Assembly: GCF_002866025.1 (NCBI RefSeq)
Contig: NZ_LNDE01000001.1
Coordinates: 496,001-560,000 of the forward strand
Direction of reading: 5' to 3'
Origin: Thermotoga sp. KOL6
GTDB taxonomy: Bacteria > Thermotogota > Thermotogae > Thermotogales > Thermotogaceae
Length of the DNA stretch: 64,000 nt
The position numbers were made by a program, and so were the translations under genes. Positions 1 to 64,000 of this stretch are shown in pieces. The notes beneath the pieces are model-generated. The model was not told the origin of the DNA. It saw nothing but the letters and a program-made list of their open reading frames with translations, and did not search any database. Every line of letters starts with the position of its first letter. The first letter of the stretch is position 1.

Positions 1-372
1 ATTTACATCAGTGATGAAGAGTTTCTTCCAAAGAAAATTTTCCAGATAAACGATAGAGGAGGATATTGTGTTCTAGTACCACCTGAAACTCCCTTTTCGA
101 CCGAACAGCTTGCTGTTCTCAAATTGAAAAACGTTAAACTTTACACCAACCAGGATGCAACATCTTCTTTCAAGGAATTTTGTTACAAATCGGGTGGTGG
201 GGTTGGTAAACCTCACTTTTTGAAACACAACTTGTGGGTATTCAGTTTCTCTTATGTTAAACCAATTTCTGAGGAAATCATTCCCATTTCTGTCACCTTC
301 AAAACACCAGATATGAACTATTCAGACACCGTGTACGTCACAAAGAGGGTGATAGAACTTGAGCTCAAATGA
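1..372 (+). CDS. C-terminal part of an unidentified protein (5' truncated)
   Basis: The frame is open from the first base to a TGA at 370-372, so the gene starts outside the window and about 123 residues are visible. The first in-window ATG (124) is only an internal methionine, because the open frame continues upstream of it. The visible part alternates short hydrophobic and charged stretches with a mixed alpha/beta look, and has no membrane segment or recognised motif. I do not recognise the family. It overlaps the TTG start of the TPR gene and lies two genes upstream of mfd, so it is probably in the same operon. Confidence 0.6.
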   Translation: MYISDEEFLPKKIFQINDRGGYCVLVPPETPFSTEQLAVLKLKNVKLYTNQDATSSFKEFCYKSGGGVGKPHFLKHNLWVFSFSYVKPISEEIIPISVTFKTPDMNYSDTVYVTKRVIELELK

Positions 373-781
373 ATTCGAAGAAGCATATTTTGAGATGAAA
401 GAGGGAAAGTTGGAAACCGCTTTGAAAAAGTTTTTGAAGATTGCGGAAAAAGAGTCTTCTGTGGAGATATGGGTTAACATAGGAAACATCTACAGAAGGA
501 TGAATTATCTTGCAAAAGCAATAGAGAGTTATAAAAAAGCGTTGGATCTGGATCCAAAAAATGCGATCGCACTTTTTAACATGGGATGCGCATACTATCA
601 AATGGGAAAGTATTTCGAGGCTTTATCTTTAGTGGAAAAGGCGGAATCTTCAGGATTGAACGACTCTAGAGTAAAGGTTGTAAGGGCTCTTTGCAAAATC
701 AAACTCAATTTTCCAAACGCCCTGGAAGATCTTAGTGAAGACCAAAAGAAAATTGTGAAAGACTTGGTGAGTAATGATTGA
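359..781 (+). CDS. Small TPR-repeat protein
   Basis: A 140-residue protein. Its middle, about residues 36-110, carries tandem tetratricopeptide units with the usual small and aromatic spacing (WVNIGNIYRRM, AIESYKKALDLDP, ALFNMGCAYYQMG). TPR units are protein-interaction scaffolds, and the partner is not evident. The start is TTG at 359, supported by GAGGGTGAT a few bases upstream. It overlaps the end of the preceding gene, and its own stop overlaps the mfd start by 8 bases, which suggests translational coupling. No signal peptide is seen. Confidence 0.75.
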   Translation: MSSNEFEEAYFEMKEGKLETALKKFLKIAEKESSVEIWVNIGNIYRRMNYLAKAIESYKKALDLDPKNAIALFNMGCAYYQMGKYFEALSLVEKAESSGLNDSRVKVVRALCKIKLNFPNALEDLSEDQKKIVKDLVSND

Positions 782-3467
782 GATATTTCTAATCCCAAAC
801 GAGAGATTTTCCAGCACGAAAGGATACGTTTTCTATCCGTCGAGGGACACTCTACCTTCAGAAGAGATCGATTTGTCTCCAAATGTGAAAAAAAGGAGAA
901 TTGAGATCCTCTGGAGACTCTTAAAAGACGAGGATCTGAGGCTTGTTACTACTCTGAAAGCCCTCACTGAAAAATTGTTCTCTCCGAATTTCCTGAAGGA
1001 GAATTCCATAAGGATACGGTCGGCCTCGATACTGACTCTCCCTCCTGAGAAACTTGTGAGAATGGGGTATGAGCGTACTTTCACAGTCCAAGCACCGGGA
1101 GAGTTCTCCATAAGAGGTGGCATTGTCGACATCTTCTCCCCGGGGTACGATCATCCCATAAGAATTGAGTTGTTTGGAGATGAAGTAGAAGAGATCAGAT
1201 TTTTCAACGTTGCTACTCAAAGATCCTTCCAGGCTACCAATGAAGTTGTTGTACTTCCGTTTATCGATGGATACGGAGACAACACACTTCTTGACTTCGC
1301 AAAGTCAGAAGTTCGTTTTGTATGTGAAGATAATAGGAAGGTATTGGAAGAGTTTAGAAAAATTCGAAAGGAGATGAAAGAACTTCTAGGAGACGAATAT
1401 GAAAAATTCTTCGATGAGAGTGTTTTGGATAGGGTGTTGAAGAAGGTGGCCAAAAAAACCATCACGTTCGTCATTCCCCAAAATAAAGAAGAAGAGTCTC
1501 TTCCTATCTTAGATGTGGATGAAATAGCAGAAGGCGAACTCGTTGTTCATAGAGAACACGGAGTGGCTATCTTTGAAGGCATTGTTCGTTTGAAAGGGGT
1601 TCTGGGTGAGCGTGATTATTTGAAGCTAAAATACGAAGATTCCATTCTCTATGTACCTGTGGAAAAGATAGACAGAGTACACAAGTACATAGGTGATCCT
1701 TCTCAAGTGAAACTTGATAGGTTGAATAGGGGAAGATGGAAACAAACGTTGAAAAAAGTGAAAGAAAATATCGAACGCAAAATAAAGGAACTTGTCGAGC
1801 TTTACATGAAACGACAAGAAGCACGTGGAATACCACTACTTGGTGATCCAGAGTTAGAAGAAAAATTCTCAGAAACTTTTTCCTACATTGAAACCCCTGA
1901 TCAAGAGCGATGTATAGAAGAAGTGCTAGCAGATTTAGCATCTGAAAAACCCATGGACAGACTACTTTGTGGTGATGCAGGTGTTGGAAAAACAGAAGTG
2001 GCACTTCGTGCTGCGTTCCGAACAGTGGTGTCTGGAAAACAAGTTGTTGTTCTCGTACCAACAACTGTACTTGCCAGACAACACTACGAAACGTTCAAAG
2101 AAAGGCTAGAGCCGTTTGGAATTAAAGTAGAATTGTTGGACAGCTCTAGGACATCTAGAGAAAGAAAAGAAGTAATTCAGGGATTGAAAAAAGGGGAAAT
2201 AGATGTTGTAATAGGGACACACTCTCTCCTAAATAACAACGTGAAATTCGCTGATGTAGGACTCGTTATCATCGACGAAGAGCAAAAGTTTGGTGTTGAG
2301 CAAAAAGAACAATTCAAAAAGATGAGACTCAACGTGAACGTTCTTTCACTGAGCGCAACCCCTATTCCCCGGACACTTCACATGGCTCTTTCCGGAATGA
2401 AAGATTTTTCGGTTATCAACACCCCTCCTCCTGGTCGTAAACCTGTTCACATCTACGTTGCAGAATACAATGAGGATCTTATAAAGGGGGCTGTTGTGAG
2501 AGAAATAAACAGAGGTGGACAGGTGATTTATGTTCACAACAGAGTCGAGGAACTTCCAGAGGTTTTTGCAAAGTTGAAGAAGATGTTCCCGGAACTCAAA
2601 ATCGAGGTAGCCCACGGTAGGATGTCAAGAAAAAACATGGAGAAAGTGATCCATGAATTTTATCAAGGAGAGATCGATGTTCTTCTGTGCACCACTATCA
2701 TAGAAAACGGTGTGGACATTCCAAATGCAAACACTCTGATTGTCGATGACGCTCACAGATACGGACTTGCCCAGTTGTATCAGCTCAGAGGAAGAGTCGG
2801 TAGAAGTGATCGGAGAGCTTTCGCGTACTTCTTGTATCCGAAGAACGTTCCAAAGAACGCGCTGAAAAGATTGAAAATTTTTAGATCCCACACAGGACCA
2901 AACAGCGGACTTCAAATCGCCATGAAGGATATGGAATTGAGAGGTATAGGAGATGTCCTCGGACTTGAACAGCATGGAAACGTGGTTTCTATTGGTTTGA
3001 AGCTCTACAATGAGATGTTGAAAGAGACTGTGATGAAGATCAGAGGAGAACAAGTAGAATCGAAGCAAGCCATAAATGTCGAGATAGAAAATCCTCCCGG
3101 GAGATTCTTCATCCCGGAGGATTATGTACCAAACCCTGTGGAGAGGCTAAGAATGTACAGAAAACTTGCTTTCTCCGCTACAGAAGAAGATTTGGAAGAT
3201 ATTCGTGAAGAAATGAAAGACAGATTTGGAGAACCTCCCGAAGAGGTAAAACTTCTTCTGAACTACTTTAAATTGCGAATAAGGGCAGCTGAGCTTGGAA
3301 TAAAAAAAATCAGGTTCGATCACTCCATGGTGGAACTTTTCCCGAGCAAAAGCTCATCGTTCTTGAAACATCCAAGATACAATCCAAGATCAGGAAGTGT
3401 CGTTCTCTACAAAAGAGGAAACCCTGTAGACTTTCTTCTAAGTTTTCTAAAAAATAACGAAGGGTGA
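774..3467 (+). CDS. mfd: Transcription-repair coupling factor Mfd, short form
   Basis: Mfd is a DNA translocase that displaces stalled RNA polymerase and recruits the UvrAB repair proteins. Its 897 residues contain a remnant of the UvrB-like region (PGEFSIRGG near 108), a CarD-like polymerase-interaction domain (ELVVHREHGVAIFEG near 256), Walker A GDAGVGKT near 400, a DEEQ box near 501, SATPIPRT near 526, a GRVGR motif VI near 673 and a C-terminal D7-like region. Canonical Mfd is about 1,150 residues. The shortening falls in the N-terminal UvrB-homology module, and the motor is intact. ATG 774 overlaps the TPR stop. A terminator shared with rpoD follows directly. Confidence 0.95.
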   Translation: MIEIFLIPNERFSSTKGYVFYPSRDTLPSEEIDLSPNVKKRRIEILWRLLKDEDLRLVTTLKALTEKLFSPNFLKENSIRIRSASILTLPPEKLVRMGYERTFTVQAPGEFSIRGGIVDIFSPGYDHPIRIELFGDEVEEIRFFNVATQRSFQATNEVVVLPFIDGYGDNTLLDFAKSEVRFVCEDNRKVLEEFRKIRKEMKELLGDEYEKFFDESVLDRVLKKVAKKTITFVIPQNKEEESLPILDVDEIAEGELVVHREHGVAIFEGIVRLKGVLGERDYLKLKYEDSILYVPVEKIDRVHKYIGDPSQVKLDRLNRGRWKQTLKKVKENIERKIKELVELYMKRQEARGIPLLGDPELEEKFSETFSYIETPDQERCIEEVLADLASEKPMDRLLCGDAGVGKTEVALRAAFRTVVSGKQVVVLVPTTVLARQHYETFKERLEPFGIKVELLDSSRTSRERKEVIQGLKKGEIDVVIGTHSLLNNNVKFADVGLVIIDEEQKFGVEQKEQFKKMRLNVNVLSLSATPIPRTLHMALSGMKDFSVINTPPPGRKPVHIYVAEYNEDLIKGAVVREINRGGQVIYVHNRVEELPEVFAKLKKMFPELKIEVAHGRMSRKNMEKVIHEFYQGEIDVLLCTTIIENGVDIPNANTLIVDDAHRYGLAQLYQLRGRVGRSDRRAFAYFLYPKNVPKNALKRLKIFRSHTGPNSGLQIAMKDMELRGIGDVLGLEQHGNVVSIGLKLYNEMLKETVMKIRGEQVESKQAINVEIENPPGRFFIPEDYVPNPVERLRMYRKLAFSATEEDLEDIREEMKDRFGEPPEEVKLLLNYFKLRIRAAELGIKKIRFDHSMVELFPSKSSSFLKHPRYNPRSGSVVLYKRGNPVDFLLSFLKNNEG

Positions 3468-3485
3468 GTTCCCTCACCCTTCGTT
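3456..3485. terminator. Bidirectional intrinsic terminator between mfd and rpoD
   Basis: A perfect 13-bp inverted repeat (AACGAAGGGTGAG / CTCACCCTTCGTT) with a 4-base loop. It is followed by TTTT on the plus strand and ATTTTTT on the minus strand. It contains the stop codons of the convergent mfd and rpoD genes, so one hairpin can end both transcripts. Confidence 0.9.
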
Positions 3486-4661
3486 TTCATCCATCAGTGA
3501 AAGCAAGGATTTCAAATACTTACTCCTTGAAGGATGTCTCAACTTTCTAAGTGCTTTAACCTCTATCTGTCTTATTCTCTCCCTCGTCACGTTGAAATAT
3601 TGGCCCACTTCTTCTAAGGTTTTGGGTTTTCCATCGAGCAAACCATATCTCATCCTGAGAACCATTGCTTCTCTAGGACTGAGGGTCTTCAACACTTTCT
3701 CCAACTCCTCACGCATCAACATCCTCATTGCTTCTTTTTTAGGAGAAGGTATGGATTCATCAGCTACGAAATCTTCTATGGAAGAATCTTCGTCTTCTCC
3801 TATTGGAGACTCAAGCGATATGGTTTCTTTTGCAGCTTCTAGTATATCCTTTATCTTCTCAGGTGGTTTCCCCATCATTTTTGCCAACTCTTCTATGGAT
3901 GGTTCTTCACCGTGTTTTTGATAATATTCCCTTCTGAGCCGGTTCAATTTGTTTATGGTCTCCACCATGTGAACGGGTATCCTGATCGTTCTTGCTTGGT
4001 CAGCGATCGCTCTCGTAATAGCTTGCCTGATCCACCATGTGGCGTACGTGCTAAATTTGTAACCTTTTCTCCAGTCGAATTTCTCCACCGCCTTTAGTAA
4101 ACCTATATTCCCCTCCTGTATGAGGTCTTGGAACGAAAGTCCCCGACCCATATAACGTTTGGCTATGCTGACAACGAGCCTCAAATTTGATGTAATGAGT
4201 TTCTCTTTTGCTTTCCTATCACCCATCTGGGCACGTCTTGCAAGCTCTCTTTCCTGAGCTGGTGTAAGCAATGGTATTTTCCCTATTTCTTTGAGATACA
4301 TTTTTATAGAATCTCTCACATTGCTAGTATCATGAACTTCTGGGGATTCTTTCTCGAGAAGTTCTTCGAGTTCTTCGGTAGAAGTATCTTCCTCTACTGT
4401 ATCGCTTTCGACAATATTGACTCCGTTCTTCTCTAACTCCTCGTATATTCTCTCTATCAAATTCGTATCGAACCCTTCGAAATCAGGTGGAAAAGCCTTG
4501 TCTATATCTTCGTAAGTGATGTAACCTTTCTTTTTGCCTTGACGGATGAGCTTTTTGATTCGTTTTTCTATCTCAGGAGGAAACTTATTCTCCTCTCTTG
4601 AATTCGTTTTGGTATTTACTTGTTGGTTTTCATTCATGATGATTTCCTTCTTTTCTGCCAT
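3474..4661 (-). CDS. rpoD: RNA polymerase primary sigma factor (sigma-70/SigA)
   Basis: The housekeeping sigma factor, which directs RNA polymerase to -35/-10 promoters. An acidic region 1.1 is followed by region 1.2 ([17 protein letters not shown]), the highly conserved region 2 ([31 protein letters not shown]), region 3 and the region 4 helix-turn-helix ([20 protein letters not shown]). ATG 4661 is chosen because AGGAGGTGAT then has about 8 bases of spacing. GTG 4670 lies within that site. The result is 395 residues. It directly follows dnaG, the classical rpsU/dnaG/rpoD-type pairing without rpsU. Confidence 0.96.
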
Positions 4662-4666
4662 ACTCA

Positions 4667-6361
4667 TCACCTCCTTTTCATCTTACGCAAGAGGTCCATT
4701 TTCATACTCAGAAGAATCCGCTTTTCTTCTTCGGAGGGGCTCCTTTTGATCCTCTCATCTATCTCCATTAGACGCTTTTCTAATCGTCGATTCTTCAATT
4801 TTTCAGAAATATCGCCGAGAAACTTTTCCGGGTCTTTGGGAGGAGGAATCTCTTCTAAAATTTTGAAAATCCAGTCCTTCATCTCTTTTGGGAAACTCTC
4901 TACCACGTCATTTGGGTCTTCGCCACCCATGATTTTCTCAAAGAAATCTTTTGCGTTCCCTTCCAGTACCTCCAAATCGAGGCTCAAGATCTTCTCTCTG
5001 AGGTCTTCATAATTCAAGAAAAGATAGACCAATGCTTCTTCTTCACCGTAAACTTTTGATATCCTCTTCTCGTGAACAAGCATATTGTTAGACCTATCAC
5101 TTTCAAAAAAGTTCAACAACTGACTCTCAGGTATCTGTAAAAGAGAAGACACTTCCTTAATAAGATTGTCCACGTTTTTCAGGTATCCTTTTCTTCGCAT
5201 CTTTTGGATCCATTTTTTCAAAAAAAGAAGGTAAGCTTTCACACCAGTGGAACTGTTTCTGTCGAAAAGCACATCTCCTGCTTTCACTAGAAAATATTCG
5301 AATACCACGGAGTTTTTAAGCATGTTTTTTAGAGAACCTTTCCCTTCTCTGGAAAAAAGTTCATCAGGATCTTTATAAGGTTCTGGAGAAGCAACAAGAA
5401 CGTTGAATTCATACTCTAGAAGACTTTCCAGGGATGACAAAGTTGCTTTGAAGCCGGTTTTATCGTTGTCGAAACATAGAATGACATTTTTAGAATAAGC
5501 AGAAAGTTTCGAAATAGCCTCCCGAGAAAGGTTAGACCCAAGGACTGCCACGACGGTGGGAACACCATCTCGCTTGAAAGCCAAAGCGTCAAAGTAACCC
5601 TCAGTGATCACGAAAAAACCTACTTCTTTTGCGTGCTTTTTAGCCTCATCAAACAAAAATAATACTTTTCTTTTAGAAAAGTACTTGGTATCTGGGGAGT
5701 TCAAATACTTTGGATCTCCATCTCCCAGAATCCGCCCTCCAAAAGCAACAATATGACCACTATCATTTCTTATTGGAATGACTAATCTCCCTTCGAATCT
5801 ATCAATCAACTGATTCCCCTTTCTCAGAGTTAATCCGTATTTTACTGTTTCTTCTTCTCCTAGTCCCATTCTTTTTGCCACTTCGAGGGCAATTTTTGAT
5901 CCTCTTGGAACATATCCAAATCCTATCTCTTTCAACTCATTCAGTGTGTATCCTCTAGATTTTAGATACTCTTTCGCTTTTTCTGAACGTTCCAATTCGT
6001 TTACATATCTTTTCCATACCTCCTCGTAAAGACGAACATACTTAACATAGTCGGAGGGACCTCTTTCTTTGTAAACAGAGATATCGATACCGACTCTTTT
6101 GGCCAATCTTTCCAATGCTTCTTGAAAACTTATACCTTCCATCTCTTGGAGGAACTTTATAACGTCACCGCTTGCTCCACATCCAAAACAGTGGTATATT
6201 TTAAGGCCTGGATGTACATAGAAGGAAGGGTTTGTTTCCGCATGAAAAGGACAAAGCGCGCGGTAAGAAGAGCCGACTCTGGTGAGATTCACGTACTCCG
6301 AGATAACTTCCACAATGTCGACTTTTTCTTTTATTTCCTCGATCACCTCTCGAGGGATCAC
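4667..6361 (-). CDS. dnaG: DNA primase DnaG
   Basis: Synthesises RNA primers at the replication fork. An N-terminal CHC2 zinc ribbon (C37, H40, C58, C61) is followed by the RNA polymerase core with a Toprim segment (ITEGYFDAL, then CFDNDKTG) and a less conserved helicase-binding C-terminus. It has 564 residues, normal for the family. The start is GTG 6361, with AAGGAGTGA about 4-8 bases upstream. Its stop abuts the rpoD start, so sigma factor and primase are co-transcribed. A terminator-like hairpin separates it from rpsI upstream. Confidence 0.95.
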
Positions 6362-6391
6362 ACTCTCTCACTCCTTAAGAATGAACAGAAG

Positions 6392-6416
6392 AAAAGAGGT
6401 CCGGGTTCTCCGGACC
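6392..6416 (-). terminator. Intrinsic terminator after rpsI
   Basis: On the minus strand a 7-bp GC-rich stem (GGTCCGG / CCGGACC, loop of 5) is followed by TCTTTTCTTC. It sits between the rpsI stop (6442) and the dnaG start, and likely ends or attenuates the rplM-rpsI transcript ahead of dnaG-rpoD. Confidence 0.7.
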
Positions 6417-6441
6417 CCGAATTTTCTCCTCTCGATAGGAA

Positions 6442-6846
6442 TCATCTCTTGGAGAACTGAGGAGCTCTTCTTGCTTTTTTCAAACCATACTTCTTCCTTT
6501 CGACTTCTCTTGGATCTCTTGTGAGCATCTTGTATTTTTTCAAAGTGGGTTTCAGATTCTCGTCGTACTGGAGGAGTGCTCTTGCTATTCCTAATCTCAC
6601 AGCACCAGACTGACCAGAAAGACCTCCTCCGTTGACTCTGATCACAAGATCGAACTTTCCAAGAGTGTTTGTAACTTCAAGGGGTTCTATTGCATGCTTC
6701 GTCCAAGCAGGGTTTTTAAAGTAATCAGCTAAACTTTCGTATTCTTTCCCATTGATTTTAACTTTTCCGTCACCGGGTCTCAGATAAACCCTCGCGACAG
6801 CCGTTTTCCGCCTACCAGTTCCATAGTAACCAATCACATCAGCCAT
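6442..6846 (-). CDS. rpsI: 30S ribosomal protein S9 (uS9)
   Basis: A 134-residue small-subunit protein whose C-terminal tail reaches the P-site tRNA. The N-terminal [12 protein letters not shown], the [19 protein letters not shown] core and the basic RRAPQFSKR tail are diagnostic. The ATG follows AAGGAGGG. It lies 19 bases after rplM in the conserved L13-S9 pair and is the last gene before a terminator. Confidence 0.97.
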
Positions 6847-6865
6847 TCTTCTCCCTCCTTATAAC

Positions 6866-7315
6866 TTACAGTTCAATAACTTCCGGTTTCTGAGCTTGAT
6901 GTGGATGCTCAGAAGAGGCATAAATTTTGAGTCTTTTCAACATCTTTCTTCCCAGCTTGTTCTTTGGAAGCATTCTTTTAACAGCAAGCCATATGAGTCT
7001 TTCAGGATGTCTTTGAAGCATTTGTTTTGCGGTTATCGCTTTGAGCCCACCGGGGTATCCAGAATGTCTGTAGTAAATTTTTTGATCCAGTTTTTTACCG
7101 GTTAGTACTACCTTCTCAGCGTTCACAACAACAACATAGTCACCCATGTCAACGTACGGAGTGTAATTAGGTTTATGTTTTCCCATTAAAATCTTGGCTA
7201 TCCTCGTTGCCAACCTTCCCAAGACTTTTCCAGAAGCATCTACAACGTACCATTTTCTCTCTACTTCTTCCGGTTTCATCATGGTCGTTTTTTGAACAGG
7301 GAAATACCTAGCCAT
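6866..7315 (-). CDS. rplM: 50S ribosomal protein L13 (uL13)
   Basis: An early-assembling large-subunit protein of 149 residues. Signatures are [19 protein letters not shown], the [23 protein letters not shown] core and [11 protein letters not shown]. Its ATG overlaps the last bases of ribU, which has been placed upstream in the same transcript. It is paired with rpsI downstream. Confidence 0.97.
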
Positions 7316-7859
7316 TGTTGCTCCTCCCTTCTAACGTTTCTAACTTGAAAATACTGGAGATTTTCTTATAAACAAAGAGAGTCACCACAGAATCAATTCC
7401 AAACTTAACCAGATTGAACGCCAAGATAAACGGAAAGAACCTGAGGTAAAGTTCAAAAGGAGCTTTGAAATAAAGAGGAACTATGAAAGCATTCAAGCCG
7501 AGAGCGAATGCTGTTGTGAAGAGCGTTGCAAATGTCATACCCTTTACAGCTGAAACTTTACTTTTGTTTTTATGATAAACAAGACCCGCTATTCCTACAA
7601 ATGACATACCGAGAACTGCGTTCATAGCTATTCCCACAGGATCCCCAGATTTCACAAGAAAAAAGATAACATCTTTGATCAATACAACGAGCATACCCAC
7701 TCTTGGCCCCAAAAGAAAACTCACAATGAGGGCAGGTATTTCGCTCGGATCATACTTTAGAAAAGCTGCCTGTGGGAATATAGGAAACTCAAGAAACATA
7801 ACAAGTGTAGCAAGGGCAGAGAATATTCCAACGAAAGAGATACGCTTTATATCGTTCAC
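7308..7859 (-). CDS. ribU: Riboflavin ECF-transporter substrate-binding component RibU
   Basis: An S-component of an energy-coupling-factor transporter, an integral membrane protein that captures riboflavin and works with a shared EcfAA'T module, which is not in this window. About 183 hydrophobic residues with roughly six membrane segments; the first is [16 protein letters not shown], and [18 protein letters not shown] is the usual signature. GTG 7859 fits best, because AGGAG at the end of rpmA precedes it by 7 bases. The ATG at 7874 has no ribosome site. It is an uptake gene lying between rpmA and rplM, overlapping rplM, with no FMN riboswitch seen. Confidence 0.85.
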
Positions 7860-7863
7860 TTTC

Positions 7864-8115
7864 TCACTCCTCATAAACGCTCACATACTTCTTGTTGTTC
7901 TTTCTTTCAAATTTCACCTTGCCGTCTTTCAAAGCGAACAACGTGAAATCTCTTCCCATTCCCACGTTTTTTCCAGGATGAAATTTTGTTCCTCTCTGTC
8001 TCACCAAAATGTTTCCTGCTTTTACAAACTGACCGTCGCCTACCTTTACACCCAAATATTTTGGAAGACTATCCCTACCATTTTTTGCAACGCCACCACT
8101 TTTTTTATGAGCCAT
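7864..8115 (-). CDS. rpmA: 50S ribosomal protein L27 (bL27)
   Basis: An 83-residue large-subunit protein whose N-terminus lies near the peptidyl-transferase centre. The mature-type start [16 protein letters not shown] is encoded directly and the ATG has GGAGGTGAT upstream. There is no room for the N-terminal leader that Firmicute L27 carries for Prp cleavage, although a prp homologue is the next gene upstream. The gene order rplU-prp-rpmA is the common bacterial one. Confidence 0.97.
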
Positions 8116-8389
8116 TCACGATCACCTCCACCTTGATTTGAGAAGGGAAGTCCCGCTCGATCTCTTTCAAAGATCTCGTAAATGCTGCGATCAACTTCAA
8201 ACCACACTCATCCAAGTTCTTGAACTTGACCTTTAAATAGCCTGATGTTTTCTCCAAAACAGCTTTTCCTTCCGCTTTTAAAAAGTTAGCAACATGCTGG
8301 GTGAGAACACTAACTGAGGCACACACTACCTCGTTCGAAGAATGCCCCTTCACCTCAAAAAAAGAATCGGTAACCACCACTTTTATCAT
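8105..8389 (-). CDS. prp: Prp/YsxB-family cysteine protease homologue (DUF464)
   Basis: A 94-residue protein between rplU and rpmA, where Prp cleaves the L27 leader in Firmicutes. The family His and Cys are present ([16 protein letters not shown]), but only 7 positions apart, a shorter loop than I recall for the usual GH-x-C-A arrangement. ATG 8389 overlaps the rplU stop (ATGA). The longer frame to 8425 lies inside rplU. Since L27 here has no leader, the substrate or role is uncertain. It may act on another target or be a structural relic. Confidence 0.85.
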
Positions 8390-8700
8390 ACTTCTATCTT
8401 TTCGATCTTGATGGCCGTGTACCACTGTCTGTGCCCTTTCTCCACCTTACTGTTCTTTCTGGGTCTGTACTTTACGGTTTTCACTTTTCTTGCTTTGGCA
8501 TGTTCTAAAACTTTCCCGACAACCTTGGCACCTTCCACATAGGGTTTCCCAACGAGCACTTCATCATCTTTCCGGAGAAGAACCACTTTGTCAAAAACGA
8601 TCTCGTCTCCTGGAGAGTAATCTGTTTGTTTCTCAGTGTAGAGAATCTTCCCTTCTTCCACTTTGTACTGCCTACCAGAAGTTTCCACGATGGCGTACAA
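8386..8700 (-). CDS. rplU: 50S ribosomal protein L21 (bL21)
   Basis: A 104-residue large-subunit protein with [17 protein letters not shown] at the start and [17 protein letters not shown] near the end. The start is TTG 8700, with AGGAGGTGA about 7 bases upstream. It is the first gene of rplU-prp-rpmA-ribU-rplM-rpsI and is preceded by about 130 bases rich in inverted repeats, a candidate ribosomal-protein leader. Confidence 0.96.
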
Positions 8701-8733
8701 AACTGTTCACCTCCTGTCGTTTTGGTATACAAA

Positions 8734-8778
8734 CGCTGGGGTACGTACCCAAACGGGATTTATGACGCACCCCAAGCG
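8734..8778 (-). promoter_or_regulatory. Candidate structured leader upstream of rplU
   Basis: On the minus strand CGCTTGGGGT at the 5' side can pair with ACCCCAGCG at the 3' side, with one bulged base. An inner CCC/GGG hairpin and a GGGTACGTACCC palindrome are alternative pairings with part of the same bases. It ends 33 bases before the TTG start of rplU. Position and mutually exclusive pairings resemble L21-type autoregulatory leaders of other bacteria. No homology is claimed. Confidence 0.45.
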
Positions 8779-8784
8779 CCAGCG

Positions 8785-8810
8785 AAGAGTATTCTACTAC
8801 TCTTTTTTTT
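8785..8810 (+). terminator. Plus-strand hairpin with T-run (possible antisense terminator)
   Basis: AAGAGTA pairs with TACTCTT (loop of 6) and is followed by eight T on the plus strand. No plus-strand gene ends here. It lies in the leader of rplU and could end an antisense transcript. On the minus strand it is preceded by an A-run and would not terminate. Confidence 0.4.
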
Positions 8811-8829
8811 CGAATATTTTAAAAAAGAA

Positions 8830-9174
8830 TTACTCTCCTCCTTCTTTGGGTATCAAACAGAGAAACTCAACTTCAGAGTTCGTATTGTTTCTGAAACCGT
8901 GTATTTCGTTCGGCTCCACGTAAATGCAATAACCTTCCTCTACTATGTTTTCACCACTCTCATTGAGCACTGTTAGTTGGCCTTTAAGAACGAATATTTC
9001 ATGTTCCCAAGGATGAGAGTGCCTGTCTATAATCCCACCCGGTTCTACAGTGAAGAGTCTCATAACAAAATTTCTTGCCTCTTTAAGACCTATAAGAACC
9101 CTTTTTTGAACCCCTTTCACCTTATCTGTAGAAATTTCATGAGGGGTTACATCATATGCTCTCTTTAATATCAT
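8830..9174 (-). CDS. Small Mn-type cupin (TM1459 family)
   Basis: A 114-residue single-domain cupin beta-barrel. The four metal-ligand histidines H52, H54, H58 (RHSHPWEHE) and H92 (NEIHGF) match the T. maritima protein TM1459, whose structure is known and which has oxidative alkene-cleaving activity in vitro. Its natural substrate is unknown. ATG 9174 (MILKRAYDV) is chosen because GGTAGGAG precedes it and it equals the recalled family start. It overlaps the end of khpB and is the last gene of the rpmH-to-cupin run, so it is probably co-transcribed with the membrane-insertion genes. Confidence 0.88.
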   Translation of the reverse strand: MILKRAYDVTPHEISTDKVKGVQKRVLIGLKEARNFVMRLFTVEPGGIIDRHSHPWEHEIFVLKGQLTVLNESGENIVEEGYCIYVEPNEIHGFRNNTNSEVEFLCLIPKEGGE

Positions 9175-9817
9175 GTTTTCTCCTACCCTCCCGTCTTGAA
9201 CCGTTGTATTCAATAACAACCCGTCTGTAAGGTTCAACTCCTATTGAATAGCTTATAACACCTTTGTATTTCTTCACCAACTTGTGAACTATCCTTCTCT
9301 CAAAAGCGAACATAGGATCGAGAACTACTTTTGTTTTCTCCGACAAAGCCTTCTTGACAGCTTCCTCCACTATTTTTTCAAGAGATTTTTTTCTTTTTTC
9401 TCTATAATCTCCCATATCGAGAATCACATTCAACTTCGTATCGCTCAATCTGTTCAGGAAAATCATTGTAATATGCTGAAGTGCCCCTAAAGTTTTGCCG
9501 TGTCTACCGATTAGTTTTCCAATGTTTTCACTCTTTACATCCACAAAAAAACTCTTTCCAGATGATTTCACTGACAACTGAACGCCAGGGTCTACTACAC
9601 TCAATATATCCTTCAAGAACTCTTTCAATCTCCTTTCGAAGTAAGCTCTCTTGATCTGAACCTCGACCACCGCTTCTTTAGAGAAAAGACCAAATATTCC
9701 TTGAAATCCCTTTTCCAAAATATTGACCGTGTATTCGTCTTCCTGAAGGCCATATTTTTCGACTACTTTGTCTACAGCCTCATCAACTGTGGAAGCCTTT
9801 TCCACTACCTTTTTCAT
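9152..9817 (-). CDS. khpB: Jag/KhpB RNA-binding protein (Jag_N-KH-R3H)
   Basis: 221 residues: an N-terminal Jag domain (about 1-55), a KH domain with the GRHGKTL loop (GKLIGRHGKTLGALQH) and a C-terminal R3H domain (R-x3-H within FERRIVHKLV). Family members bind RNA and influence cell-envelope synthesis and division in Gram-positives. It directly follows yidC, as in most bacteria, with AGGGGGGAT before its ATG, and overlaps the cupin downstream. Confidence 0.92.
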   Translation of the reverse strand: MKKVVEKASTVDEAVDKVVEKYGLQEDEYTVNILEKGFQGIFGLFSKEAVVEVQIKRAYFERRLKEFLKDILSVVDPGVQLSVKSSGKSFFVDVKSENIGKLIGRHGKTLGALQHITMIFLNRLSDTKLNVILDMGDYREKRKKSLEKIVEEAVKKALSEKTKVVLDPMFAFERRIVHKLVKKYKGVISYSIGVEPYRRVVIEYNGSRREGRRKHDIKESI

Positions 9818-9828
9818 CTAATCCCCCC

Positions 9829-11160
9829 TCATGCCTTTTTAGGCAAACCAAGGAGTTCCCTTGTAGTGATTCCTTTTATCTTGTATCGTTTGTAAGTGTA
9901 ATAAGTAACCGCAAGTTGAATCAGAGTGTTCGTTGTGTAATAGAGAAAGAGTCCACTTGGAAGTCCAACGAACAAAAACGGGAAAATGATGGACATTATG
10001 AGACCTTGCCACGCTGTTCTCACATCTTGGCTGGTGAGGAGTGTGGTATAGTAACTTGCAACTATGGTAATAACTAAAAAGAGCCAATTATTCGCAAATC
10101 CTCCAGCCGAAAGGTCTTTCCAAATGAGAAAACCACCGCTATAAGCAAACTCTTCTACGTAGTACCTGATAACCGACCAAAGAAGAATGAATATTGGGAA
10201 TTGAATGAGAAGCATCAAACAACCACTAGCTGGATTAACTCCTGCCTCTCTATACAGTTTCAACAGAGCTTCTTGTTGCTTGGTAGGATCTTTGTATTTC
10301 TTTTTTATAGCCTCTATGCGAGGTTGGAGTTTCCTCATGTTTATAAGTGATTTGGTTTGAGCATGATAGAGTGGATACAGAATGAGTCTGACGATCAATG
10401 TGAACAACACAATTGCCCAACCAAAGCTCTTCGTCAAATCTTTGAGCCACCAGAAAAACCAAACTAACCCGTAAAATACGGAATCGTACCATTTATTGAA
10501 GCCGGGAACGTTTCCCAACGTTTTCATGAGGAATTCATAATCTTCAGGAAAAGCTTTTTTAATGAGAGTCCTTTTGTTCGGTCCTAGGAATACAGAAATC
10601 CGTTTGTGACCGCTCACTTTCAAAGTCTCTTCAAAGCTCAAACCTTCATCGTGCTTGATCAATACCAAAGTTCGAAGCTTGGGATTGAAAGATGCGAAAT
10701 AATTCTCCATGTATCTGTCGGTAGAAGAATCGAGCGAAACTCTTGGAAGTGTTATCTCCACGGGTTTAGAGGATTCTATATCTACAAAGAAAAGGTAATT
10801 TTCATTGTTTTCTATCGTGAAAATCTTCTTCACGAATCCGTAATTGTACACAATCTGTACCTTGTTCGAGAATCCTTCAGAAGTTCTTCCCTCGCCGGTT
10901 ATTATAGGTTCCTCAATAACTTTTAGAGGAGTTCCTTCATCCAACACATCGAATCCGTCGCTACCGTAAGTAAACACGTGTTTTCTGCCATCAACAAGAG
11001 TATAGAAATCCTTCAAAATACCCTTTTTCAGATCGAAATGGTACTCTTCGAATTTAGTTAAGACAACTATTTCTTCATCCGAACGGGTCACCTTGATAGG
11101 TTCAACTGCAAACAAGAACAAGGGAAGTACAGCAAATAGTATTGCTACAACTCTCCTCAA
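9829..11160 (-). CDS. yidC: Membrane protein insertase YidC
   Basis: Inserts and folds membrane proteins, alone or with SecYEG. 443 residues with an N-terminal hydrophobic anchor (VVAILFAVLPLFLFAV), a large periplasmic P1 domain to about residue 215, then five clustered membrane segments. The second segment carries the conserved groove arginine (TLIVRLILYPLYHAQ), as expected for the Gram-negative-type long form. It sits between yidD and khpB in the rpmH-rnpA-yidD-yidC-khpB cluster. The tail is short and basic. Confidence 0.95.
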   Translation of the reverse strand: MRRVVAILFAVLPLFLFAVEPIKVTRSDEEIVVLTKFEEYHFDLKKGILKDFYTLVDGRKHVFTYGSDGFDVLDEGTPLKVIEEPIITGEGRTSEGFSNKVQIVYNYGFVKKIFTIENNENYLFFVDIESSKPVEITLPRVSLDSSTDRYMENYFASFNPKLRTLVLIKHDEGLSFEETLKVSGHKRISVFLGPNKRTLIKKAFPEDYEFLMKTLGNVPGFNKWYDSVFYGLVWFFWWLKDLTKSFGWAIVLFTLIVRLILYPLYHAQTKSLINMRKLQPRIEAIKKKYKDPTKQQEALLKLYREAGVNPASGCLMLLIQFPIFILLWSVIRYYVEEFAYSGGFLIWKDLSAGGFANNWLFLVITIVASYYTTLLTSQDVRTAWQGLIMSIIFPFLFVGLPSGLFLYYTTNTLIQLAVTYYTYKRYKIKGITTRELLGLPKKA

Positions 11161-11162
11161 AT

Positions 11163-11402
11163 CTACCGCCTCCTCAATTTGAACGAGAATTCTTCTGGTA
11201 CTGGGTCGTATCCACCCTTGGAAAGAGGATTACAACGAAGAATTCGCCTGAGGCCCAGGAAAGTGCCCTTCAGAAATCCGTGTTTTTCCAACGCTTGTAT
11301 GAAATAAGTAGAACAGGTTGGAGTAAACCTGCAAGTTGGAGGTTTGAGGGGAGAAATGTATTTCTGATAGAACCTAACCAACATTATGAGCAACTTTTTC
11401 AT
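11163..11402 (-). CDS. yidD: Membrane protein insertion efficiency factor YidD
   Basis: A 79-residue peripheral membrane protein that assists YidC. Diagnostic motifs are [41 protein letters not shown] and the three conserved cysteines. ATG 11402 overlaps the rnpA stop (ATGA) and has GAGGATTG upstream. The longer frame to 11450 would lie inside rnpA. It fits tightly between rnpA and yidC. Confidence 0.95.
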
Positions 11403-11752
11403 CGCCCAATCCTCTCTAAAAGACTCAACAATTTTTCCTTTACCGTCCAAAAATCGATTCTTTCAAATTCCTCAGATAATCTTTTCCTTGGAATCACAAT
11501 TATGTCGAAACCTCTTAGAATCTTGTTTTTGTTTCTTCGAAAGATTTCACGAATCCATCTCTTCAGTTTATTTCTTTTGGTCGCCTTCCCGAACTTCTTT
11601 TTCACCACGATTCCTAATCTTGAAATATTCAAGTCATTCTCTTTAAAAAGAACGACGAAATATTCATTTTGAACACTATCTCCCTCTTTAAAAAGAGTTA
11701 TGAAATCTCTCCTGAGCCTCAGGCGTTCCCTTTTGGTAAAACGTTCTGTCAT
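11399..11752 (-). CDS. rnpA: Ribonuclease P protein component
   Basis: The protein subunit that helps RNase P RNA bind and cleave pre-tRNA 5' leaders. 117 basic residues with the RNR signature ([23 protein letters not shown] region) and [12 protein letters not shown] near the N-terminus. ATG 11752 overlaps the rpmH stop and yidD overlaps its end, so the rpmH-rnpA-yidD cluster has no free bases between genes. Confidence 0.96.
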
Positions 11753-11883
11753 ACAGTGAGTCTCCAGCGACCTTTCTTCCTCCTGTTCCTGAGAACCCTT
11801 CTACCACCTGGTGTCCTTTTGCGAGCCAGAAAACCATGTGTTCTCTTTCTCTTTCTTCTCGAAGGTTGGTATGTTCTTTTCAT
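11749..11883 (-). CDS. rpmH: 50S ribosomal protein L34 (bL34)
   Basis: A 44-residue, extremely basic protein read directly from the sequence. It begins [18 protein letters not shown], continues with LARKRTPGG and ends GRWRLTV, the standard L34 pattern. The ATG is preceded by AAGGAGGT about 10 bases upstream. Its TGA overlaps the rnpA ATG, as in the conserved rpmH-rnpA pair. It heads the cluster, and only about 30 bases separate it from psuG. Confidence 0.95.
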
Positions 11884-11913
11884 ATCATCTTGACCTCCTT
11901 CTTCGATGTTTGA

Positions 11914-12804
11914 TTACGAAATTCTACTGTTTAGTATACCACAGATCTGTTCCCTCACGAGGGTTTTAGCTATTTCTCCAGCAAGCTTTGTGTTTTCTTC
12001 AAGCAGGGCTAAATTGGCTCTCAAAGTTCTTCCGCCGGTGAGTTCTACGAGTTTTCCAAGGAGTAAAGGCGTAACTTCCTTTCCCCTCACTTTCAAGTCT
12101 ATTTTGCTCAAGATCCTCTCAATTTCCTCCCTAGGTATTTCGTGTTCCTTTGGAACAGGGTTCAATACCATGAGAGCTTTCCCGAGTTCCAATTCTTTCA
12201 TCGTTTTGTAGAGCTGCACGATTTCATTCACGTTTTCTACTTTCGTGATTCTATATCCACTTTTTCGAGAAAAGAATAGCGGAAACTCTTCTGTTCTAAA
12301 ACCCACCATTGGGATCTCAAGAGTTTCCAGCCTCTCGAAAGTGGCTTCCACATCGAGTATAGATTTGACTCCGCTCGATACAAGAATGACTCGCGAAGAA
12401 GCCATTTCTGTGAGATCTTGCGAGACATCAACACCACCGGGGTGAACACCACCGGTTCCACCCGTTACCACAACCTCTATTCCGAATTTTTTACACAGAA
12501 AAATAGTAGCACTCACGGTAGTTGCTGCGTTGAATTTTTTTGACACGGCAATTGGAATCTCTCTAGTTCCGATCTTCTCGGCGCCTTCTTCAATCATCAT
12601 CTTCAACTCTTTTTCACTCATTCCAATAATTACTCTTCCCCTCAAAATTCCCACTACTGCGAGTTGAAAATTCATCTTTTTTGAAATCTCATTCGCTTTT
12701 TGAAAAAGAAGTAATGCCTCTTTTTTTGGTAGTCCATGAACGAACACAGTAGTTTCCATTCCTACCACTGGTTTCCCATCCGATAAACGATTCTCCACAA
12801 CCAT
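11914..12804 (-). CDS. psuG: Pseudouridine-5'-phosphate glycosidase
   Basis: Cleaves pseudouridine 5'-phosphate reversibly to uracil and ribose 5-phosphate. 296 residues with PVVGMETTVFVHGLP, a TREIPIAV stretch, the VVTGGTGGVHPGG loop and QDLTEM...VSSGVKSILD. ATG 12804 is chosen because AGGGGGAG precedes it and cobO ends at 12822. The frame continues upstream only inside cobO. No psuK kinase partner is visible, so the kinase must lie elsewhere or another kinase is used. Confidence 0.92.
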   Translation of the reverse strand: MVVENRLSDGKPVVGMETTVFVHGLPKKEALLLFQKANEISKKMNFQLAVVGILRGRVIIGMSEKELKMMIEEGAEKIGTREIPIAVSKKFNAATTVSATIFLCKKFGIEVVVTGGTGGVHPGGVDVSQDLTEMASSRVILVSSGVKSILDVEATFERLETLEIPMVGFRTEEFPLFFSRKSGYRITKVENVNEIVQLYKTMKELELGKALMVLNPVPKEHEIPREEIERILSKIDLKVRGKEVTPLLLGKLVELTGGRTLRANLALLEENTKLAGEIAKTLVREQICGILNSRIS

Positions 12805-12821
12805 TTGCTCTCCCCCTAATT

Positions 12822-13334
12822 TCAAAATTCTATTCCCTTTCTTGCGGAAATTCCTTTCTTGTAATAATGTTTCACTTCTCTCATTTCTGTAACAAGATCG
12901 GCCCTTTCCATTAACCATTCAGGAGCGTATCTGCCCGTTATAACGAGCTCTACGTGTTCAGGCTTGGAGTTGAGAAGTGCCTCTATTTCCTCTCTAGAGA
13001 AAAACCCCAAATGTATGGCCACACATAGCTCGTCGAGCACAACAATATCATACTCTCCTGAAGAAATTCGTTTTTGAGCATCGTCTAATCCTTTTTTTGC
13101 CCTTTCTATTTGATCTTTTCGTGGTTTTCCAAAAACAAAATCTGGTGTACCATATTGAACGATCTCTATGTTTGAAAAAAACTCGTTTATTTTCAACTCA
13201 GATGTTTCAGATCCCTTCAAGAACTGACCTATGAATACTTTCAGGCCCGCACAAGCGGCTCTCACTGAAAGGCCGAGTGCCGCAGTTGTTTTTCCTTTTC
13301 CGTCTCCCGTATAAACTTGTACATAACCCCTCAA
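12822..13334 (-). CDS. cobO: Cob(I)alamin adenosyltransferase (CobA/CobO/BtuR type)
   Basis: Transfers the adenosyl group of ATP to cob(I)alamin to make coenzyme B12. 170 residues with an N-terminal P-loop ([14 protein letters not shown]) and the [13 protein letters not shown] and [12 protein letters not shown]-type motifs. TTG 13334 follows GGGAGGTG with 6 bases of spacing and starts just before the first beta strand. Longer starts run into the divergent engB promoter region. It is isolated from other corrinoid genes, which fits a salvage role. Confidence 0.9.
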
Positions 13335-13380
13335 TTTGTACACCTCCCTTCTGTATGTTAGCATAGAAAAGGGTGATAAA
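13335..13380 (+). promoter_or_regulatory. cobO/engB divergent intergenic with weak promoter
   Basis: The 46-base gap holds both ribosome sites. On the plus strand TTGTAC (13336-13341) and TAGCAT (13359-13364) are 17 bases apart and could be a weak -35/-10 for engB. No convincing minus-strand pair was found. Confidence 0.3.
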
Positions 13381-13968
13381 ATGATCATAAAAGATGTGAA
13401 ATTGGTCAAAGTATCGAAAGTTCCAGGTGATTATCCCCCACCGTTGAAAGGTGAAATAGCGTTCGTGGGGAGGTCGAATGTGGGGAAATCCTCCCTGTTG
13501 AATGCTATTTTCAACAAAAAGATCGCTTTCGTCAGTAAAACTCCTGGAAAAACTCGATCAATCAATTTCTATCTTGTAAACTCGAAATATTATTTCACTG
13601 ATCTTCCAGGGTACGGGTACGCGAAGGTGTCCAAGAGAGAACGTATGTTGTGGAAAAAATTGGTAGAAGATTACTTTGTGAACAGATGGCCTCTTCAAAT
13701 GGTTTTTCTTCTGGTGGACGGTAGAATTCCCCCACAAGAAAGTGACTTTATGATGATAGAATGGATGAGAAGTCTGAACGTCCCATTCACCATCGTCCTC
13801 ACGAAGATAGACAAAGTAAAGAAATCTGAGAGAAAAAAGAAGCTAGAAGAACACAAAGAAGCGTTCTCGAGATACGGTGGCTATACGGTAATTCCTACTT
13901 CGTCCGTAACTGGCGAGGGCATAGATGTTCTCTTGGGTTTGATTTCCACTCTTTTAAAAGGGAATTGA
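13381..13968 (+). CDS. engB: Ribosome-biogenesis GTPase EngB/YsxC (YihA)
   Basis: A GTPase needed for large-subunit maturation. 195 residues with G1 GRSNVGKS (residues 30-37), G2 around [11 protein letters not shown]3 [10 protein letters not shown]4 TKIDK and G5-like [11 protein letters not shown] 13381 has AAGGGTGAT just upstream and the usual family N-terminus. The frame to 13336 overlaps the cobO start. It heads a plus-strand run into the HD-GYP gene, across a 276-base non-coding gap. Confidence 0.95.
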
Positions 13969-13985
13969 AATTGCTAAAATAGGAT

Positions 13986-14222
13986 AGGGGCAGGGGGGAT
14001 TGAAAAGCGGAGTACCGAACAGCAAGAAATGTAGTAAGCGGAGATCCGGTAACAAGCGAAGACCTGAGATAAAGCAATGAAAGGGGGGGAAGCCATGAGA
14101 AAGCTCCTGAGGGTGGTCCTCGTTCTTGGAAGCTTGTTTGGAACCCTTCTGGCAATCGTCGGAAGCAATAGGGTTTGGTAACCTCTGATAGTCGGTTCTC
14201 GGAAAGTTTCCCCCCTGCTCCT
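13986..14222 (+). ncRNA. Candidate structured RNA closed by a 12-bp stem, upstream of the HD-GYP gene
   Basis: GGGGCAGGGGGG (13987-13998) is complementary to CCCCCCTGCTCC (14210-14221), 12 pairs with one G-U. A second run, AGGGGGGAA near 14082-14090, can pair with the same 3' strand, so two folds compete. Between them lie three irregular AAGCG-type repeats with small CGG-N4-CCG hairpins (14005, 14036, 14054) and local stems such as CTTCTG/CGGAAG. TAAAAT at 13975 could be a -10. No intrinsic terminator follows, and the ribosome site of the HD-GYP gene begins about 14 bases later. I could not match it to RNase P, tmRNA, SRP, 6S or a known riboswitch. Confidence 0.4.
14095..14181 (+). CDS. Putative 28-residue hydrophobic peptide inside the structured gap
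   Basis: ATG 14095 follows a G-rich ribosome-like site (AAGGGGGGGAAGCC). The frame encodes 28 residues and ends at TAA 14179: two basic residues, then a hydrophobic run (VVLVLGSLFGTLLAIVG), then SNRVW. It would span a membrane once. Codons (AGA, CTC, GTC, GGA) look like those of neighbouring genes. The same bases take part in the proposed RNA fold, so it may be a regulatory leader peptide, a small membrane protein or a chance frame. Confidence 0.35.
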   Translation: MRKLLRVVLVLGSLFGTLLAIVGSNRVW

Positions 14223-14244
14223 TCATATCGAAGCAAGGAGTGAA

Positions 14245-15513
14245 ATGGTGAAGAGAAGAAGAGAAAGAATCTTTCTTGTATATTCTTTGATAATTTTAAG
14301 TTTGTACATATGCTCGATTTTGACTTTTGGAACTTTAAACGTTGAGTTTCACGATTTCAGGTTTACCTTGTTTCTTTTTTTAATAAGTTTTCTCTTTGAA
14401 GTTTTGAGCATAAAAACCCTTCAATTCACTCATGGAAAAGTAGAGACATCCGCAAGCCTGATAGCAAACATAGCAGCGGTGTTCCTTTTGAACCCTTTAG
14501 AAGCTTCCCTTTTGAGTGCACTTTCTGGTATCACTTACAAATTGATCAGGATAACAAAGGAAAAGTATCCTGTGAGCCGATACATATTCAATTTCTCACA
14601 GGTGGCTTTAAGCTCCTATTTTGCAGGGATTACGTACCATACTCTGGCCGATCAAAGTGCAGTGTGGAACATCTTTGTTGTTCTAGTTTCTTCGTTGGTT
14701 TATTTTTCTTTCAACAATCTTTTTGTTCTCTTTGCTGTTTACATTCTTTCTGGAGAAGGTATCCATGAAACCATTTCGAAGGTCGTATCAGGTCCTGTCA
14801 TGAGCATGGGGCTCCTCATACCTGTGATTGCTGTTGTTTACATTCTTTATCAATACGTGGGACTTTTGGCCATTCCTGTGTCTTTGGCTGCCGTGTTGTC
14901 TATCCAAATAGGAAACTACTACAGATACAAGTACTACGAGGCAAAACTTGAGCATTTAAAGCTTCTTGCAAAGAGTTTAGAGGAGAAAGATAAATACACT
15001 CGCGGGCACAGTGAAAGAGTAGCGGAACTCGCTCGGGCAATGGCAAAAAAACTCGGTTTCTCACCGAAGATGGTGGAAAGGATTTACAATGCAGCTTTTT
15101 TACATGATATTGGAAAAATAGGGATACCCGACCACATTTTGAAAAAACCTACCATTCTTTCGAAAGAAGAAATGACGGTTGTAAAATCACACCCTGTTAT
15201 GGGAGAAGAGATTCTAGCAGAAGTGGACATCTTCAGAAATAGAGAGAGCAAATGGGTGAGGCATCATCATGAAAGATGGGATGGGACAGGCTATCCAGAC
15301 GGTCTCAAAGGAGAGGAAATCCCTCTTCAATCTAGGATAATAGCGGTTGCTGATGTGTACGAAGCTTTAACCAGCGATAGACCTTACAGAAAAGCATTAA
15401 CCAGAGACGAAGCGAAAGAAATCATGATGAAGATGAAAGGTACCGTCCTCGATCCAAAACTCGTAGACCTTCTGTTTGAAATACTCGACGAGAGGGAGGA
15501 GAAAGATCTATGA
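14245..15513 (+). CDS. Membrane-anchored HD-GYP domain protein (putative cyclic-di-GMP phosphodiesterase)
   Basis: 422 residues: about seven membrane segments in the first 235, a short linker helix, then an HD-GYP domain with LHDIGKIGIPD, the HHHERWDGTGYPDGL motif and RIIAVADVYEALTSDRPYR. HD-GYP enzymes hydrolyse cyclic di-GMP, and the complete HD and GYP motifs suggest activity. The membrane part has no ligand domain I recognise. The ATG follows AAGGAGTGAA. DUF5317 starts within its stop, and the upstream gap may carry a regulatory RNA. Confidence 0.88.
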   Translation: MVKRRRERIFLVYSLIILSLYICSILTFGTLNVEFHDFRFTLFLFLISFLFEVLSIKTLQFTHGKVETSASLIANIAAVFLLNPLEASLLSALSGITYKLIRITKEKYPVSRYIFNFSQVALSSYFAGITYHTLADQSAVWNIFVVLVSSLVYFSFNNLFVLFAVYILSGEGIHETISKVVSGPVMSMGLLIPVIAVVYILYQYVGLLAIPVSLAAVLSIQIGNYYRYKYYEAKLEHLKLLAKSLEEKDKYTRGHSERVAELARAMAKKLGFSPKMVERIYNAAFLHDIGKIGIPDHILKKPTILSKEEMTVVKSHPVMGEEILAEVDIFRNRESKWVRHHHERWDGTGYPDGLKGEEIPLQSRIIAVADVYEALTSDRPYRKALTRDEAKEIMMKMKGTVLDPKLVDLLFEILDEREEKDL

Positions 15514-16016
15514 TGATCGATGTATTTGTAATAGCGCTGATTCTCTCCCTTTTGACAAGAAATATCAAAAATGTCTTGAAGTACAAATATCGAGGACTCT
15601 ATATTTTCATATTCCCCTTCATACTCCAGCTACTTCCATGGAAAAGCTTCACCGTTCCAATTTCTTTTGTGACACTTCTAATCTTCCTAGCGTTGAACAG
15701 ACAACTTCCTGGATTCAAGCTCATGACAATTGGTGCCATTATGAATGGCTTCACTATGAGCGTTAATGGAGGTAAGATGCCAGTCTGGGAACCCACTCTT
15801 AAGCTTCTCAACTTAGGTCTCGATTTCAAACACAGTTCGTTCACGGAATTCTCCTGGCGAACTATTCTTGCCGATTATATTCCCGTGTATCTACCATGGG
15901 GAAGGAAGTTTGTCATCAGCATAGGTGATATCTTTGTGTTCGTTGGAGTTTTCATATTTTTCGTTCTAAAACCTCGATTCCAAAACCAACCGTCCCAGGT
16001 CCCACATGAGTTGTAA
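15510..16016 (+). CDS. DUF5317-type small membrane protein
   Basis: 168 residues with about five membrane segments. It carries an NGGKMPV motif (near 88) and a GDIFVFVG segment near the C-terminus, the two conserved spots I associate with DUF5317, a family of unknown function. ATG 15510 overlaps the HD-GYP stop, so the two are translationally coupled and may act together. The last 65 bases run antisense into the 3' end of the convergent degV, with no terminator between. Confidence 0.65.
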   Translation: MMIDVFVIALILSLLTRNIKNVLKYKYRGLYIFIFPFILQLLPWKSFTVPISFVTLLIFLALNRQLPGFKLMTIGAIMNGFTMSVNGGKMPVWEPTLKLLNLGLDFKHSSFTEFSWRTILADYIPVYLPWGRKFVISIGDIFVFVGVFIFFVLKPRFQNQPSQVPHEL

Positions 16017-16818
16017 TAACCTTTCCCATTGGAGATATTATTTCGTCGACGACATCATAACTTTTCCTGAGAATATTCAAAAGGTCAACAACACCTGCTT
16101 CATTATCTGCATGAACCCCTACAACTCTGAGTTTCGAACCATCAGGAGTATCTTCTCGCAGCTTTTCTATGAGGGCTTCTATTGCCCTTTTGTCACCTCT
16201 CACTTTTCTATAAGGTATCAATTCACCATCCCTTATATGCAAACACACCCTTATTTTAAGCAAGTTCCCTACAAACCCTTGAAACTTGGTTACCCTGCCT
16301 CCCTTGACGAGATAGTTGAAATCCGAAACATAAAAAATCGCTTTGAAATCGCTTTTCTTCATCCTTTCTTCTAATTTTTTCAGTGTTTCCTCAATGGATA
16401 GTCCTTTGTTCAGCATCTCCCGAGCCGAACGTGCGGGGAGAGAGATAACTCCAGAGGCGAGTAATGTATCAACAACATGAACGGGAATATCAACCTCCCT
16501 AGAAGCAAGAACAGCTGAGTTATAAGTTCCCGACAGTTTAGAAGATATGGTGAAGACCAAAACAGCATCGTATCCTTCTTCTTTGTATCTCAAATATTTT
16601 TTCTTGAAATCCTCCACACTGGGTTGAGATGTTTTCGGTACACTGGTAATTTCTTTTATCCTCCTGTAAAAGCTCTCTATCTCTTCCGGAGTTCTTTCAT
16701 CGGGTTCGGTAGTTCCATCTCCCCACACAACGTACAACGGGATGCTGTCGATATCGTACTTTTCCATCCAGGAAAAAGGAATATCTGCTGTACTATCAAC
16801 CAAGATCTTCACTTTCAT
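15952..16818 (-). CDS. DegV-family fatty-acid-binding protein (TM1468 type)
   Basis: 288 residues. DegV proteins bind a fatty acid between two domains, and bacterial members such as FakB deliver it to the kinase FakA. Visible marks are DSTADIP at 8-14, TSQPS at 63-67, SSKLSGTYNSA, and the C-terminal HVGPGTVGFG loop. ATG 16818 follows GGAGGATG. It sits downstream of glk on the minus strand. Its 3' end overlaps DUF5317 by 65 bases. A second DegV gene lies near 60 kb. Confidence 0.9.
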   Translation of the reverse strand: MKVKILVDSTADIPFSWMEKYDIDSIPLYVVWGDGTTEPDERTPEEIESFYRRIKEITSVPKTSQPSVEDFKKKYLRYKEEGYDAVLVFTISSKLSGTYNSAVLASREVDIPVHVVDTLLASGVISLPARSAREMLNKGLSIEETLKKLEERMKKSDFKAIFYVSDFNYLVKGGRVTKFQGFVGNLLKIRVCLHIRDGELIPYRKVRGDKRAIEALIEKLREDTPDGSKLRVVGVHADNEAGVVDLLNILRKSYDVVDEIISPMGKVITTHVGPGTVGFGIEVLERKI

Positions 16819-16821
16819 GGT

Positions 16822-17763
16822 TCATCCTCCTATTCGTTCCTTGATTATGGAAGCCGCTCCAAGGATACCTGCATCCTCCACGAGTGGACTCGGAACGATC
16901 TCATAAGTTCCCACAAAAGAGGGCATGATGTAGTCTATTACCCTTTCCTTCAAAGGCACAAACAAAACGTCTCCTGCTTTGGATATTCCTCCACCTATAA
17001 TAACCACCTCAGGGTTGAATATATGAATGTAACCTGCTATAGCCCTTGCCAATGCATCGACTACTCTGTCTCTTATCATGAGAGCGAATCTATCACCTTG
17101 TCTTGCTGCATCAAAAAGGTGTTTTGCATCAGCTTTCTCTGGTGTTCCCGCCAGTTTGTAAACAAGGGATTCATGATACTTCTTGTAACCTTCTCTGAGA
17201 AACCGCCTGATAGCCGTTGCAGAAGAGATCGCTTCTAAACATCCTCTCGTCCCGCAGTTACACATAGGACCGTTGGGTTCAACCACTACATGGCCCAGCT
17301 CCGCCCCTATTCCATCTTTTCCCGTCAAAAGATGTCCGTGAGTCACCACTCCACCGCCTATACCCGTTCCAAGAGTTAAAGCAACTATATGATCGTGTCC
17401 CTTACCAGCTCCAAACCACTTCTCACCGAGAACAAAAGCGTTCGCATCGTTTTCTAAAAAGACTTTTTTTCCCGTTCTTTTCGATATCTCTTCGGTCAAA
17501 TGGACGTTATACCAATCAGGAAAATTCGGAGAAAATCTCACAATTCCCTTTTCTCTGTCTATGGATCCGGGAGACCCGATCCCAACATAGGGTGTCTCTT
17601 CATCAGACAATTCAAGAATGGCTTCCGATACTCTCCTAATAACATCGTCTTTCCCGTTTACAACCAATGTATCTCGAGTGATTTTTTTCAAAATCTTGCC
17701 ATCTTCACTGACCAAGCCCACTGAGAACGTTGTTCCACCAAGATCGACACCTATTAGCTTCAA
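16822..17763 (-). CDS. glk: ROK-family glucokinase
   Basis: Phosphorylates glucose with ATP at the head of glycolysis. About 313 residues with the N-terminal phosphate loop (GVDLGGTTFSVGLV), ENDANAFVLGE, GTGIGGGV and the ROK zinc motif CNCGTRGCLEA. TTG 17763 is preferred, because AGGAGG lies 7 bases upstream. GTG 17772 is inside that site. It is between rho and degV with minimal gaps, so probably co-transcribed with rho. Confidence 0.9.
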   Translation of the reverse strand: MKLIGVDLGGTTFSVGLVSEDGKILKKITRDTLVVNGKDDVIRRVSEAILELSDEETPYVGIGSPGSIDREKGIVRFSPNFPDWYNVHLTEEISKRTGKKVFLENDANAFVLGEKWFGAGKGHDHIVALTLGTGIGGGVVTHGHLLTGKDGIGAELGHVVVEPNGPMCNCGTRGCLEAISSATAIRRFLREGYKKYHESLVYKLAGTPEKADAKHLFDAARQGDRFALMIRDRVVDALARAIAGYIHIFNPEVVIIGGGISKAGDVLFVPLKERVIDYIMPSFVGTYEIVPSPLVEDAGILGAASIIKERIGG

Positions 17764-17784
17764 ATCCAGCACCTCCTGGTCTGA

Positions 17785-19068
17785 TCAATACCTTGCTTTT
17801 TCTTTATCTATTAACTTCAGAAACTCTTCATTCGAGGAAGTTTCGGCGAGTTTGTTCAAAATCAGTGTCAGACCTTCCTCTTCCGTCATAGCAGAAAGCA
17901 TTCTACGAAGTAGCCAGACTTTCTTCAAGGTTTCTTCGTCCAAAAGCAATTCCTCTCTTCGTGTCCCAGAGAGTAGGAGATTGATAGCCGGAAATATTCT
18001 CTTGTTTGCAAGTTGTCTTGAAAGAACTAGTTCCATATTTCCTGTCCCTTTGAATTCTTCGAATATAACTTCATCCATTTTTGATCCTGTCTCTACTAAA
18101 GCAGTGGCTATGATCGTTAGGCTTCCCCCTTCTCGTGTGTTCCTAGCTGCTCCGAAGAATCTTTTCGGTTTATAGAGAGCAGCAGGATCCACTCCACCGG
18201 TTAGAAGTTTCCCACTCGGCGGTACCACAATATTGTAAACTCTTGCGAGCCTAGTCAAACTGTCTAGCAGAATAACAACATCGTAGTTGAATTCAACCAA
18301 GCGTTTTGCCATTTCAAGAGTCAATTCTGCTACCTTTACTTGTTTATCTGGAGGCATATCAAAGGGAGCGGCTATCACTATGGCATTGGTAGATTCCTTT
18401 ATGTCAGTTACTTCCTCGGGCCTTTCGTCGATAAGGAGGATTATCCTAATGGTATCTGGATGATTTTCCGCGATACCATTTGCAATCTCCTTCAATATAG
18501 TGGTCTTTCCCGCTTTAGGAGGAGCCACTATCATACCTCTTTGTCCTTTTCCTACGGGGGCAAAGAGATCTATTAACCTGGTGGAATATATTTTGGGATC
18601 AGTTTCGAGTACGAAACGTTCTCTAGGATAATCTGGAGTGAGATTGTCAAAATTCACTCTTTCGTTCGCTGTCTCAACTGGACGATAGTTTATCGCTTCA
18701 ATCTTTATCATAGCAAAGTATTTTTCGCCTTCTTTGGGCTTTCTTATAACTCCGGAAATGATATCTCCCGTGTTCAAATTGAATTTCCTAATTTGCGATG
18801 GAGATATGTATATATCGTCGTTGCTCGGAAGTAGGTTGTCTTCTATCCTTCGAAGAAAACCAAAACCCTCTGGATGTATTTCCAAAACACCTTCTCCGAA
18901 AAAATAACCGGTAGATTCTGTTTGCGCTTTTAGGATCGCAAAGATGAGATCTCTTTTTCTGAGAGAAGTATATCGCGGGATTCCGAGAGATTTTGCGATT
19001 TCATAGAGTTGTTTTATGTTCATAGACTCCAGCTCCGATATGCTTATAGTTTTCTGTTCTTCCGACAA
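17785..19068 (-). CDS. rho: Transcription termination factor Rho
   Basis: A hexameric RNA-dependent ATPase that terminates transcription. 427 residues: an N-terminal helical domain (SMNIKQLYEIAKSLGI), a cold-shock-like RNA-binding domain (GEGVLEIHPEGFGFLR), Walker A PPKAGKTT near 180, Walker B LLIDERPEEV and the LLDSLTRLAR and GGVDPAALYKPKRFFGAARN loops. TTG 19068 is preceded by GGGGGTGAA. The upstream 50 bases contain the rplQ terminator and a C/T-rich tract that could be a Rho-binding region. Confidence 0.95.
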   Translation of the reverse strand: MSEEQKTISISELESMNIKQLYEIAKSLGIPRYTSLRKRDLIFAILKAQTESTGYFFGEGVLEIHPEGFGFLRRIEDNLLPSNDDIYISPSQIRKFNLNTGDIISGVIRKPKEGEKYFAMIKIEAINYRPVETANERVNFDNLTPDYPRERFVLETDPKIYSTRLIDLFAPVGKGQRGMIVAPPKAGKTTILKEIANGIAENHPDTIRIILLIDERPEEVTDIKESTNAIVIAAPFDMPPDKQVKVAELTLEMAKRLVEFNYDVVILLDSLTRLARVYNIVVPPSGKLLTGGVDPAALYKPKRFFGAARNTREGGSLTIIATALVETGSKMDEVIFEEFKGTGNMELVLSRQLANKRIFPAINLLLSGTRREELLLDEETLKKVWLLRRMLSAMTEEEGLTLILNKLAETSSNEEFLKLIDKEKARY

Positions 19069-19087
19069 TTTTTCACCCCCTAGGATT

Positions 19088-19121
19088 ATCTGGAAAGAAA
19101 GGAAGGTGGGAAAGAAAAAGG
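19088..19121 (-). promoter_or_regulatory. G-poor pyrimidine tract in the rho leader
   Basis: On the minus strand this is an almost uninterrupted C/T stretch between the rplQ terminator and the rho ribosome site. Such unstructured C-rich RNA is what Rho loads on, so autoregulation of rho through it is possible. GATAAT just downstream could be a weak -10, but no -35 was found. Confidence 0.35.
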
Positions 19122-19151
19122 AGGCATCAGCCTTCCTGACTGGATGCCTCC
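19115..19151 (-). terminator. Intrinsic terminator after rplQ
   Basis: On the minus strand GGAGGCATC pairs with GATGCCTCC (9 bp, loop of 14), followed by TTTTTCTTT. The rplQ stop codon is inside the stem. It closes the long str-S10-spc-alpha run. Confidence 0.85.
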
Positions 19152-19522
19152 ACTAATTGAACAAGAGACATTTCAGCTGCGTCTCCCCTTCTAAAACCTA
19201 TCCTCAAAACTCTTACGTATCCGCCTTTCCTTCCAACATAGTTCTTCGCTATTTCATCCACCAACTTGTTCGTTAGTTTTCTACTGCCAAGCACAGAATT
19301 TATCTGCCTTCTCAAATGGACGCTTCTAGCTTTATCCTCAGTTGTAGCAGCTTCCACCGCCTTGCTGATAAGCTTGTCCATAAACGTTTTCAACGCCTTA
19401 GCCTTGGCCGTAGTGGTAACTATCGAACCGTGTTCAACAATCTCTCTAGATAGGTTTCTTAAAAGACTCTTCCTATGACTTCCGTACCTTCCAAGCTTAT
19501 GTTTTTTCATCCTATGTCTCAT
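19127..19522 (-). CDS. rplQ: 50S ribosomal protein L17 (bL17)
   Basis: 131 residues with [34 protein letters not shown] at the start (abridged by position 1-34) and [19 protein letters not shown] at the end, typical of L17. GGGGGAATG precedes the ATG. It is the last gene of the alpha operon, immediately after rpoA, and its stop is inside a terminator stem. Confidence 0.97.
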
Positions 19523-19525
19523 CGT

Positions 19526-20539
19526 TCATTCCCCCTTCCTGAGCTCCAATCCAAATTTCTCCTTCAACTTTTCTCTAACCTCATCGAGAGATTTCTGACC
19601 GAAATTTTTGATCTTTAAAAGATCTTCCTCCGTTTTACTCATCAGATCACCTATCGTTTCTATTTTTGCCCTTTTGAGACAGTTCAGAGATCTTACTGAA
19701 AGTTCGAGTTCATCGATTTTTTTGTTAAGAACATCAGAACCTTCTTTGGTTTCATGATCCTCGCTTTCAAAGGTTACAACACTTTCTTCTTCCTCTTCGG
19801 AAGTTATTATGTATTCTTCAGATATCTTCAATTCCGGAAGACCCTCCATGACTATTTTGAAATGATTTATCAGTATATCAGCCGCTTTGCGCAATGCTTC
19901 TTCTGGTTTTATGGATTTCTTCGTCCATATTTCGAGAATGAGTTTATCGTAATCCGTTCTCTTTCCCACTCTTACGTTCTCTGTTAGAAAATTCACTTTC
20001 ATAACGGGACTGAACACACCATCGATGGGTATCCACCCAACTTCTGGCCTCTCTTCCCTTTCAGAAACTGGAACGAAACCTTTACCAACCTCAGCGTAAA
20101 TTTCGAAGAAAAGATCGGCTTTCGAATTCAAAGTAGCTATGTGGAGATCAGGATTTGCTACTTCGATACCAGCAGGTGTTTTTATATCACCAGCAACTAG
20201 CTCTCCGGGCCCTTTCTTTTCCACTTCCATCTTCACCCTATCTTTGACAGTCACATTTACGCGAAACTGGATTTTCTTCAAATTCAAAATGATATCCAGT
20301 ATATCTTCTTTCACTCCTTCGATGTAATCGTATTCGTGATACTTCTCAGGCTTTATGAATCTTACTCCTACAATCGCAAGAGAAGGTATGGAAGAAAGAA
20401 GGACTCTTCTTAAAGCATTACCGATGGTTATAGCGTATCCTCTTTCAAGGGGAGAAAGCGAATATCTTGCATAATAGTAATCCCTTTCTTCTCGTTCCTC
20501 TTCCACTTTCAATCTTTTCGGCATCACGAATTCTATCAT
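19526..20539 (-). CDS. rpoA: RNA polymerase alpha subunit
   Basis: Scaffold subunit of RNA polymerase. 337 residues: the N-terminal dimerisation domain ([16 protein letters not shown], near 40) and, after an acidic linker, the C-terminal domain with [21 protein letters not shown] that contacts DNA and regulators. ATG 20539 is preferred, because GAGGTGAT is correctly spaced. The upstream GTG/ATG codons lie within that site and overlap the rpsD stop. Confidence 0.96.
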
Positions 20540-20544
20540 TCTCA

Positions 20545-21174
20545 TCACCTCGAGTAGAATTCGATAACGGTCTGTAGATCAACTGGAAGATCCGTGACTT
20601 CCTCGAGCTTAGGATATCTCAAGAAGATACCTTTGTAATTCTCGTAATCAACCTCTATCCAAGGAACTATATTCCTTTCTTTGTTGAATTCTATCGCTTT
20701 TTTGATCACTTCTAAGTCCCTGCTCTTTTCTCTCACCTCAATCACATCACTCGGTCTCAAAAGATAACTGGGTATATCTACTTTTTTACCGTTCACGAGA
20801 AAATGACCGTGGTTGACCAGTTGTCTTGCCTGCCTTCTGTTAACAGCAAAGCCCATTCTATAAACTACGTTGTCTAGTCTCGCTTCAAGGATCTGGATTA
20901 AATTTTCACGAGTATCACCTGCTTTTTTCATAGCTTTTTCAACATATCTCTCAAACTGCCTTTCTAGAATACCGTATATTCTCTTGACAGTTTGCTTTGC
21001 TCTGAGTTGGATTCCGTACTGAGTAAGCTTTCTCCTTCTCTGACCATGTTGACCGGGAGCGTACGGTCTTCTATCGAAAGGACATTTATCGGTGTAACAT
21101 CTTTCTCCTTTAAGGTAGAGCTTCATACCTTCTCTTCTACAAAGCTTACAGACGGGTCCTGTGTATCTCGCCAT
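20545..21174 (-). CDS. rpsD: 30S ribosomal protein S4 (uS4), zinc-type
   Basis: A primary 16S rRNA binder of 209 residues. It keeps the four N-terminal zinc-ligand cysteines (C9, C12, C26, C31) lost in many bacteria, followed by [14 protein letters not shown] and the S4 RNA-binding domain ([24 protein letters not shown] region). It is placed in the alpha operon between rpsK and rpoA, overlapping the rpoA leader. Confidence 0.97.
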
Positions 21175-21186
21175 CTTATTCCCTCC

Positions 21187-21579
21187 TCACACTCTTCTTC
21201 TCTTTTTAGGTCTACAGCCATTGAAAGGAATGGGGGTAACATCTTTTATCTGATTTATTTCAAGACCTGCTCCCTGCAAGGTTCTGATGGCAGGTTCTCT
21301 TCCTGGACCTGGCCCTTTGACAAGAACATCTACCCTTTTGATTCCCATCCTGAGCGCTTCCCTCGCTACTTTATCGGCAGCTAACTGGGCAGCGTATGGG
21401 GTACCCTTTCTGGTTCCTTCGAAACCAACCGTTCCCCCACTGGCCCAAGTTAGAGTGTTCCCGTCTTTGTCAGTAAGGGTTATTATGGTGTTGTTGAATG
21501 TGGATTTTATATGGACAACTCCATAATCAAAACTGAGTTTCTTTTGCTTTTTTTTGGTCGAAGATCTTTTCCTTGCCAT
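21187..21579 (-). CDS. rpsK: 30S ribosomal protein S11 (uS11)
   Basis: A platform protein of the small subunit, 130 residues. Core signatures are [47 protein letters not shown] and the C-terminal [24 protein letters not shown] precedes the ATG. The standard rpsM-rpsK-rpsD-rpoA order is kept. Confidence 0.97.
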
Positions 21580-21595
21580 TTATTTCCCTCCTTCG

Positions 21596-21970
21596 TCAAG
21601 ACTTCTTCTTGGTCTTTATTCTACTCGGTCTCGGTCCTTTCCTAGTTCTAGCATTGGAACGAGTTTTTTGCCCCCTAACGGGAAGCCCGAGTTTGTGTCT
21701 TATTCCCCGATAACAACCTATTTCTATGAGTCTTCTGATGTTTCTTTCGACTTCGCTTCTCAATTCACCTTCAACTTTGAAATGATCTTGGATGTACTTG
21801 GTAATCTTGCTTATCTCTTCGTCAGTGAGCTCTCCAACTTTTTTATCTGGGTTTATTCCCGTGTTTTTCAGAATCTCAAGAGATCTGCTTCTTCCGATTC
21901 CGTAAATATAAGTCAACGCAACCCAGACTTTTTTGTTGTTGGGAAGCTCGACACCTACGATACGAGCCAT
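21596..21970 (-). CDS. rpsM: 30S ribosomal protein S13 (uS13)
   Basis: A head protein bridging to the large subunit, 124 residues. It begins [24 protein letters not shown] (positions 1-24), has [10 protein letters not shown] and the basic C-terminal [15 protein letters not shown] that reaches tRNA. GGAGGG precedes the ATG. It follows rpmJ closely. Confidence 0.97.
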
Positions 21971-21985
21971 TCATTTCCCTCCTTC

Positions 21986-22102
21986 TCAACCTTGCTTCTG
22001 ATTGTGTTTAGGGTTGACCTTGCAAACAATATACACTCTTTTCTTCCTTCTAATCACTTTGCAATGTTCACACCTTTTTTTCACAGAAGCTCTCACTTTC
22101 AT
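21986..22102 (-). CDS. rpmJ: 50S ribosomal protein L36 (bL36), zinc-type
   Basis: A 38-residue protein, read directly between infA and rpsM. It begins [15 protein letters not shown], contains the zinc ligands C11, C14, C27 and H33, and ends NQKQG. It is the zinc-binding form. The ATG has GGAGTG a few bases upstream. The infA-rpmJ-rpsM order is the standard bacterial one. Confidence 0.95.
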
Positions 22103-22120
22103 ATTTTTTCACTCCTTTCG

Positions 22121-22345
22121 TTACTCTGGTTTCTTTCTATAAACGATTCGTCCTCGTGTAAGATCGTAAACAGACAACTCAACGATGACACGATCGCCAG
22201 GTACCAATCTTATGAAATGTTTTCTCATTTTTCCGGAAACATGTGCCAAAACCTTGTGACCATTGTCTAATTCTACTCTAAACATGGCGTTTGGTAAAGC
22301 CTCTATGATAGTTCCCTCCATTCTAATAACATCGTCTTTCCCCAT
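22121..22345 (-). CDS. infA: Translation initiation factor IF-1
   Basis: A 74-residue single OB-fold factor that covers the ribosomal A site during initiation. Signatures are [41 protein letters not shown] (abridged) and LTRGRIVYR. The ATG follows GAGGAGGGATG at the end of map. It sits between map and rpmJ as in most bacteria. Confidence 0.97.
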
Positions 22346-22346
22346 T

Positions 22347-23099
22347 TCATCCCTCCTCGGTCAGTATAACCGCTCCATCTTCTGCTATCAAGATGGTATG
22401 TTCGAAATGAGCACATCTCGAACCATCTATTGTCACCGCCGTCCATCCATCATCTTTCACAACAACTCTCCAATCTCCTTCACTCACCATCGGTTCTATG
22501 GCCAAAGTCATTCCCTTCCGCAAGACTATTCCCGTTCCTGGTGTACCATAGTTTGGTACTTGGGGTTCTTCATGGAGTTCTCTTCCTATTCCATGACCAA
22601 CGTAATCTCTGATCACATCGAAACCAGCAGATTCAACAAACTCTTGAATACAGTACGATAAATCCCCAAGTCTGATACCTGGTTTCACAGTTTCTATGGC
22701 CTTTTCAAGAGCTTTTTTCGTAACTTCCACCAGCTTTTGGCCTCTTTCGTCGGTTTCACCAACCACATAAGTAACCGCTGCATCCCCATAGAAACCTTGG
22801 TATACCGCTCCGGTGTCTATCGATACGATATCTCCCTCTTTGAAAATTTTTTCCTTCAAGGGTAAACCATGGACCACTTCCTCGTTGACGGAAACACATG
22901 TTGCATACCCGTAACCATTGTAACCTTTGAAAGCTGGTTTTACACCCAATCTCTTGAAAACGTCCAATACTAATCTTTCCACATCCCATGCACTCTTTCC
23001 CGGGACAACCACTTTCTTGGCTTCTTTCAAAGCAATCGCTACAGCCCTCCCAGCACGCTTCATTTTCTCGATCTCCGAAGGAGTCTTAATTCTTATCAT
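22347..23099 (-). CDS. map: Methionine aminopeptidase, type I
   Basis: Removes N-terminal methionine from new proteins. 250 residues with the five metal ligands of the family: D in [11 protein letters not shown] in GDAAVTYV, H in [13 protein letters not shown] in AIEPMV and E in [11 protein letters not shown] 23099 overlaps the adk stop. It is in the usual adk-map-infA block. Confidence 0.96.
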
Positions 23100-23758
23100 T
23101 TACCACTCCACCTTATTATTTCGAGAACTTTTGACACTACGTTATCGATCCCTATGGTACCATCTACCCTTTTGAGCAACCCTTTGTTCTCATAGTATTC
23201 TATCACTGGCTCTGTTTTTTCGAGGTAAACTTTGTATCTGTGTCTGACAGTTTCCTCTTTATCATCGTCTCTTTGAATGAGCTTGACTTTACAATCGTCA
23301 CACAACTCATCTTCTTTTGGCGGGAGAGAGAGCAAATTGTAAATCCTTCCACATTTCGGACATATTCTTCTCGATGTAAGCCTTTGGACAACCACCTCTT
23401 CTGGTACTTCAAAGAGAATAGCAGCAGTGATCTTCTTTTCTTGAGAGTCCAGAAAATCTTCCAGAAACTGTGCTTGAGCTACAGTTCTGGGATAGCCATC
23501 AAGAATGAATCCTTTCTCACAATCCTTTTCTGAGAGCCTTCTCTTAACCACCTCGTTAACCAACTCGTCAGGTACAAGTTCCCCTCTCTCCATAATTTCT
23601 TTTATTTTCTTTCCAAGCTCATCGTTCTCCTTCTTCACAATCTCCCTGAAGATGTCCCCGGTTGATATATGGGGAATGCCAGTAATCTCCTGAATTCTCT
23701 TTGCATAAGTTCCTTTTCCTGCGCCCGGAGGTCCTAAAAAGACCAAGTAAGCCATCAT
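23096..23758 (-). CDS. adk: Adenylate kinase with zinc-type lid
   Basis: Interconverts AMP + ATP and 2 ADP. 220 residues: a P-loop GPPGAGKGT (9-17), [22 protein letters not shown], and a long lid carrying CPKCGR and CDDC, four cysteines that bind structural zinc. This is typical of thermophilic and Gram-positive forms. It overlaps both secY and map by 4 bases, so translation is coupled through the block. Confidence 0.97.
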
Positions 23759-25050
23759 CTTCTCCCCCTTATTCTACCCTTCTTGATAAAACCTTCGTAA
23801 TGTCTCATAACCATATGCGTTTCCATTTGCTGGATGATGTCGAGGGCAACACCAACCGCAATCAAGGCAGACGTTCCGCCTATCCATACATTCACCTTTA
23901 TAGCTCCCTGAACAAGATACGGCAAAAGAGCTATTATAACTAAGAACACGGCTCCTATGAAGGTAACTCTGTTCAAAACCCTGTGGAGATACTGTTCGGT
24001 GGGTCTTCCAGGCCTCAAACCAGGAATGTATCCTCCGTATTTTTGTATATTCCCAGAAATTTCCTTTGGATCGAAAATCACAACACTGTAGAAATACGTA
24101 AAGAAGAAGACAAGAAGACCGTAAATGAGAAGATAGAGGAAACTCCCTGCTCTGAAAAGATTTTTCAAAGTCTCGTTGTTAGTCATAGAAGCTATCGCTG
24201 AAGGAATGGAAACAATAGCACTTGCGAAAATAATAGGAATCACACCACCTTGATTGACCTTTATCGGAAGATAGGTACTAGCTCCCCCATAGACTCTCCT
24301 TCCAGAAACTCTTCTGGCGTATTGAATAGTAATCCTTCTCTCGGCTTGTTGAACGAGTATGATCCCGAACACAGTAATGAGGGCTATTGCTATCAGGAAT
24401 ATCCACTCGATTATGTTAAGTCCTCCAAGGTAAGCTCTCCTGACGTAACTCGGATATCTCGCCACTATCCCAGCAAAAATCAAGACGGAGATCCCGTTTC
24501 CTATACCCTTCTCTGTAATCCTTTCACCAAGCCAAAGTAGGAACATCGTACCTGCGAGCATGGATATGGTAGAGAGTATAGTGAATTGAAGCGGTGTAAC
24601 ACCGAGCGCCACCATGTCTGGATTCGATCTTGCCAAAGAAAAAGAAATGAAAAAAGCTTGGAAACCACCTATCAAAAGAGTGAGACGTCTTGTGTACATT
24701 GCAAACTTCTTTCTTCCTTCTTCACCTTCTCTGAGCATTTCTTTCAAAGAAGGCATAACAGAGGCGAGAAGTTGCAAAATAATGGACGCTGTGATGTAAG
24801 GAGTAACACTCATGGTAAAAACAGAGAAACGACTCAGAGCACCTCCAGTGAAAACATCGTAAAAACTCAAAATACCTGCAACACCGGCCGTCTCAGCTAT
24901 TTTTTTGAAAATTTCCCCCCATGCTTCCAAATTCAAACCAGGAACGGGGATATAGATCCCCATCCTGAAAACGATCAACGCAAGAAAGGTAAAGATGATC
25001 CTACTCCTCAACTCCGGAATTTTAAAAGCATTTCTCAAAGCTTGCCACAT
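23755..25050 (-). CDS. secY: Preprotein translocase subunit SecY
   Basis: The ten-helix channel of the Sec translocon. 431 residues with the N-terminal [22 protein letters not shown] (abridged by position 17-38), the plug region [35 protein letters not shown] and the cytoplasmic loop [10 protein letters not shown]. It follows rplO by one base and precedes adk, the classical spc operon position. Confidence 0.97.
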
Positions 25051-25051
25051 T

Positions 25052-25495
25052 TTATATCACCTCAGCCTTACCACCGGCACTTTCTATCTTCTCTATAGCG
25101 CTTTTGCTGAAAGCGTGTGCCTTAACGATCAGTGGCTTGGTTATTTCTCCATCGCCGAGAATTTTTATCCCATCCTTCACGTCTTTCACAATCTTTCTTT
25201 CGATGAGTTTTTCGGGAGTAACTTCTTCGTTTGCCTCAAACTTTTCCTCAAGAACTCCTACGTTCACCACAGCATAGACTTTCTTGTTTATATTCTTGAA
25301 CCCCCTCTTTGGAAGCCTTCTTTGAAGAGGTGTCTGTCCACCTTCAAACCAGAGGTGAACTTTCCCCGTTCCTCTCGCTTTTTGGCCTTTATGCCCTTTT
25401 CCACTGGTCTTTCCATGGCCAGAACCCGGACCCCTTCCTACTCTTTTTCTCTTTTTCATCGCACCAGGAGTTGGTTTCAAATCTTCAAGTCTCAT
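25052..25495 (-). CDS. rplO: 50S ribosomal protein L15 (uL15)
   Basis: A late-assembly large-subunit protein, 147 residues. It starts [21 protein letters not shown] and has a glycine-rich N-terminal extension ([20 protein letters not shown]) and the [17 protein letters not shown] motif. ATG 25495 overlaps the rpmD stop. Confidence 0.97.
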
Positions 25496-25695
25496 GCATC
25501 ACTACCTCCTTCCTCGATTTCTTCCACTTCTAGAAGGTGCCTCACTTTTCTAATCATGCCTCTGATTTGAGGAGCATCATCTTTTATCACCACTTGATTA
25601 AGCTTCCTGAGTCCGAGCCTTTTTACTGTGTCTTTCTGATCCCATGAATAACCGATAGGACTTTTGACAAGTTTTATTCTCAATTTTTTAGGCAT
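25492..25695 (-). CDS. rpmD: 50S ribosomal protein L30 (uL30)
   Basis: 67 residues. [21 protein letters not shown] and [21 protein letters not shown] identify bacterial L30, here with a few extra C-terminal acidic residues. ATG 25695 overlaps the rpsE stop and has GGAGGGAG upstream. The longer frame to 25731 lies within rpsE. Confidence 0.96.
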
Positions 25696-26224
25696 TATTC
25701 TCCCTCCTCGTTCCTTTGTACACTTCTTCAACTGTTATGTCTCTGAGCTTTGCAACTTTTTTCGGATCGAGGAGTTCTTTCAGACCATTCATCGTTGCCA
25801 AGGCAAGATTCAACGGATTGGTGGAGCCGAGTGCCTTGGTGAGAATGTTGTGTATTCCAGCGAGTTCCACAACCGCACGAACTGTTCCACCTGCGATGAT
25901 ACCGGTACCTGGAGCAGCCGGTTTCAAGAGAACTTTCGAGGCATCCTGTCTCCCTATGACTTCGTGTGGAATCGTACCGTTGATCACAGGAACTTCTATC
26001 ACATTTCTCTTCGCTGCTGCAATAGCCTTCCTGATAGCTTCTGGAACTTCTCTGGCCTTTCCTATTCCCAAACCAACTTTACCATTCTTGTTTCCAACTA
26101 TGGCAACTACCCTGAAACTGAGATTCTTTCCACCTTTCGTAACTTTGGAGGTTCTTCTGATCTCTATTATCTTTTCTTCGAACTCTTCGTATTGAATTTC
26201 CTTCATCACTCCCTGTGTTTCCAC
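25688..26224 (-). CDS. rpsE: 30S ribosomal protein S5 (uS5)
   Basis: A 178-residue decoding-fidelity protein: the double-stranded RNA-binding-like N-domain ([21 protein letters not shown], abridged by position 38-58) and the C-domain [16 protein letters not shown]. Start GTG 26224 with AGGAGGGTGG upstream, matching the recalled Thermotoga N-terminus METQGVMKE. It is between rplR and rpmD. Confidence 0.96.
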
Positions 26225-26238
26225 AGTACCACCCTCCT

Positions 26239-26607
26239 TTAAAATTCAAGTCCGGCTTCTCTAGCACCATCCGCCAAGGCTTTGACTCTTCCGTGGTACT
26301 TGTAACCTCCTCGATCGAAAACAACTTTTTTAATTCCCTTTTCTAGAGCCCTTTTTCCGATAAGAAGTCCTACTTCTTTTGCAGCTTCAACGTTCCAGGT
26401 TTTCTGAAGTTTCTCTCTCAGCTCAGGATCCAGTGTAGAAGCAGAAACGAGAGTGTGGCCTACGGTATCATCTATAATCTGGGCGTATATATGCTTATTG
26501 CTTCTGAACACACAGAGCCTTGGTCTTTCGGGCGTACCGAAAACTTTCTTTCTTACTCTTCTGTGCCTTCTGAGTCTCCTTACATTCTTCGACTCCTTCT
26601 TTATCAT
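26239..26607 (-). CDS. rplR: 50S ribosomal protein L18 (uL18)
   Basis: A 5S rRNA-binding protein of 122 residues. [20 protein letters not shown] (abridged), [32 protein letters not shown] and the C-terminal [11 protein letters not shown] are typical. It lies in the rplF-rplR-rpsE order. Confidence 0.97.
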
Positions 26608-26621
26608 ACAACAAACCCCCT

Positions 26622-27176
26622 TTATGCTTTCTTGCCTTCTTTCTGCCTCACCATTTCACCAACGTATCTTATACCCTTACCGGTGTACACATTAGGCGGC
26701 CTGAACGCCCTTATCTCGGCTGCCACTTGACCTACTCTTTGCTTATCGATACCAGAAACAACTATTCTGTTCGGTGCAGGCACTTCTATTCTCACATCAC
26801 TTGGAATTTGGTAAACGACGGGGTGAGCGTATCCTAAATTCATCACAACGGTATTACCTTGTAATTGAGCCCTGTAGCCTATTCCCACTATCTCGAGTTC
26901 CTTTTTGTAACCTTCCGTAACACCTATTATCATATTTCTGATTAGTGACCAGTAGGTCCCTTGAAACATCCTTATCTTGCGCCAATCAGACTTCCTTCTG
27001 ACCATTTCTTCATTGGGTTTCACCCAAACTTTTTCGTCTTCAACTACAACCTTCACGTAAGGAAGGAAATCCTGACTGAGTTCTCCTTTGGGCCCTTTGA
27101 CTTTAACAATATTGTTCTGTACTTCAACCGATACACCCTGAGGTATATCTATAGGCTTCTTTGCGAGTCGGGACAT
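26622..27176 (-). CDS. rplF: 50S ribosomal protein L6 (uL6)
   Basis: 184 residues forming two related alpha/beta repeats near the elongation-factor site. It starts [28 protein letters not shown] and the C-terminal [15 protein letters not shown] signature are present. It follows rpsH in the spc order. Confidence 0.97.
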
Positions 27177-27189
27177 TCATGACACCTCC

Positions 27190-27594
27190 TCACCAAACGT
27201 ATGCAATTACTTCTCCACCGACTCCAAGCTGACGTGCTTCTTTGTCCGTGAGAACTCCCTTTGAAGTGGTCAATATGGCTATTCCTAAACCATTTTTCAC
27301 TTTAGGAATATTGTCCTTATCGACGTAAACCCTTCTACCTGCATGAGAGACTCTGACTATTCCATGAATAACTCTTTCCCTATTTTTTCTCCCACCTTTG
27401 TATTTAAGATAAATCCTCAATATCCCCTGCTTCCCGTCTTCGATGTATTTGTAGTCAGCAATGAATCCTTCCCTCTTCAAAATCTCACAAATTTTCTTCT
27501 TAAGATTGGAGGCAGGTACATCCGTGTATTCTTTGAAAACCATATTGGCATTCCTGATTCTTGTTAGCATATCGGCAATTGGATCACTCCACAC
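27190..27594 (-). CDS. rpsH: 30S ribosomal protein S8 (uS8)
   Basis: A primary 16S binder and, in E. coli, the spc operon repressor. 134 residues with [18 protein letters not shown] and the C-terminal [20 protein letters not shown] (abridged). GTG 27594 follows GGGAGG with 8 bases. The nearby ATG is out of frame. Confidence 0.97.
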
Positions 27595-27609
27595 AGTAAC
27601 ATCCCTCCC

Positions 27610-27795
27610 TTACCAGCTTGCCTTCCGGACACCGGGGAGCTTCCCTTCCAAGGCGAGCTTCCTAAAACAAACTCTACAGAGTCCGAATTCTCGATAAACT
27701 GCTCTAGGACGTCCACAAATGTGGCACCTTGTATATTCGCGAACCTTATACTTTTTCGGTTTTTTCCATCTCTCTATCATTGCTTTTTTAGCCAT
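27610..27795 (-). CDS. rpsN: 30S ribosomal protein S14, zinc (type Z) form
   Basis: 61 residues, the short zinc-binding form with ligands C24, C27, C40 and C43 (CHICGRP ... GLCRVCF) and the C-terminal LPGVRKASW. Only this zinc form is seen here. It lies between rplE and rpsH as usual. Confidence 0.97.
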
Positions 27796-27809
27796 TCATC
27801 TCACCTCCA

Positions 27810-28364
27810 TTATCCTCTTTTAAAAGGCATCCCAAACAACTCAAGGAGTCTTTTGGCTTCTTGATCCGTTTTCGCCGTTGTGACTATAGTTATATCCATA
27901 CCCTGTATTCTCCTGACTTCATCGGGGCTCAATTCAGGGAAGACCAATTGTTCAGACAGACCAAAAGAATAATTTCCTCTTCCGTCAAAAGAGTTTGGAT
28001 CGAGACCCCTGAAGTCTCTCACTTTTGGCAGAACGATGTTTATAAGTTTGTAAAGGAAGTTGTACATCCTCGCTCCTCTGAGCGTGACCTTGACGCCGAT
28101 TGGCATCCCCTTTCTTATCTTGAAGTTGGAAATACTTTTCCTCGCTCTTGTAATAACTGGCTTCTGCCCGGTTATTTTTGCGAGTTCATTCGCATGTTTC
28201 TCAATAAGATCGTAATTTCTTGCACCTTCACCAATTCCCATGTTCACAACTATCTTGACCAGTTTCGGAACTTGATGAATATTTTTGTAGTTGAACTCTT
28301 TCATAAGAGTAGGCACGATTTCTTTTTCATACTGTTCCTTCAGAGGAACGTATTCATATCTCAT
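27810..28364 (-). CDS. rplE: 50S ribosomal protein L5 (uL5)
   Basis: A 5S rRNA-binding protein of 184 residues that contacts the P-site t[36 protein letters not shown] and [18 protein letters not shown] are diagnostic. ATG 28364 ([10 protein letters not shown]) follows GGGAGGAAT. The frame to 28403 overlaps rplX. Confidence 0.97.
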
Positions 28365-28377
28365 ACCGATTCCTCCC

Positions 28378-28695
28378 TCAGTCCTTGTCAATGATCTCAC
28401 CACACTTCTTACAGTATCTTACTTTCTTTCCATCATCAGTGAATTTATGACCAACTCTTGTTCTCTTGTCACAGGCTGGACACACAACCATAACCTTGGA
28501 AGCGTAAATGGGCGCTTCTCTTTCTATAATCCCTCCCTCACGCAGTTGAGGGATAGGTCTTTGGTGCTTCCTGACCATATTCACGCCTTCAACTATCACC
28601 TTATTCTCCTTAGGAAGTACTCTGAGAACTCTTCCTCTCTTTCCTTTGTCCTTGCCAGAAATTACCTCAACCAAGTCTCCCTTTTTTATCCTCAT
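28378..28695 (-). CDS. rplX: 50S ribosomal protein L24 with C-terminal zinc ribbon (uL24)
   Basis: 105 residues: an N-terminal KOW motif ([20 protein letters not shown], abridged by position 3-22) and a C-terminal four-cysteine ribbon (CPACDK ... CKKCG). It initiates large-subunit assembly. Two ATGs six bases apart are possible (28701, 28695). The second gives the usual MRIKKGD start and better spacing from GAGGTGAT. Confidence 0.95.
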
Positions 28696-28707
28696 CTCCA
28701 TATCACC

Positions 28708-29076
28708 TCACCAAACCTCGGGTGCGAGGGATACGATTTTCATAAATCCTTTTTCGCGAAGCTCCCTCGCAACTGGTCCAAAGATTCTAGTCCCTCTAGG
28801 AGCATTGAACTTGTCAATGAGAACAGCCGCGTTGTCATCGAATCTAATATATGTTCCATCTTTTCTCCTGATTTCCTTTTTCGTTCTCACTATAACGGCC
28901 CTAACTACATCTCCTTTTTTCACATCAGAATTTGGAATAGCTTCTCTAACAGAACACACAACAACATCCCCAACTGTTCCGTATTTCTTATGGAAACCTC
29001 CCAAGACCCTTATGACCCTGAGCTTCTTTGCTCCGGAATTATCGGCCACATTTAGATAGGTTTCCTGCTGTATCAT
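28708..29076 (-). CDS. rplN: 50S ribosomal protein L14 (uL14)
   Basis: 122 residues, a beta-barrel at the subunit interface. It begins [19 protein letters not shown] and has [20 protein letters not shown] (abridged), [23 protein letters not shown] 29076 overlaps the rpsQ stop. Confidence 0.97.
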
Positions 29077-29399
29077 GATTCAGCCCCTCCTTTTTCCTCA
29101 ACCACTTCTTTCAACTCATCCTGGATCTCTTCTTTCTCTTTCATTACTCTTTCTGGTTCAAAGCGTTTTATGATCCTAACAACTCTCCACCTTTTGGTTT
29201 TGCTCAAAGGTCTGGTCTCCTCTATCTCAACGACATCTCCTATCCTACATTCGTTTCTCTCATCGTGGGCATGATATTTCTTTGTCCTCTTTATATATTT
29301 TTTGTAAAGCGGGTGCTGAACTAATCTTTCCACAGCGACAACGACTGTTTTGTCCATTTTGTCACTTACAACTATTCCCGTCATTCGTTTCCTGGGCAT
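29073..29399 (-). CDS. rpsQ: 30S ribosomal protein S17 (uS17)
   Basis: An early 16S binder with an OB fold: [21 protein letters not shown], the [16 protein letters not shown] loop and [16 protein letters not shown]. At 108 residues it is longer than the common 85-90, because of an acidic, lysine-rich C-terminal extension (from about residue 85). The extension likely has low structure. Its end overlaps rplN. Confidence 0.96.
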
Positions 29400-29403
29400 G
29401 AGT

Positions 29404-29604
29404 TCACCTCCTTATGCCTAGTTCCCTCTCTCTGAGAATGGTTTTGATCCTTGCTATATCTCTCTTTGTAAGCTTGATAAGGGATGTGTTTTTCAACTGT
29501 CCCATAGCGAGTTGGAATCTCAATTCCATGAGTTGCCTTTTTTTCTCCTCGAGTAAATTCCTCAATTCCTCATCAGTGTAATTCCTGAGTTCAGAAGCCT
29601 TCAT
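29404..29604 (-). CDS. rpmC: 50S ribosomal protein L29 (uL29)
   Basis: A 66-residue helical hairpin at the exit-tunnel mouth, near signal-recognition-particle and trigger-factor docking. It begins [20 protein letters not shown] (20 residues) and has [16 protein letters not shown] and [17 protein letters not shown] 29604 overlaps the rplP stop. Confidence 0.97.
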
Positions 29605-30029
29605 ACTGCCTCACCCCCAATATGGTGGCGGGGAACTACTTTCGTTGCTATTGGAAGTTTACTTGCAGCATATCTTAAAGCCTCATAGGCTGTTTCTTCA
29701 TCGACTCCTGCTATTTCAAAGAGTATTTTCCCCGGTTTCACAACGGCAACCCATCCTTCGACATTACCTTTTCCCTTACCCATTCTCGACTCCGCTGGTT
29801 TCTTCGTATAAGGTTTGTCCGGAAAGATTCTTATCCAAATCTTACCTGCTCTTTTCATTACCCTCATCATCGCTATTCTACAAGCTTCTATTTGTTGAGC
29901 AGTTATCCACGCAGGTTCGAGAGCTTTGAGACCCCATTCTCCAAATTGAACTAGAGTTCCTCCTTTAGCTTTCCCTTTCATCCTTCCTCTCTGTTGTTTT
30001 CTATATTTAACTCTTCGCGGCATCAACAT
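29601..30029 (-). CDS. rplP: 50S ribosomal protein L16 (uL16)
   Basis: 142 residues organising the A-site tRNA region. [39 protein letters not shown] (20) and [20 protein letters not shown] are typical. AGGAGGTAATCGCC precedes ATG 30029, which supports the first of two close ATGs. It lies between rpsC and rpmC. Confidence 0.97.
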
Positions 30030-30043
30030 GGCGATTACCTCCT

Positions 30044-30673
30044 TTAAACATCAGCGTCTCCTTTGTAGATCCACACCTTAACCCCGATAGTTCCGTACTT
30101 GGTCCACGCAGTGGCTGTTCCATAGTCTATAATCGCCTTTATTTTCTGAAGCGGGAGTCTTCCCCTGAGATACCATTCTCTTCTGGCAATCTCTGCTCCT
30201 CCCAATCTTCCAGCAACCATCACCTTTATTCCTTGTGCTCCTTTGCGCATGGCGTTCGTGATGGCTCTTTTCATCGCAACCTTGTAAGAAGCTCTCTTTT
30301 CGATACGGGATGCTATAGATTCTGCAACAAGTTGTGCATCGAGTTCGGGCGTTTTTATCTCTTCAATATTTATTATCATTCTTCTATTGAACTTCCGTTC
30401 AAGCTCTTCCCTCAAAGTAGTAATCTCTGCACCTTTCCTTCCTATGATGATTCCTGGCCTTGCTGTTTTTACTGTGATGTTCACCCTTTCAGCATCTGGT
30501 CTTTCTATGTAGATCTCACTGATTCCAGCATGGTAGTATCTGTTTTTTATAATCTTTCTGATTTCTTCATCTTCCAAAAGCCACTCTTTGTAGTTCTTTT
30601 CATTGAACCATTTTGCTTGCCAATCAGCACTCAATCCCAATCTGAATCCTCGAGGATGTACTTTCTGTCCCAC
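30044..30673 (-). CDS. rpsC: 30S ribosomal protein S3 (uS3)
   Basis: 209 residues at the mRNA entry channel. An N-terminal [21 protein letters not shown], a KH domain ([16 protein letters not shown]) and a C-terminal domain with [17 protein letters not shown]. The start is GTG 30673 behind GGTGAT. It is in the rplV-rpsC-rplP order. Confidence 0.97.
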
Positions 30674-30682
30674 TTTATCACC

Positions 30683-31162
30683 TCACTCCTCAGATGATAT
30701 TTTCCTTTCAAGTTCCTCCAGGGCTTTTTTATAATCCTCCTCCTTGCTGCGATCCCTTACAACAACAGTTATATGTGACATCCTCTTCAAAATGATATCT
30801 GCTCTTCCTCTTCCCCTAGGCCATATTCTCCTCAATCTTGGTCCATCGTTTACATAACACTCAGCAACGTAGAGATTATCCACATCTAATCCAAAATTGT
30901 TCTCAGCATTTGCAACAGCCGATCTCAAAACCTTCTCAATGATTCTAGCTGCTTTCTTTGGGGAGAAGGCGAGTATTTGGAAAGCTTCCTCAACAGATTT
31001 TCCTCTTATTGTGTTCGCCACTGCCCTAGCTTTCCTAGGAGAGATGCGGACGTACTTCGCTACGGCTTTGGCTTCTATCTTCGGTAAGGATGACAAGAGT
31101 TCTTTTCTTTTTCTATGGAAAAGTGAGCGCTTCAACCCGTTTCTTGGAATTTGAAGTTTCAT
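30683..31162 (-). CDS. rplV: 50S ribosomal protein L22 (uL22) with N-terminal extension
   Basis: 159 residues. The core is ordinary L22 ([20 protein letters not shown], the [17 protein letters not shown] region and the tunnel hairpin around [16 protein letters not shown]). About 35 extra residues precede it ([20 protein letters not shown]). ATG 31162 follows GAGGAGGGAAACG and keeps the extension. The extension recalls the Thermotoga form. Confidence 0.95.
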
Positions 31163-31173
31163 CGTTTCCCTCC

Positions 31174-31461
31174 TCACTTCTTCAATTCGCCTTTTTTAGC
31201 TTTTTTATCGGCATGTCCACCAAATCTCCTGGTAGGCGCAAACTCTCCTAGTCTGTGTCCTATCATATTCTCTGTTATATAAACGGGTATATGTTTCATA
31301 CCATTGTATACCGCTATCGTATGTCCTACCATTTCAGGTATTATCATGGATGCTCTGCTCCACGTTTTTATTATTTTCTTTTCTCCTGTTTCGTTGAGTT
31401 TCCTGATCTTCTCTAGAAGTTTCCTATCTACATAGGGGCCCTTTTTCTTGGAACGACCCAC
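31174..31461 (-). CDS. rpsS: 30S ribosomal protein S19 (uS19)
   Basis: 95 residues in the head of the small subunit: [20 protein letters not shown] (20), [39 protein letters not shown] (20) and [13 protein letters not shown]. The start is GTG 31461 with GGGGGTGAAG upstream. Position rplB-rpsS-rplV is normal. Confidence 0.97.
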
Positions 31462-31474
31462 TCACTTCACCCCC

Positions 31475-32305
31475 TTACACTTCGTTTCTTCTTCTGACAA
31501 TAAATTTGTCAGAAGGTCTCTTTCCGCGTCTCGTTTTGTATCCTTTCGTTGGCAATCCCCAAGGACTTGTTGGATGATGCCCTTTTCCTCTACCTTCACC
31601 ACCACCATGTGGATGATCCACAGGGTTCATCGCAACTCCTCTAACATGCGGTCTTCTTCCCAACCATCTTACTCTTCCAGCTTTTCCGTGCACCTCGTTT
31701 TTGTGATCTTCGTTACCTACCACACCAATTGTTGCATAACATTTAACATGTATCTTTCTCAACTCTCCTGAAGGCATTCTGAGCAGAGCATAATTACCTT
31801 CTTTTGCCATTATTTGGCAAAAGGTACCAGCGGCTCTGGCAATTTGTCCGCCTTTACCAGGAGTGAATTCAACATTGTGCACCAGGGTCCCCACAGGTAT
31901 TTTTTCCAGCGGCAAGGCGTTTCCAGGCCTTATTTCCGCATCCGGGCCACTCATGAGAGTGTCCCCAACATTTACGCCCTTCGGTGCGAGTATGTATCTC
32001 TTTTCTCCATCAGAGTACAGCAAAAGAGCGATCCTAGCGGATCTATTAGGATCGTATTCAATAGCCAGCACCTTGGCAGGTATTCCTGCCTTGTCGTATC
32101 TCTTGAAATCTATGATCCTGTATCTTCTTTTGTGTCCGCCACCTCTATGTCTCACAGTTACCCTACCATGATGATTTCTTCCACCAGTCTTTTTGAGAGG
32201 AGCGAGCAATGATTTTTCCGGTTCCGTCTTGGTGATATCGGCAAAGTCGGAAATTACCATGAAACGTCTCCCTGGGGTAACCGGTTTAAATCTTTTGAGT
32301 CCCAT
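31475..32305 (-). CDS. rplB: 50S ribosomal protein L2 (uL2)
   Basis: Required for peptidyl transfer and subunit joining, 276 residues. [20 protein letters not shown] (20), the RNA-binding SH3-like and OB folds, and the C-terminal [20 protein letters not shown] (20) carrying the conserved histidine loop are visible. ATG 32305 (MGLKRFKP) follows AAAGGGGTGAAG. The frame to 32329 precedes this site. Confidence 0.97.
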
Positions 32306-32318
32306 GACTTCACCCCTT

Positions 32319-32621
32319 TCAATGTTCACCTTCCAGCTCTTTGATTGTATAACCTTCTTTGAGAGTAACTATTGCTTTCTTCCAGCTCCTAGTTTTTCCT
32401 TCGAATATTCCTCTCCTCTTTGGTTTTGGTTTCATGTTAAGCACGTTTACCTTCTCTACTTTAACATTAAAGAGCTTTTCCACAGCCTCTTTTATTAGAT
32501 TCTTGTTTGCAAGAGGGTTAACCTCGAAGATGTACTTTCTTTGTTCACGGAGTGTCAAAGCTTTTTCCGTGATTATAGGCCTGACTAGAACATCATGCAG
32601 TGAGAGCTTTTCTTGCTTCAT
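32319..32621 (-). CDS. rplW: 50S ribosomal protein L23 (uL23)
   Basis: 100 residues at the tunnel exit, a docking site for SRP and trigger factor. [20 protein letters not shown] (20) and [20 protein letters not shown] (20) are diagnostic. ATG 32621, behind GGAGGTG, lies 29 bases inside the end of rplD, a longer overlap than elsewhere in this operon. Confidence 0.97.
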
Positions 32622-33300
32622 TTCCGAGCACCTCCTCTATTTTGGAAACTGTATCCTTGGTGAGAACTAGATAATCGTATTTGAGCATATCAAAAACGTT
32701 GAGTCCATCTATTCTTATTGCTTTCTCGCCGTTCTTGTTATTGTTCGGATTATCTGCGATTATCACTTTCACATTGGGAAGATTACGACCAGAGAGTTTT
32801 ACATTTTCATAGCCTTCTCTTTTCCATGGAAGAACAATGAGAGCTTTCTTGTCAGCAAGATTTAGACTTTGAAGGACTTCTTTCAAAGATTTTGTCTTCG
32901 GTCTTTCAAATTGTAAATCCTCCAGAACCAACAGCTTGTTCTCTCTGAATTTGACAGACAAAGCGGATCTTAGGGCTAACTTTTTCATTTTCTTGTTGAG
33001 TTTCTTGCTCCAATCCCTCGGTTTTGGCCCATGAGCCACTCCACCGTGCCTCCAAATAGGAGATCTTATTGAACCATGTCTAGCTCTCCCTGTATGTTTT
33101 TGCGGCCAAGGTTTTCTGCCTCCACCAGAGACCTCACCTCTTGTTTTTGTTGAAGCAGTTCCTGCTCTTCTGTTGGAAAGTTGCATATCTACATATCTCC
33201 ACATCACATCATAGTTGGGATCGATGTTGAAAACATAATCACTTATCTCGAGGGTCCCAATTTTTTCCCCTTTCACATTGAAAAGATCCACCTGAGCCAT
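32593..33300 (-). CDS. rplD: 50S ribosomal protein L4 (uL4)
   Basis: 235 residues. The tunnel loop [20 protein letters not shown] (20) and [20 protein letters not shown] (20) identify it. In E. coli L4 represses the S10 operon. It is slightly longer than the usual 205-210 residues, and a basic asparagine-rich segment ([11 protein letters not shown] near residue 182) appears as an insertion. The end overlaps rplW. Confidence 0.97.
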
Positions 33301-33319
33301 TTTTTATCCTCCTCCACTG

Positions 33320-33943
33320 TTACTTTTTCGGGGCTTTGGCACTCCTGATCAAAACCAACCCGCCCCTCGCTCCAGGGACTCCACCCTTGATCGCTATGAG
33401 GTCGTTTTCAGGATCGATATCTACAATTTGAAGATTTCTAACTGTTATTCTTTCATTCCCATATCTTCCTGGCATCTTTTTACCTTTGAATATCCTCGCA
33501 GGTTCAGTGTGTTGACCAACAGAACCGAGCTCTCTGTGAAATTTAGATCCATGACTCTTTGGTCCACCACTGAACCCCCATCTCTTCATCGCGCCAGCGA
33601 ATCCTCTTCCCTTAGACCAACCAGTGACATCGACATACTCACCCTTTTCGAAAACATCAACTTTTATTACCTGTCCTGGTTCGTACTCGTCAGGGTTGTC
33701 AACACGAAACTCTTTGAGCACTCTCATCGGTTCAACACCAAATTTCTTGAAGTGTCCTGCAAGGGGTCTGTTTACCTTCTTTGCTTTCTCAAATCCGAGT
33801 TGGACAGCGTTGTAACCGTCTTTATCGACAGTTTTCTTTTGGACCACAACGCACGGACCAGCTTTTATGACCGTGACAGGAATCGCCTCATTTCCAACAA
33901 AAACTCTCGTCATACCGATTTTCCTTCCTATGATCATCTTCAT
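33320..33943 (-). CDS. rplC: 50S ribosomal protein L3 (uL3)
   Basis: 207 residues, an initiator of large-subunit assembly with a long extension toward the peptidyl-transferase centre: [33 protein letters not shown] (20), [18 protein letters not shown] and [19 protein letters not shown] 33943 has GGAGG 8 bases upstream. The GTG at 33952 is inside that site. Confidence 0.96.
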
Positions 33944-33961
33944 CAGAGACACCTCCGAGGA

Positions 33962-34270
33962 TTACAGTTTGATCTCAACGTCGACACCTGCTGGGAGGTT
34001 TATTCTCATCAAAGCGTCAATGGTTTTTGGCGACGGATCTATTATGTCTATGAGTCTCTTATGGACTCTCTTCTCAAAATGTTCTCTGGAGTCCTTATGC
34101 TTCATAGGAGATCGTAAAACACAGTAAAGAGTCCTCTCTGTTGGTAAAGGAATCGGACCAGACACTTTAGAATTAGTTGATTTGGCAACTTCTACAATCT
34201 TTTTTGCAGATTCATCGAGGAGTTCGTGATCATAAGCTTTGAGTTTTATTCTTATCTTCTGTCTAGGCAT
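33962..34270 (-). CDS. rpsJ: 30S ribosomal protein S10 (uS10)
   Basis: 102 residues. In the ribosome it sits in the head. With NusB it forms the NusE antitermination complex. [20 protein letters not shown] (20), [19 protein letters not shown] and [19 protein letters not shown] are typical. It follows tuf by about 50 bases, which contain a hairpin lacking a T-run. Confidence 0.97.
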
Positions 34271-34302
34271 ATTCTAAGCACCCTCCCTCTTCTCTTAGGA
34301 AG

Positions 34303-34322
34303 GAGGGGGAAAACTCCCCCTC
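34303..34322 (-). promoter_or_regulatory. Hairpin between tuf and rpsJ (processing or attenuation site?)
   Basis: A perfect 8-bp stem GAGGGGGA / TCCCCCTC with loop GTTT, overlapping the tuf stop. The bases that follow on the minus strand contain no T-run, so it is unlikely to be a full intrinsic terminator. It may stabilise the tuf end or mark a processing point. Confidence 0.4.
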
Positions 34323-35523
34323 ACTCAATAACTTCTGTAACAACTCCAGCTCCAACCGTTCTTCCGCCTTCTCTTATAGCAAATCTCTGTCCCTTCTCGA
34401 TGGCGACAGGATAGATGAGTTCTATTTCCATCTCAACGTGATCTCCCGGCATGACCATTTCAACGCCTTCTGGAAGACCGACTATCTCTCCGGTAACGTC
34501 TGCTGTTCTTATGTAGAATTGAGGTTTGTAACCCTTGGTGAATGGTGTGTGTCTTCCGCCTTCTTCTTTTTTCAATACGTAGACTTCTGCCTTAAATCTC
34601 TTATGAGGCTTGATGCTTCCAGGAGCTGCAAGAACCTGACCTCTTTCAACTTCATCCTTGTCGATTCCCCTGAGCAAGCATCCAACGTTATCTCCAGCAA
34701 TACCTTCATCGAGCTCTTTTCTGAACATCTCAACACTGGTAACAACTGTTTTGGTTATTTCGTAACTGAGACCTATGATTTCCACTTCGTCACCAGGTCT
34801 AATTCTTCCTCTTTCTATTCTTCCGGTGACAACCGTTCCCCTTCCTGTGATAGAAAAGACGTCTTCAATAGGCATGAGGAATGGTTTATCAACTTCTCTC
34901 TGAGGATCGGGAATGTAGTTATCCATGGCATCAAGCAATTCCTGAATCGGTTTGTATGCTTCATGATTCGGATCATCAGGTGCTTCAAGGGCTTTTAAAG
35001 CAGAACCTTTTATGACAGGTACCTCGTCACCAGGATATTCGTACTGGCTGAGAAGATCTCTTACTTCCATTTCAACAAGTTCGATGAGTTCAGGATCATC
35101 TACCATATCGGTTTTGTTGATGAAAACGATCATGTAAGGAACCTCAACTTGTCTGGCGAGAAGGACGTGCTCCCTAGTCTGAGGCATTGGTCCATCAGTT
35201 GCTGCCACAACGAGAATAGCTCCATCCATCTGAGCGGCACCTGTGATCATGTTCTTGATGTAGTCAGCATGACCAGGACAATCGATGTGAGCGTAGTGCC
35301 TCTTTTCCGTTTCGTACTCAACATGAGTGATGTTGATGGTGATTCCTCTTGCCTTTTCCTCAGGAGCCTTATCGATCTGATCGTACGGAACGTACTGAGC
35401 GAGCCCTTTGAGAGAAAGATACTTCGTGATAGCAGCCGTGAGCGTTGATTTTCCGTGGTCGATGTGACCTATCGTTCCAACATTAACGTGGGGCTTTGTT
35501 CTTACAAATTTTTCCTTTGCCAT
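34321..35523 (-). CDS. tuf: Elongation factor Tu
   Basis: Delivers aminoacyl-tRNA to the ribosome. 400 residues: G1 GHIDHGKS (19-26), G2 [12 protein letters not shown]3 DCPGHADY, G4 NKTD, then the two beta-barrel domains ending [11 protein letters not shown]. It is the only tuf in the window. It lies 11 bases after fusA in the str order (rpsL-rpsG-fusA-tuf). Confidence 0.98.
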
Positions 35524-35534
35524 GTTCTCCCTCC

Positions 35535-37622
35535 TTAAACAACTTTAATGATCTTCTCGGCAATTTTCTCCGGTACTTCTTGATAGTGTGAAAATTGCAT
35601 GATGTAACTTGCTCTTCCTTGACTCAACGATCTCAGAGTCGTAGCGTAGCCAAATGTCTCGGAGAGAGGCACTTTCGCAACAATAACCTTCAAGTGACCT
35701 CTTGTCTCCAGAGACTCTACTTTTGCTCTCCTCGAATTGAGATCAGATATTATGTTACCCATATACTCCTCCGGAGTAGTGATTTCCAATTTCATAATAG
35801 GTTCTAGAAGAACGGGTTGGGCCTTTTTCATGGCTTCTTTGAAAGCCATAGAAGCTGCTATTTTGAACGCCATTTCTGAAGAGTCAACCTCATGGTACGA
35901 TCCGTCAAGTACTATCGCTCTTATCCTAACGACTGGATAACCCGCAAGAAGGCCCGACATCATCGCTTCTTTGATACCTGCTTCAATGGCGGGCATGTAT
36001 TCTTTTGGAATGACTCCTCCAACTGTTTTGTCGATAAACTCGAAGTTCTTACCTTCCTCCTCTGGTATGGGCTCGATTCTGAGAATGACGTGTCCGTACT
36101 GTCCTCTTCCACCTGTTTGTCTGATGTATTTTCCTTCCGCTTCGGCCGGTTTCTTAATAGTCTCTCTGTACGCAACCTGAGGTTGTCCTACCCTTACATT
36201 TACACCAAATTCTCTTTTCAACCTATCAACGATTATTTCAAGATGTAGTTCTCCCATTCCAGAAATGATCGTTTCTCCTGTCTCCTTGTCCACTTTCACC
36301 TGAAGCGTGGGATCTTCTTCAGAGAGTGCAAGTAATGCTTTCACGAGTTTCTCCTCGTCTGCTCTCGTAGCTGGTTCTATAGCAAGAGATATAACCGGTT
36401 CTGGGAAATCTATCTTCTCAAGAACAACAGGTTCCTTTTCATCACAAAGAGTGTCTCCTGTCTGAGAAACTTTCAATCCCACCCCAGCAGCTATATCGCC
36501 AGGCCTAACATAATCAACTTCCTCTCTTTTATCCGCATGCATGAAAACTATTCTTGAAATTCTTTCCCTGACACCTTTTGTCGAATTGTAAACATAACTG
36601 CCCTTATCAAGCTTTCCAGAATAAACCCTAAAATACACAAGCTTTCCTATGTAAGGATCCACTTGAACTTTGAAAACGAGAGCGGTAAATGGTTCGTTTT
36701 CGTCAGGTTTCCTGTAAACAACTTCTCCATCGGAAATTCTCCATCCTTTAACCGGCGGAAGATCGAGAGGAGAAGGTAAGTAATCTATGATCGCATCTAA
36801 AAGCGGTTGAATACCTTTATTGATCTTTGCAGCACCACATAAAACTGGAACGGCTTTGTTTTCTATCGTGGCTTTTCTCAAAACCTTCTTTATCTCCTCC
36901 TCGGTAATTTCTTCGCCTTCAAGATACTTTTCAAGGATGGTTTCATCGAGTTCAGCTATCTTCTCGAGCATCTCTTCCCTTCTCAGCTCTGCCTCTTCTT
37001 TCAACTCTTCTGGTATATCCCGTTCTTCGTAAACAGAACCGTCCTCACTGATCCAATAAATGGCCTTCATTTTTATGAGATCTATAACTCCCTGAAAGTC
37101 TTTTTCGTTTCCTATTGGCATTTGGACAGGTATAGGGTTAGCTCGAAGTTTTGTAACAAGTGTCTCAACAGCCATGTAGAAGTCTGCTCCCACCTTGTCC
37201 ATTTTGTTCATGAAAGCTATTCTAGGAACGTTGTACTTGTCAGCCTGCCTCCATACAGTCTCCGACTGCGGTTCGACTCCTGCTGTAGCATCAAAAACTG
37301 CCACTGCACCATCGAGGACGCGAAGTGCCCTCTCAACTTCAGCAGTAAAGTCAACGTGCCCGGGTGTATCAATTATGTTGATTCGATAACCTTTCCAAAA
37401 GCATGTTGTAGCAGCAGACTGTATTGTAATGCCTCTTTCCTTCTCTTGAGGCATCCAATCTGTGGTTGTATTTCCTTCGTCGACATCTCCTATGTAATGC
37501 TTTCTTCCCGTATAATACAGTATTCTCTCAGTCGTTGTAGTCTTTCCAGCATCAATGTGTGCCATTATACCAATATTTCTAAGCTTCTCCAGGTCGACAT
37601 ACTTCGCTTCCACACTCTGCAT
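35535..37622 (-). CDS. fusA: Elongation factor G
   Basis: The translocation GTPase, 695 residues: G1 AHIDAGKTT (21-29), [20 protein letters not shown] (20), G3 DTPGHVDF, G4 NKMDKVGAD, domain II, domain IV with [18 protein letters not shown] and domain V. Start ATG 37622 with a GGTGGTGAG-type site. It is tightly flanked by rpsG and tuf. Confidence 0.98.
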
Positions 37623-37628
37623 ACTTTC

Positions 37629-38096
<468 letters not shown>

Positions 38097-38107
38097 TCAC
38101 AGTCACC

Positions 38108-38491
38108 TCACTTCTTTTGGTCCTTTGGTTTCTTTGCACCGTATTTACTTCTGGATTGTCTCCTTCCTTCAACTCCAGCAGCATCTAGAGCTCCCCTAAT
38201 GATTTTGTATCTAACACCCGGAAGGTCTTTAACCCTTCCTCCTCTGACAAGAACGACGGAATGTTCCTGAAGATTGTGTCCCTCTCCAGGAATGTAAGCT
38301 GTGACCTCTATTCCATTAGAAAGTCTTACTCTCGCTATTTTCCTGAGAGCCGAATTTGGCTTCTTTGGCGTCATGGTAGAAACTTTTATACAGACACCCC
38401 TTTTCTGAGGATTCCCTTGCAGTGCAGGAGCTTTGGATTTCTTCTTCTTCGGTTTTCTACCGTACCTGATCAGTTGATTAATAGTCGGCAT
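38108..38491 (-). CDS. rpsL: 30S ribosomal protein S12 (uS12)
   Basis: 127 residues, a decoding-centre protein and first gene of the superoperon. [20 protein letters not shown] (20), [20 protein letters not shown] (20) with the conserved KPNSALRK loop, and the C-terminal [12 protein letters not shown] 38491 is correctly spaced from GGGAGG. The ATG six bases earlier abuts that site. A strong promoter lies 43-71 bases upstream. Confidence 0.97.
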
Positions 38492-38533
38492 CTCCATCCT
38501 CCCTTCCTCGTGTTCACATCAAGCCAGAACTTT

Positions 38534-38562
38534 ATTCTACTCTCCAAATGAAGGATTGTCAA
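38534..38562 (-). promoter_or_regulatory. Sigma-70 promoter of the str-S10-spc-alpha superoperon
   Basis: On the minus strand TTGACA (38557-38562) and TAGAAT (38534-38539) are separated by exactly 17 bases. Transcription would start near 38527, about 36 bases before rpsL. No comparable promoter was seen inside the next 19 kb of closely packed genes. Confidence 0.85.
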
Positions 38563-38613
38563 CCGGTGTAAACAACCTCTGTTCAATTTATCATAAGTAG
38601 TTTAAGAGCCGGT

Positions 38614-39036
38614 TTAAGAAAAGGTGAATTTTGAGAGAACTATTTTTATGGCCTTTTCAGGATCATTCACATTCAACAACAATTTCTCAAATGGGCACAA
38701 ATCTTTTCCGTCTTTGGACATTACGTAAGGGATCACTTTTTCATAGGTGAAGGGAATCCTCTGTTCTTTTAACAATTCGAAGGCGGGTTCACTTATGATC
38801 CGCGCGTGAACATGCGAAGGTTGCATTTTCAGTAGAAAGAAAGCAGCTGCTTTCCCAAGAAGCTTATCGATCACCGTACAACCTGATAAATCTCCAATCA
38901 TTTTATACACTTTTATAATTGGTTTCAAGCCACTCTCTGAACTCTCGAAGAGAATATCACTCTCTCTGAACACCAACAAACTCAGTCCTTTTTCATCGAA
39001 GATTTTGAGCAGGTTTTTTAAAACGTCGTTCTTCAA
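38614..39036 (-). CDS. DUF1893 protein (TM1506 family)
   Basis: 140 residues with MIGDLSGCTVIDKLLGKAAAFFL (positions 47-69) and CPFEKLLLNVNDPEKAI near the end, matching TM1506, a T. maritima protein of known structure with a deaminase-like fold but no proven function. The VIDKLLGKAAA helix and the single C-terminal CPFE cysteine are conserved points. The start is TTG 39036 with AAGGAGAGG upstream. An overlapping ATG is out of frame. It is transcribed toward rpsL and divergent from phoH. Confidence 0.8.
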   Translation of the reverse strand: MKNDVLKNLLKIFDEKGLSLLVFRESDILFESSESGLKPIIKVYKMIGDLSGCTVIDKLLGKAAAFFLLKMQPSHVHARIISEPAFELLKEQRIPFTYEKVIPYVMSKDGKDLCPFEKLLLNVNDPEKAIKIVLSKFTFS

Positions 39037-39117
39037 TTTTCATCCTCTCCTTGTTGTAGTATAATTTCCTTGAAATAGAGTATAACAGAATGGTTTGGAG
39101 GTGGAAGTACGAGTACT
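39037..39117. promoter_or_regulatory. Divergent intergenic between DUF1893 and phoH
   Basis: AT-rich, with TATAAT on the plus strand near 39060 and two TATACT/TATAAC-like boxes on the minus strand. None has a good -35 at 17 bases. It also contains GGAGGTG at 39097 followed by a short hairpin AGTA-CGAG-TACT before the phoH GTG. Confidence 0.35.
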
Positions 39118-40068
39118 GTGAAAAAAGTCAGAATACCCCAAGATGTGGCCGTTTTGGAAATATTTGGACAGTACGACAAGCGTGCGAAGTATCTCAAGAA
39201 GATGTTCAACGTAGAGCTGTCCGTTCGGGACAGCGAAATTCTCATAATAGGGAATAACGCTGAAAACGTAGATGCAGCGCACCGTGTACTAGATGAGATC
39301 ATAACTATCACAAGAGATGGCCATCTTTTAGATTGGACCGAGTTTGAATACCTGGTAGAAAAAGTGTCGAACTCTGAAAGTGTGAAAGAAGTTTTCTCAA
39401 AAAACAACGGTGGTCCTATTCTTGGTAGGAAAATAAAACCGAAAACTTTAGGACAGAAAAGGTACATTGAGGCGATTGAAAGAAACGATGTAATCTTTGT
39501 CATAGGACCAGCTGGCACAGGGAAAACTTATCTGGCAGTGGCCGTAGCTCTGGATTATCTGAAGTTAGGAAAAGTAAACAGGATCATTCTGACGAGACCA
39601 GCCGTTGAAGCCGGCGAAAAGCTTGGGTTTTTGCCAGGAGATTTGGCTGAAAAAGTGGAACCCTATCTCAGACCACTCTATGATGCCATCATTGATATCA
39701 CTTCTCCAGACAAATTCAATAGCTATCGCGAAAGAGGAATCATAGAGATAGTTCCTCTTGCTTACATGAGAGGCAGAACGCTGAACAACTCTTTTATCAT
39801 ACTGGACGAAGCACAGAACACCACTTATCAACAAATGAAGATGTTTCTAACAAGACTCGGTTTCAACTCCAAAGCGATAGTAACTGGTGATATAACTCAG
39901 GTCGATATAGAAAAAGAAAGATCGGGTCTTATAGAGTGCCAGAAAATCCTAAAAGGAATACCGGGAATAGAGTTCGTATATTTGGATGAAAGCGATGTTG
40001 TGAGGCATCCTCTTGTGAAAAAAATAATCAAGGCATACGAAGAGTACGAAAGGTCGAGAAAGTCATGA
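39118..40068 (+). CDS. phoH: PhoH/YbeZ-family ATPase
   Basis: 316 residues: an N-terminal KH-like region, then a P-loop ATPase with GPAGTGKTYLAVAVAL near 130, RPAVEAGEKLGFLPGDL, and Walker B ILDEAQNTT near 232, then TGDITQVDIE. YbeZ proteins act with YbeY in rRNA or ribosome quality control. Start GTG 39118. Its GGAGGTG is 16 bases away, but a small hairpin (39106-39117) could shorten the distance, and ACG 39109 is a remote alternative. It overlaps pgpH by 4 bases. Confidence 0.92.
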   Translation: MKKVRIPQDVAVLEIFGQYDKRAKYLKKMFNVELSVRDSEILIIGNNAENVDAAHRVLDEIITITRDGHLLDWTEFEYLVEKVSNSESVKEVFSKNNGGPILGRKIKPKTLGQKRYIEAIERNDVIFVIGPAGTGKTYLAVAVALDYLKLGKVNRIILTRPAVEAGEKLGFLPGDLAEKVEPYLRPLYDAIIDITSPDKFNSYRERGIIEIVPLAYMRGRTLNNSFIILDEAQNTTYQQMKMFLTRLGFNSKAIVTGDITQVDIEKERSGLIECQKILKGIPGIEFVYLDESDVVRHPLVKKIIKAYEEYERSRKS

Positions 40069-41441
40069 AGGGTCGAAAGCGCATTTTAACAACTCTAATA
40101 ACACTTACACTCACACTTTTGATATCACGTATTCGGATAGGATTCCGACCTCTGAGCTTTGCCTACGAAGTCGTTGTAATCTTCGTAATATGGTTTTCTC
40201 TAGTGGAAATGAGTGTCAAACATTTCAGAAAATATTCCTTAAGTGATGTCTTCTTCTACACACACCTGTCGTTGATCACACTTGGAGGAGCATTTATTGG
40301 ATTGTCTTTACCGGAAATTGGCCCTTTCATGACACCTCTCTACGTACCTGTTGCGCTGATGAGTTTGTTGTTCAATTCTGAAATCGCTCTAACGAGTGGT
40401 TTGTTACTTTCCGCTATTGCCATGTATAGATGGCACATGGATGTAATGCTCACACTTCCTTTCTTTTTAACGGCCTTTATAGCCTCAAGAACTCTCTCGA
40501 GAGCAGACAGAAGACTCGATGTTTTGAAATCCTCTGTTTTGACTTCTCTGGTGCTTTTTGGAACGCATTTGTTCATGAAATTGGGAATGAAAATAGAGTA
40601 CACCGACTACGATCTCGTGGCTGCTGTCCTCAACCCAATTTTCTCTGGGATTTTGGTACTGGGAATTCTTCCCTACGTTGAATACACAAGTCGCCTCTAC
40701 TCCAATCTCGGACTCATCGAGTTCGGAAATTTAAACCACCCGCTGCTTAAGATGCTTGCCATGAAATCACCGGGTACTTATTATCACAGTGTCATAGTGG
40801 CAAATTTAGCGGAAGCGGCCGCAGAGAAGATAGGAGCAAACCCAATTTTAGCTAGAATAGGAGCTTATTACCACGACATAGGGAAGATGAAGAGACCTCA
40901 TTTTTTCACAGAAAACATCAGAGATGGCAAAAATCCTCACGAAGAGATAACCCCTTCGTTGAGTCATCTCATTCTCAATGAACACGTTAAATATGGAGTG
41001 GAGCTGGCACGAAAATATCGCTTACCTCTTCTCGTAGAGTTCATAATACCACAACATCATGGGACAAGATCCCAGAAATACTTTTATTACAAAGCTAAGC
41101 AGAAATTCGAAGACATTGCTGAGGAGGAATTCAGATATCCAGGACCAAAACCGCAGTTCAAAGAAGCCGCTATCATAATGCTTGCCGATTCCGTGGAGGC
41201 AGCTTCGCGAAGCTTGAAAAATCCATCTGTATCCCAAATAAAAGAATGTGTGGAAGATGTCATATCGTCCATTTTCTTTGAAAGGCAACTCGATGAATCG
41301 GGAATCACTTTGAGCGAGTTAGAAAAAATCTCAGATGCGTTTCTTCAAGTTCTCGTTAATATTTTCAGTTCCAGAATAGAATATCCGGAAGAAGGAAAGA
41401 AACAAAAGGTGGTAAGGATAAATGATCAAAATTCTAGGTGA
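40065..41441 (+). CDS. pgpH: Membrane HD-domain phosphodiesterase, PgpH-like (short form)
   Basis: 458 residues: seven or so membrane segments to about residue 215, then an HD domain with SPGTYYHSVIVANLAEAAAE, YYHDIGKMKRPHFF, IIPQHHGT and MLADSVEAASR. Full PgpH proteins (about 700+) hydrolyse cyclic di-AMP and carry a large external 7TMR-HDED domain after helix 1, which is missing here. The HD motif residues are intact, so an intracellular nucleotide-hydrolysing role is likely. The usual phoH-pgpH-ybeY order supports the assignment. It overlaps both neighbours. Confidence 0.88.
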   Translation: MKGRKRILTTLITLTLTLLISRIRIGFRPLSFAYEVVVIFVIWFSLVEMSVKHFRKYSLSDVFFYTHLSLITLGGAFIGLSLPEIGPFMTPLYVPVALMSLLFNSEIALTSGLLLSAIAMYRWHMDVMLTLPFFLTAFIASRTLSRADRRLDVLKSSVLTSLVLFGTHLFMKLGMKIEYTDYDLVAAVLNPIFSGILVLGILPYVEYTSRLYSNLGLIEFGNLNHPLLKMLAMKSPGTYYHSVIVANLAEAAAEKIGANPILARIGAYYHDIGKMKRPHFFTENIRDGKNPHEEITPSLSHLILNEHVKYGVELARKYRLPLLVEFIIPQHHGTRSQKYFYYKAKQKFEDIAEEEFRYPGPKPQFKEAAIIMLADSVEAASRSLKNPSVSQIKECVEDVISSIFFERQLDESGITLSELEKISDAFLQVLVNIFSSRIEYPEEGKKQKVVRINDQNSR

Positions 41442-41868
41442 AGGGAAAGAGCTTTTAGAGAGAGTGAAAGAAAAACTTGAGGAGATAGCAAAGGAAGAGA
41501 TAGGGGAAGTAAACGTGAACGTGGTTTTCGTAAATAAAAATGAAATAAGGAAAATGAACAAAGAGTTCCGTAATCAGGATTATCCAACCGATGTTCTTAC
41601 TTTTCCTCTATTTGATGAAGATGTTTACGGGGAGATTTACGTATGCCTCGATGTGGTCAAAGAAAACGCCATCGAATACAATGTCCCTTTCGAAAGAGAA
41701 TTGATAGAAGTGGTTGTACATGGGTTGTTACACCTTGCAGGATACGATCACGAATTTGAAGATAAAAATTCGAAAGAGATGTTCGAGAAACAGAAGAAAT
41801 ACACGGAGGAGGTTTGGAAGGAATGGAAATCAAACCCTTCAGAGGATTCAGGCCGAGGAAAGATGTAG
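41422..41868 (+). CDS. ybeY: Endoribonuclease YbeY
   Basis: 148 residues. The zinc site HGLLHLAGYDH (H100, H104, H110) is complete, preceded by TDVLTFPLFDED. YbeY takes part in 16S rRNA 3' maturation and late 70S quality control. T. maritima TM1509 is the structural relative. It starts 20 bases inside the pgpH end and overlaps the DUF1015 start region. Confidence 0.95.
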   Translation: MIKILGEGKELLERVKEKLEEIAKEEIGEVNVNVVFVNKNEIRKMNKEFRNQDYPTDVLTFPLFDEDVYGEIYVCLDVVKENAIEYNVPFERELIEVVVHGLLHLAGYDHEFEDKNSKEMFEKQKKYTEEVWKEWKSNPSEDSGRGKM

Positions 41869-43043
41869 CCAAAGATTTCGTTGCTAAACCTTACGACGTG
41901 ATTTCTTTTCTTGAAGCCAAAGAGACTATCAGGAACAATCCGATTAGTTTCCTCAGAGTAACTCGCATTGAAGCAGAAATACACGAAATAGAAATGGATC
42001 CCACTCCTGAAGACATGGAAAAGGCCAGGAAAAATTTGGAAGACTTTATAGAAAAAGGAATCCTTGTACAAGAGGAAAAAGAAGCTTTTTACATCTACCG
42101 CCAGAAAATGGGGGATCATGTCCAGACGGGTCTGGTTGCTCTCTTTCCTGTGGAAGAGTATAAAAAAGGTCGAATTAAGAGACATGAACTCACCCGCAAA
42201 AAGAAGGAAGAAGAAAGAGTGCAACATATTTTAAGAACGAAAGCGCATACAGGCCAGGTTTTCTTGTTTTACAGATCCTTGAACGATCTTGACGAGAAAT
42301 TGAAAAGACTTTCGGAATCCTTAGAACCACTTTACAGAATAGTCGATGATCTCGATGTTGTCCATGAATTTTTTGTCGTTTTAGACGATGAAGAGATCAG
42401 GAAAATAAAAAAACTTTTCGATGAAATAGATGAGCTTTACATAGCAGATGGCCATCATAGAGCAGCGGCAGCCGTTAGAGTAAGTGACATTCTCGATGCA
42501 GAAATAGGAAAAGGGCCTCATAACTATTTCATGGCTACCGTTTTCCCTCACAATCAACTCAGGATTTTTGACTACAACAGAGTGGTTCGAACCCATTATA
42601 AACCCGCTGAACTTCTAGAGAAAGTAAAAGAAAAGTTTGAAGTTTACAGGTCTTACGTACTACCTGCAAGACCTTCAAAAGAACACGAAATCACTATGTA
42701 TACAGGAGATAAAAAATGGTACACCTTGACACCGAAGAAAATACCAAAAGACACAGTTGAAAGTCTAGATGTGAACATCCTACAAAAAGAACTGCTCGAA
42801 CCGGTTTTTGGAATATCCAATCCCCGCGAGGACGATAGAATAGACTTCATAGGGGGAATAAAAGGCCTTTGTGAACTCGAAAGAATCGTTGACAGAGGAG
42901 AGTTCGATGTAGCTTTCGCTCTCTACCCTGTGAACATAGAAACACTCATGAGAGTCTCAGACGAAGGGAAAACAATGCCCCCAAAATCTACCTGGTTTGA
43001 ACCGAAACTTTTGAGTGGTCTGGTGGTGCATGTGTTCGGCTAA
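41823..43043 (+). CDS. DUF1015 family protein
   Basis: 406 residues with KPFRGFRPRKDVAKDFVAKP (20), YDVISFLEAKETI, the YIADGHHRAAAAVR motif near 220 and FIGGIKGLCELERIVDRGEF (20). DUF1015 is widespread. I do not assign an activity, although the ADGHHR signature and charged surface suggest an enzyme. ATG 41823 with a GGAGGAGG site. It lies in the phoH-pgpH-ybeY operon but is not usually tied to them. Confidence 0.85.
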   Translation: MEIKPFRGFRPRKDVAKDFVAKPYDVISFLEAKETIRNNPISFLRVTRIEAEIHEIEMDPTPEDMEKARKNLEDFIEKGILVQEEKEAFYIYRQKMGDHVQTGLVALFPVEEYKKGRIKRHELTRKKKEEERVQHILRTKAHTGQVFLFYRSLNDLDEKLKRLSESLEPLYRIVDDLDVVHEFFVVLDDEEIRKIKKLFDEIDELYIADGHHRAAAAVRVSDILDAEIGKGPHNYFMATVFPHNQLRIFDYNRVVRTHYKPAELLEKVKEKFEVYRSYVLPARPSKEHEITMYTGDKKWYTLTPKKIPKDTVESLDVNILQKELLEPVFGISNPREDDRIDFIGGIKGLCELERIVDRGEFDVAFALYPVNIETLMRVSDEGKTMPPKSTWFEPKLLSGLVVHVFG

Positions 43044-43056
43044 GGGAGGTGAAACA

Positions 43057-43749
43057 GTGTTTTTCCTATTCGATCCGACCTTTATTATCCTCGTACCAGG
43101 ACTTCTTTTGGCTCTTTGGGCACAGATGCGTGTCCAAGCTGCATACACAAAATATTCCAAAGTGAGATCTTCCCTGGGGCTCACAGGTTATGAGCTCGCA
43201 AGGAGATTGCTTGAAAATGCTGGCATTTACAATGTAAAAATAGAAATCGTATCAGGTTTTCTTACCGACCACTACGATCCTGTGAGAAAAGTACTCAGAC
43301 TGTCTCCACAAAATTTCAAGGGTACTTCCGTCGCCTCTCTTGGAGTGGTGGCTCACGAGGTAGGACATGCCATCCAAGACGCAGAGAAATATCCTCTGCT
43401 TGCACTAAGAAACATGATGGTTCCTGCCGCCACAACAGGCTCTTACCTTGCTTGGATAATATTCGTTCTAGGGTTCCTTTTCTATACACCTTTCTTGATA
43501 AGATTGGGCATCATCTTGTTCTCATTGGTCGTGCTTTTCACCCTTGTTACACTCCCAGTAGAATTCAACGCCAGCAGACGAGCTGTGAAACTGTTGGAAA
43601 CATCTATGTTGATGCCTGAATACGAACTGAAAGGCGTTAAAGAAGTTCTTGGGGCAGCAGCTCTCACTTATGTTGCATCGTCTTTAACAGCCTTTCTCCA
43701 GTTACTCAGAATGATAATTTTAGCAGGACTTTTCGGTGATAGAAGATGA
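43057..43749 (+). CDS. YugP-type membrane zinc metallopeptidase
   Basis: 230 residues: a hydrophobic N-terminal segment, an HEVGH zinc motif (VVAHEVGHAIQDAEKYP near 105-120), then several membrane helices, with EFNASRRAVKLLE marking the conserved C-terminal part. Family members are predicted membrane proteases of unknown substrate. GTG 43057 follows GGGAGGTG. The frame to 43015 overlaps DUF1015. Its stop overlaps rsmB. Confidence 0.88.
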   Translation: MFFLFDPTFIILVPGLLLALWAQMRVQAAYTKYSKVRSSLGLTGYELARRLLENAGIYNVKIEIVSGFLTDHYDPVRKVLRLSPQNFKGTSVASLGVVAHEVGHAIQDAEKYPLLALRNMMVPAATTGSYLAWIIFVLGFLFYTPFLIRLGIILFSLVVLFTLVTLPVEFNASRRAVKLLETSMLMPEYELKGVKEVLGAAALTYVASSLTAFLQLLRMIILAGLFGDRR

Positions 43750-45041
43750 AAACGAACGTAAGACTTCTCGCCTACCGACTTTTGAGAAAGTACGAAAAAG
43801 AAAAGTTCATCAACAGAGAGGACGTAGACAGCGTCCTCTCTGTTTTGAACGATAAAGACAGACGTTTCTTCAAGGAACTCGTTTGGGGAGTTGTGAGGAA
43901 AGAAGAGCTGCTGGACTGGTATATAAATCGGTTGCTCAAAAAAACTGACATTCCCCCTGCAGTGAGGGTAGCACTCAGAATGGGAGCCTATCAACTTCTT
44001 TTCATGGACAGCGTGCCAGATTACGCGGCTGTGAGTGAAACGGTGAAATTAGTAAAAAATACGAGTTTCAAAGGATTGGTTAATGCTGTTTTGAGAAAAC
44101 TGAAAGTTCTGCCTGAACCTGAAGATATTCACCTCATATATTCCCATCCACGCTGGATTGTTGACTATTGGATGTCCTTTCTTCCGAAAGAGGCTGTATT
44201 GAGGATCATGAAGTGGAATCAAGAACCTCTCCCTGTTACTCTACGTGTGAATCCTCTCACCACTACTCGAGAAGAAGTTGTAAGGATACTTTCATCCGAA
44301 AGAAGCACTGCTACACACGGAAAACATGCACCCTTTTCTGTCGTTGTGAAGAAGGTAGGAACACCTTTAAACAATTCGATAGTCATAACGAAAGGACTTG
44401 CAAGCGTTCAAGGTGAATCTTCACAGCTCGTTCCTTTGCTCATGGATCTCAAACCGGGTTTGAAGGTTCTAGATGCTTGTGCAGCACCTGGCGGCAAGAC
44501 CACGGCCATTGCAGAGCTGATGAGGGATGAGGGAGAAATTCTAGCAACTGATGTGACCACGGAGAGGTTACTACTTGTGGAAAAACACGCCAAACGTCTG
44601 AAACTTTCATCCATAAAAACGAAACTTGTCGATGCTGAGCGTGCCACAGAATACATCCAAACCAAATTCGACCGCGTTCTCCTAGACGCTCCCTGTTCCT
44701 CTTTGGGAACCGCCAGGAATCATCCAGAAGTACTTAGAAGGATGAAGAAAGAAGAGTTCAAAAGATTCGCCGAAAGACAATCCAGAATGATTTCTCAGGT
44801 ATGGGAACTCTTAGTTGAAAGAGGAATCCTTTTGTACAGTACGTGTACTGTAACATGGGAGGAAAATACAGGAGTTGTAAAAGAATTCGTTGATCGAACA
44901 AAAAACGTGGAAATAATCGACGTTAGAGAGGAACTAAGAAGGTACGACGTGGAAGGAATTTGGGATGGATATGGATTTTTGATACTCCCCGACGAAACAC
45001 TTACACCATTCTATATTTCAGCTCTTAGAAAAATAGGATGA
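43746..45041 (+). CDS. rsmB: 16S rRNA cytosine-967 methyltransferase RsmB (Sun)
   Basis: 431 residues: an N-terminal NusB-like helical domain (VDSVLSVLNDKDRRFFKELV (20), YINRLLKK) and a C-terminal Rossmann methyltransferase with DACAAPGGKTTAIAEL, DAPCSSLGT near 317 and the catalytic STCTVTWEEN near 366. It makes m5C in 16S rRNA. ATG overlaps the YugP stop. The last 31 bases overlap the convergent tmcAL, with no terminator between. Confidence 0.95.
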   Translation: MKTNVRLLAYRLLRKYEKEKFINREDVDSVLSVLNDKDRRFFKELVWGVVRKEELLDWYINRLLKKTDIPPAVRVALRMGAYQLLFMDSVPDYAAVSETVKLVKNTSFKGLVNAVLRKLKVLPEPEDIHLIYSHPRWIVDYWMSFLPKEAVLRIMKWNQEPLPVTLRVNPLTTTREEVVRILSSERSTATHGKHAPFSVVVKKVGTPLNNSIVITKGLASVQGESSQLVPLLMDLKPGLKVLDACAAPGGKTTAIAELMRDEGEILATDVTTERLLLVEKHAKRLKLSSIKTKLVDAERATEYIQTKFDRVLLDAPCSSLGTARNHPEVLRRMKKEEFKRFAERQSRMISQVWELLVERGILLYSTCTVTWEENTGVVKEFVDRTKNVEIIDVREELRRYDVEGIWDGYGFLILPDETLTPFYISALRKIG

Positions 45042-46288
45042 ATGGAAAAATCTCTTTCACTACTTCTATCCTTTTCTGAAGGAAAGAAGGAAGAGTAGAA
45101 ATTCGTTGCTTTTACATCCAGTAAGAGTTGTTCTATGGAAAGGTTTTTATCTATAGGAAGCTCTGTTTTCTCAACAACTTTTCTATAGAGAGACATGTTT
45201 GTTATCACGGGAAGTTTAGACCTCTTCCTCATGACCGCCAGAATTTTTCTTCCCTTTTCTGTGAAACCAAGTATCCTGATGTACTGAGGTCCCTTCTTAT
45301 TGCTCTTTTCAACAAACTCTTTCTTCATGTTAAAAACAGAAAAGAGCGCGAGTCTCCTTATTCGGGAAAAGGTAAATCTTTTCGCCTTAACACACTCGAG
45401 AAAATCCTTGTAGGAACCTACACACCTGGAACATACAAAGAATCTTTTCTCCAATCCTTCGGAAAATCCATGAATACTTTCAAAAAACTTCACGTCTTTC
45501 AATCTGAAGAAAGAAAGCATGAAATTTCCTACATTTTCAAGAAAGATAGGCCCTCTACCATTTACAATTTCCCTTCTGAGGATTTCATAGGACGTTTTAG
45601 GAAGAGAACTTTTCACCTCGGTCCACTTGTTTTCTCGGAGCAGATTCCTTATCGCTGTTGCACTCGAAAATTTGCCTTTGAAGGATGTATCTTTTTCTTC
45701 AGCTCCAACTCTTTTTATTGTGTGAAATTTGATTCGGGAACCTATTTGAAGGGCTGCACGCAAATATTCCACTCCCAAAATGTCGTTCGATTTTTCAAGC
45801 CTCAGAACATCTTTTTCGTTCCAGCCCTTCAAGGCAAAATATCTCATCAACGCAAATTTCCTGGCGTTCGGAAAAGAATATCCTTTTTTTAGCTCTTCAT
45901 GGAGAAACCGTTGAAACTCCTCAGGCTGTTCAAAAAGCACATGAGATACTTTTTTAAGGAACTCTATATCATTGGATTCGCTACCAAAGACCACATCTGT
46001 TACAACACCAGTGGCATCTAACGTGCTCACCGCTCCCAACGCAAATCCCCCTGCATCTTGAACGGCGAAAACGGTGGGCAATTCCAGAACAACATCTACC
46101 CCCATCTTCAAAGCAATCTCAGTACGTGCAAATTTATCTATAACGGCAGGTTCTCCTCTTTGACAGAAATTTCCGCTCATTACTGCAACAACACAATCAG
46201 GATTCACCAACTTTTTAGCCGATTCCAAATGATAGAGATGGCCGTTATGAAACGGATTATACTCAACTACTATTCCCAAAACTCTCAG
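45011..46288 (-). CDS. tmcAL: tRNA(Met) cytidine acetate ligase TmcAL (YlbM)
   Basis: Adds acetate to C34 of elongator tRNA(Met), making ac4C. About 425 residues with EYNPFHNGHLYHL, MSGNFCQRGEPAVIDKFART (20), KSNDILGVEYLRAALQIGS and KFSSATAIRNLLRE. The family start (M-R-V-L-G) aligns with CTG 46288, where AGGAGG is about 9 bases upstream. ATT 46291 is also possible. The first normal start codon, TTG 46279, drops three residues. It is the last gene after the lysine operon, fur and a membrane protein. Confidence 0.92.
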   Translation of the reverse strand: MRVLGIVVEYNPFHNGHLYHLESAKKLVNPDCVVAVMSGNFCQRGEPAVIDKFARTEIALKMGVDVVLELPTVFAVQDAGGFALGAVSTLDATGVVTDVVFGSESNDIEFLKKVSHVLFEQPEEFQRFLHEELKKGYSFPNARKFALMRYFALKGWNEKDVLRLEKSNDILGVEYLRAALQIGSRIKFHTIKRVGAEEKDTSFKGKFSSATAIRNLLRENKWTEVKSSLPKTSYEILRREIVNGRGPIFLENVGNFMLSFFRLKDVKFFESIHGFSEGLEKRFFVCSRCVGSYKDFLECVKAKRFTFSRIRRLALFSVFNMKKEFVEKSNKKGPQYIRILGFTEKGRKILAVMRKRSKLPVITNMSLYRKVVEKTELPIDKNLSIEQLLLDVKATNFYSSFFPSEKDRSSERDFSIHPIFLRAEI

Positions 46289-46291
46289 AAT

Positions 46292-46678
46292 TCATCCCCT
46301 CCTAACTATCGTCAGAAAGAATGCAAGAGAAATCATTGTGAAGAAAAGTGACAGGAAGTAAAAAAGAGAAAACTTGGACAGGATATTCCACAGAGAATAC
46401 AATCCGTAAACTTGACTTACAAAGGAGGGAAAAAGGACTAAAAATCCAACGACTACAAGCCATTTGCTTCCGGAAGAAACGTAATAATTCAGGAGCACGC
46501 CTGAACAGAAAAACGGTAGGAACCACATCAAAAGAACCAAAGGCAAAATCTCGGGGAAGGAAATGCTAAACAGTGATTGAAGATAAGGTGAAAAGAGATA
46601 AAAAACCATCAAACCCAACATTCCTGCAAACCCAATCAGGATGAGAAGAACGGACAAGAGCTGAGTTAAATATCTCAA
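46292..46678 (-). CDS. Small four-helix membrane protein, unknown
   Basis: 128 residues, almost entirely hydrophobic, with four predicted membrane spans and aromatic-rich loops (YLFSPYLQSLFSISFPEILP, 20). I recognise no family. The TTG start overlaps the fur stop (CTTGA) with AGAAGGTGAAA upstream, so it is co-translated with fur. It might be a metal-linked membrane component, but nothing in the sequence shows this. Confidence 0.65.
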   Translation of the reverse strand: MRYLTQLLSVLLILIGFAGMLGLMVFYLFSPYLQSLFSISFPEILPLVLLMWFLPFFCSGVLLNYYVSSGSKWLVVVGFLVLFPSFVSQVYGLYSLWNILSKFSLFYFLSLFFTMISLAFFLTIVRRG

Positions 46679-47085
46679 GGTTTCACCTTCTTCAAGCAGT
46701 CTTCACACACTCCTTTTACGATCAACTCTACTTTCTCTCGCTTTCCATTGATTTCACCGAGTTCCAGTTTCTTTATCTCGACATCCTCTATTTTTCCACA
46801 TTCTTTGCAAATAAAATGAGCATGAGGCTCCGGGTTGAAATCGAAAACTGTTTTCTGGCCATCACTGAAAGAATAAATCACGCCGAGTTCTTCCAAAAGA
46901 TACAGAACACTATAAAGCGTAGCTATAGAAAGAGAGGGAATTTTCTTCGAGAGAACTGTGAAAAGATCCTTCACTTCAAAGTGCCCTTTTTTCATTTCAG
47001 ATACAAATTTTATGACTTCCATTCTCTGAGTGGTGAGTTTTATCTTTTTTCTTTTCAAGCGCTCCACAATCTCTTCTAACGTCAT
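46675..47085 (-). CDS. fur: Fur-family metalloregulator
   Basis: 136 residues: an N-terminal winged helix (KIKLTTQRMEVIKFVSEM, SIATLYSVLYLLEELGVI (18)) and a dimerisation domain with HAHFICKECGKIEDV and a C-terminal CEDC, two CxxC pairs for structural zinc. It could be iron, zinc or peroxide responsive (Fur/Zur/PerR). The few visible ligands do not decide. ATG 47085 gives correct spacing from GAGGAG. It lies behind the lysine genes, an unexpected place. Confidence 0.88.
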   Translation of the reverse strand: MTLEEIVERLKRKKIKLTTQRMEVIKFVSEMKKGHFEVKDLFTVLSKKIPSLSIATLYSVLYLLEELGVIYSFSDGQKTVFDFNPEPHAHFICKECGKIEDVEIKKLELGEINGKREKVELIVKGVCEDCLKKVKP

Positions 47086-47098
47086 ATCTCTCATCTCC

Positions 47099-48175
47099 TC
47101 ATATCAACACCGCAAGGGCGGTAAGAAATTCTGCGGCCTTTGGTATATACTCATCCTTTGGAAGAAAACGAGGATGATGAAGGCCGAATCTGTTTTTCCC
47201 CTCTCCCACCCCAAACCAAAAAGAAAGTGAAGGGAAGACGCGCGAGAAATATCCAAAATCTTCTCCTGTTCTCTTCATCTCACACTCAATAAATCTGAAT
47301 CCTAATTTTCCACAAACAACTCTTAAAATCTCCAAAAGTTTTGAATCAACTCGAACTTCCGGATAAACACTGCCCTTTTTCAAAGAAAACGTAACTCCTG
47401 TTTTTCTTTTAAGAGAGATCAAAACCTTTTCCATCTCCGAGAGAATCGACTCCGTTATATTCAAAGACTCACTCCTTATAGTTCCTTCCAAAATCACTTC
47501 ATCCGGAACAACGTTTCTGACACGCCCTCCTGAAATTCTGCCAACACCAACGAGAACATCCCACTTTTCGTTGTACAACCAATGCAGAAAAGATACTGCT
47601 GTTTTCAATGCATCTCGTCCTCTTTCGAAAAAAGCAATGTGAGCAGGTACTCCCTTAAAGTATACATCGAATTCTGTAGCTGAAGCAAACAAAACTCCTG
47701 AACGGGATGCCACTGTACCGAAATCGTATTCATCAGTTACATGAAATCCTATAGCCGCTTTTATATTGTACTCTTCTTTTAAAAAAGTAACTACCTCCTT
47801 TGCTCCTCCCCCAGTTTCTTCAGCGGGCTGAAAAACAAAAAGGAAGTTCTTCTTCGTATCTTTTAGACTTTTCATTGCACCATAGAGAGCACTCATATGA
47901 AAATCATGACCACAGGCATGCATGTTACTGTTTTGGGATGCATACTCCCAGTTTGTTTCTTCCTCTATGGGAAGAGCATCCATCTCTGCTCTCAAAACGA
48001 CGTATGGTCCTTCTGTTTCCTTTTTTTCAACTACCAAACCGGTTTTTGCCACTTCCCGTATACTCGTATATCCTATTTCTTCTATCGCTTCCCGCAGTAT
48101 TTTCTTCGTTTTGTACTCTTCAAACGATAGCTCCGGATTCATATGTAAAAGGTGTCTCAGTTCGATTTCGTTCAT
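47099..48175 (-). CDS. dapL: M20-family N-acyl amino-acid deacetylase (probable N-acetyl-diaminopimelate deacetylase)
   Basis: 358 residues with NPELSFEEYKT, RAEMDALPIEE, HACGHDFHMSALYGA, PAEETGGGAKEVV and GLHHPRF, the M20D metal-binding pattern. Placed after dapH (acetyltransferase), it most likely removes acetate from N-acetyl-LL-diaminopimelate, as B. subtilis YkuR does. ATG 48175 behind GGTGAT is chosen over GTG 48181. No matching aminotransferase is in the cluster. Confidence 0.82.
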   Translation of the reverse strand: MNEIELRHLLHMNPELSFEEYKTKKILREAIEEIGYTSIREVAKTGLVVEKKETEGPYVVLRAEMDALPIEEETNWEYASQNSNMHACGHDFHMSALYGAMKSLKDTKKNFLFVFQPAEETGGGAKEVVTFLKEEYNIKAAIGFHVTDEYDFGTVASRSGVLFASATEFDVYFKGVPAHIAFFERGRDALKTAVSFLHWLYNEKWDVLVGVGRISGGRVRNVVPDEVILEGTIRSESLNITESILSEMEKVLISLKRKTGVTFSLKKGSVYPEVRVDSKLLEILRVVCGKLGFRFIECEMKRTGEDFGYFSRVFPSLSFWFGVGEGKNRFGLHHPRFLPKDEYIPKAAEFLTALAVLI

Positions 48176-48177
48176 TT

Positions 48178-49347
<1,170 letters not shown>

Positions 49348-50553
49348 TCACAGATTAAACTCTTTGATTACAGATTTTAAAGCTTCTTCCACTTTGCCCT
49401 CTGGTACGAGACAAGAGATTTTTATCTCGGAGGTGGTAACGAGCTCTGGTGCCACTCCTACTTTTTCCAAAGCCTCAAAAAATCTCGCTGCTACCCCTGG
49501 ACTTGTCCTCATACCAACACCCACAATAGAGAGTTTGGCAAAACCACCCTCGTAGGAAGATTGCCATCCCTCTACACCTTTCAAAGCTTCTTTCAAAGCC
49601 TCGTCTAGTTCGTCTTTATGATCCTCCAATATTGTAAAAGATAGAAACACGTTTCCGTTGGAGGGCACCAACGATATCATGTCTACATTCAATGCTTTCT
49701 TTCCGACCTCTTCGAATATAGCAGTTACATACCTAACATCCTTTGGAAGGAAGGAAATGGAAACTTTTATTTGACCATGAGAAATCGCTGCGCCGGTGAC
49801 AACCGGTTCTTCTAACCATTCGGGGAGCCTCTCTACCACCATAGTTCCCTCCTCTTCAATAAAAGAAGATGCACAATAAATAGGAATACCATACTTTTTC
49901 GCAATTTCGATGGATCTTGAATGAAGAACCTTCGCACCGAGAGCGGTGAGTTCCAACGCTTCATCGTAGGTTATATACTTAAGCTTTCTGGCTCTCGGAT
50001 GAATTTTCGGGTCACATGTGTATATGCCGTCTACATCACTGTATATTTCACACGGTACTCGAAGTTTCGCAGCAAGAGCCACTGCGGAGGTGTCCGATCC
50101 CCCTCGACCAAGCGTGGTGAGATCCCCACTTTCGTTGATGCCTTGAAAACCTGTGACAACTAGAACATCGTAATTTTCGAAATTCTCTCGTATCACACTG
50201 TCATCTATGTCCATTATCCGGGCACTCGTATGATGAGAAGTGGTTTTTATCCTGATCTGAAATGCGTTAAAAGACTTCGCTTTAACACCAAGATCTTTCA
50301 AAGCCATTGAAAGAAGGGCAGCAGAAACCTGTTCTCCAGTTGCGAGAAGCATATCGAGTTCTCTTACATCGGGTTTTGGAGAAACCTCTTTTGCCAATTT
50401 TATGAGGTTATCAGTTGTTTTCCCCATTGCGGAAACTACAACCAACACTTTATAACCTTCATCAACTTTTTTTTTCACCCTTTTTGCGACATTCTTTATC
50501 CTTTCCGGAGTGGCAACAGAGCTACCTCCATATTTTTGAACTACGATCTTCAT
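49348..50553 (-). CDS. lysC: Aspartate kinase
   Basis: First step of the aspartate pathway. 401 residues: VVQKYGGSSVATPERIKNVA (20), ALATGEQVSAALL-type region, TLGRGGSDTSAVALAAKL and two C-terminal ACT domains (VSISFLPKDVRYVTAIFEEV (20), VGVGMRTSPGVAARFFEAL (19)), which usually carry lysine or threonine feedback. ATG 50553 follows GGAGGTTGTG. It is under the lysine riboswitch. Confidence 0.95.
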   Translation of the reverse strand: MKIVVQKYGGSSVATPERIKNVAKRVKKKVDEGYKVLVVVSAMGKTTDNLIKLAKEVSPKPDVRELDMLLATGEQVSAALLSMALKDLGVKAKSFNAFQIRIKTTSHHTSARIMDIDDSVIRENFENYDVLVVTGFQGINESGDLTTLGRGGSDTSAVALAAKLRVPCEIYSDVDGIYTCDPKIHPRARKLKYITYDEALELTALGAKVLHSRSIEIAKKYGIPIYCASSFIEEEGTMVVERLPEWLEEPVVTGAAISHGQIKVSISFLPKDVRYVTAIFEEVGKKALNVDMISLVPSNGNVFLSFTILEDHKDELDEALKEALKGVEGWQSSYEGGFAKLSIVGVGMRTSPGVAARFFEALEKVGVAPELVTTSEIKISCLVPEGKVEEALKSVIKEFNL

Positions 50554-50572
50554 TTTCACAACCTCCACTCAT

Positions 50573-51274
50573 TCATTCCAAATTTCTAAGTTCATCAACA
50601 ATCTTCGTTTTCTCTTTCGTCTTCTCGTCTATTTGCTTGATCACACGAGCGGGAACTCCAGCAACTACAGTGTGGGGAGGCACGTCCTTTGTCACAACCG
50701 CACCGGCTGCAACAACCGCCCCTTTTCCGACAGTGATCCCCTCCAAAATCACCGCATTCGCACCTACAATCACCTCATCCTCTATGACGACAGGCTTCGC
50801 ACTGGGAGGTTCTATAACGCCAGCAACAACTGCTCCCGCTCCAATGTGACATCTCTTCCCAATGATAGCTCTCCCACCGATAACCGCGTTCATATCGATC
50901 ATGGTACCTTCTCCGATCACTGCTCCAACGTTTATAACAGCCCCCATCATGATCACCGCTCCTTCTCCTATTTCCACCATGTCTCTTATGATTGCACCTG
51001 GCTCTATTCTGGCTCTGTATCTCGTGAGATCCGCAAGTGGAAGGGCTGAGTTTCTCGCCTTCACTTCCAAATGGTAGTCTTCTATTCTGTCTCTGTGCGT
51101 TTCTAAAAGTTCTTTGAAATCTTCGTACTCTCCAAAAAGGATACCAAAGTTACTATTGCCAAAGAATTTGAATTTAGAAAAATCGATATCTGAGAGAGTC
51201 CCCTTTATGTAAGCAATTATGGGTGTCTTTTTCTTTGCTTTAGATATCATCTCTATGATTTCTTTGGCATCCAA
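50573..51274 (-). CDS. dapH: Tetrahydrodipicolinate N-acetyltransferase
   Basis: Acetylates L-2,3,4,5-tetrahydrodipicolinate for the acetyl branch of the DAP pathway. 233 residues: an N-terminal domain, then a left-handed beta helix built of hexapeptide repeats from about 85 to 205 ([30 protein letters not shown]) and [12 protein letters not shown] 51274 (MDAKEI) has GGAGG 8 bases upstream and equals the recalled TM1519 start. The longer frame lies in dapB. Confidence 0.93.
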
Positions 51275-51275
51275 T

Positions 51276-52791
<1,516 letters not shown>

Positions 52792-52807
<16 letters not shown>

Positions 52808-53505
52808 ACTCTCACATCCCCCTTTAGAAAGATTTCCCCATTTTCTTCCTTCACATACAAAATGCCGCCTGGAACCTGCACTTTCATCATTTTCATACCT
52901 GTTTCATCTCTGTGGACTACAAAAACGGAGGTAATTCCAGTTCCACAGGCCTTCGTCTCTCGCTCAACACCACGTTCATAGGTTCGCACTTTTAAAAAGT
53001 CTGGAAACACTTGGTAGAAGTCTACGTTTGCTCCTGTTTTGGACCTGAGATACTTTCCCAATTTCTCTACATCGATTTCATCAACATTTTTCATTCTAAT
53101 AACAAAGTGAGGTACACCAACTACTACGAGGTAACCACTGTAATCGTCAATGGCCAAACGCTTTTTTTCAGAAACCTTTGGCATTCTAACCCAGATACCA
53201 TCCTCCACTAAAACCCTGATCTCACCTGCTCTTGAAAGAAAAGTGAACTTTTTGACGTTTATCAATCCCATATCCATGAGGTATTTCGAAAAAGCTCTCG
53301 CTCCGTTCCCACAAAAAGTAGCCATGCTTCCATCCCGATTGTAGTAGTCCATAAAGAACTTACTGTCTGCTTTTTCAACGAATATAACTCCATCCAATTC
53401 ACCAACGTGCTTCTTTACAAAGTCTGGTTTTTCTTCTTCTGAAATGGTATTGTTCGTGTTGTCAACTATAAGAAAAGTGTTTCCATTTGCAGAATAACAC
53501 CGCAT
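52792..53505 (-). CDS. dapF: Diaminopimelate epimerase
   Basis: Interconverts LL- and meso-diaminopimelate. 237 residues with the two catalytic cysteines in FCGNGARAF and ACGTGITSV, and CYSANGNTFLIVDNTN at the N-terminus. It is a little shorter than typical (about 275). The product feeds LysA. It overlaps dapA, which fits coupled translation. Confidence 0.93.
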
Positions 53506-53509
53506 TTTT

Positions 53510-54487
53510 TCACATCCTTCCGTTCATTTTTGCATGCTTCAAGAGAATTCTCACAGCGTTCGTTGCCGCTCCAACACGAATATTGTCAGCTACATTCCAG
53601 AAAAGTATGGTGTTTTCATCCCCTGCTCTCAATCTACAGACGTAAGTTTCATTTTTTCCAGTGACATCTACAGCAGTGATCAGTTCATCCGTCACAACAA
53701 CATCTTCTCCGGAGGATATAACTTCTCTAACTCTCTCCAACGATTCAAAGGGTTTTCGAAATCGTACCATGATAGCCTCAGAATGTCCATAGAGAACGGG
53801 GACTCTCACCGTCGTTGGATAGACTTTTATTGAATAGTCATTCAATATTTTCCTCGTCTCGTTCACCATTTTCATTTCTTCTTGAGTGAAGAGATTATCT
53901 TGAATGTCCCCGATCAAGGGAATAACGTTTCTATGTATCGGTTTAGGGAAAACCTTCGAGATATTCTCCCCTCTCTCTTGCGCGAGAAGTTCTTCGATTC
54001 CTTTACGACCCGCACCGGAAACGGATTGATAGGTAGCCACAAAAATTTCTTTTATCCCGTAAACCTCATGTAATTTGTAAATGGAAAGTATCATTTGAAT
54101 CGTAGAACAGTTTGGATTTGCTATTATCCCCGTGTACCCTTCAAGAAGATGGGAGTTCACTTCGGGCACAACGAGAGGAACATCCTTTTCCATTCTGAAG
54201 GCTGAGGAATTATCGATAACTGTTGCGCCGTTTTCTGAAGCGATCGGTGCAAACTTCCTAGACACACTGGCTCCCGCTGAGAATAAGAAATAATCACATT
54301 TCCATTTCATAGCGTCTTCCGTAAGCAGTTCTACCCTGATTTTTCTACCTTTAAATTCCAATTCTTTTCCTGCAGATCTTTCTGAGGCAAACAATCTTAA
54401 TTCTGTAACAGGCACGTCGAATTCTTCGAGAACTTTCACCATTGTTCTACCAACTTCACCTGTGGCACCTACCACTCCTACCTTCAC
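53510..54487 (-). CDS. asd: Aspartate-semialdehyde dehydrogenase
   Basis: Reduces aspartyl phosphate to the semialdehyde. About 325 residues: KVGVVGATGEVGRTMVKVLE (20), FSAGASVSRKFA, the catalytic cysteine in ANPNCSTIQM and SVSGAGRKGIEEL. GTG 54487 is 7 bases from AGGAGG. ATG 54493 abuts that site. First gene after the lysine riboswitch. Confidence 0.95.
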   Translation of the reverse strand: MKVGVVGATGEVGRTMVKVLEEFDVPVTELRLFASERSAGKELEFKGRKIRVELLTEDAMKWKCDYFLFSAGASVSRKFAPIASENGATVIDNSSAFRMEKDVPLVVPEVNSHLLEGYTGIIANPNCSTIQMILSIYKLHEVYGIKEIFVATYQSVSGAGRKGIEELLAQERGENISKVFPKPIHRNVIPLIGDIQDNLFTQEEMKMVNETRKILNDYSIKVYPTTVRVPVLYGHSEAIMVRFRKPFESLERVREVISSGEDVVVTDELITAVDVTGKNETYVCRLRAGDENTILFWNVADNIRVGAATNAVRILLKHAKMNGRM

Positions 54488-54510
54488 TCTCATCCCTCCT
54501 TACACCAATG

Positions 54511-54543
54511 AAAAAAGCGTCTCTTCACTCCCCGAAGAGACGC
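54511..54543 (-). terminator. Intrinsic terminator in the lysine riboswitch expression platform
   Basis: A 10-bp stem GCGTCTCTTC / GAAGAGACGC (loop of 7) is followed by six T on the minus strand, about 24 bases before the asd start. It gives transcriptional control of asd and the genes behind it. Confidence 0.92.
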
Positions 54544-54550
54544 CCAATCA

Positions 54551-54579
54551 GGTCTGAAATCTTTTTTTGATTTCAGACC
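54551..54579 (-). promoter_or_regulatory. Hairpin between lysine aptamer and terminator
   Basis: A perfect 11-bp stem GGTCTGAAATC / GATTTCAGACC with an A7 loop. Its first four bases (GGTC) also belong to the 3' strand of the aptamer P1 helix, so P1 and the base of this hairpin compete. A G/A stretch just before it could pair with part of the terminator arm. Confidence 0.7.
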
Positions 54580-54754
54580 CGACCGGCTCTCCACGGAGAG
54601 GACTCTCCGTGACAGTGGTACGGGTATTCCCCGTACCCCCAGGCGTGTAGGGTGGGAGGAACCCTACACCCTTCGGCGCCCTCGCCTTTCAACTGCCCCC
54701 TATTCCTCCCCTGAAGGGACAGTCTACTCATCTCAGGCGCTCCTCCGTCGGGTC
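54576..54754 (-). ncRNA. Lysine riboswitch aptamer (L box)
   Basis: The leader of asd on the minus strand. P1 (GACCCGAC / GTCGGGTC) closes about 179 bases with the lysine-aptamer landmarks: GCGCCTGAGATGAGTAGACTG (positions 54725-54745), AAAGGCGAGGGCGCCGAAG near 54675, a GGGGGTACGGGGAATACCCG arm and the final CACTGTCACGGAG. I recall the T. maritima asd lysine riboswitch of known structure, which this closely resembles. Lysine binding should favour the terminator downstream. Confidence 0.95.
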
Positions 54755-54762
54755 ACTATATC

Positions 54763-54791
54763 ATTTTAGCTCAATTGTATCAGCATTTCAA
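54763..54791 (-). promoter_or_regulatory. Promoter of the lysine riboswitch / asd operon
   Basis: On the minus strand TTGAAA (54786-54791) and TAAAAT (54763-54768) are 17 bases apart. Transcription would start near 54756, just at the first base of the P1 helix of the aptamer. Confidence 0.8.
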
Positions 54792-54836
54792 AAGGAAGAC
54801 AATTAAAAAGAGGTTAACTTTGATGAAGTTGAATAC

Positions 54837-54865
54837 TTGTCATTATTTTACAGCAGGTGTAAAAT
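54837..54865 (+). promoter_or_regulatory. niaR promoter with NiaR-type operator
   Basis: TTGTCA (54837-54842) and TAAAAT (54860-54865) are 17 bases apart. Between and overlapping them is the palindrome ATTTTACA-GCAGG-TGTAAAAT (54845-54865), 8-bp arms. A repressor on it would block the -10 and spacer. Given that the first gene is niaR, negative autoregulation by NiaR with nicotinate is the likely meaning. Confidence 0.8.
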
Positions 54866-54883
54866 ATATCTACGGTGATGATC

Positions 54884-55405
54884 ATGAAAGATGTGAAGCA
54901 AAGGCGATTGAAAACCATTTTAGAAGTTCTTGAAAAAGCTCAAGAACCGATTAGTGGTTCTCAACTTTCAGAAAAACTCAAAGTTAGCAGACAAGTGATT
55001 GTCCAGGATATCGCTTATTTGAGGAGCCTCGGGTACAACATCATCTCTACCCCGAGGGGTTACGTACTCAGCGGAGGAAGGTCCAAAATTTCCAAGCTAA
55101 TAGCTGTGAAACATTCACCAGAAAGCATAAAAGAAGAGTTACTTTGTATCGTGAGGAACGGTGGAAGGGTGGTAGACGTAATCGTCGAACATCCCGTATA
55201 TGGCGAAATACGCGGAATAATAGACGTTTCATCCGAAGAAGAAGTTCTAAAATTCGTGAGTCTCATGGAAATGACAAAGACGGAACCCCTTTTAACACTC
55301 TCTGGTGGAGTACATCTTCACACTATAGAAGCTCCGGACGAAGAAACTATGGAGAAAATTTTAAAAGAGCTGAAAAAAAGAGGTTTTCTGGTAGGGGAGG
55401 AGTGA
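54884..55405 (+). CDS. niaR: Niacin-responsive transcriptional repressor NiaR
   Basis: 173 residues: an N-terminal winged helix (LKTILEVLEKAQEPISGSQL, 20; SRQVIVQDIAYLRSLGY) and a 3H domain named for three histidines (here VKHSPE, EHPVYGEIRG and GGVHLHTIEAPD), which binds metal and niacin. T. maritima TM1602 is the structural relative. ATG 54884 has GGTGAT upstream. Earlier GTG and ATG codons are inside that site. Transcribed with niaP. Confidence 0.93.
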   Translation: MKDVKQRRLKTILEVLEKAQEPISGSQLSEKLKVSRQVIVQDIAYLRSLGYNIISTPRGYVLSGGRSKISKLIAVKHSPESIKEELLCIVRNGGRVVDVIVEHPVYGEIRGIIDVSSEEEVLKFVSLMEMTKTEPLLTLSGGVHLHTIEAPDEETMEKILKELKKRGFLVGEE

Positions 55406-55409
55406 AAAA

Positions 55410-56678
55410 ATGAGAATAGATGAAATCGTTGAAAAATACGTTGAAAGAAACACTCAGAGAAAGCTTCTGATATTCACTTCGATTGCTTGGATGTTTGATG
55501 CAGCCGGTGTTATGCTCCTTTCTTTCGTACTGCCCTACGTGATAAAAGAATGGAATCTCTCCCCCACCCAGGGAGCCACGATAGCAAGCGTTACTTTTAT
55601 GGGAATGTTATTAGGTGCCCTTTCCGTTGGTTTCATAGCTGATTTCTTCGGAAGGAAGATATCAAATCTTATCTTTTTCATCGTTACCGTTACTTTCACC
55701 TTCTTGTCTGGATTCTCTCAATCACCTACCACACTAGCAATTTTGAGACTGTTGTCCGGATTTGGATACGGAGGTCTCATGCCATCTTTCAATGCTTACT
55801 TATCTGAATTCACGAGCACCGCTATCAGAGGAAGATATCTGGTTCTTTTAGAATCAAGTTGGGCGATTGGGAGCATTTTGATGGGTTTGTTCGCAGTAAA
55901 CGTTCTTCCAAATTGGAGATGGATTTTTTGGATATTTGCTGTTGGTTATTTATTCATTCCCGTGTTTTTCAGAATGCCCGAAACACCCAAATATGCTTTT
56001 TTAAAAAGAGGAAAGGATGGATTAAGGAAGGTCTTGGGAGTTGACGTGAAAGAGGAAATAGAACTTCCAAAAAGAGAAAGAGTACCATTATTTTCTCTTC
56101 TGAAAAAGGAACATTTAAAAGATACGATAGTCATATGGATTACTTGGTTTACCGTTAGTTTTGTTTATTACGCGCTCTTCACATGGGCACCTCGGATATT
56201 TGCTTCTCAAGGAGTAAGTGTTGTCAAATCCTCTTGGTTCACCTTCTATATGATGGTGGCACAATTGCCTGGATATCTATCCGCGGCTTATTTTATTGAA
56301 AAATGGGGTAGAAAGCCTTCGCTTGCTGTGTATTTCATAGGAACGGGACTCGCTGCTCTGCTCTGGGCCAACGTGCAAAGCAATATTTCTTTACTCGTTT
56401 CGGCCATGATACTTTCCTTCTTCTGCCTTGGTGTATGGGGATTGGTCTACGCGTACACCCCTGAACTTTATCCAACGTCCCTCAGAGGAACAGGAAATGG
56501 AGCAGCAGGCGTCTGGGCGAGAATAGCAGGTATAATAGCACCCTATTACACTGGCTTTATGATGGAAAAAGGAAAAAGTATCGCAGAAACTCTTATATGG
56601 ATTTCTGCGATGGCAATAGCTAGCGGAATAATTGTTCTGATTTTTGGAAGAGAGACGAAAGGCAAGTACGTAGATTAA
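55410..56678 (+). CDS. niaP: Major-facilitator transporter, probable niacin permease NiaP
   Basis: 422 residues, twelve membrane segments. The cytoplasmic loop after helix 2 has GFIADFFGRKISN, and the mid-loop has RMPETPKYAF, typical of the sugar/niacin porter branch. The job is inferred from its place right after niaR with an operator in front. Transport could also be of a related carboxylate. The last bases overlap the convergent pyrH by 4. Confidence 0.85.
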   Translation: MRIDEIVEKYVERNTQRKLLIFTSIAWMFDAAGVMLLSFVLPYVIKEWNLSPTQGATIASVTFMGMLLGALSVGFIADFFGRKISNLIFFIVTVTFTFLSGFSQSPTTLAILRLLSGFGYGGLMPSFNAYLSEFTSTAIRGRYLVLLESSWAIGSILMGLFAVNVLPNWRWIFWIFAVGYLFIPVFFRMPETPKYAFLKRGKDGLRKVLGVDVKEEIELPKRERVPLFSLLKKEHLKDTIVIWITWFTVSFVYYALFTWAPRIFASQGVSVVKSSWFTFYMMVAQLPGYLSAAYFIEKWGRKPSLAVYFIGTGLAALLWANVQSNISLLVSAMILSFFCLGVWGLVYAYTPELYPTSLRGTGNGAAGVWARIAGIIAPYYTGFMMEKGKSIAETLIWISAMAIASGIIVLIFGRETKGKYVD

Positions 56679-57370
56679 TCAGGTAAGATTGTGCTCCCCA
56701 CTTTTTCCCCCTTTAAAGCCCTTAAAAGAGTGTTCGGTTCGAAGAAGTTGATAACTTTTACCACGATCTTCAACTTTCTACACAGAGCAAAAGCCTCTGC
56801 ATCCATAACTTTAAGTCCCAGCCTCATTGCTTCTGTGAAAGTCAATCTGTCTATTTTTTTTGCATCGGGAAATCTCTTTGGATCTTTGTCGTAAACTCCA
56901 TCCACTTTTGTTGCCTTCACTATAATCTCTGCACCCATTTCTTGAGCACGCAAGACCGCTGCGGTATCAGTTGTAAAAAACGGATTGCTCGTTCCACCCG
57001 CAAAAATAAGGATGAAATTATCTTGAAGGGCGGCTTCAATGGAATCGTAATTCACCTTTTCGATATCAGGGAGATTCACTATTTGTGAGAAGATTTTTGC
57101 TTTCAGTCCATTTTTTTCGAATCGATCTTTCAAGTATATAGCATTCATGATAGTTCCTAAAAGACCTATCTGGTCCGCTCTTTTCATGGAAAGATCCTTA
57201 AGCTCAATTCCTCTGAACAAGTTACCTGCACCTGTAACTATCCCAATTTTGTATCCTGCTTTAACTACTTTCTCTATCTCAGAAACCAAATATTTTATTT
57301 TTTCCTGATCGAATCCCTTGTTTCCCTCTCCCGAAAGTGCCTCCCCACTTATTTTCACCATCACTCTCAT
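56675..57370 (-). CDS. pyrH: UMP kinase
   Basis: Phosphorylates UMP to UDP, hexameric. 231 residues: RVMVKISGEALSGEGNKGFD (20), GIVTGAGNLFRG, ADQIGLLGTIMNAIYL, AGGTSNPFFTTDTAAVLRA (19) and KATKVDGVYDKDP. GGAGGTAAG precedes ATG 57370 and sits right after the T-run of a terminator behind tsf, so expression may need read-through. Confidence 0.95.
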   Translation of the reverse strand: MRVMVKISGEALSGEGNKGFDQEKIKYLVSEIEKVVKAGYKIGIVTGAGNLFRGIELKDLSMKRADQIGLLGTIMNAIYLKDRFEKNGLKAKIFSQIVNLPDIEKVNYDSIEAALQDNFILIFAGGTSNPFFTTDTAAVLRAQEMGAEIIVKATKVDGVYDKDPKRFPDAKKIDRLTFTEAMRLGLKVMDAEAFALCRKLKIVVKVINFFEPNTLLRALKGEKVGSTILPD

Positions 57371-57382
57371 GATCTTACCTCC

Positions 57383-57412
57383 AAAAAAAGGGTGAGCATC
57401 TTGCTCACCCTT
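57383..57412 (-). terminator. Intrinsic terminator after tsf, abutting the pyrH ribosome site
   Basis: On the minus strand AAGGGTGAGC / GCTCACCCTT (10 bp, loop of 5) is followed by seven T and at once by GGAGG of pyrH. It contains the tsf stop. Confidence 0.88.
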
Positions 57413-57998
57413 CTTCTCCGATTTCGTATCTTGTGAATCTTGAAACTCTTATATTCTCTCCTGTCTTCGCTATGAGTTCGTTTATTAGGTCTTTAACCTT
57501 CTTTGTCTCGTCGAATATGTAAGTCTGTTCGTACAAACACATTTGTTCGAAGAATTTCTCAAGCTTTCCTTCGACGATCTTCTCAACAACATGTTCTGGT
57601 TTGTCTTTTATTTGTGCCTTGTAAATCTCTTTTTCTTTCCTTATAACATCTTCTGGTACATCTTCTCTTCTAACATACTGTGGTTTCATCGCGGCTACCT
57701 GTTTGGCTAAGTTGTAAGCAAGTTCTTTGAACTCATCCGTTCTTGCTACGAAGTCCGTCTCACAGTTCATTTCAAGCAAAACACCGATTCTTCCGTTGAA
57801 ATGAACGTACGCAACTATTATTCCTTCTCTTGTAGCCCTCCCTGCTTTCTTCTCGGCATAAGCAGCTCCCTTTTTTCTAAGGATTTCCACTGCTTTCTCG
57901 ATATCTCCATCTGCCTCTTCGAGAGCCTTTTTGCAATCAAGTACACCGGCACCTGTCATTTCTCTGAGCTTCTTGATGAGATCCATGGATACTTCCAT
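57405..57998 (-). CDS. tsf: Elongation factor Ts
   Basis: Nucleotide-exchange factor for EF-Tu, 197 residues, a short form. [20 protein letters not shown] (20), [19 protein letters not shown] (19), [13 protein letters not shown] and [12 protein letters not shown] are present. ATG 57998 has AAAGGAGG about 9 bases upstream. It follows rng instead of rpsB, its usual partner. Confidence 0.95.
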
Positions 57999-57999
57999 T

Positions 58000-59415
58000 T
58001 CACTTTCCTCCTTTCTTAGTCTTTACTATGAGTTCGTAAGAATTTGGATCACTCCAGCTGTAATCGAGTGTTACTTTTACCCTGTACTCTTTTTGCAGTC
58101 TTTTCACATCCTCTTTTTTAAAATAACCTGACATGTTAGGATGAACCTTTAAAATGATTTCTTCAGAACCTTTGAATTTTTTTAGATCTTCCCTTATTCT
58201 TTTCAGGATGATCCTTTGAGAGATCACTCTTCCTGTTCCAGAACATACAGGACATTTGGTAAAGAGGAGAGCATCCAAAGGTTTAACCGTTCTCTTCCTA
58301 GTTATTTCAAAAAGTCCCAAAGTTGTGAATCCAAAGATTTCGATTCTGCCACCGTCCTTTTTCGCAACCTCCCTGAAGTAATTAACTAATCTTTCGTAAT
58401 TTCTAGGGTCTCGATGCTTGATGAAATCTATCACCACTATTCCTCCGATGTTTCTCAAAATCAACTGTCGAACAATTTCTTCAATTGCTTCCATGTTTGT
58501 CCTCAGCGCAAGTTCCTCTTGACTCTCCGCACTCGTGTAACTTTCGGAATTCACATCTATTACTGTGAGCGCTTCTGTTTTATCTATGATTATGTTCCCA
58601 CCACTTTTCAGTGGGATAGTCCTTGAAAGAAGCCTTTTCAGTCGATCGTAAATGAAGTACTTTTCAAACAGATCTCCTTCTGTATAAATCAATTCTGGTT
58701 TTTTGGGAAGATTCTGAATATATTTTTCCAAGATTCCCAACAACGATCTGTCATTGTAAACCAGTTTGTCGATTTTTGAGTTGAGTTTTTCTCTTATGAC
58801 CTGTTCTATTGGATTTTCTTCATACAAAACTTTGGGTTTTCTCGACCTCCTGAATTTTTGAAGAATGCGATGCCATTTTTCCAAAGTTTCTTGGAAGTTC
58901 TTTATTATCTCCTCTTCATCCACACTTTCTGCAGCCGTTCTCACAATAATTCCTACGTCGTACTTTTTCCTTAAATCAACAGCAAGCGATCTCAACCGGC
59001 GTCTCTCCATCTTGTCTTCTATCTTTCTGGAGACCCCTATTACTTTTTTGAAAGGAAAAATTACAACAAATCTATCAGCAACACCTATTTGACTTGTTAC
59101 TTGAGGCCCTTTTTTACCGGAAGCATCCTTTTTCACCTGGACAAGAACTTTTGCCCCTTCTGTTATTTCTTGACCTCTTAAGATCGTTTTCTTGTACGAC
59201 TCATTTACTTCGTTCAGTTTCAAAAATCCGTTCTTTCCCTTACCAATTTTCACGAAAGCTGCTTCAAGCCCAGGAACTATCCTCTCGACTCTTCCAAGAT
59301 AAATTTTTCCTGTTATCGTCTCTATCTCATCAAAAAAAACTTCTTCAAGTTCCTCTTCGTTCAAAATAGCGTAGGAAAGGCTATCGGGCTGTACGTTTAA
59401 TAGAAATTCCTTTAT
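58000..59415 (-). CDS. rng: Ribonuclease G/E family endoribonuclease
   Basis: Processes rRNA and decays mRNA. About 471 residues: an S1 domain ([20 protein letters not shown] (20), [13 protein letters not shown]), a DNase-I-like catalytic part with TVIDVNSE and [13 protein letters not shown], and the Zn-link [10 protein letters not shown]. Homology to the family N-terminus ([18 protein letters not shown]) runs to ATA 59415, which has GGAGGTG about 10 bases upstream. The first normal start, TTG 59364, would lose the first strand. It ends beside tsf. Confidence 0.92.
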
Positions 59416-59433
59416 ATCTTGAACACCTCCAAA

Positions 59434-59967
59434 CTATTCGACCATTTCGATGAGATGAATGTCTCCATTTTCACCTTTGTAGAGCATGTTTATCTCTCCT
59501 GTGTTCACATTCCTAAAAACAAGGAATTTGTGGTTCAACTCTTCCAACTGCATGACGGCTTCGTCAAGATCCAAATTGAGGAGAGAAACTCTTCTTACAG
59601 AGGAAATCTTATCGGAGGGTGTAAACTCCCCCGGTTCTTCCGACTTTTTGGGCAACAAGGTTTTCCTATGATCATGATTCTTTATCCTCTCCTTGAGTCT
59701 TTTCACTTGTTTCTCGAGGGCATCACATGCATAATCGATCGCTGTATAAATGTCTGGATTCCTTTCCTCCACATTGATGATGTTGCCCTTCAAATTCATG
59801 TTGAATTTTACAACGTACTGATTTTTCCCGTCTCTCTCTATCCTAACATTGAAAGAGACAAGTTCATCGTCGTAAATAACCCTATCTACTTTATCGAGAC
59901 GTTTCTCAAGGTAATTTTTGATGGCTTCCGATATCTCCACACCTTTCCCTGTTATTCTGTAATCCAT
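59434..59967 (-). CDS. hpf: Ribosome hibernation-promoting factor, long form
   Basis: 177 residues: an N-terminal HPF/YfiA domain (residues 1-95, ITGKGVEISEAIKNYLEKRL (20)) and the C-terminal dimerising domain of long HPF (LDLDEAVMQLEELNHKFLVF (20), NVNTGEINMLYKGENGDI (18)). It dimerises 70S into 100S ribosomes at rest. ATG 59967 follows GGGAGGTG. Confidence 0.94.
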   Translation of the reverse strand: MDYRITGKGVEISEAIKNYLEKRLDKVDRVIYDDELVSFNVRIERDGKNQYVVKFNMNLKGNIINVEERNPDIYTAIDYACDALEKQVKRLKERIKNHDHRKTLLPKKSEEPGEFTPSDKISSVRRVSLLNLDLDEAVMQLEELNHKFLVFRNVNTGEINMLYKGENGDIHLIEMVE

Positions 59968-59979
59968 GTGAACACCTCC

Positions 59980-60822
59980 CTATTCGAGTATGAGAATCCC
60001 TGCTCCGAACATTTTCGGCCCAGAATGCACAGCAAGAGTAGGGGGTAATCTGACCATGTCCACCCCTTTCACATCTTCATCTAACAGCTTCTCTTTCATA
60101 TCCAAAATTATCTCTTTCATTTCTTCGCCAGCGTAGGCTAATCCTAATTTTTTTCTTCCTTTAACTTTCAAATCTCTCACAATCCTTTCAATCACACTCT
60201 TAAGACCCCGTTTTTTTGCAACGACTTTCAGTTCCCCATCTTCTATGCTCAATATAGGATAAATCTTCGCAAGATTACCAAGAATACCAACTACAGTCTT
60301 GACTCTTCCGCTTTTTATTAGATAGTTAAATTCGAGGACTGAGAATCGTATCTTTATTCTTCTGTTTATTTCATTTACCACTCTTTCTAAATCGTGCTCC
60401 CCTCTTTCTATAGCCTTCATCAACTCCAATAAAACGTATCCTGAACCGATCGATACTTGTCTAGTATCGATCACTTTGAAACTCACTTCTGGAAATTCTT
60501 TTTCTAAACGCTTTACCACACTCTTCATAACATTGTAGAAGGCACTCAGTTTGGATGAAAGATGGACACAGTAAATATGGGTGTAACCTTCAGAGATTAT
60601 ATCACGCAACACCCTCTCCATTTCAACCGGAGAGGGAACAGCCGTTCGAAACTCCTTTGCGTTTTTGAATAAGTTGTAAAAACTTTCTGAGTTAAGATCC
60701 ACTCCATCTGTGTATTCTTTGTCATCCAAGTAAACCTTTATACCGATCGTTCGTATAGGGAAAGGAAGCTCCCAACCATCTCCTATAGTCACAGCACTGT
60801 CAATTACAAAGATTGGAAGAAT
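59980..60822 (-). CDS. Second DegV-family fatty-acid-binding protein
   Basis: About 281 residues. FVIDSAVT aligns with the DegV DSTAD start; [42 protein letters not shown] (20), and the C-terminal [12 protein letters not shown]. The N-terminal strand lies upstream of GTG 60792, so a start at ATT 60822 (GGGTGAG upstream) or ATC 60813 is likely. It differs from the 16-kb paralogue in the TSQPS and GPGT loops. It follows atpC and precedes hpf. Confidence 0.85.
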
Positions 60823-61127
60823 TTTCTCACCCTTTCCACTCTCTCCCTTGCTTCCATGAATCTATCCGGTGAGATATCTTCTTCTTTTCCCGCTTCTTCA
60901 GTTATTATGATCACCTCTTTTCCATCACACCGAAGAAATCCCCCTGCAACTTTGAGGTGATATTCTTCTTCACCCGATTTAACCTTCACATCACACACAG
61001 AAAGCTGTGCGACTATGGGAGCCCTTTTTGGCAAGATACCCATGGCCCCCTCTATTGTTCGAAAGGACACAAAATCACTTTCCTTGTCGTACACAGTTCC
61101 ATAAGGGGTTACTATCTTCACTTTCAC
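60804..61127 (-). CDS. atpC: ATP synthase F1 epsilon subunit
   Basis: 107 residues, nearly all the beta-sandwich with [20 protein letters not shown] (20), [31 protein letters not shown] (18). The C-terminal helical hairpin is shortened. The start is GTG 61127 with GAGGAG upstream. It follows atpD by a few bases. Confidence 0.93.
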
Positions 61128-61131
61128 GGTT

Positions 61132-62544
<1,413 letters not shown>

Positions 62545-62549
62545 TCACC

Positions 62550-63389
62550 TCATTTTTCAATTTCCTTCAAAGCCTCTGCGCCTGTCACTATTTCCACAAG
62601 TTCCTGCGTGATGGAGGCTTGACGTGCCTTGTTGTAGGCCAGTGTCAATTCTCTGATTACTTCCTGGGCGTTGTCTGTTGCATTCTTCATCGCATTCTGC
62701 CTAGCGTAATATTCCCCGATCTTCGTTTGAAACATGAGGTCCATCAAGGTGGTTGATAAATAATAATGAAGTGCCACAGGAACGAGCCTTTCAGGTAAAG
62801 GTTCGTACTCGAAGTCTTCCTTCAACTTCTTTTCCTCGCGCTTAAGTGGCAAGAGATCGAAAGTTTCTGGTTTCTGAACGAGAATGTTTTTAAAACGACT
62901 GAACACCACCTTGACTTTTACAGGTTTGCCTTCCATGAAATCGAGTACATCCTCGACAATCGTTGAACCATTTCTGAAATCAGGTATCTCGTAAAACCTA
63001 TCGTACATCTTCAGTATATTTCCAGATTTGAAATGATTTATGGCTTTGAGGCCTATAAGGATGAGATGAGGGTTTTTCGACTCAGATATTACTCGCTCAG
63101 CCTCTCTTATGATTTCACTGTTGAACGCTCCACAAAGTCCCATGTCACTGGTTATAACCACAATTATCTCTCTCTCTCCTTCTTCGAAGAAGACCGAATC
63201 CAAACTCTCCACTGGTACCGAAGCCCACAGTTTTTGGACTTCTTCATAGAAAGGTTTAAATTTTTGGTACTCTGCTTCTATCTTTCTCGACTTCGCGCGT
63301 GCCACCATTTCCATAGCACGTGTGATTTTCATTAAAGATTGAGTAGCATTTATTTTCCTCTTTATCTGCAACATTCGTCCTCTGCTCAT
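62550..63389 (-). CDS. atpG: ATP synthase F1 gamma subunit
   Basis: The central rotor shaft, 279 residues. N-terminal helix QIKRKINATQSLMKITRAME (20) and C-terminal FQTKIGEYYARQNAMKNATD (20), NKARQASITQELVEIVTGAEAL (positions 254-275) form the coiled coil. The middle has ITSDMGLCGAFNSEI. It lies between atpA and atpD. Confidence 0.97.
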   Translation of the reverse strand: MSRGRMLQIKRKINATQSLMKITRAMEMVARAKSRKIEAEYQKFKPFYEEVQKLWASVPVESLDSVFFEEGEREIIVVITSDMGLCGAFNSEIIREAERVISESKNPHLILIGLKAINHFKSGNILKMYDRFYEIPDFRNGSTIVEDVLDFMEGKPVKVKVVFSRFKNILVQKPETFDLLPLKREEKKLKEDFEYEPLPERLVPVALHYYLSTTLMDLMFQTKIGEYYARQNAMKNATDNAQEVIRELTLAYNKARQASITQELVEIVTGAEALKEIEK

Positions 63390-63395
63390 CGTTCA

Positions 63396-64000
63396 TCACA
63401 CCCTGAAAGACGATTTGAACTCTTCAAGGGCTTTTTTGAGTTTTTCCTCCGTTTCTGGAGTGAGTTCTTTTCTCTCTTTAATGTCGTTGAGTACGTCTTG
63501 ATATTTCTCGTGCATGAATCTCAAGAATTCCTTTTCAAATCTTCTGACCTCTTCTACCGGTAAATCGTCAAGATAACCTCTGACTCCAGCAAAAATAACC
63601 ACAACTTGTTCCTCGACCGGCATGGGATTGTATTGTTCTTGTTTTAGAAGTTCCATGAGTCTCTGACCTCTTATAATTTGAGCGCGTGTTGTAGGATCTA
63701 GTTCAGTTGCAAATTGCGCAAAAGTTTCGAGTTCCCTGTATTGGGCCAGTTCTATCCTCAACATTCCAGCAACTTGTTTCATAGCCTTTATTTGAGCAGC
63801 ACCACCAACCCTGGACACGGACAAACCTACGTTGATAGCAGGTCTCTGCCCAGCGTAGAACAAACCAGGTTCAAGATATATCTGTCCATCGGTAATAGAT
63901 ATCACGTTCGTAGGGATGTATGCAGAAATATCGTTTGCCTGTGTTTCAACAATAGGAAGCGCTGTCAAAGAACCCCCACCAAGTTTGTCGTTCAAACGAA
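63396..64000 (-). CDS. atpA: ATP synthase F1 alpha subunit, C-terminal part (truncated by window)
   Basis: The visible 200 residues are the end of the non-catalytic alpha subunit, with [20 protein letters not shown] (20), [20 protein letters not shown] (20), [19 protein letters not shown] and [20 protein letters not shown] (20). The N-terminal part and Walker A lie beyond the window edge. It is upstream of atpG. Confidence 0.97.

Follow-up and report, generated by a model that had tools for sequence, protein, structure and literature searches.

Comparative evidence for a membrane-miniprotein gene enclosed by a covarying long-range RNA helix upstream of MASE9-HD-GYP genes

The gap between the stop codon of engB (13968) and the start of an HD-GYP gene (14245) in Thermotoga sp. 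KOL6, lying within the 64,000-nt stretch of DNA analysed here (hereafter the window), was shown by comparison with relatives to contain a genuine gene whose product is a membrane miniprotein of 28 aa, and the same comparative approach showed that a long-range helix, P1, closes the leader and the miniprotein ORF into a single RNA domain ahead of HD-GYP. This leader belongs to an operon in which the miniprotein is followed by a MASE9-HD-GYP enzyme and then by a DUF5317 protein (Table 1). The favoured reading, to which we give roughly six chances in ten, is that a cis-regulatory leader controls a membrane miniprotein that serves as the partner of a solute-sensing c-di-GMP phosphodiesterase; the architecture, comprising the ORF, P1, a short AGCGRAG motif and their linkage, was established by comparison, and from it we infer the function. 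The earlier note on this DNA had proposed an undescribed structured RNA before the HD-GYP gene, a proposal borne out by the covariation of P1, by the rebuilding of its sequence between lineages and by the lack of a match in Rfam, and it had missed both the 28-codon ORF, whose Shine-Dalgarno (SD) sequence is formed by a G-run, and the extended -10 promoter TGCTAAAAT.

Table 1. Features of the miniprotein leader and operon, in window coordinates
Feature	Position	Strand	Basis or remark
Extended -10 promoter TGCTAAAAT (TGNTAAAAT)	13972-13980	+	Promoter scan, TG before the -10; invariant in 8 relatives
P1 5' strand GGGGCAGGGGGG	13987-13998	+	
AGCGGAG motif, copy 1	14006-14012	+	
AGCGGAG motif, copy 2	14037-14043	+	
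AGCGAAG motif, copy 3	14055-14061	+	
GGGGGGG, SD of the miniprotein	14083-14089	+	Strong G-rich SD also ahead of the miniprotein in relatives
28-codon ORF, transmembrane miniprotein MRKLLRVVLVLGSLFGTLLAIVGSNRVW	14095-14181	+	
P1 3' strand CCCCCCTGCTCC	14210-14221	+	
AAGGAG, SD for HD-GYP, about 14 nt 3' of P1	14235-14240	+	Sequence
MASE9 + HD-GYP protein, 422 aa, predicted membrane-bound c-di-GMP phosphodiesterase	14245-15513	+	
DUF5317 membrane protein, the usual third operon gene	15510-16016	+	

DNA similarity to relatives ends exactly at 14181, the final base of the 28-codon ORF, and the ORF is exactly 28 codons long in all seven Thermotoga genomes (7/7) and in a sister genus. Substitution within it is strongly synonymous: the Thermotoga clade has a pN/pS of 0.27, family f2 one of 0.17, f5 one of 0.29 and a second phylum one of 0.37. 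These values indicate that the miniprotein is under coding selection, and the constraint spans the entire transmembrane segment. In the alignment the N-terminus is basic, Gly, Ala and Ser are abundant in the single hydrophobic segment, and a Trp stands at the C-terminus or close to it; the length varies from 20 to 36 aa across lineages, and the Trp is near-universal in the last few codons, with WW in several genera. A conserved short ORF with its own start, stop and SD accordingly stands upstream of a constant gene, as is characteristic of a uORF. When strict ORF criteria were applied upstream of the 57 long ORFs of the window, a single candidate passed, namely 14095-14181, and the target regions, read on 88 reverse strands as a control, gave none. 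Tandem miniprotein genes occur in six genomes, three copies in G008 and G039 and two in G007, G011, G031 and G033, and the copies, which are diverged or near-identical, are each provided with their own strong SD (loci L034, L035, L031, L072 and L074). Searches of Pfam and NCBIfam with every form of the miniprotein tested returned no match over the curated cut-off. Latif et al. described the small ORFs in their putative T. maritima ncRNAs as having no peptide evidence (PMC3636130). Other open frames of the gap were rejected: a 26-codon TTG-start ORF at 14000-14080 is not coding, its frame being lost in relatives, and the opposite-strand frames (e.g. 13954-14226) are shorter or broken in relatives. 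A simple pattern scan also reported a terminator-like hairpin at 14107-14129, within the miniprotein ORF, which probably arose by chance.

The miniprotein accompanies the enzyme almost without exception. MASE9-HD-GYP proteins were found at E <= 1e-20 in 42 of 103 Thermotogota genomes, and a miniprotein profile search matched 41 of these 42 directly; in the 42nd (G049) the contig starts inside the miniprotein ORF, of which the final codons VGHLRWG are visible. One genome outside the 42 (G030) carries a miniprotein at a contig end, and with this exception the profile search detected no miniprotein in the remaining Thermotogota genomes without MASE9; elsewhere in the 103 it gave just two weak matches, which at about E 0.01 were attributed to chance. 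Beyond Thermotogota, the miniprotein was present in 58 of the 60 MASE9 genomes of the second phylum, which is most likely Deinococcota, Thermus composti being a MASE9-positive control, and in all 27 loci with upstream DNA of a third phylum (that of G243). The genetically tractable Thermus thermophilus probably has the gene pair too. A plasmid of Natranaerobius (Bacillota) has the miniprotein, HD-GYP and DUF5317 genes in the same order as the window, and a tblastn search of plasmids with the miniprotein gave no match. DUF5317, with a conserved stretch NG..MPV, is the usual third gene after the miniprotein and the MASE9-HD-GYP enzyme, its identity being confirmed by Pfam in the window and L175 and judged by eye in L079, L081, L083, L088, L090, L187 and L204. 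PF20972 also gave weak matches in the two phyla to which G319 and G373 belong; these are mostly without a miniprotein under the strict criteria and were left uncounted, although G319/G539 and G373 themselves each have one. Two contigs of the second phylum (C106 of G437 and C1 of G458) have about 1.2-1.7 kb between the miniprotein and the MASE9 match, unlike their relatives, possibly through an insertion. A BLASTN match in a distant genome (L009) was dismissed as chance, no miniprotein being present there.

The downstream gene, which the earlier note had taken for a putative c-di-GMP phosphodiesterase, indeed matches both MASE9 (Pfam PF20972, E 7.4e-44) and an HD-GYP-type HD domain over the curated cut-offs. 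The MASE9 region (window 14245-14925) was modelled with AlphaFold2 from 27 sequences at a mean pLDDT of 83.5. The model aligned with the S-component RibU (5kbw) with Z 14.7 over 163 residues and an rmsd of 3.0, the top 23 rows of a structure search with it were all ECF S-components or related CbiM-type proteins, and Foldseek gave an ECF S-component match at E 2.2e-3. MASE9 is predicted from this model to adopt the ECF S-component (vitamin-receptor) fold, the same as that of RibU, FolT and ThiT; in contrast to these proteins, it is fused to an HD-GYP enzyme, and the sequence identity is about 9-18%. A fold of this kind suggests that MASE9 enzymes may sense vitamins, metals or similar solutes.

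Considering the strict co-occurrence, the operon order, the residue constraint along the full membrane segment and the tandem copies, a partnership in the membrane is proposed, in which the miniprotein would lie against the MASE9 domain and set or gate its response, and the MASE9-HD-GYP enzyme would be a c-di-GMP phosphodiesterase that senses a solute and has this small protein as its obligate partner. Tiny membrane proteins that are encoded beside larger membrane proteins and act on them are exemplified by CydX, KdpF, AcrZ and CbiN, the last working with CbiM. CbiM and the predicted MASE9 have the S-component-type fold in common, and CbiN is larger, with two transmembrane segments. The miniprotein differs from these small partners in that no sequence similarity to them was found and that the partner here would be a c-di-GMP phosphodiesterase.

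As for the RNA, the 12-nt complementarity with one G-U pair that had been noted between the two ends of the gap is real, no dinucleotide shuffle of the same segments (0/60) pairing as well (z 6.1). P1, as this helix is called, pairs the leader's 5' end with a site 4-36 nt past the miniprotein stop codon, and in about 50 loci with unrelated sequences it brackets the leader plus the ORF. In the Thermotoga clade 95.5% of P1 cells pair, and the compensatory stem changes that the earlier note had suggested seeking among Thermotoga relatives were found: at two positions both bases have changed, turning G-C into A-U, in three sequences at one position and in one sequence at the other. The 14 sequences of the third phylum have double changes at five P1 pairs, with 23 cells altered on both sides, and sliding the partner lowered their pairing from 96% to 36-47%. 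P1 displays in this way the covariation by which a structured-leader element is recognized. Its strands are GGGGCAGGGG/CCCCUGCCCC in Thermotoga, CCUGCCGGGG/CCCCGGCAGG in g9, UGCCGGGGUGCA/UGCACCCCGGCA in g6, GGGUGCAGCACCCC/GGGGUGCUGCACCC in f8, GAUAGGUCGGUGA/UCACCGACCUAUC in f248 and AAAUGGACCGACAUCGAA/UUCGAUGUCGGUCCAUUU in G375, and the mean pairing is 13.4 nt for a lineage's own strands versus 5.1 nt when the strands are swapped between lineages. No more than one of 60 shuffles equalled P1 in 19 Thermotogota, in 26 of the 27 third-phylum loci and in five further lineages. Folding of the window gap as a single sequence gave a stability that is not unusual (z -0.86), so single-sequence folding was not used and the evidence for the helix is comparative.

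An inverted repeat in the DNA, marking the boundary of a cassette that can move or invert, would look alike in flanking a small gene. That P1 is such a repeat is extremely improbable, however, as its retained G-U pairs are the mark of an RNA helix rather than a DNA palindrome, the unit stays at one vertically inherited site, and the strand sequences turn over between lineages with the pairing retained. The resemblance of a small hydrophobic peptide inside a long-range 5'-to-3' helix to a type I toxin-antitoxin locus, in which the paired mRNA ends would provide fold-back inhibition and an antisense RNA would be the antitoxin, is likewise very unlikely to reflect kinship: the operon position is constant beside MASE9-HD-GYP, with no scattered copies elsewhere in the genomes, the amino-acid sequence is strongly conserved across phyla, and a promoter scan of the opposite strand of the leader found no promoter-like site.

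P1 was not found in f5, f3, genera g2 and g3 or most of the second phylum; the exception is G011, in which a 14-bp helix encloses both tandem miniprotein ORFs. Lineages without P1 have the miniprotein and enzyme genes close together, or two or three tandem miniprotein genes. Across the genomes compared, the miniprotein is more widely conserved than the RNA element. Since P1 and the motif are both missing in f3, g2, g3 and most of the second phylum and the miniprotein is kept there, the RNA would not be needed everywhere for miniprotein function.

Transcription is predicted to start around 13986-13988, at the P1 5' strand, and the extended -10 element TGNTAAAAT just 5' of P1 is invariant across the Thermotoga clade; in T. 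maritima such promoters predominate, being used by 63% of transcription units (PMC3636130). The position of this start would suit a role of P1 and the motif in mRNA stability or processing only, with a closed 5' end, RNase cleavage after P1 and a stable miniprotein message exceeding the HD-GYP message, and the P1-less lineages include those with tandem miniprotein genes, an alternative route to such an excess. This explanation merits some credence, about one part in four of our expectation, but it leaves the AGCGRAG motif and P2, a hairpin beside the SD, unexplained, and in f2 P1 begins 6-10 nt past the engB stop with no clear promoter ahead.

The three irregular repeats that the earlier note had seen in the 5' part of the gap proved to be copies of AGCGRAG (Table 1). 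The motif occurs in one to four copies in P1-bearing leaders, with the near form AGCGUAG in G167, and f5 leaders have the motif and P2 in the absence of P1. Its density is 10.5/kb in the 160 nt before the miniprotein versus 0.13/kb elsewhere on the same strand, an enrichment of about 80-fold. P2 lies beside the last AGCGRAG and abuts or includes the miniprotein SD in most lineages other than Thermotoga, P2 being weak in Thermotoga itself. In the third phylum, P2 is formed by CGGUUUU/AAAACCG just 5' of GGAGG, invariant in 14 sequences, and the SD GGAGG is held in an internal loop opposite GCGAAGCG. The corresponding pairings are CCGGUC/GACUGG in G022, GUCUC/GAGAC in G016 and G018, and, across the segment from SD to start in f5, AGAUUUAC/GUAAGUCU; those of G295 (CCCACCU/AGGUGGG), G311 (CCACCUC/GAGGUGG) and Natranaerobius (GGUCUC/GAGACC) were identified by eye without a shuffle control. 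Genus g7 of the Thermotogota, which is without MASE9, has AGCGGAGCGGAG or AGCGGAGCGAAG just 5' of an rsmH-like gene and of the next gene (L173 around 770 and 1890 on the reverse strand; L174 around 59 and 1068), and an AGCGRAG-type motif may have a wider translation-initiation role in that genus.

Because this RNA is positioned over the SD, a regulatory role is suggested: P1 and the AGCGRAG/P2 region would act in cis to keep the miniprotein SD in a controlled state and would separate or protect the miniprotein cistron, with the right ratio of miniprotein to enzyme as the outcome. The short invariant motif in a covarying frame, adjoining an SD-adjacent helix, could also be read as an orphan riboswitch, in which AGCGRAG with P1 and P2 binds a small molecule, perhaps the solute of MASE9, and gates the miniprotein SD; the resemblance of MASE9 to vitamin receptors is in keeping with this. 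We regard it as unlikely, given that about seven conserved nucleotides and variable helices fall below known aptamers, that P1 is long-range with a coding region inside, that the motif copies vary from one to four, and that f5 has the motif and P2 with no P1. The c-di-GMP riboswitches GEMM-I and GEMM-II can also precede genes for c-di-GMP enzymes, but this RNA has another architecture and is without an Rfam match, the GEMM-I/II covariance models in particular giving no match in the gap and the leaders searched. The search of Rfam with covariance models, which had been suggested earlier, gave no credible match within the gap with the threshold relaxed to E 10, nor, with Rfam 15, in the other leaders searched, neighbouring tRNAs aside. 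Elsewhere in the window, a lysine riboswitch was recognized at 54575-54755 on the reverse strand (RF00168, 103.8 bits).

A riboswitch-like architecture had been claimed for the gap on another ground, namely that a second G-run, placed at 14082, takes the same 3' partner as the first and gives two exclusive folds. The run can form a 7-nt pairing with the P1 3' strand, its position being 14083-14089; the switch itself did not hold up, as the G-run is the miniprotein SD and the alternative pairing is not conserved. Within the Thermotoga clade this pairing covers 5-7 nt; elsewhere, most lineages retain 3-5 nt of it and a P1 of 10-20 bp, so that an exclusive-fold switch is not a conserved property.

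Leader peptides such as TnaC and SpeFL act while being made, and the miniprotein resembles them in length, upstream position and the Trp in the peptide. It might by analogy be a nascent-chain sensor, in which stalling of the ribosome around the final Trp codons or the stop alters P1 or P2 and hence HD-GYP expression, and the peptide has no later role. The length of 20-36 aa, the Trp or WW of the last codons and the location of the ORF directly upstream of one gene speak for it, as does the start of P1 in some lineages 4 nt past the stop, inside the footprint of a terminating ribosome. We nevertheless consider it rather improbable: unlike these leader peptides, the miniprotein is constrained in coding over its whole transmembrane segment and exists in two or three tandem copies with their own SDs in six genomes, many lineages keep the ORF but have no P1, the partner invariably has a membrane domain, and a distance of 4-36 nt between the stop and the P1 3' strand fits no single ribosome-based switch.

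The closest described leaders are the odc1 motif and other uORF candidates of GC-IGR screens, in which a structured leader with a short conserved ORF controls the choice of start site and the SD lies in a helix (PMC8632094, PMC11109978). The leader described here is also structured and includes a short conserved ORF; odc1, however, has an 11-aa peptide and its SD within P1, whereas the present locus has a transmembrane protein of 20-36 aa, P1 around the whole cistron and linkage to MASE9-HD-GYP. A search of open-access full texts turned up no paper dealing with MASE9, with a small protein encoded next to HD-GYP or with a structured RNA ahead of HD-GYP genes. The locus could already be listed as a nameless ncRNA or uORF candidate in the supplements of PMC3636130 and PMC8632094.

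These results point to an overlooked partner and an overlooked control layer, the miniprotein and the RNA recurring next to this type of enzyme in several phyla and both being such as standard gene callers, Rfam and Pfam would miss. The RNA is unusual in that a covarying helix surrounds an entire miniprotein cistron, its frame being rebuilt with unrelated sequence in many lineages. A bolder and doubtful extension of the favoured reading is a two-part module, in which the RNA (P1, AGCGRAG and P2) reads a signal and meters the miniprotein, and the S-component-like MASE9, gated by the miniprotein, binds either the same solute or a related one and controls c-di-GMP breakdown; if so, one ligand would be sensed at two levels, by RNA and by protein, in several phyla. 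Membrane-sensor HD-GYP phosphodiesterases are common. The S-component-like fold suggests that the MASE9 enzymes among them may be receptors for vitamins, metals or similar solutes, and a candidate obligate partner, unannotated and conserved across phyla, would change the inventory of components for this enzyme class and may offer a direct route to how MASE9 works.
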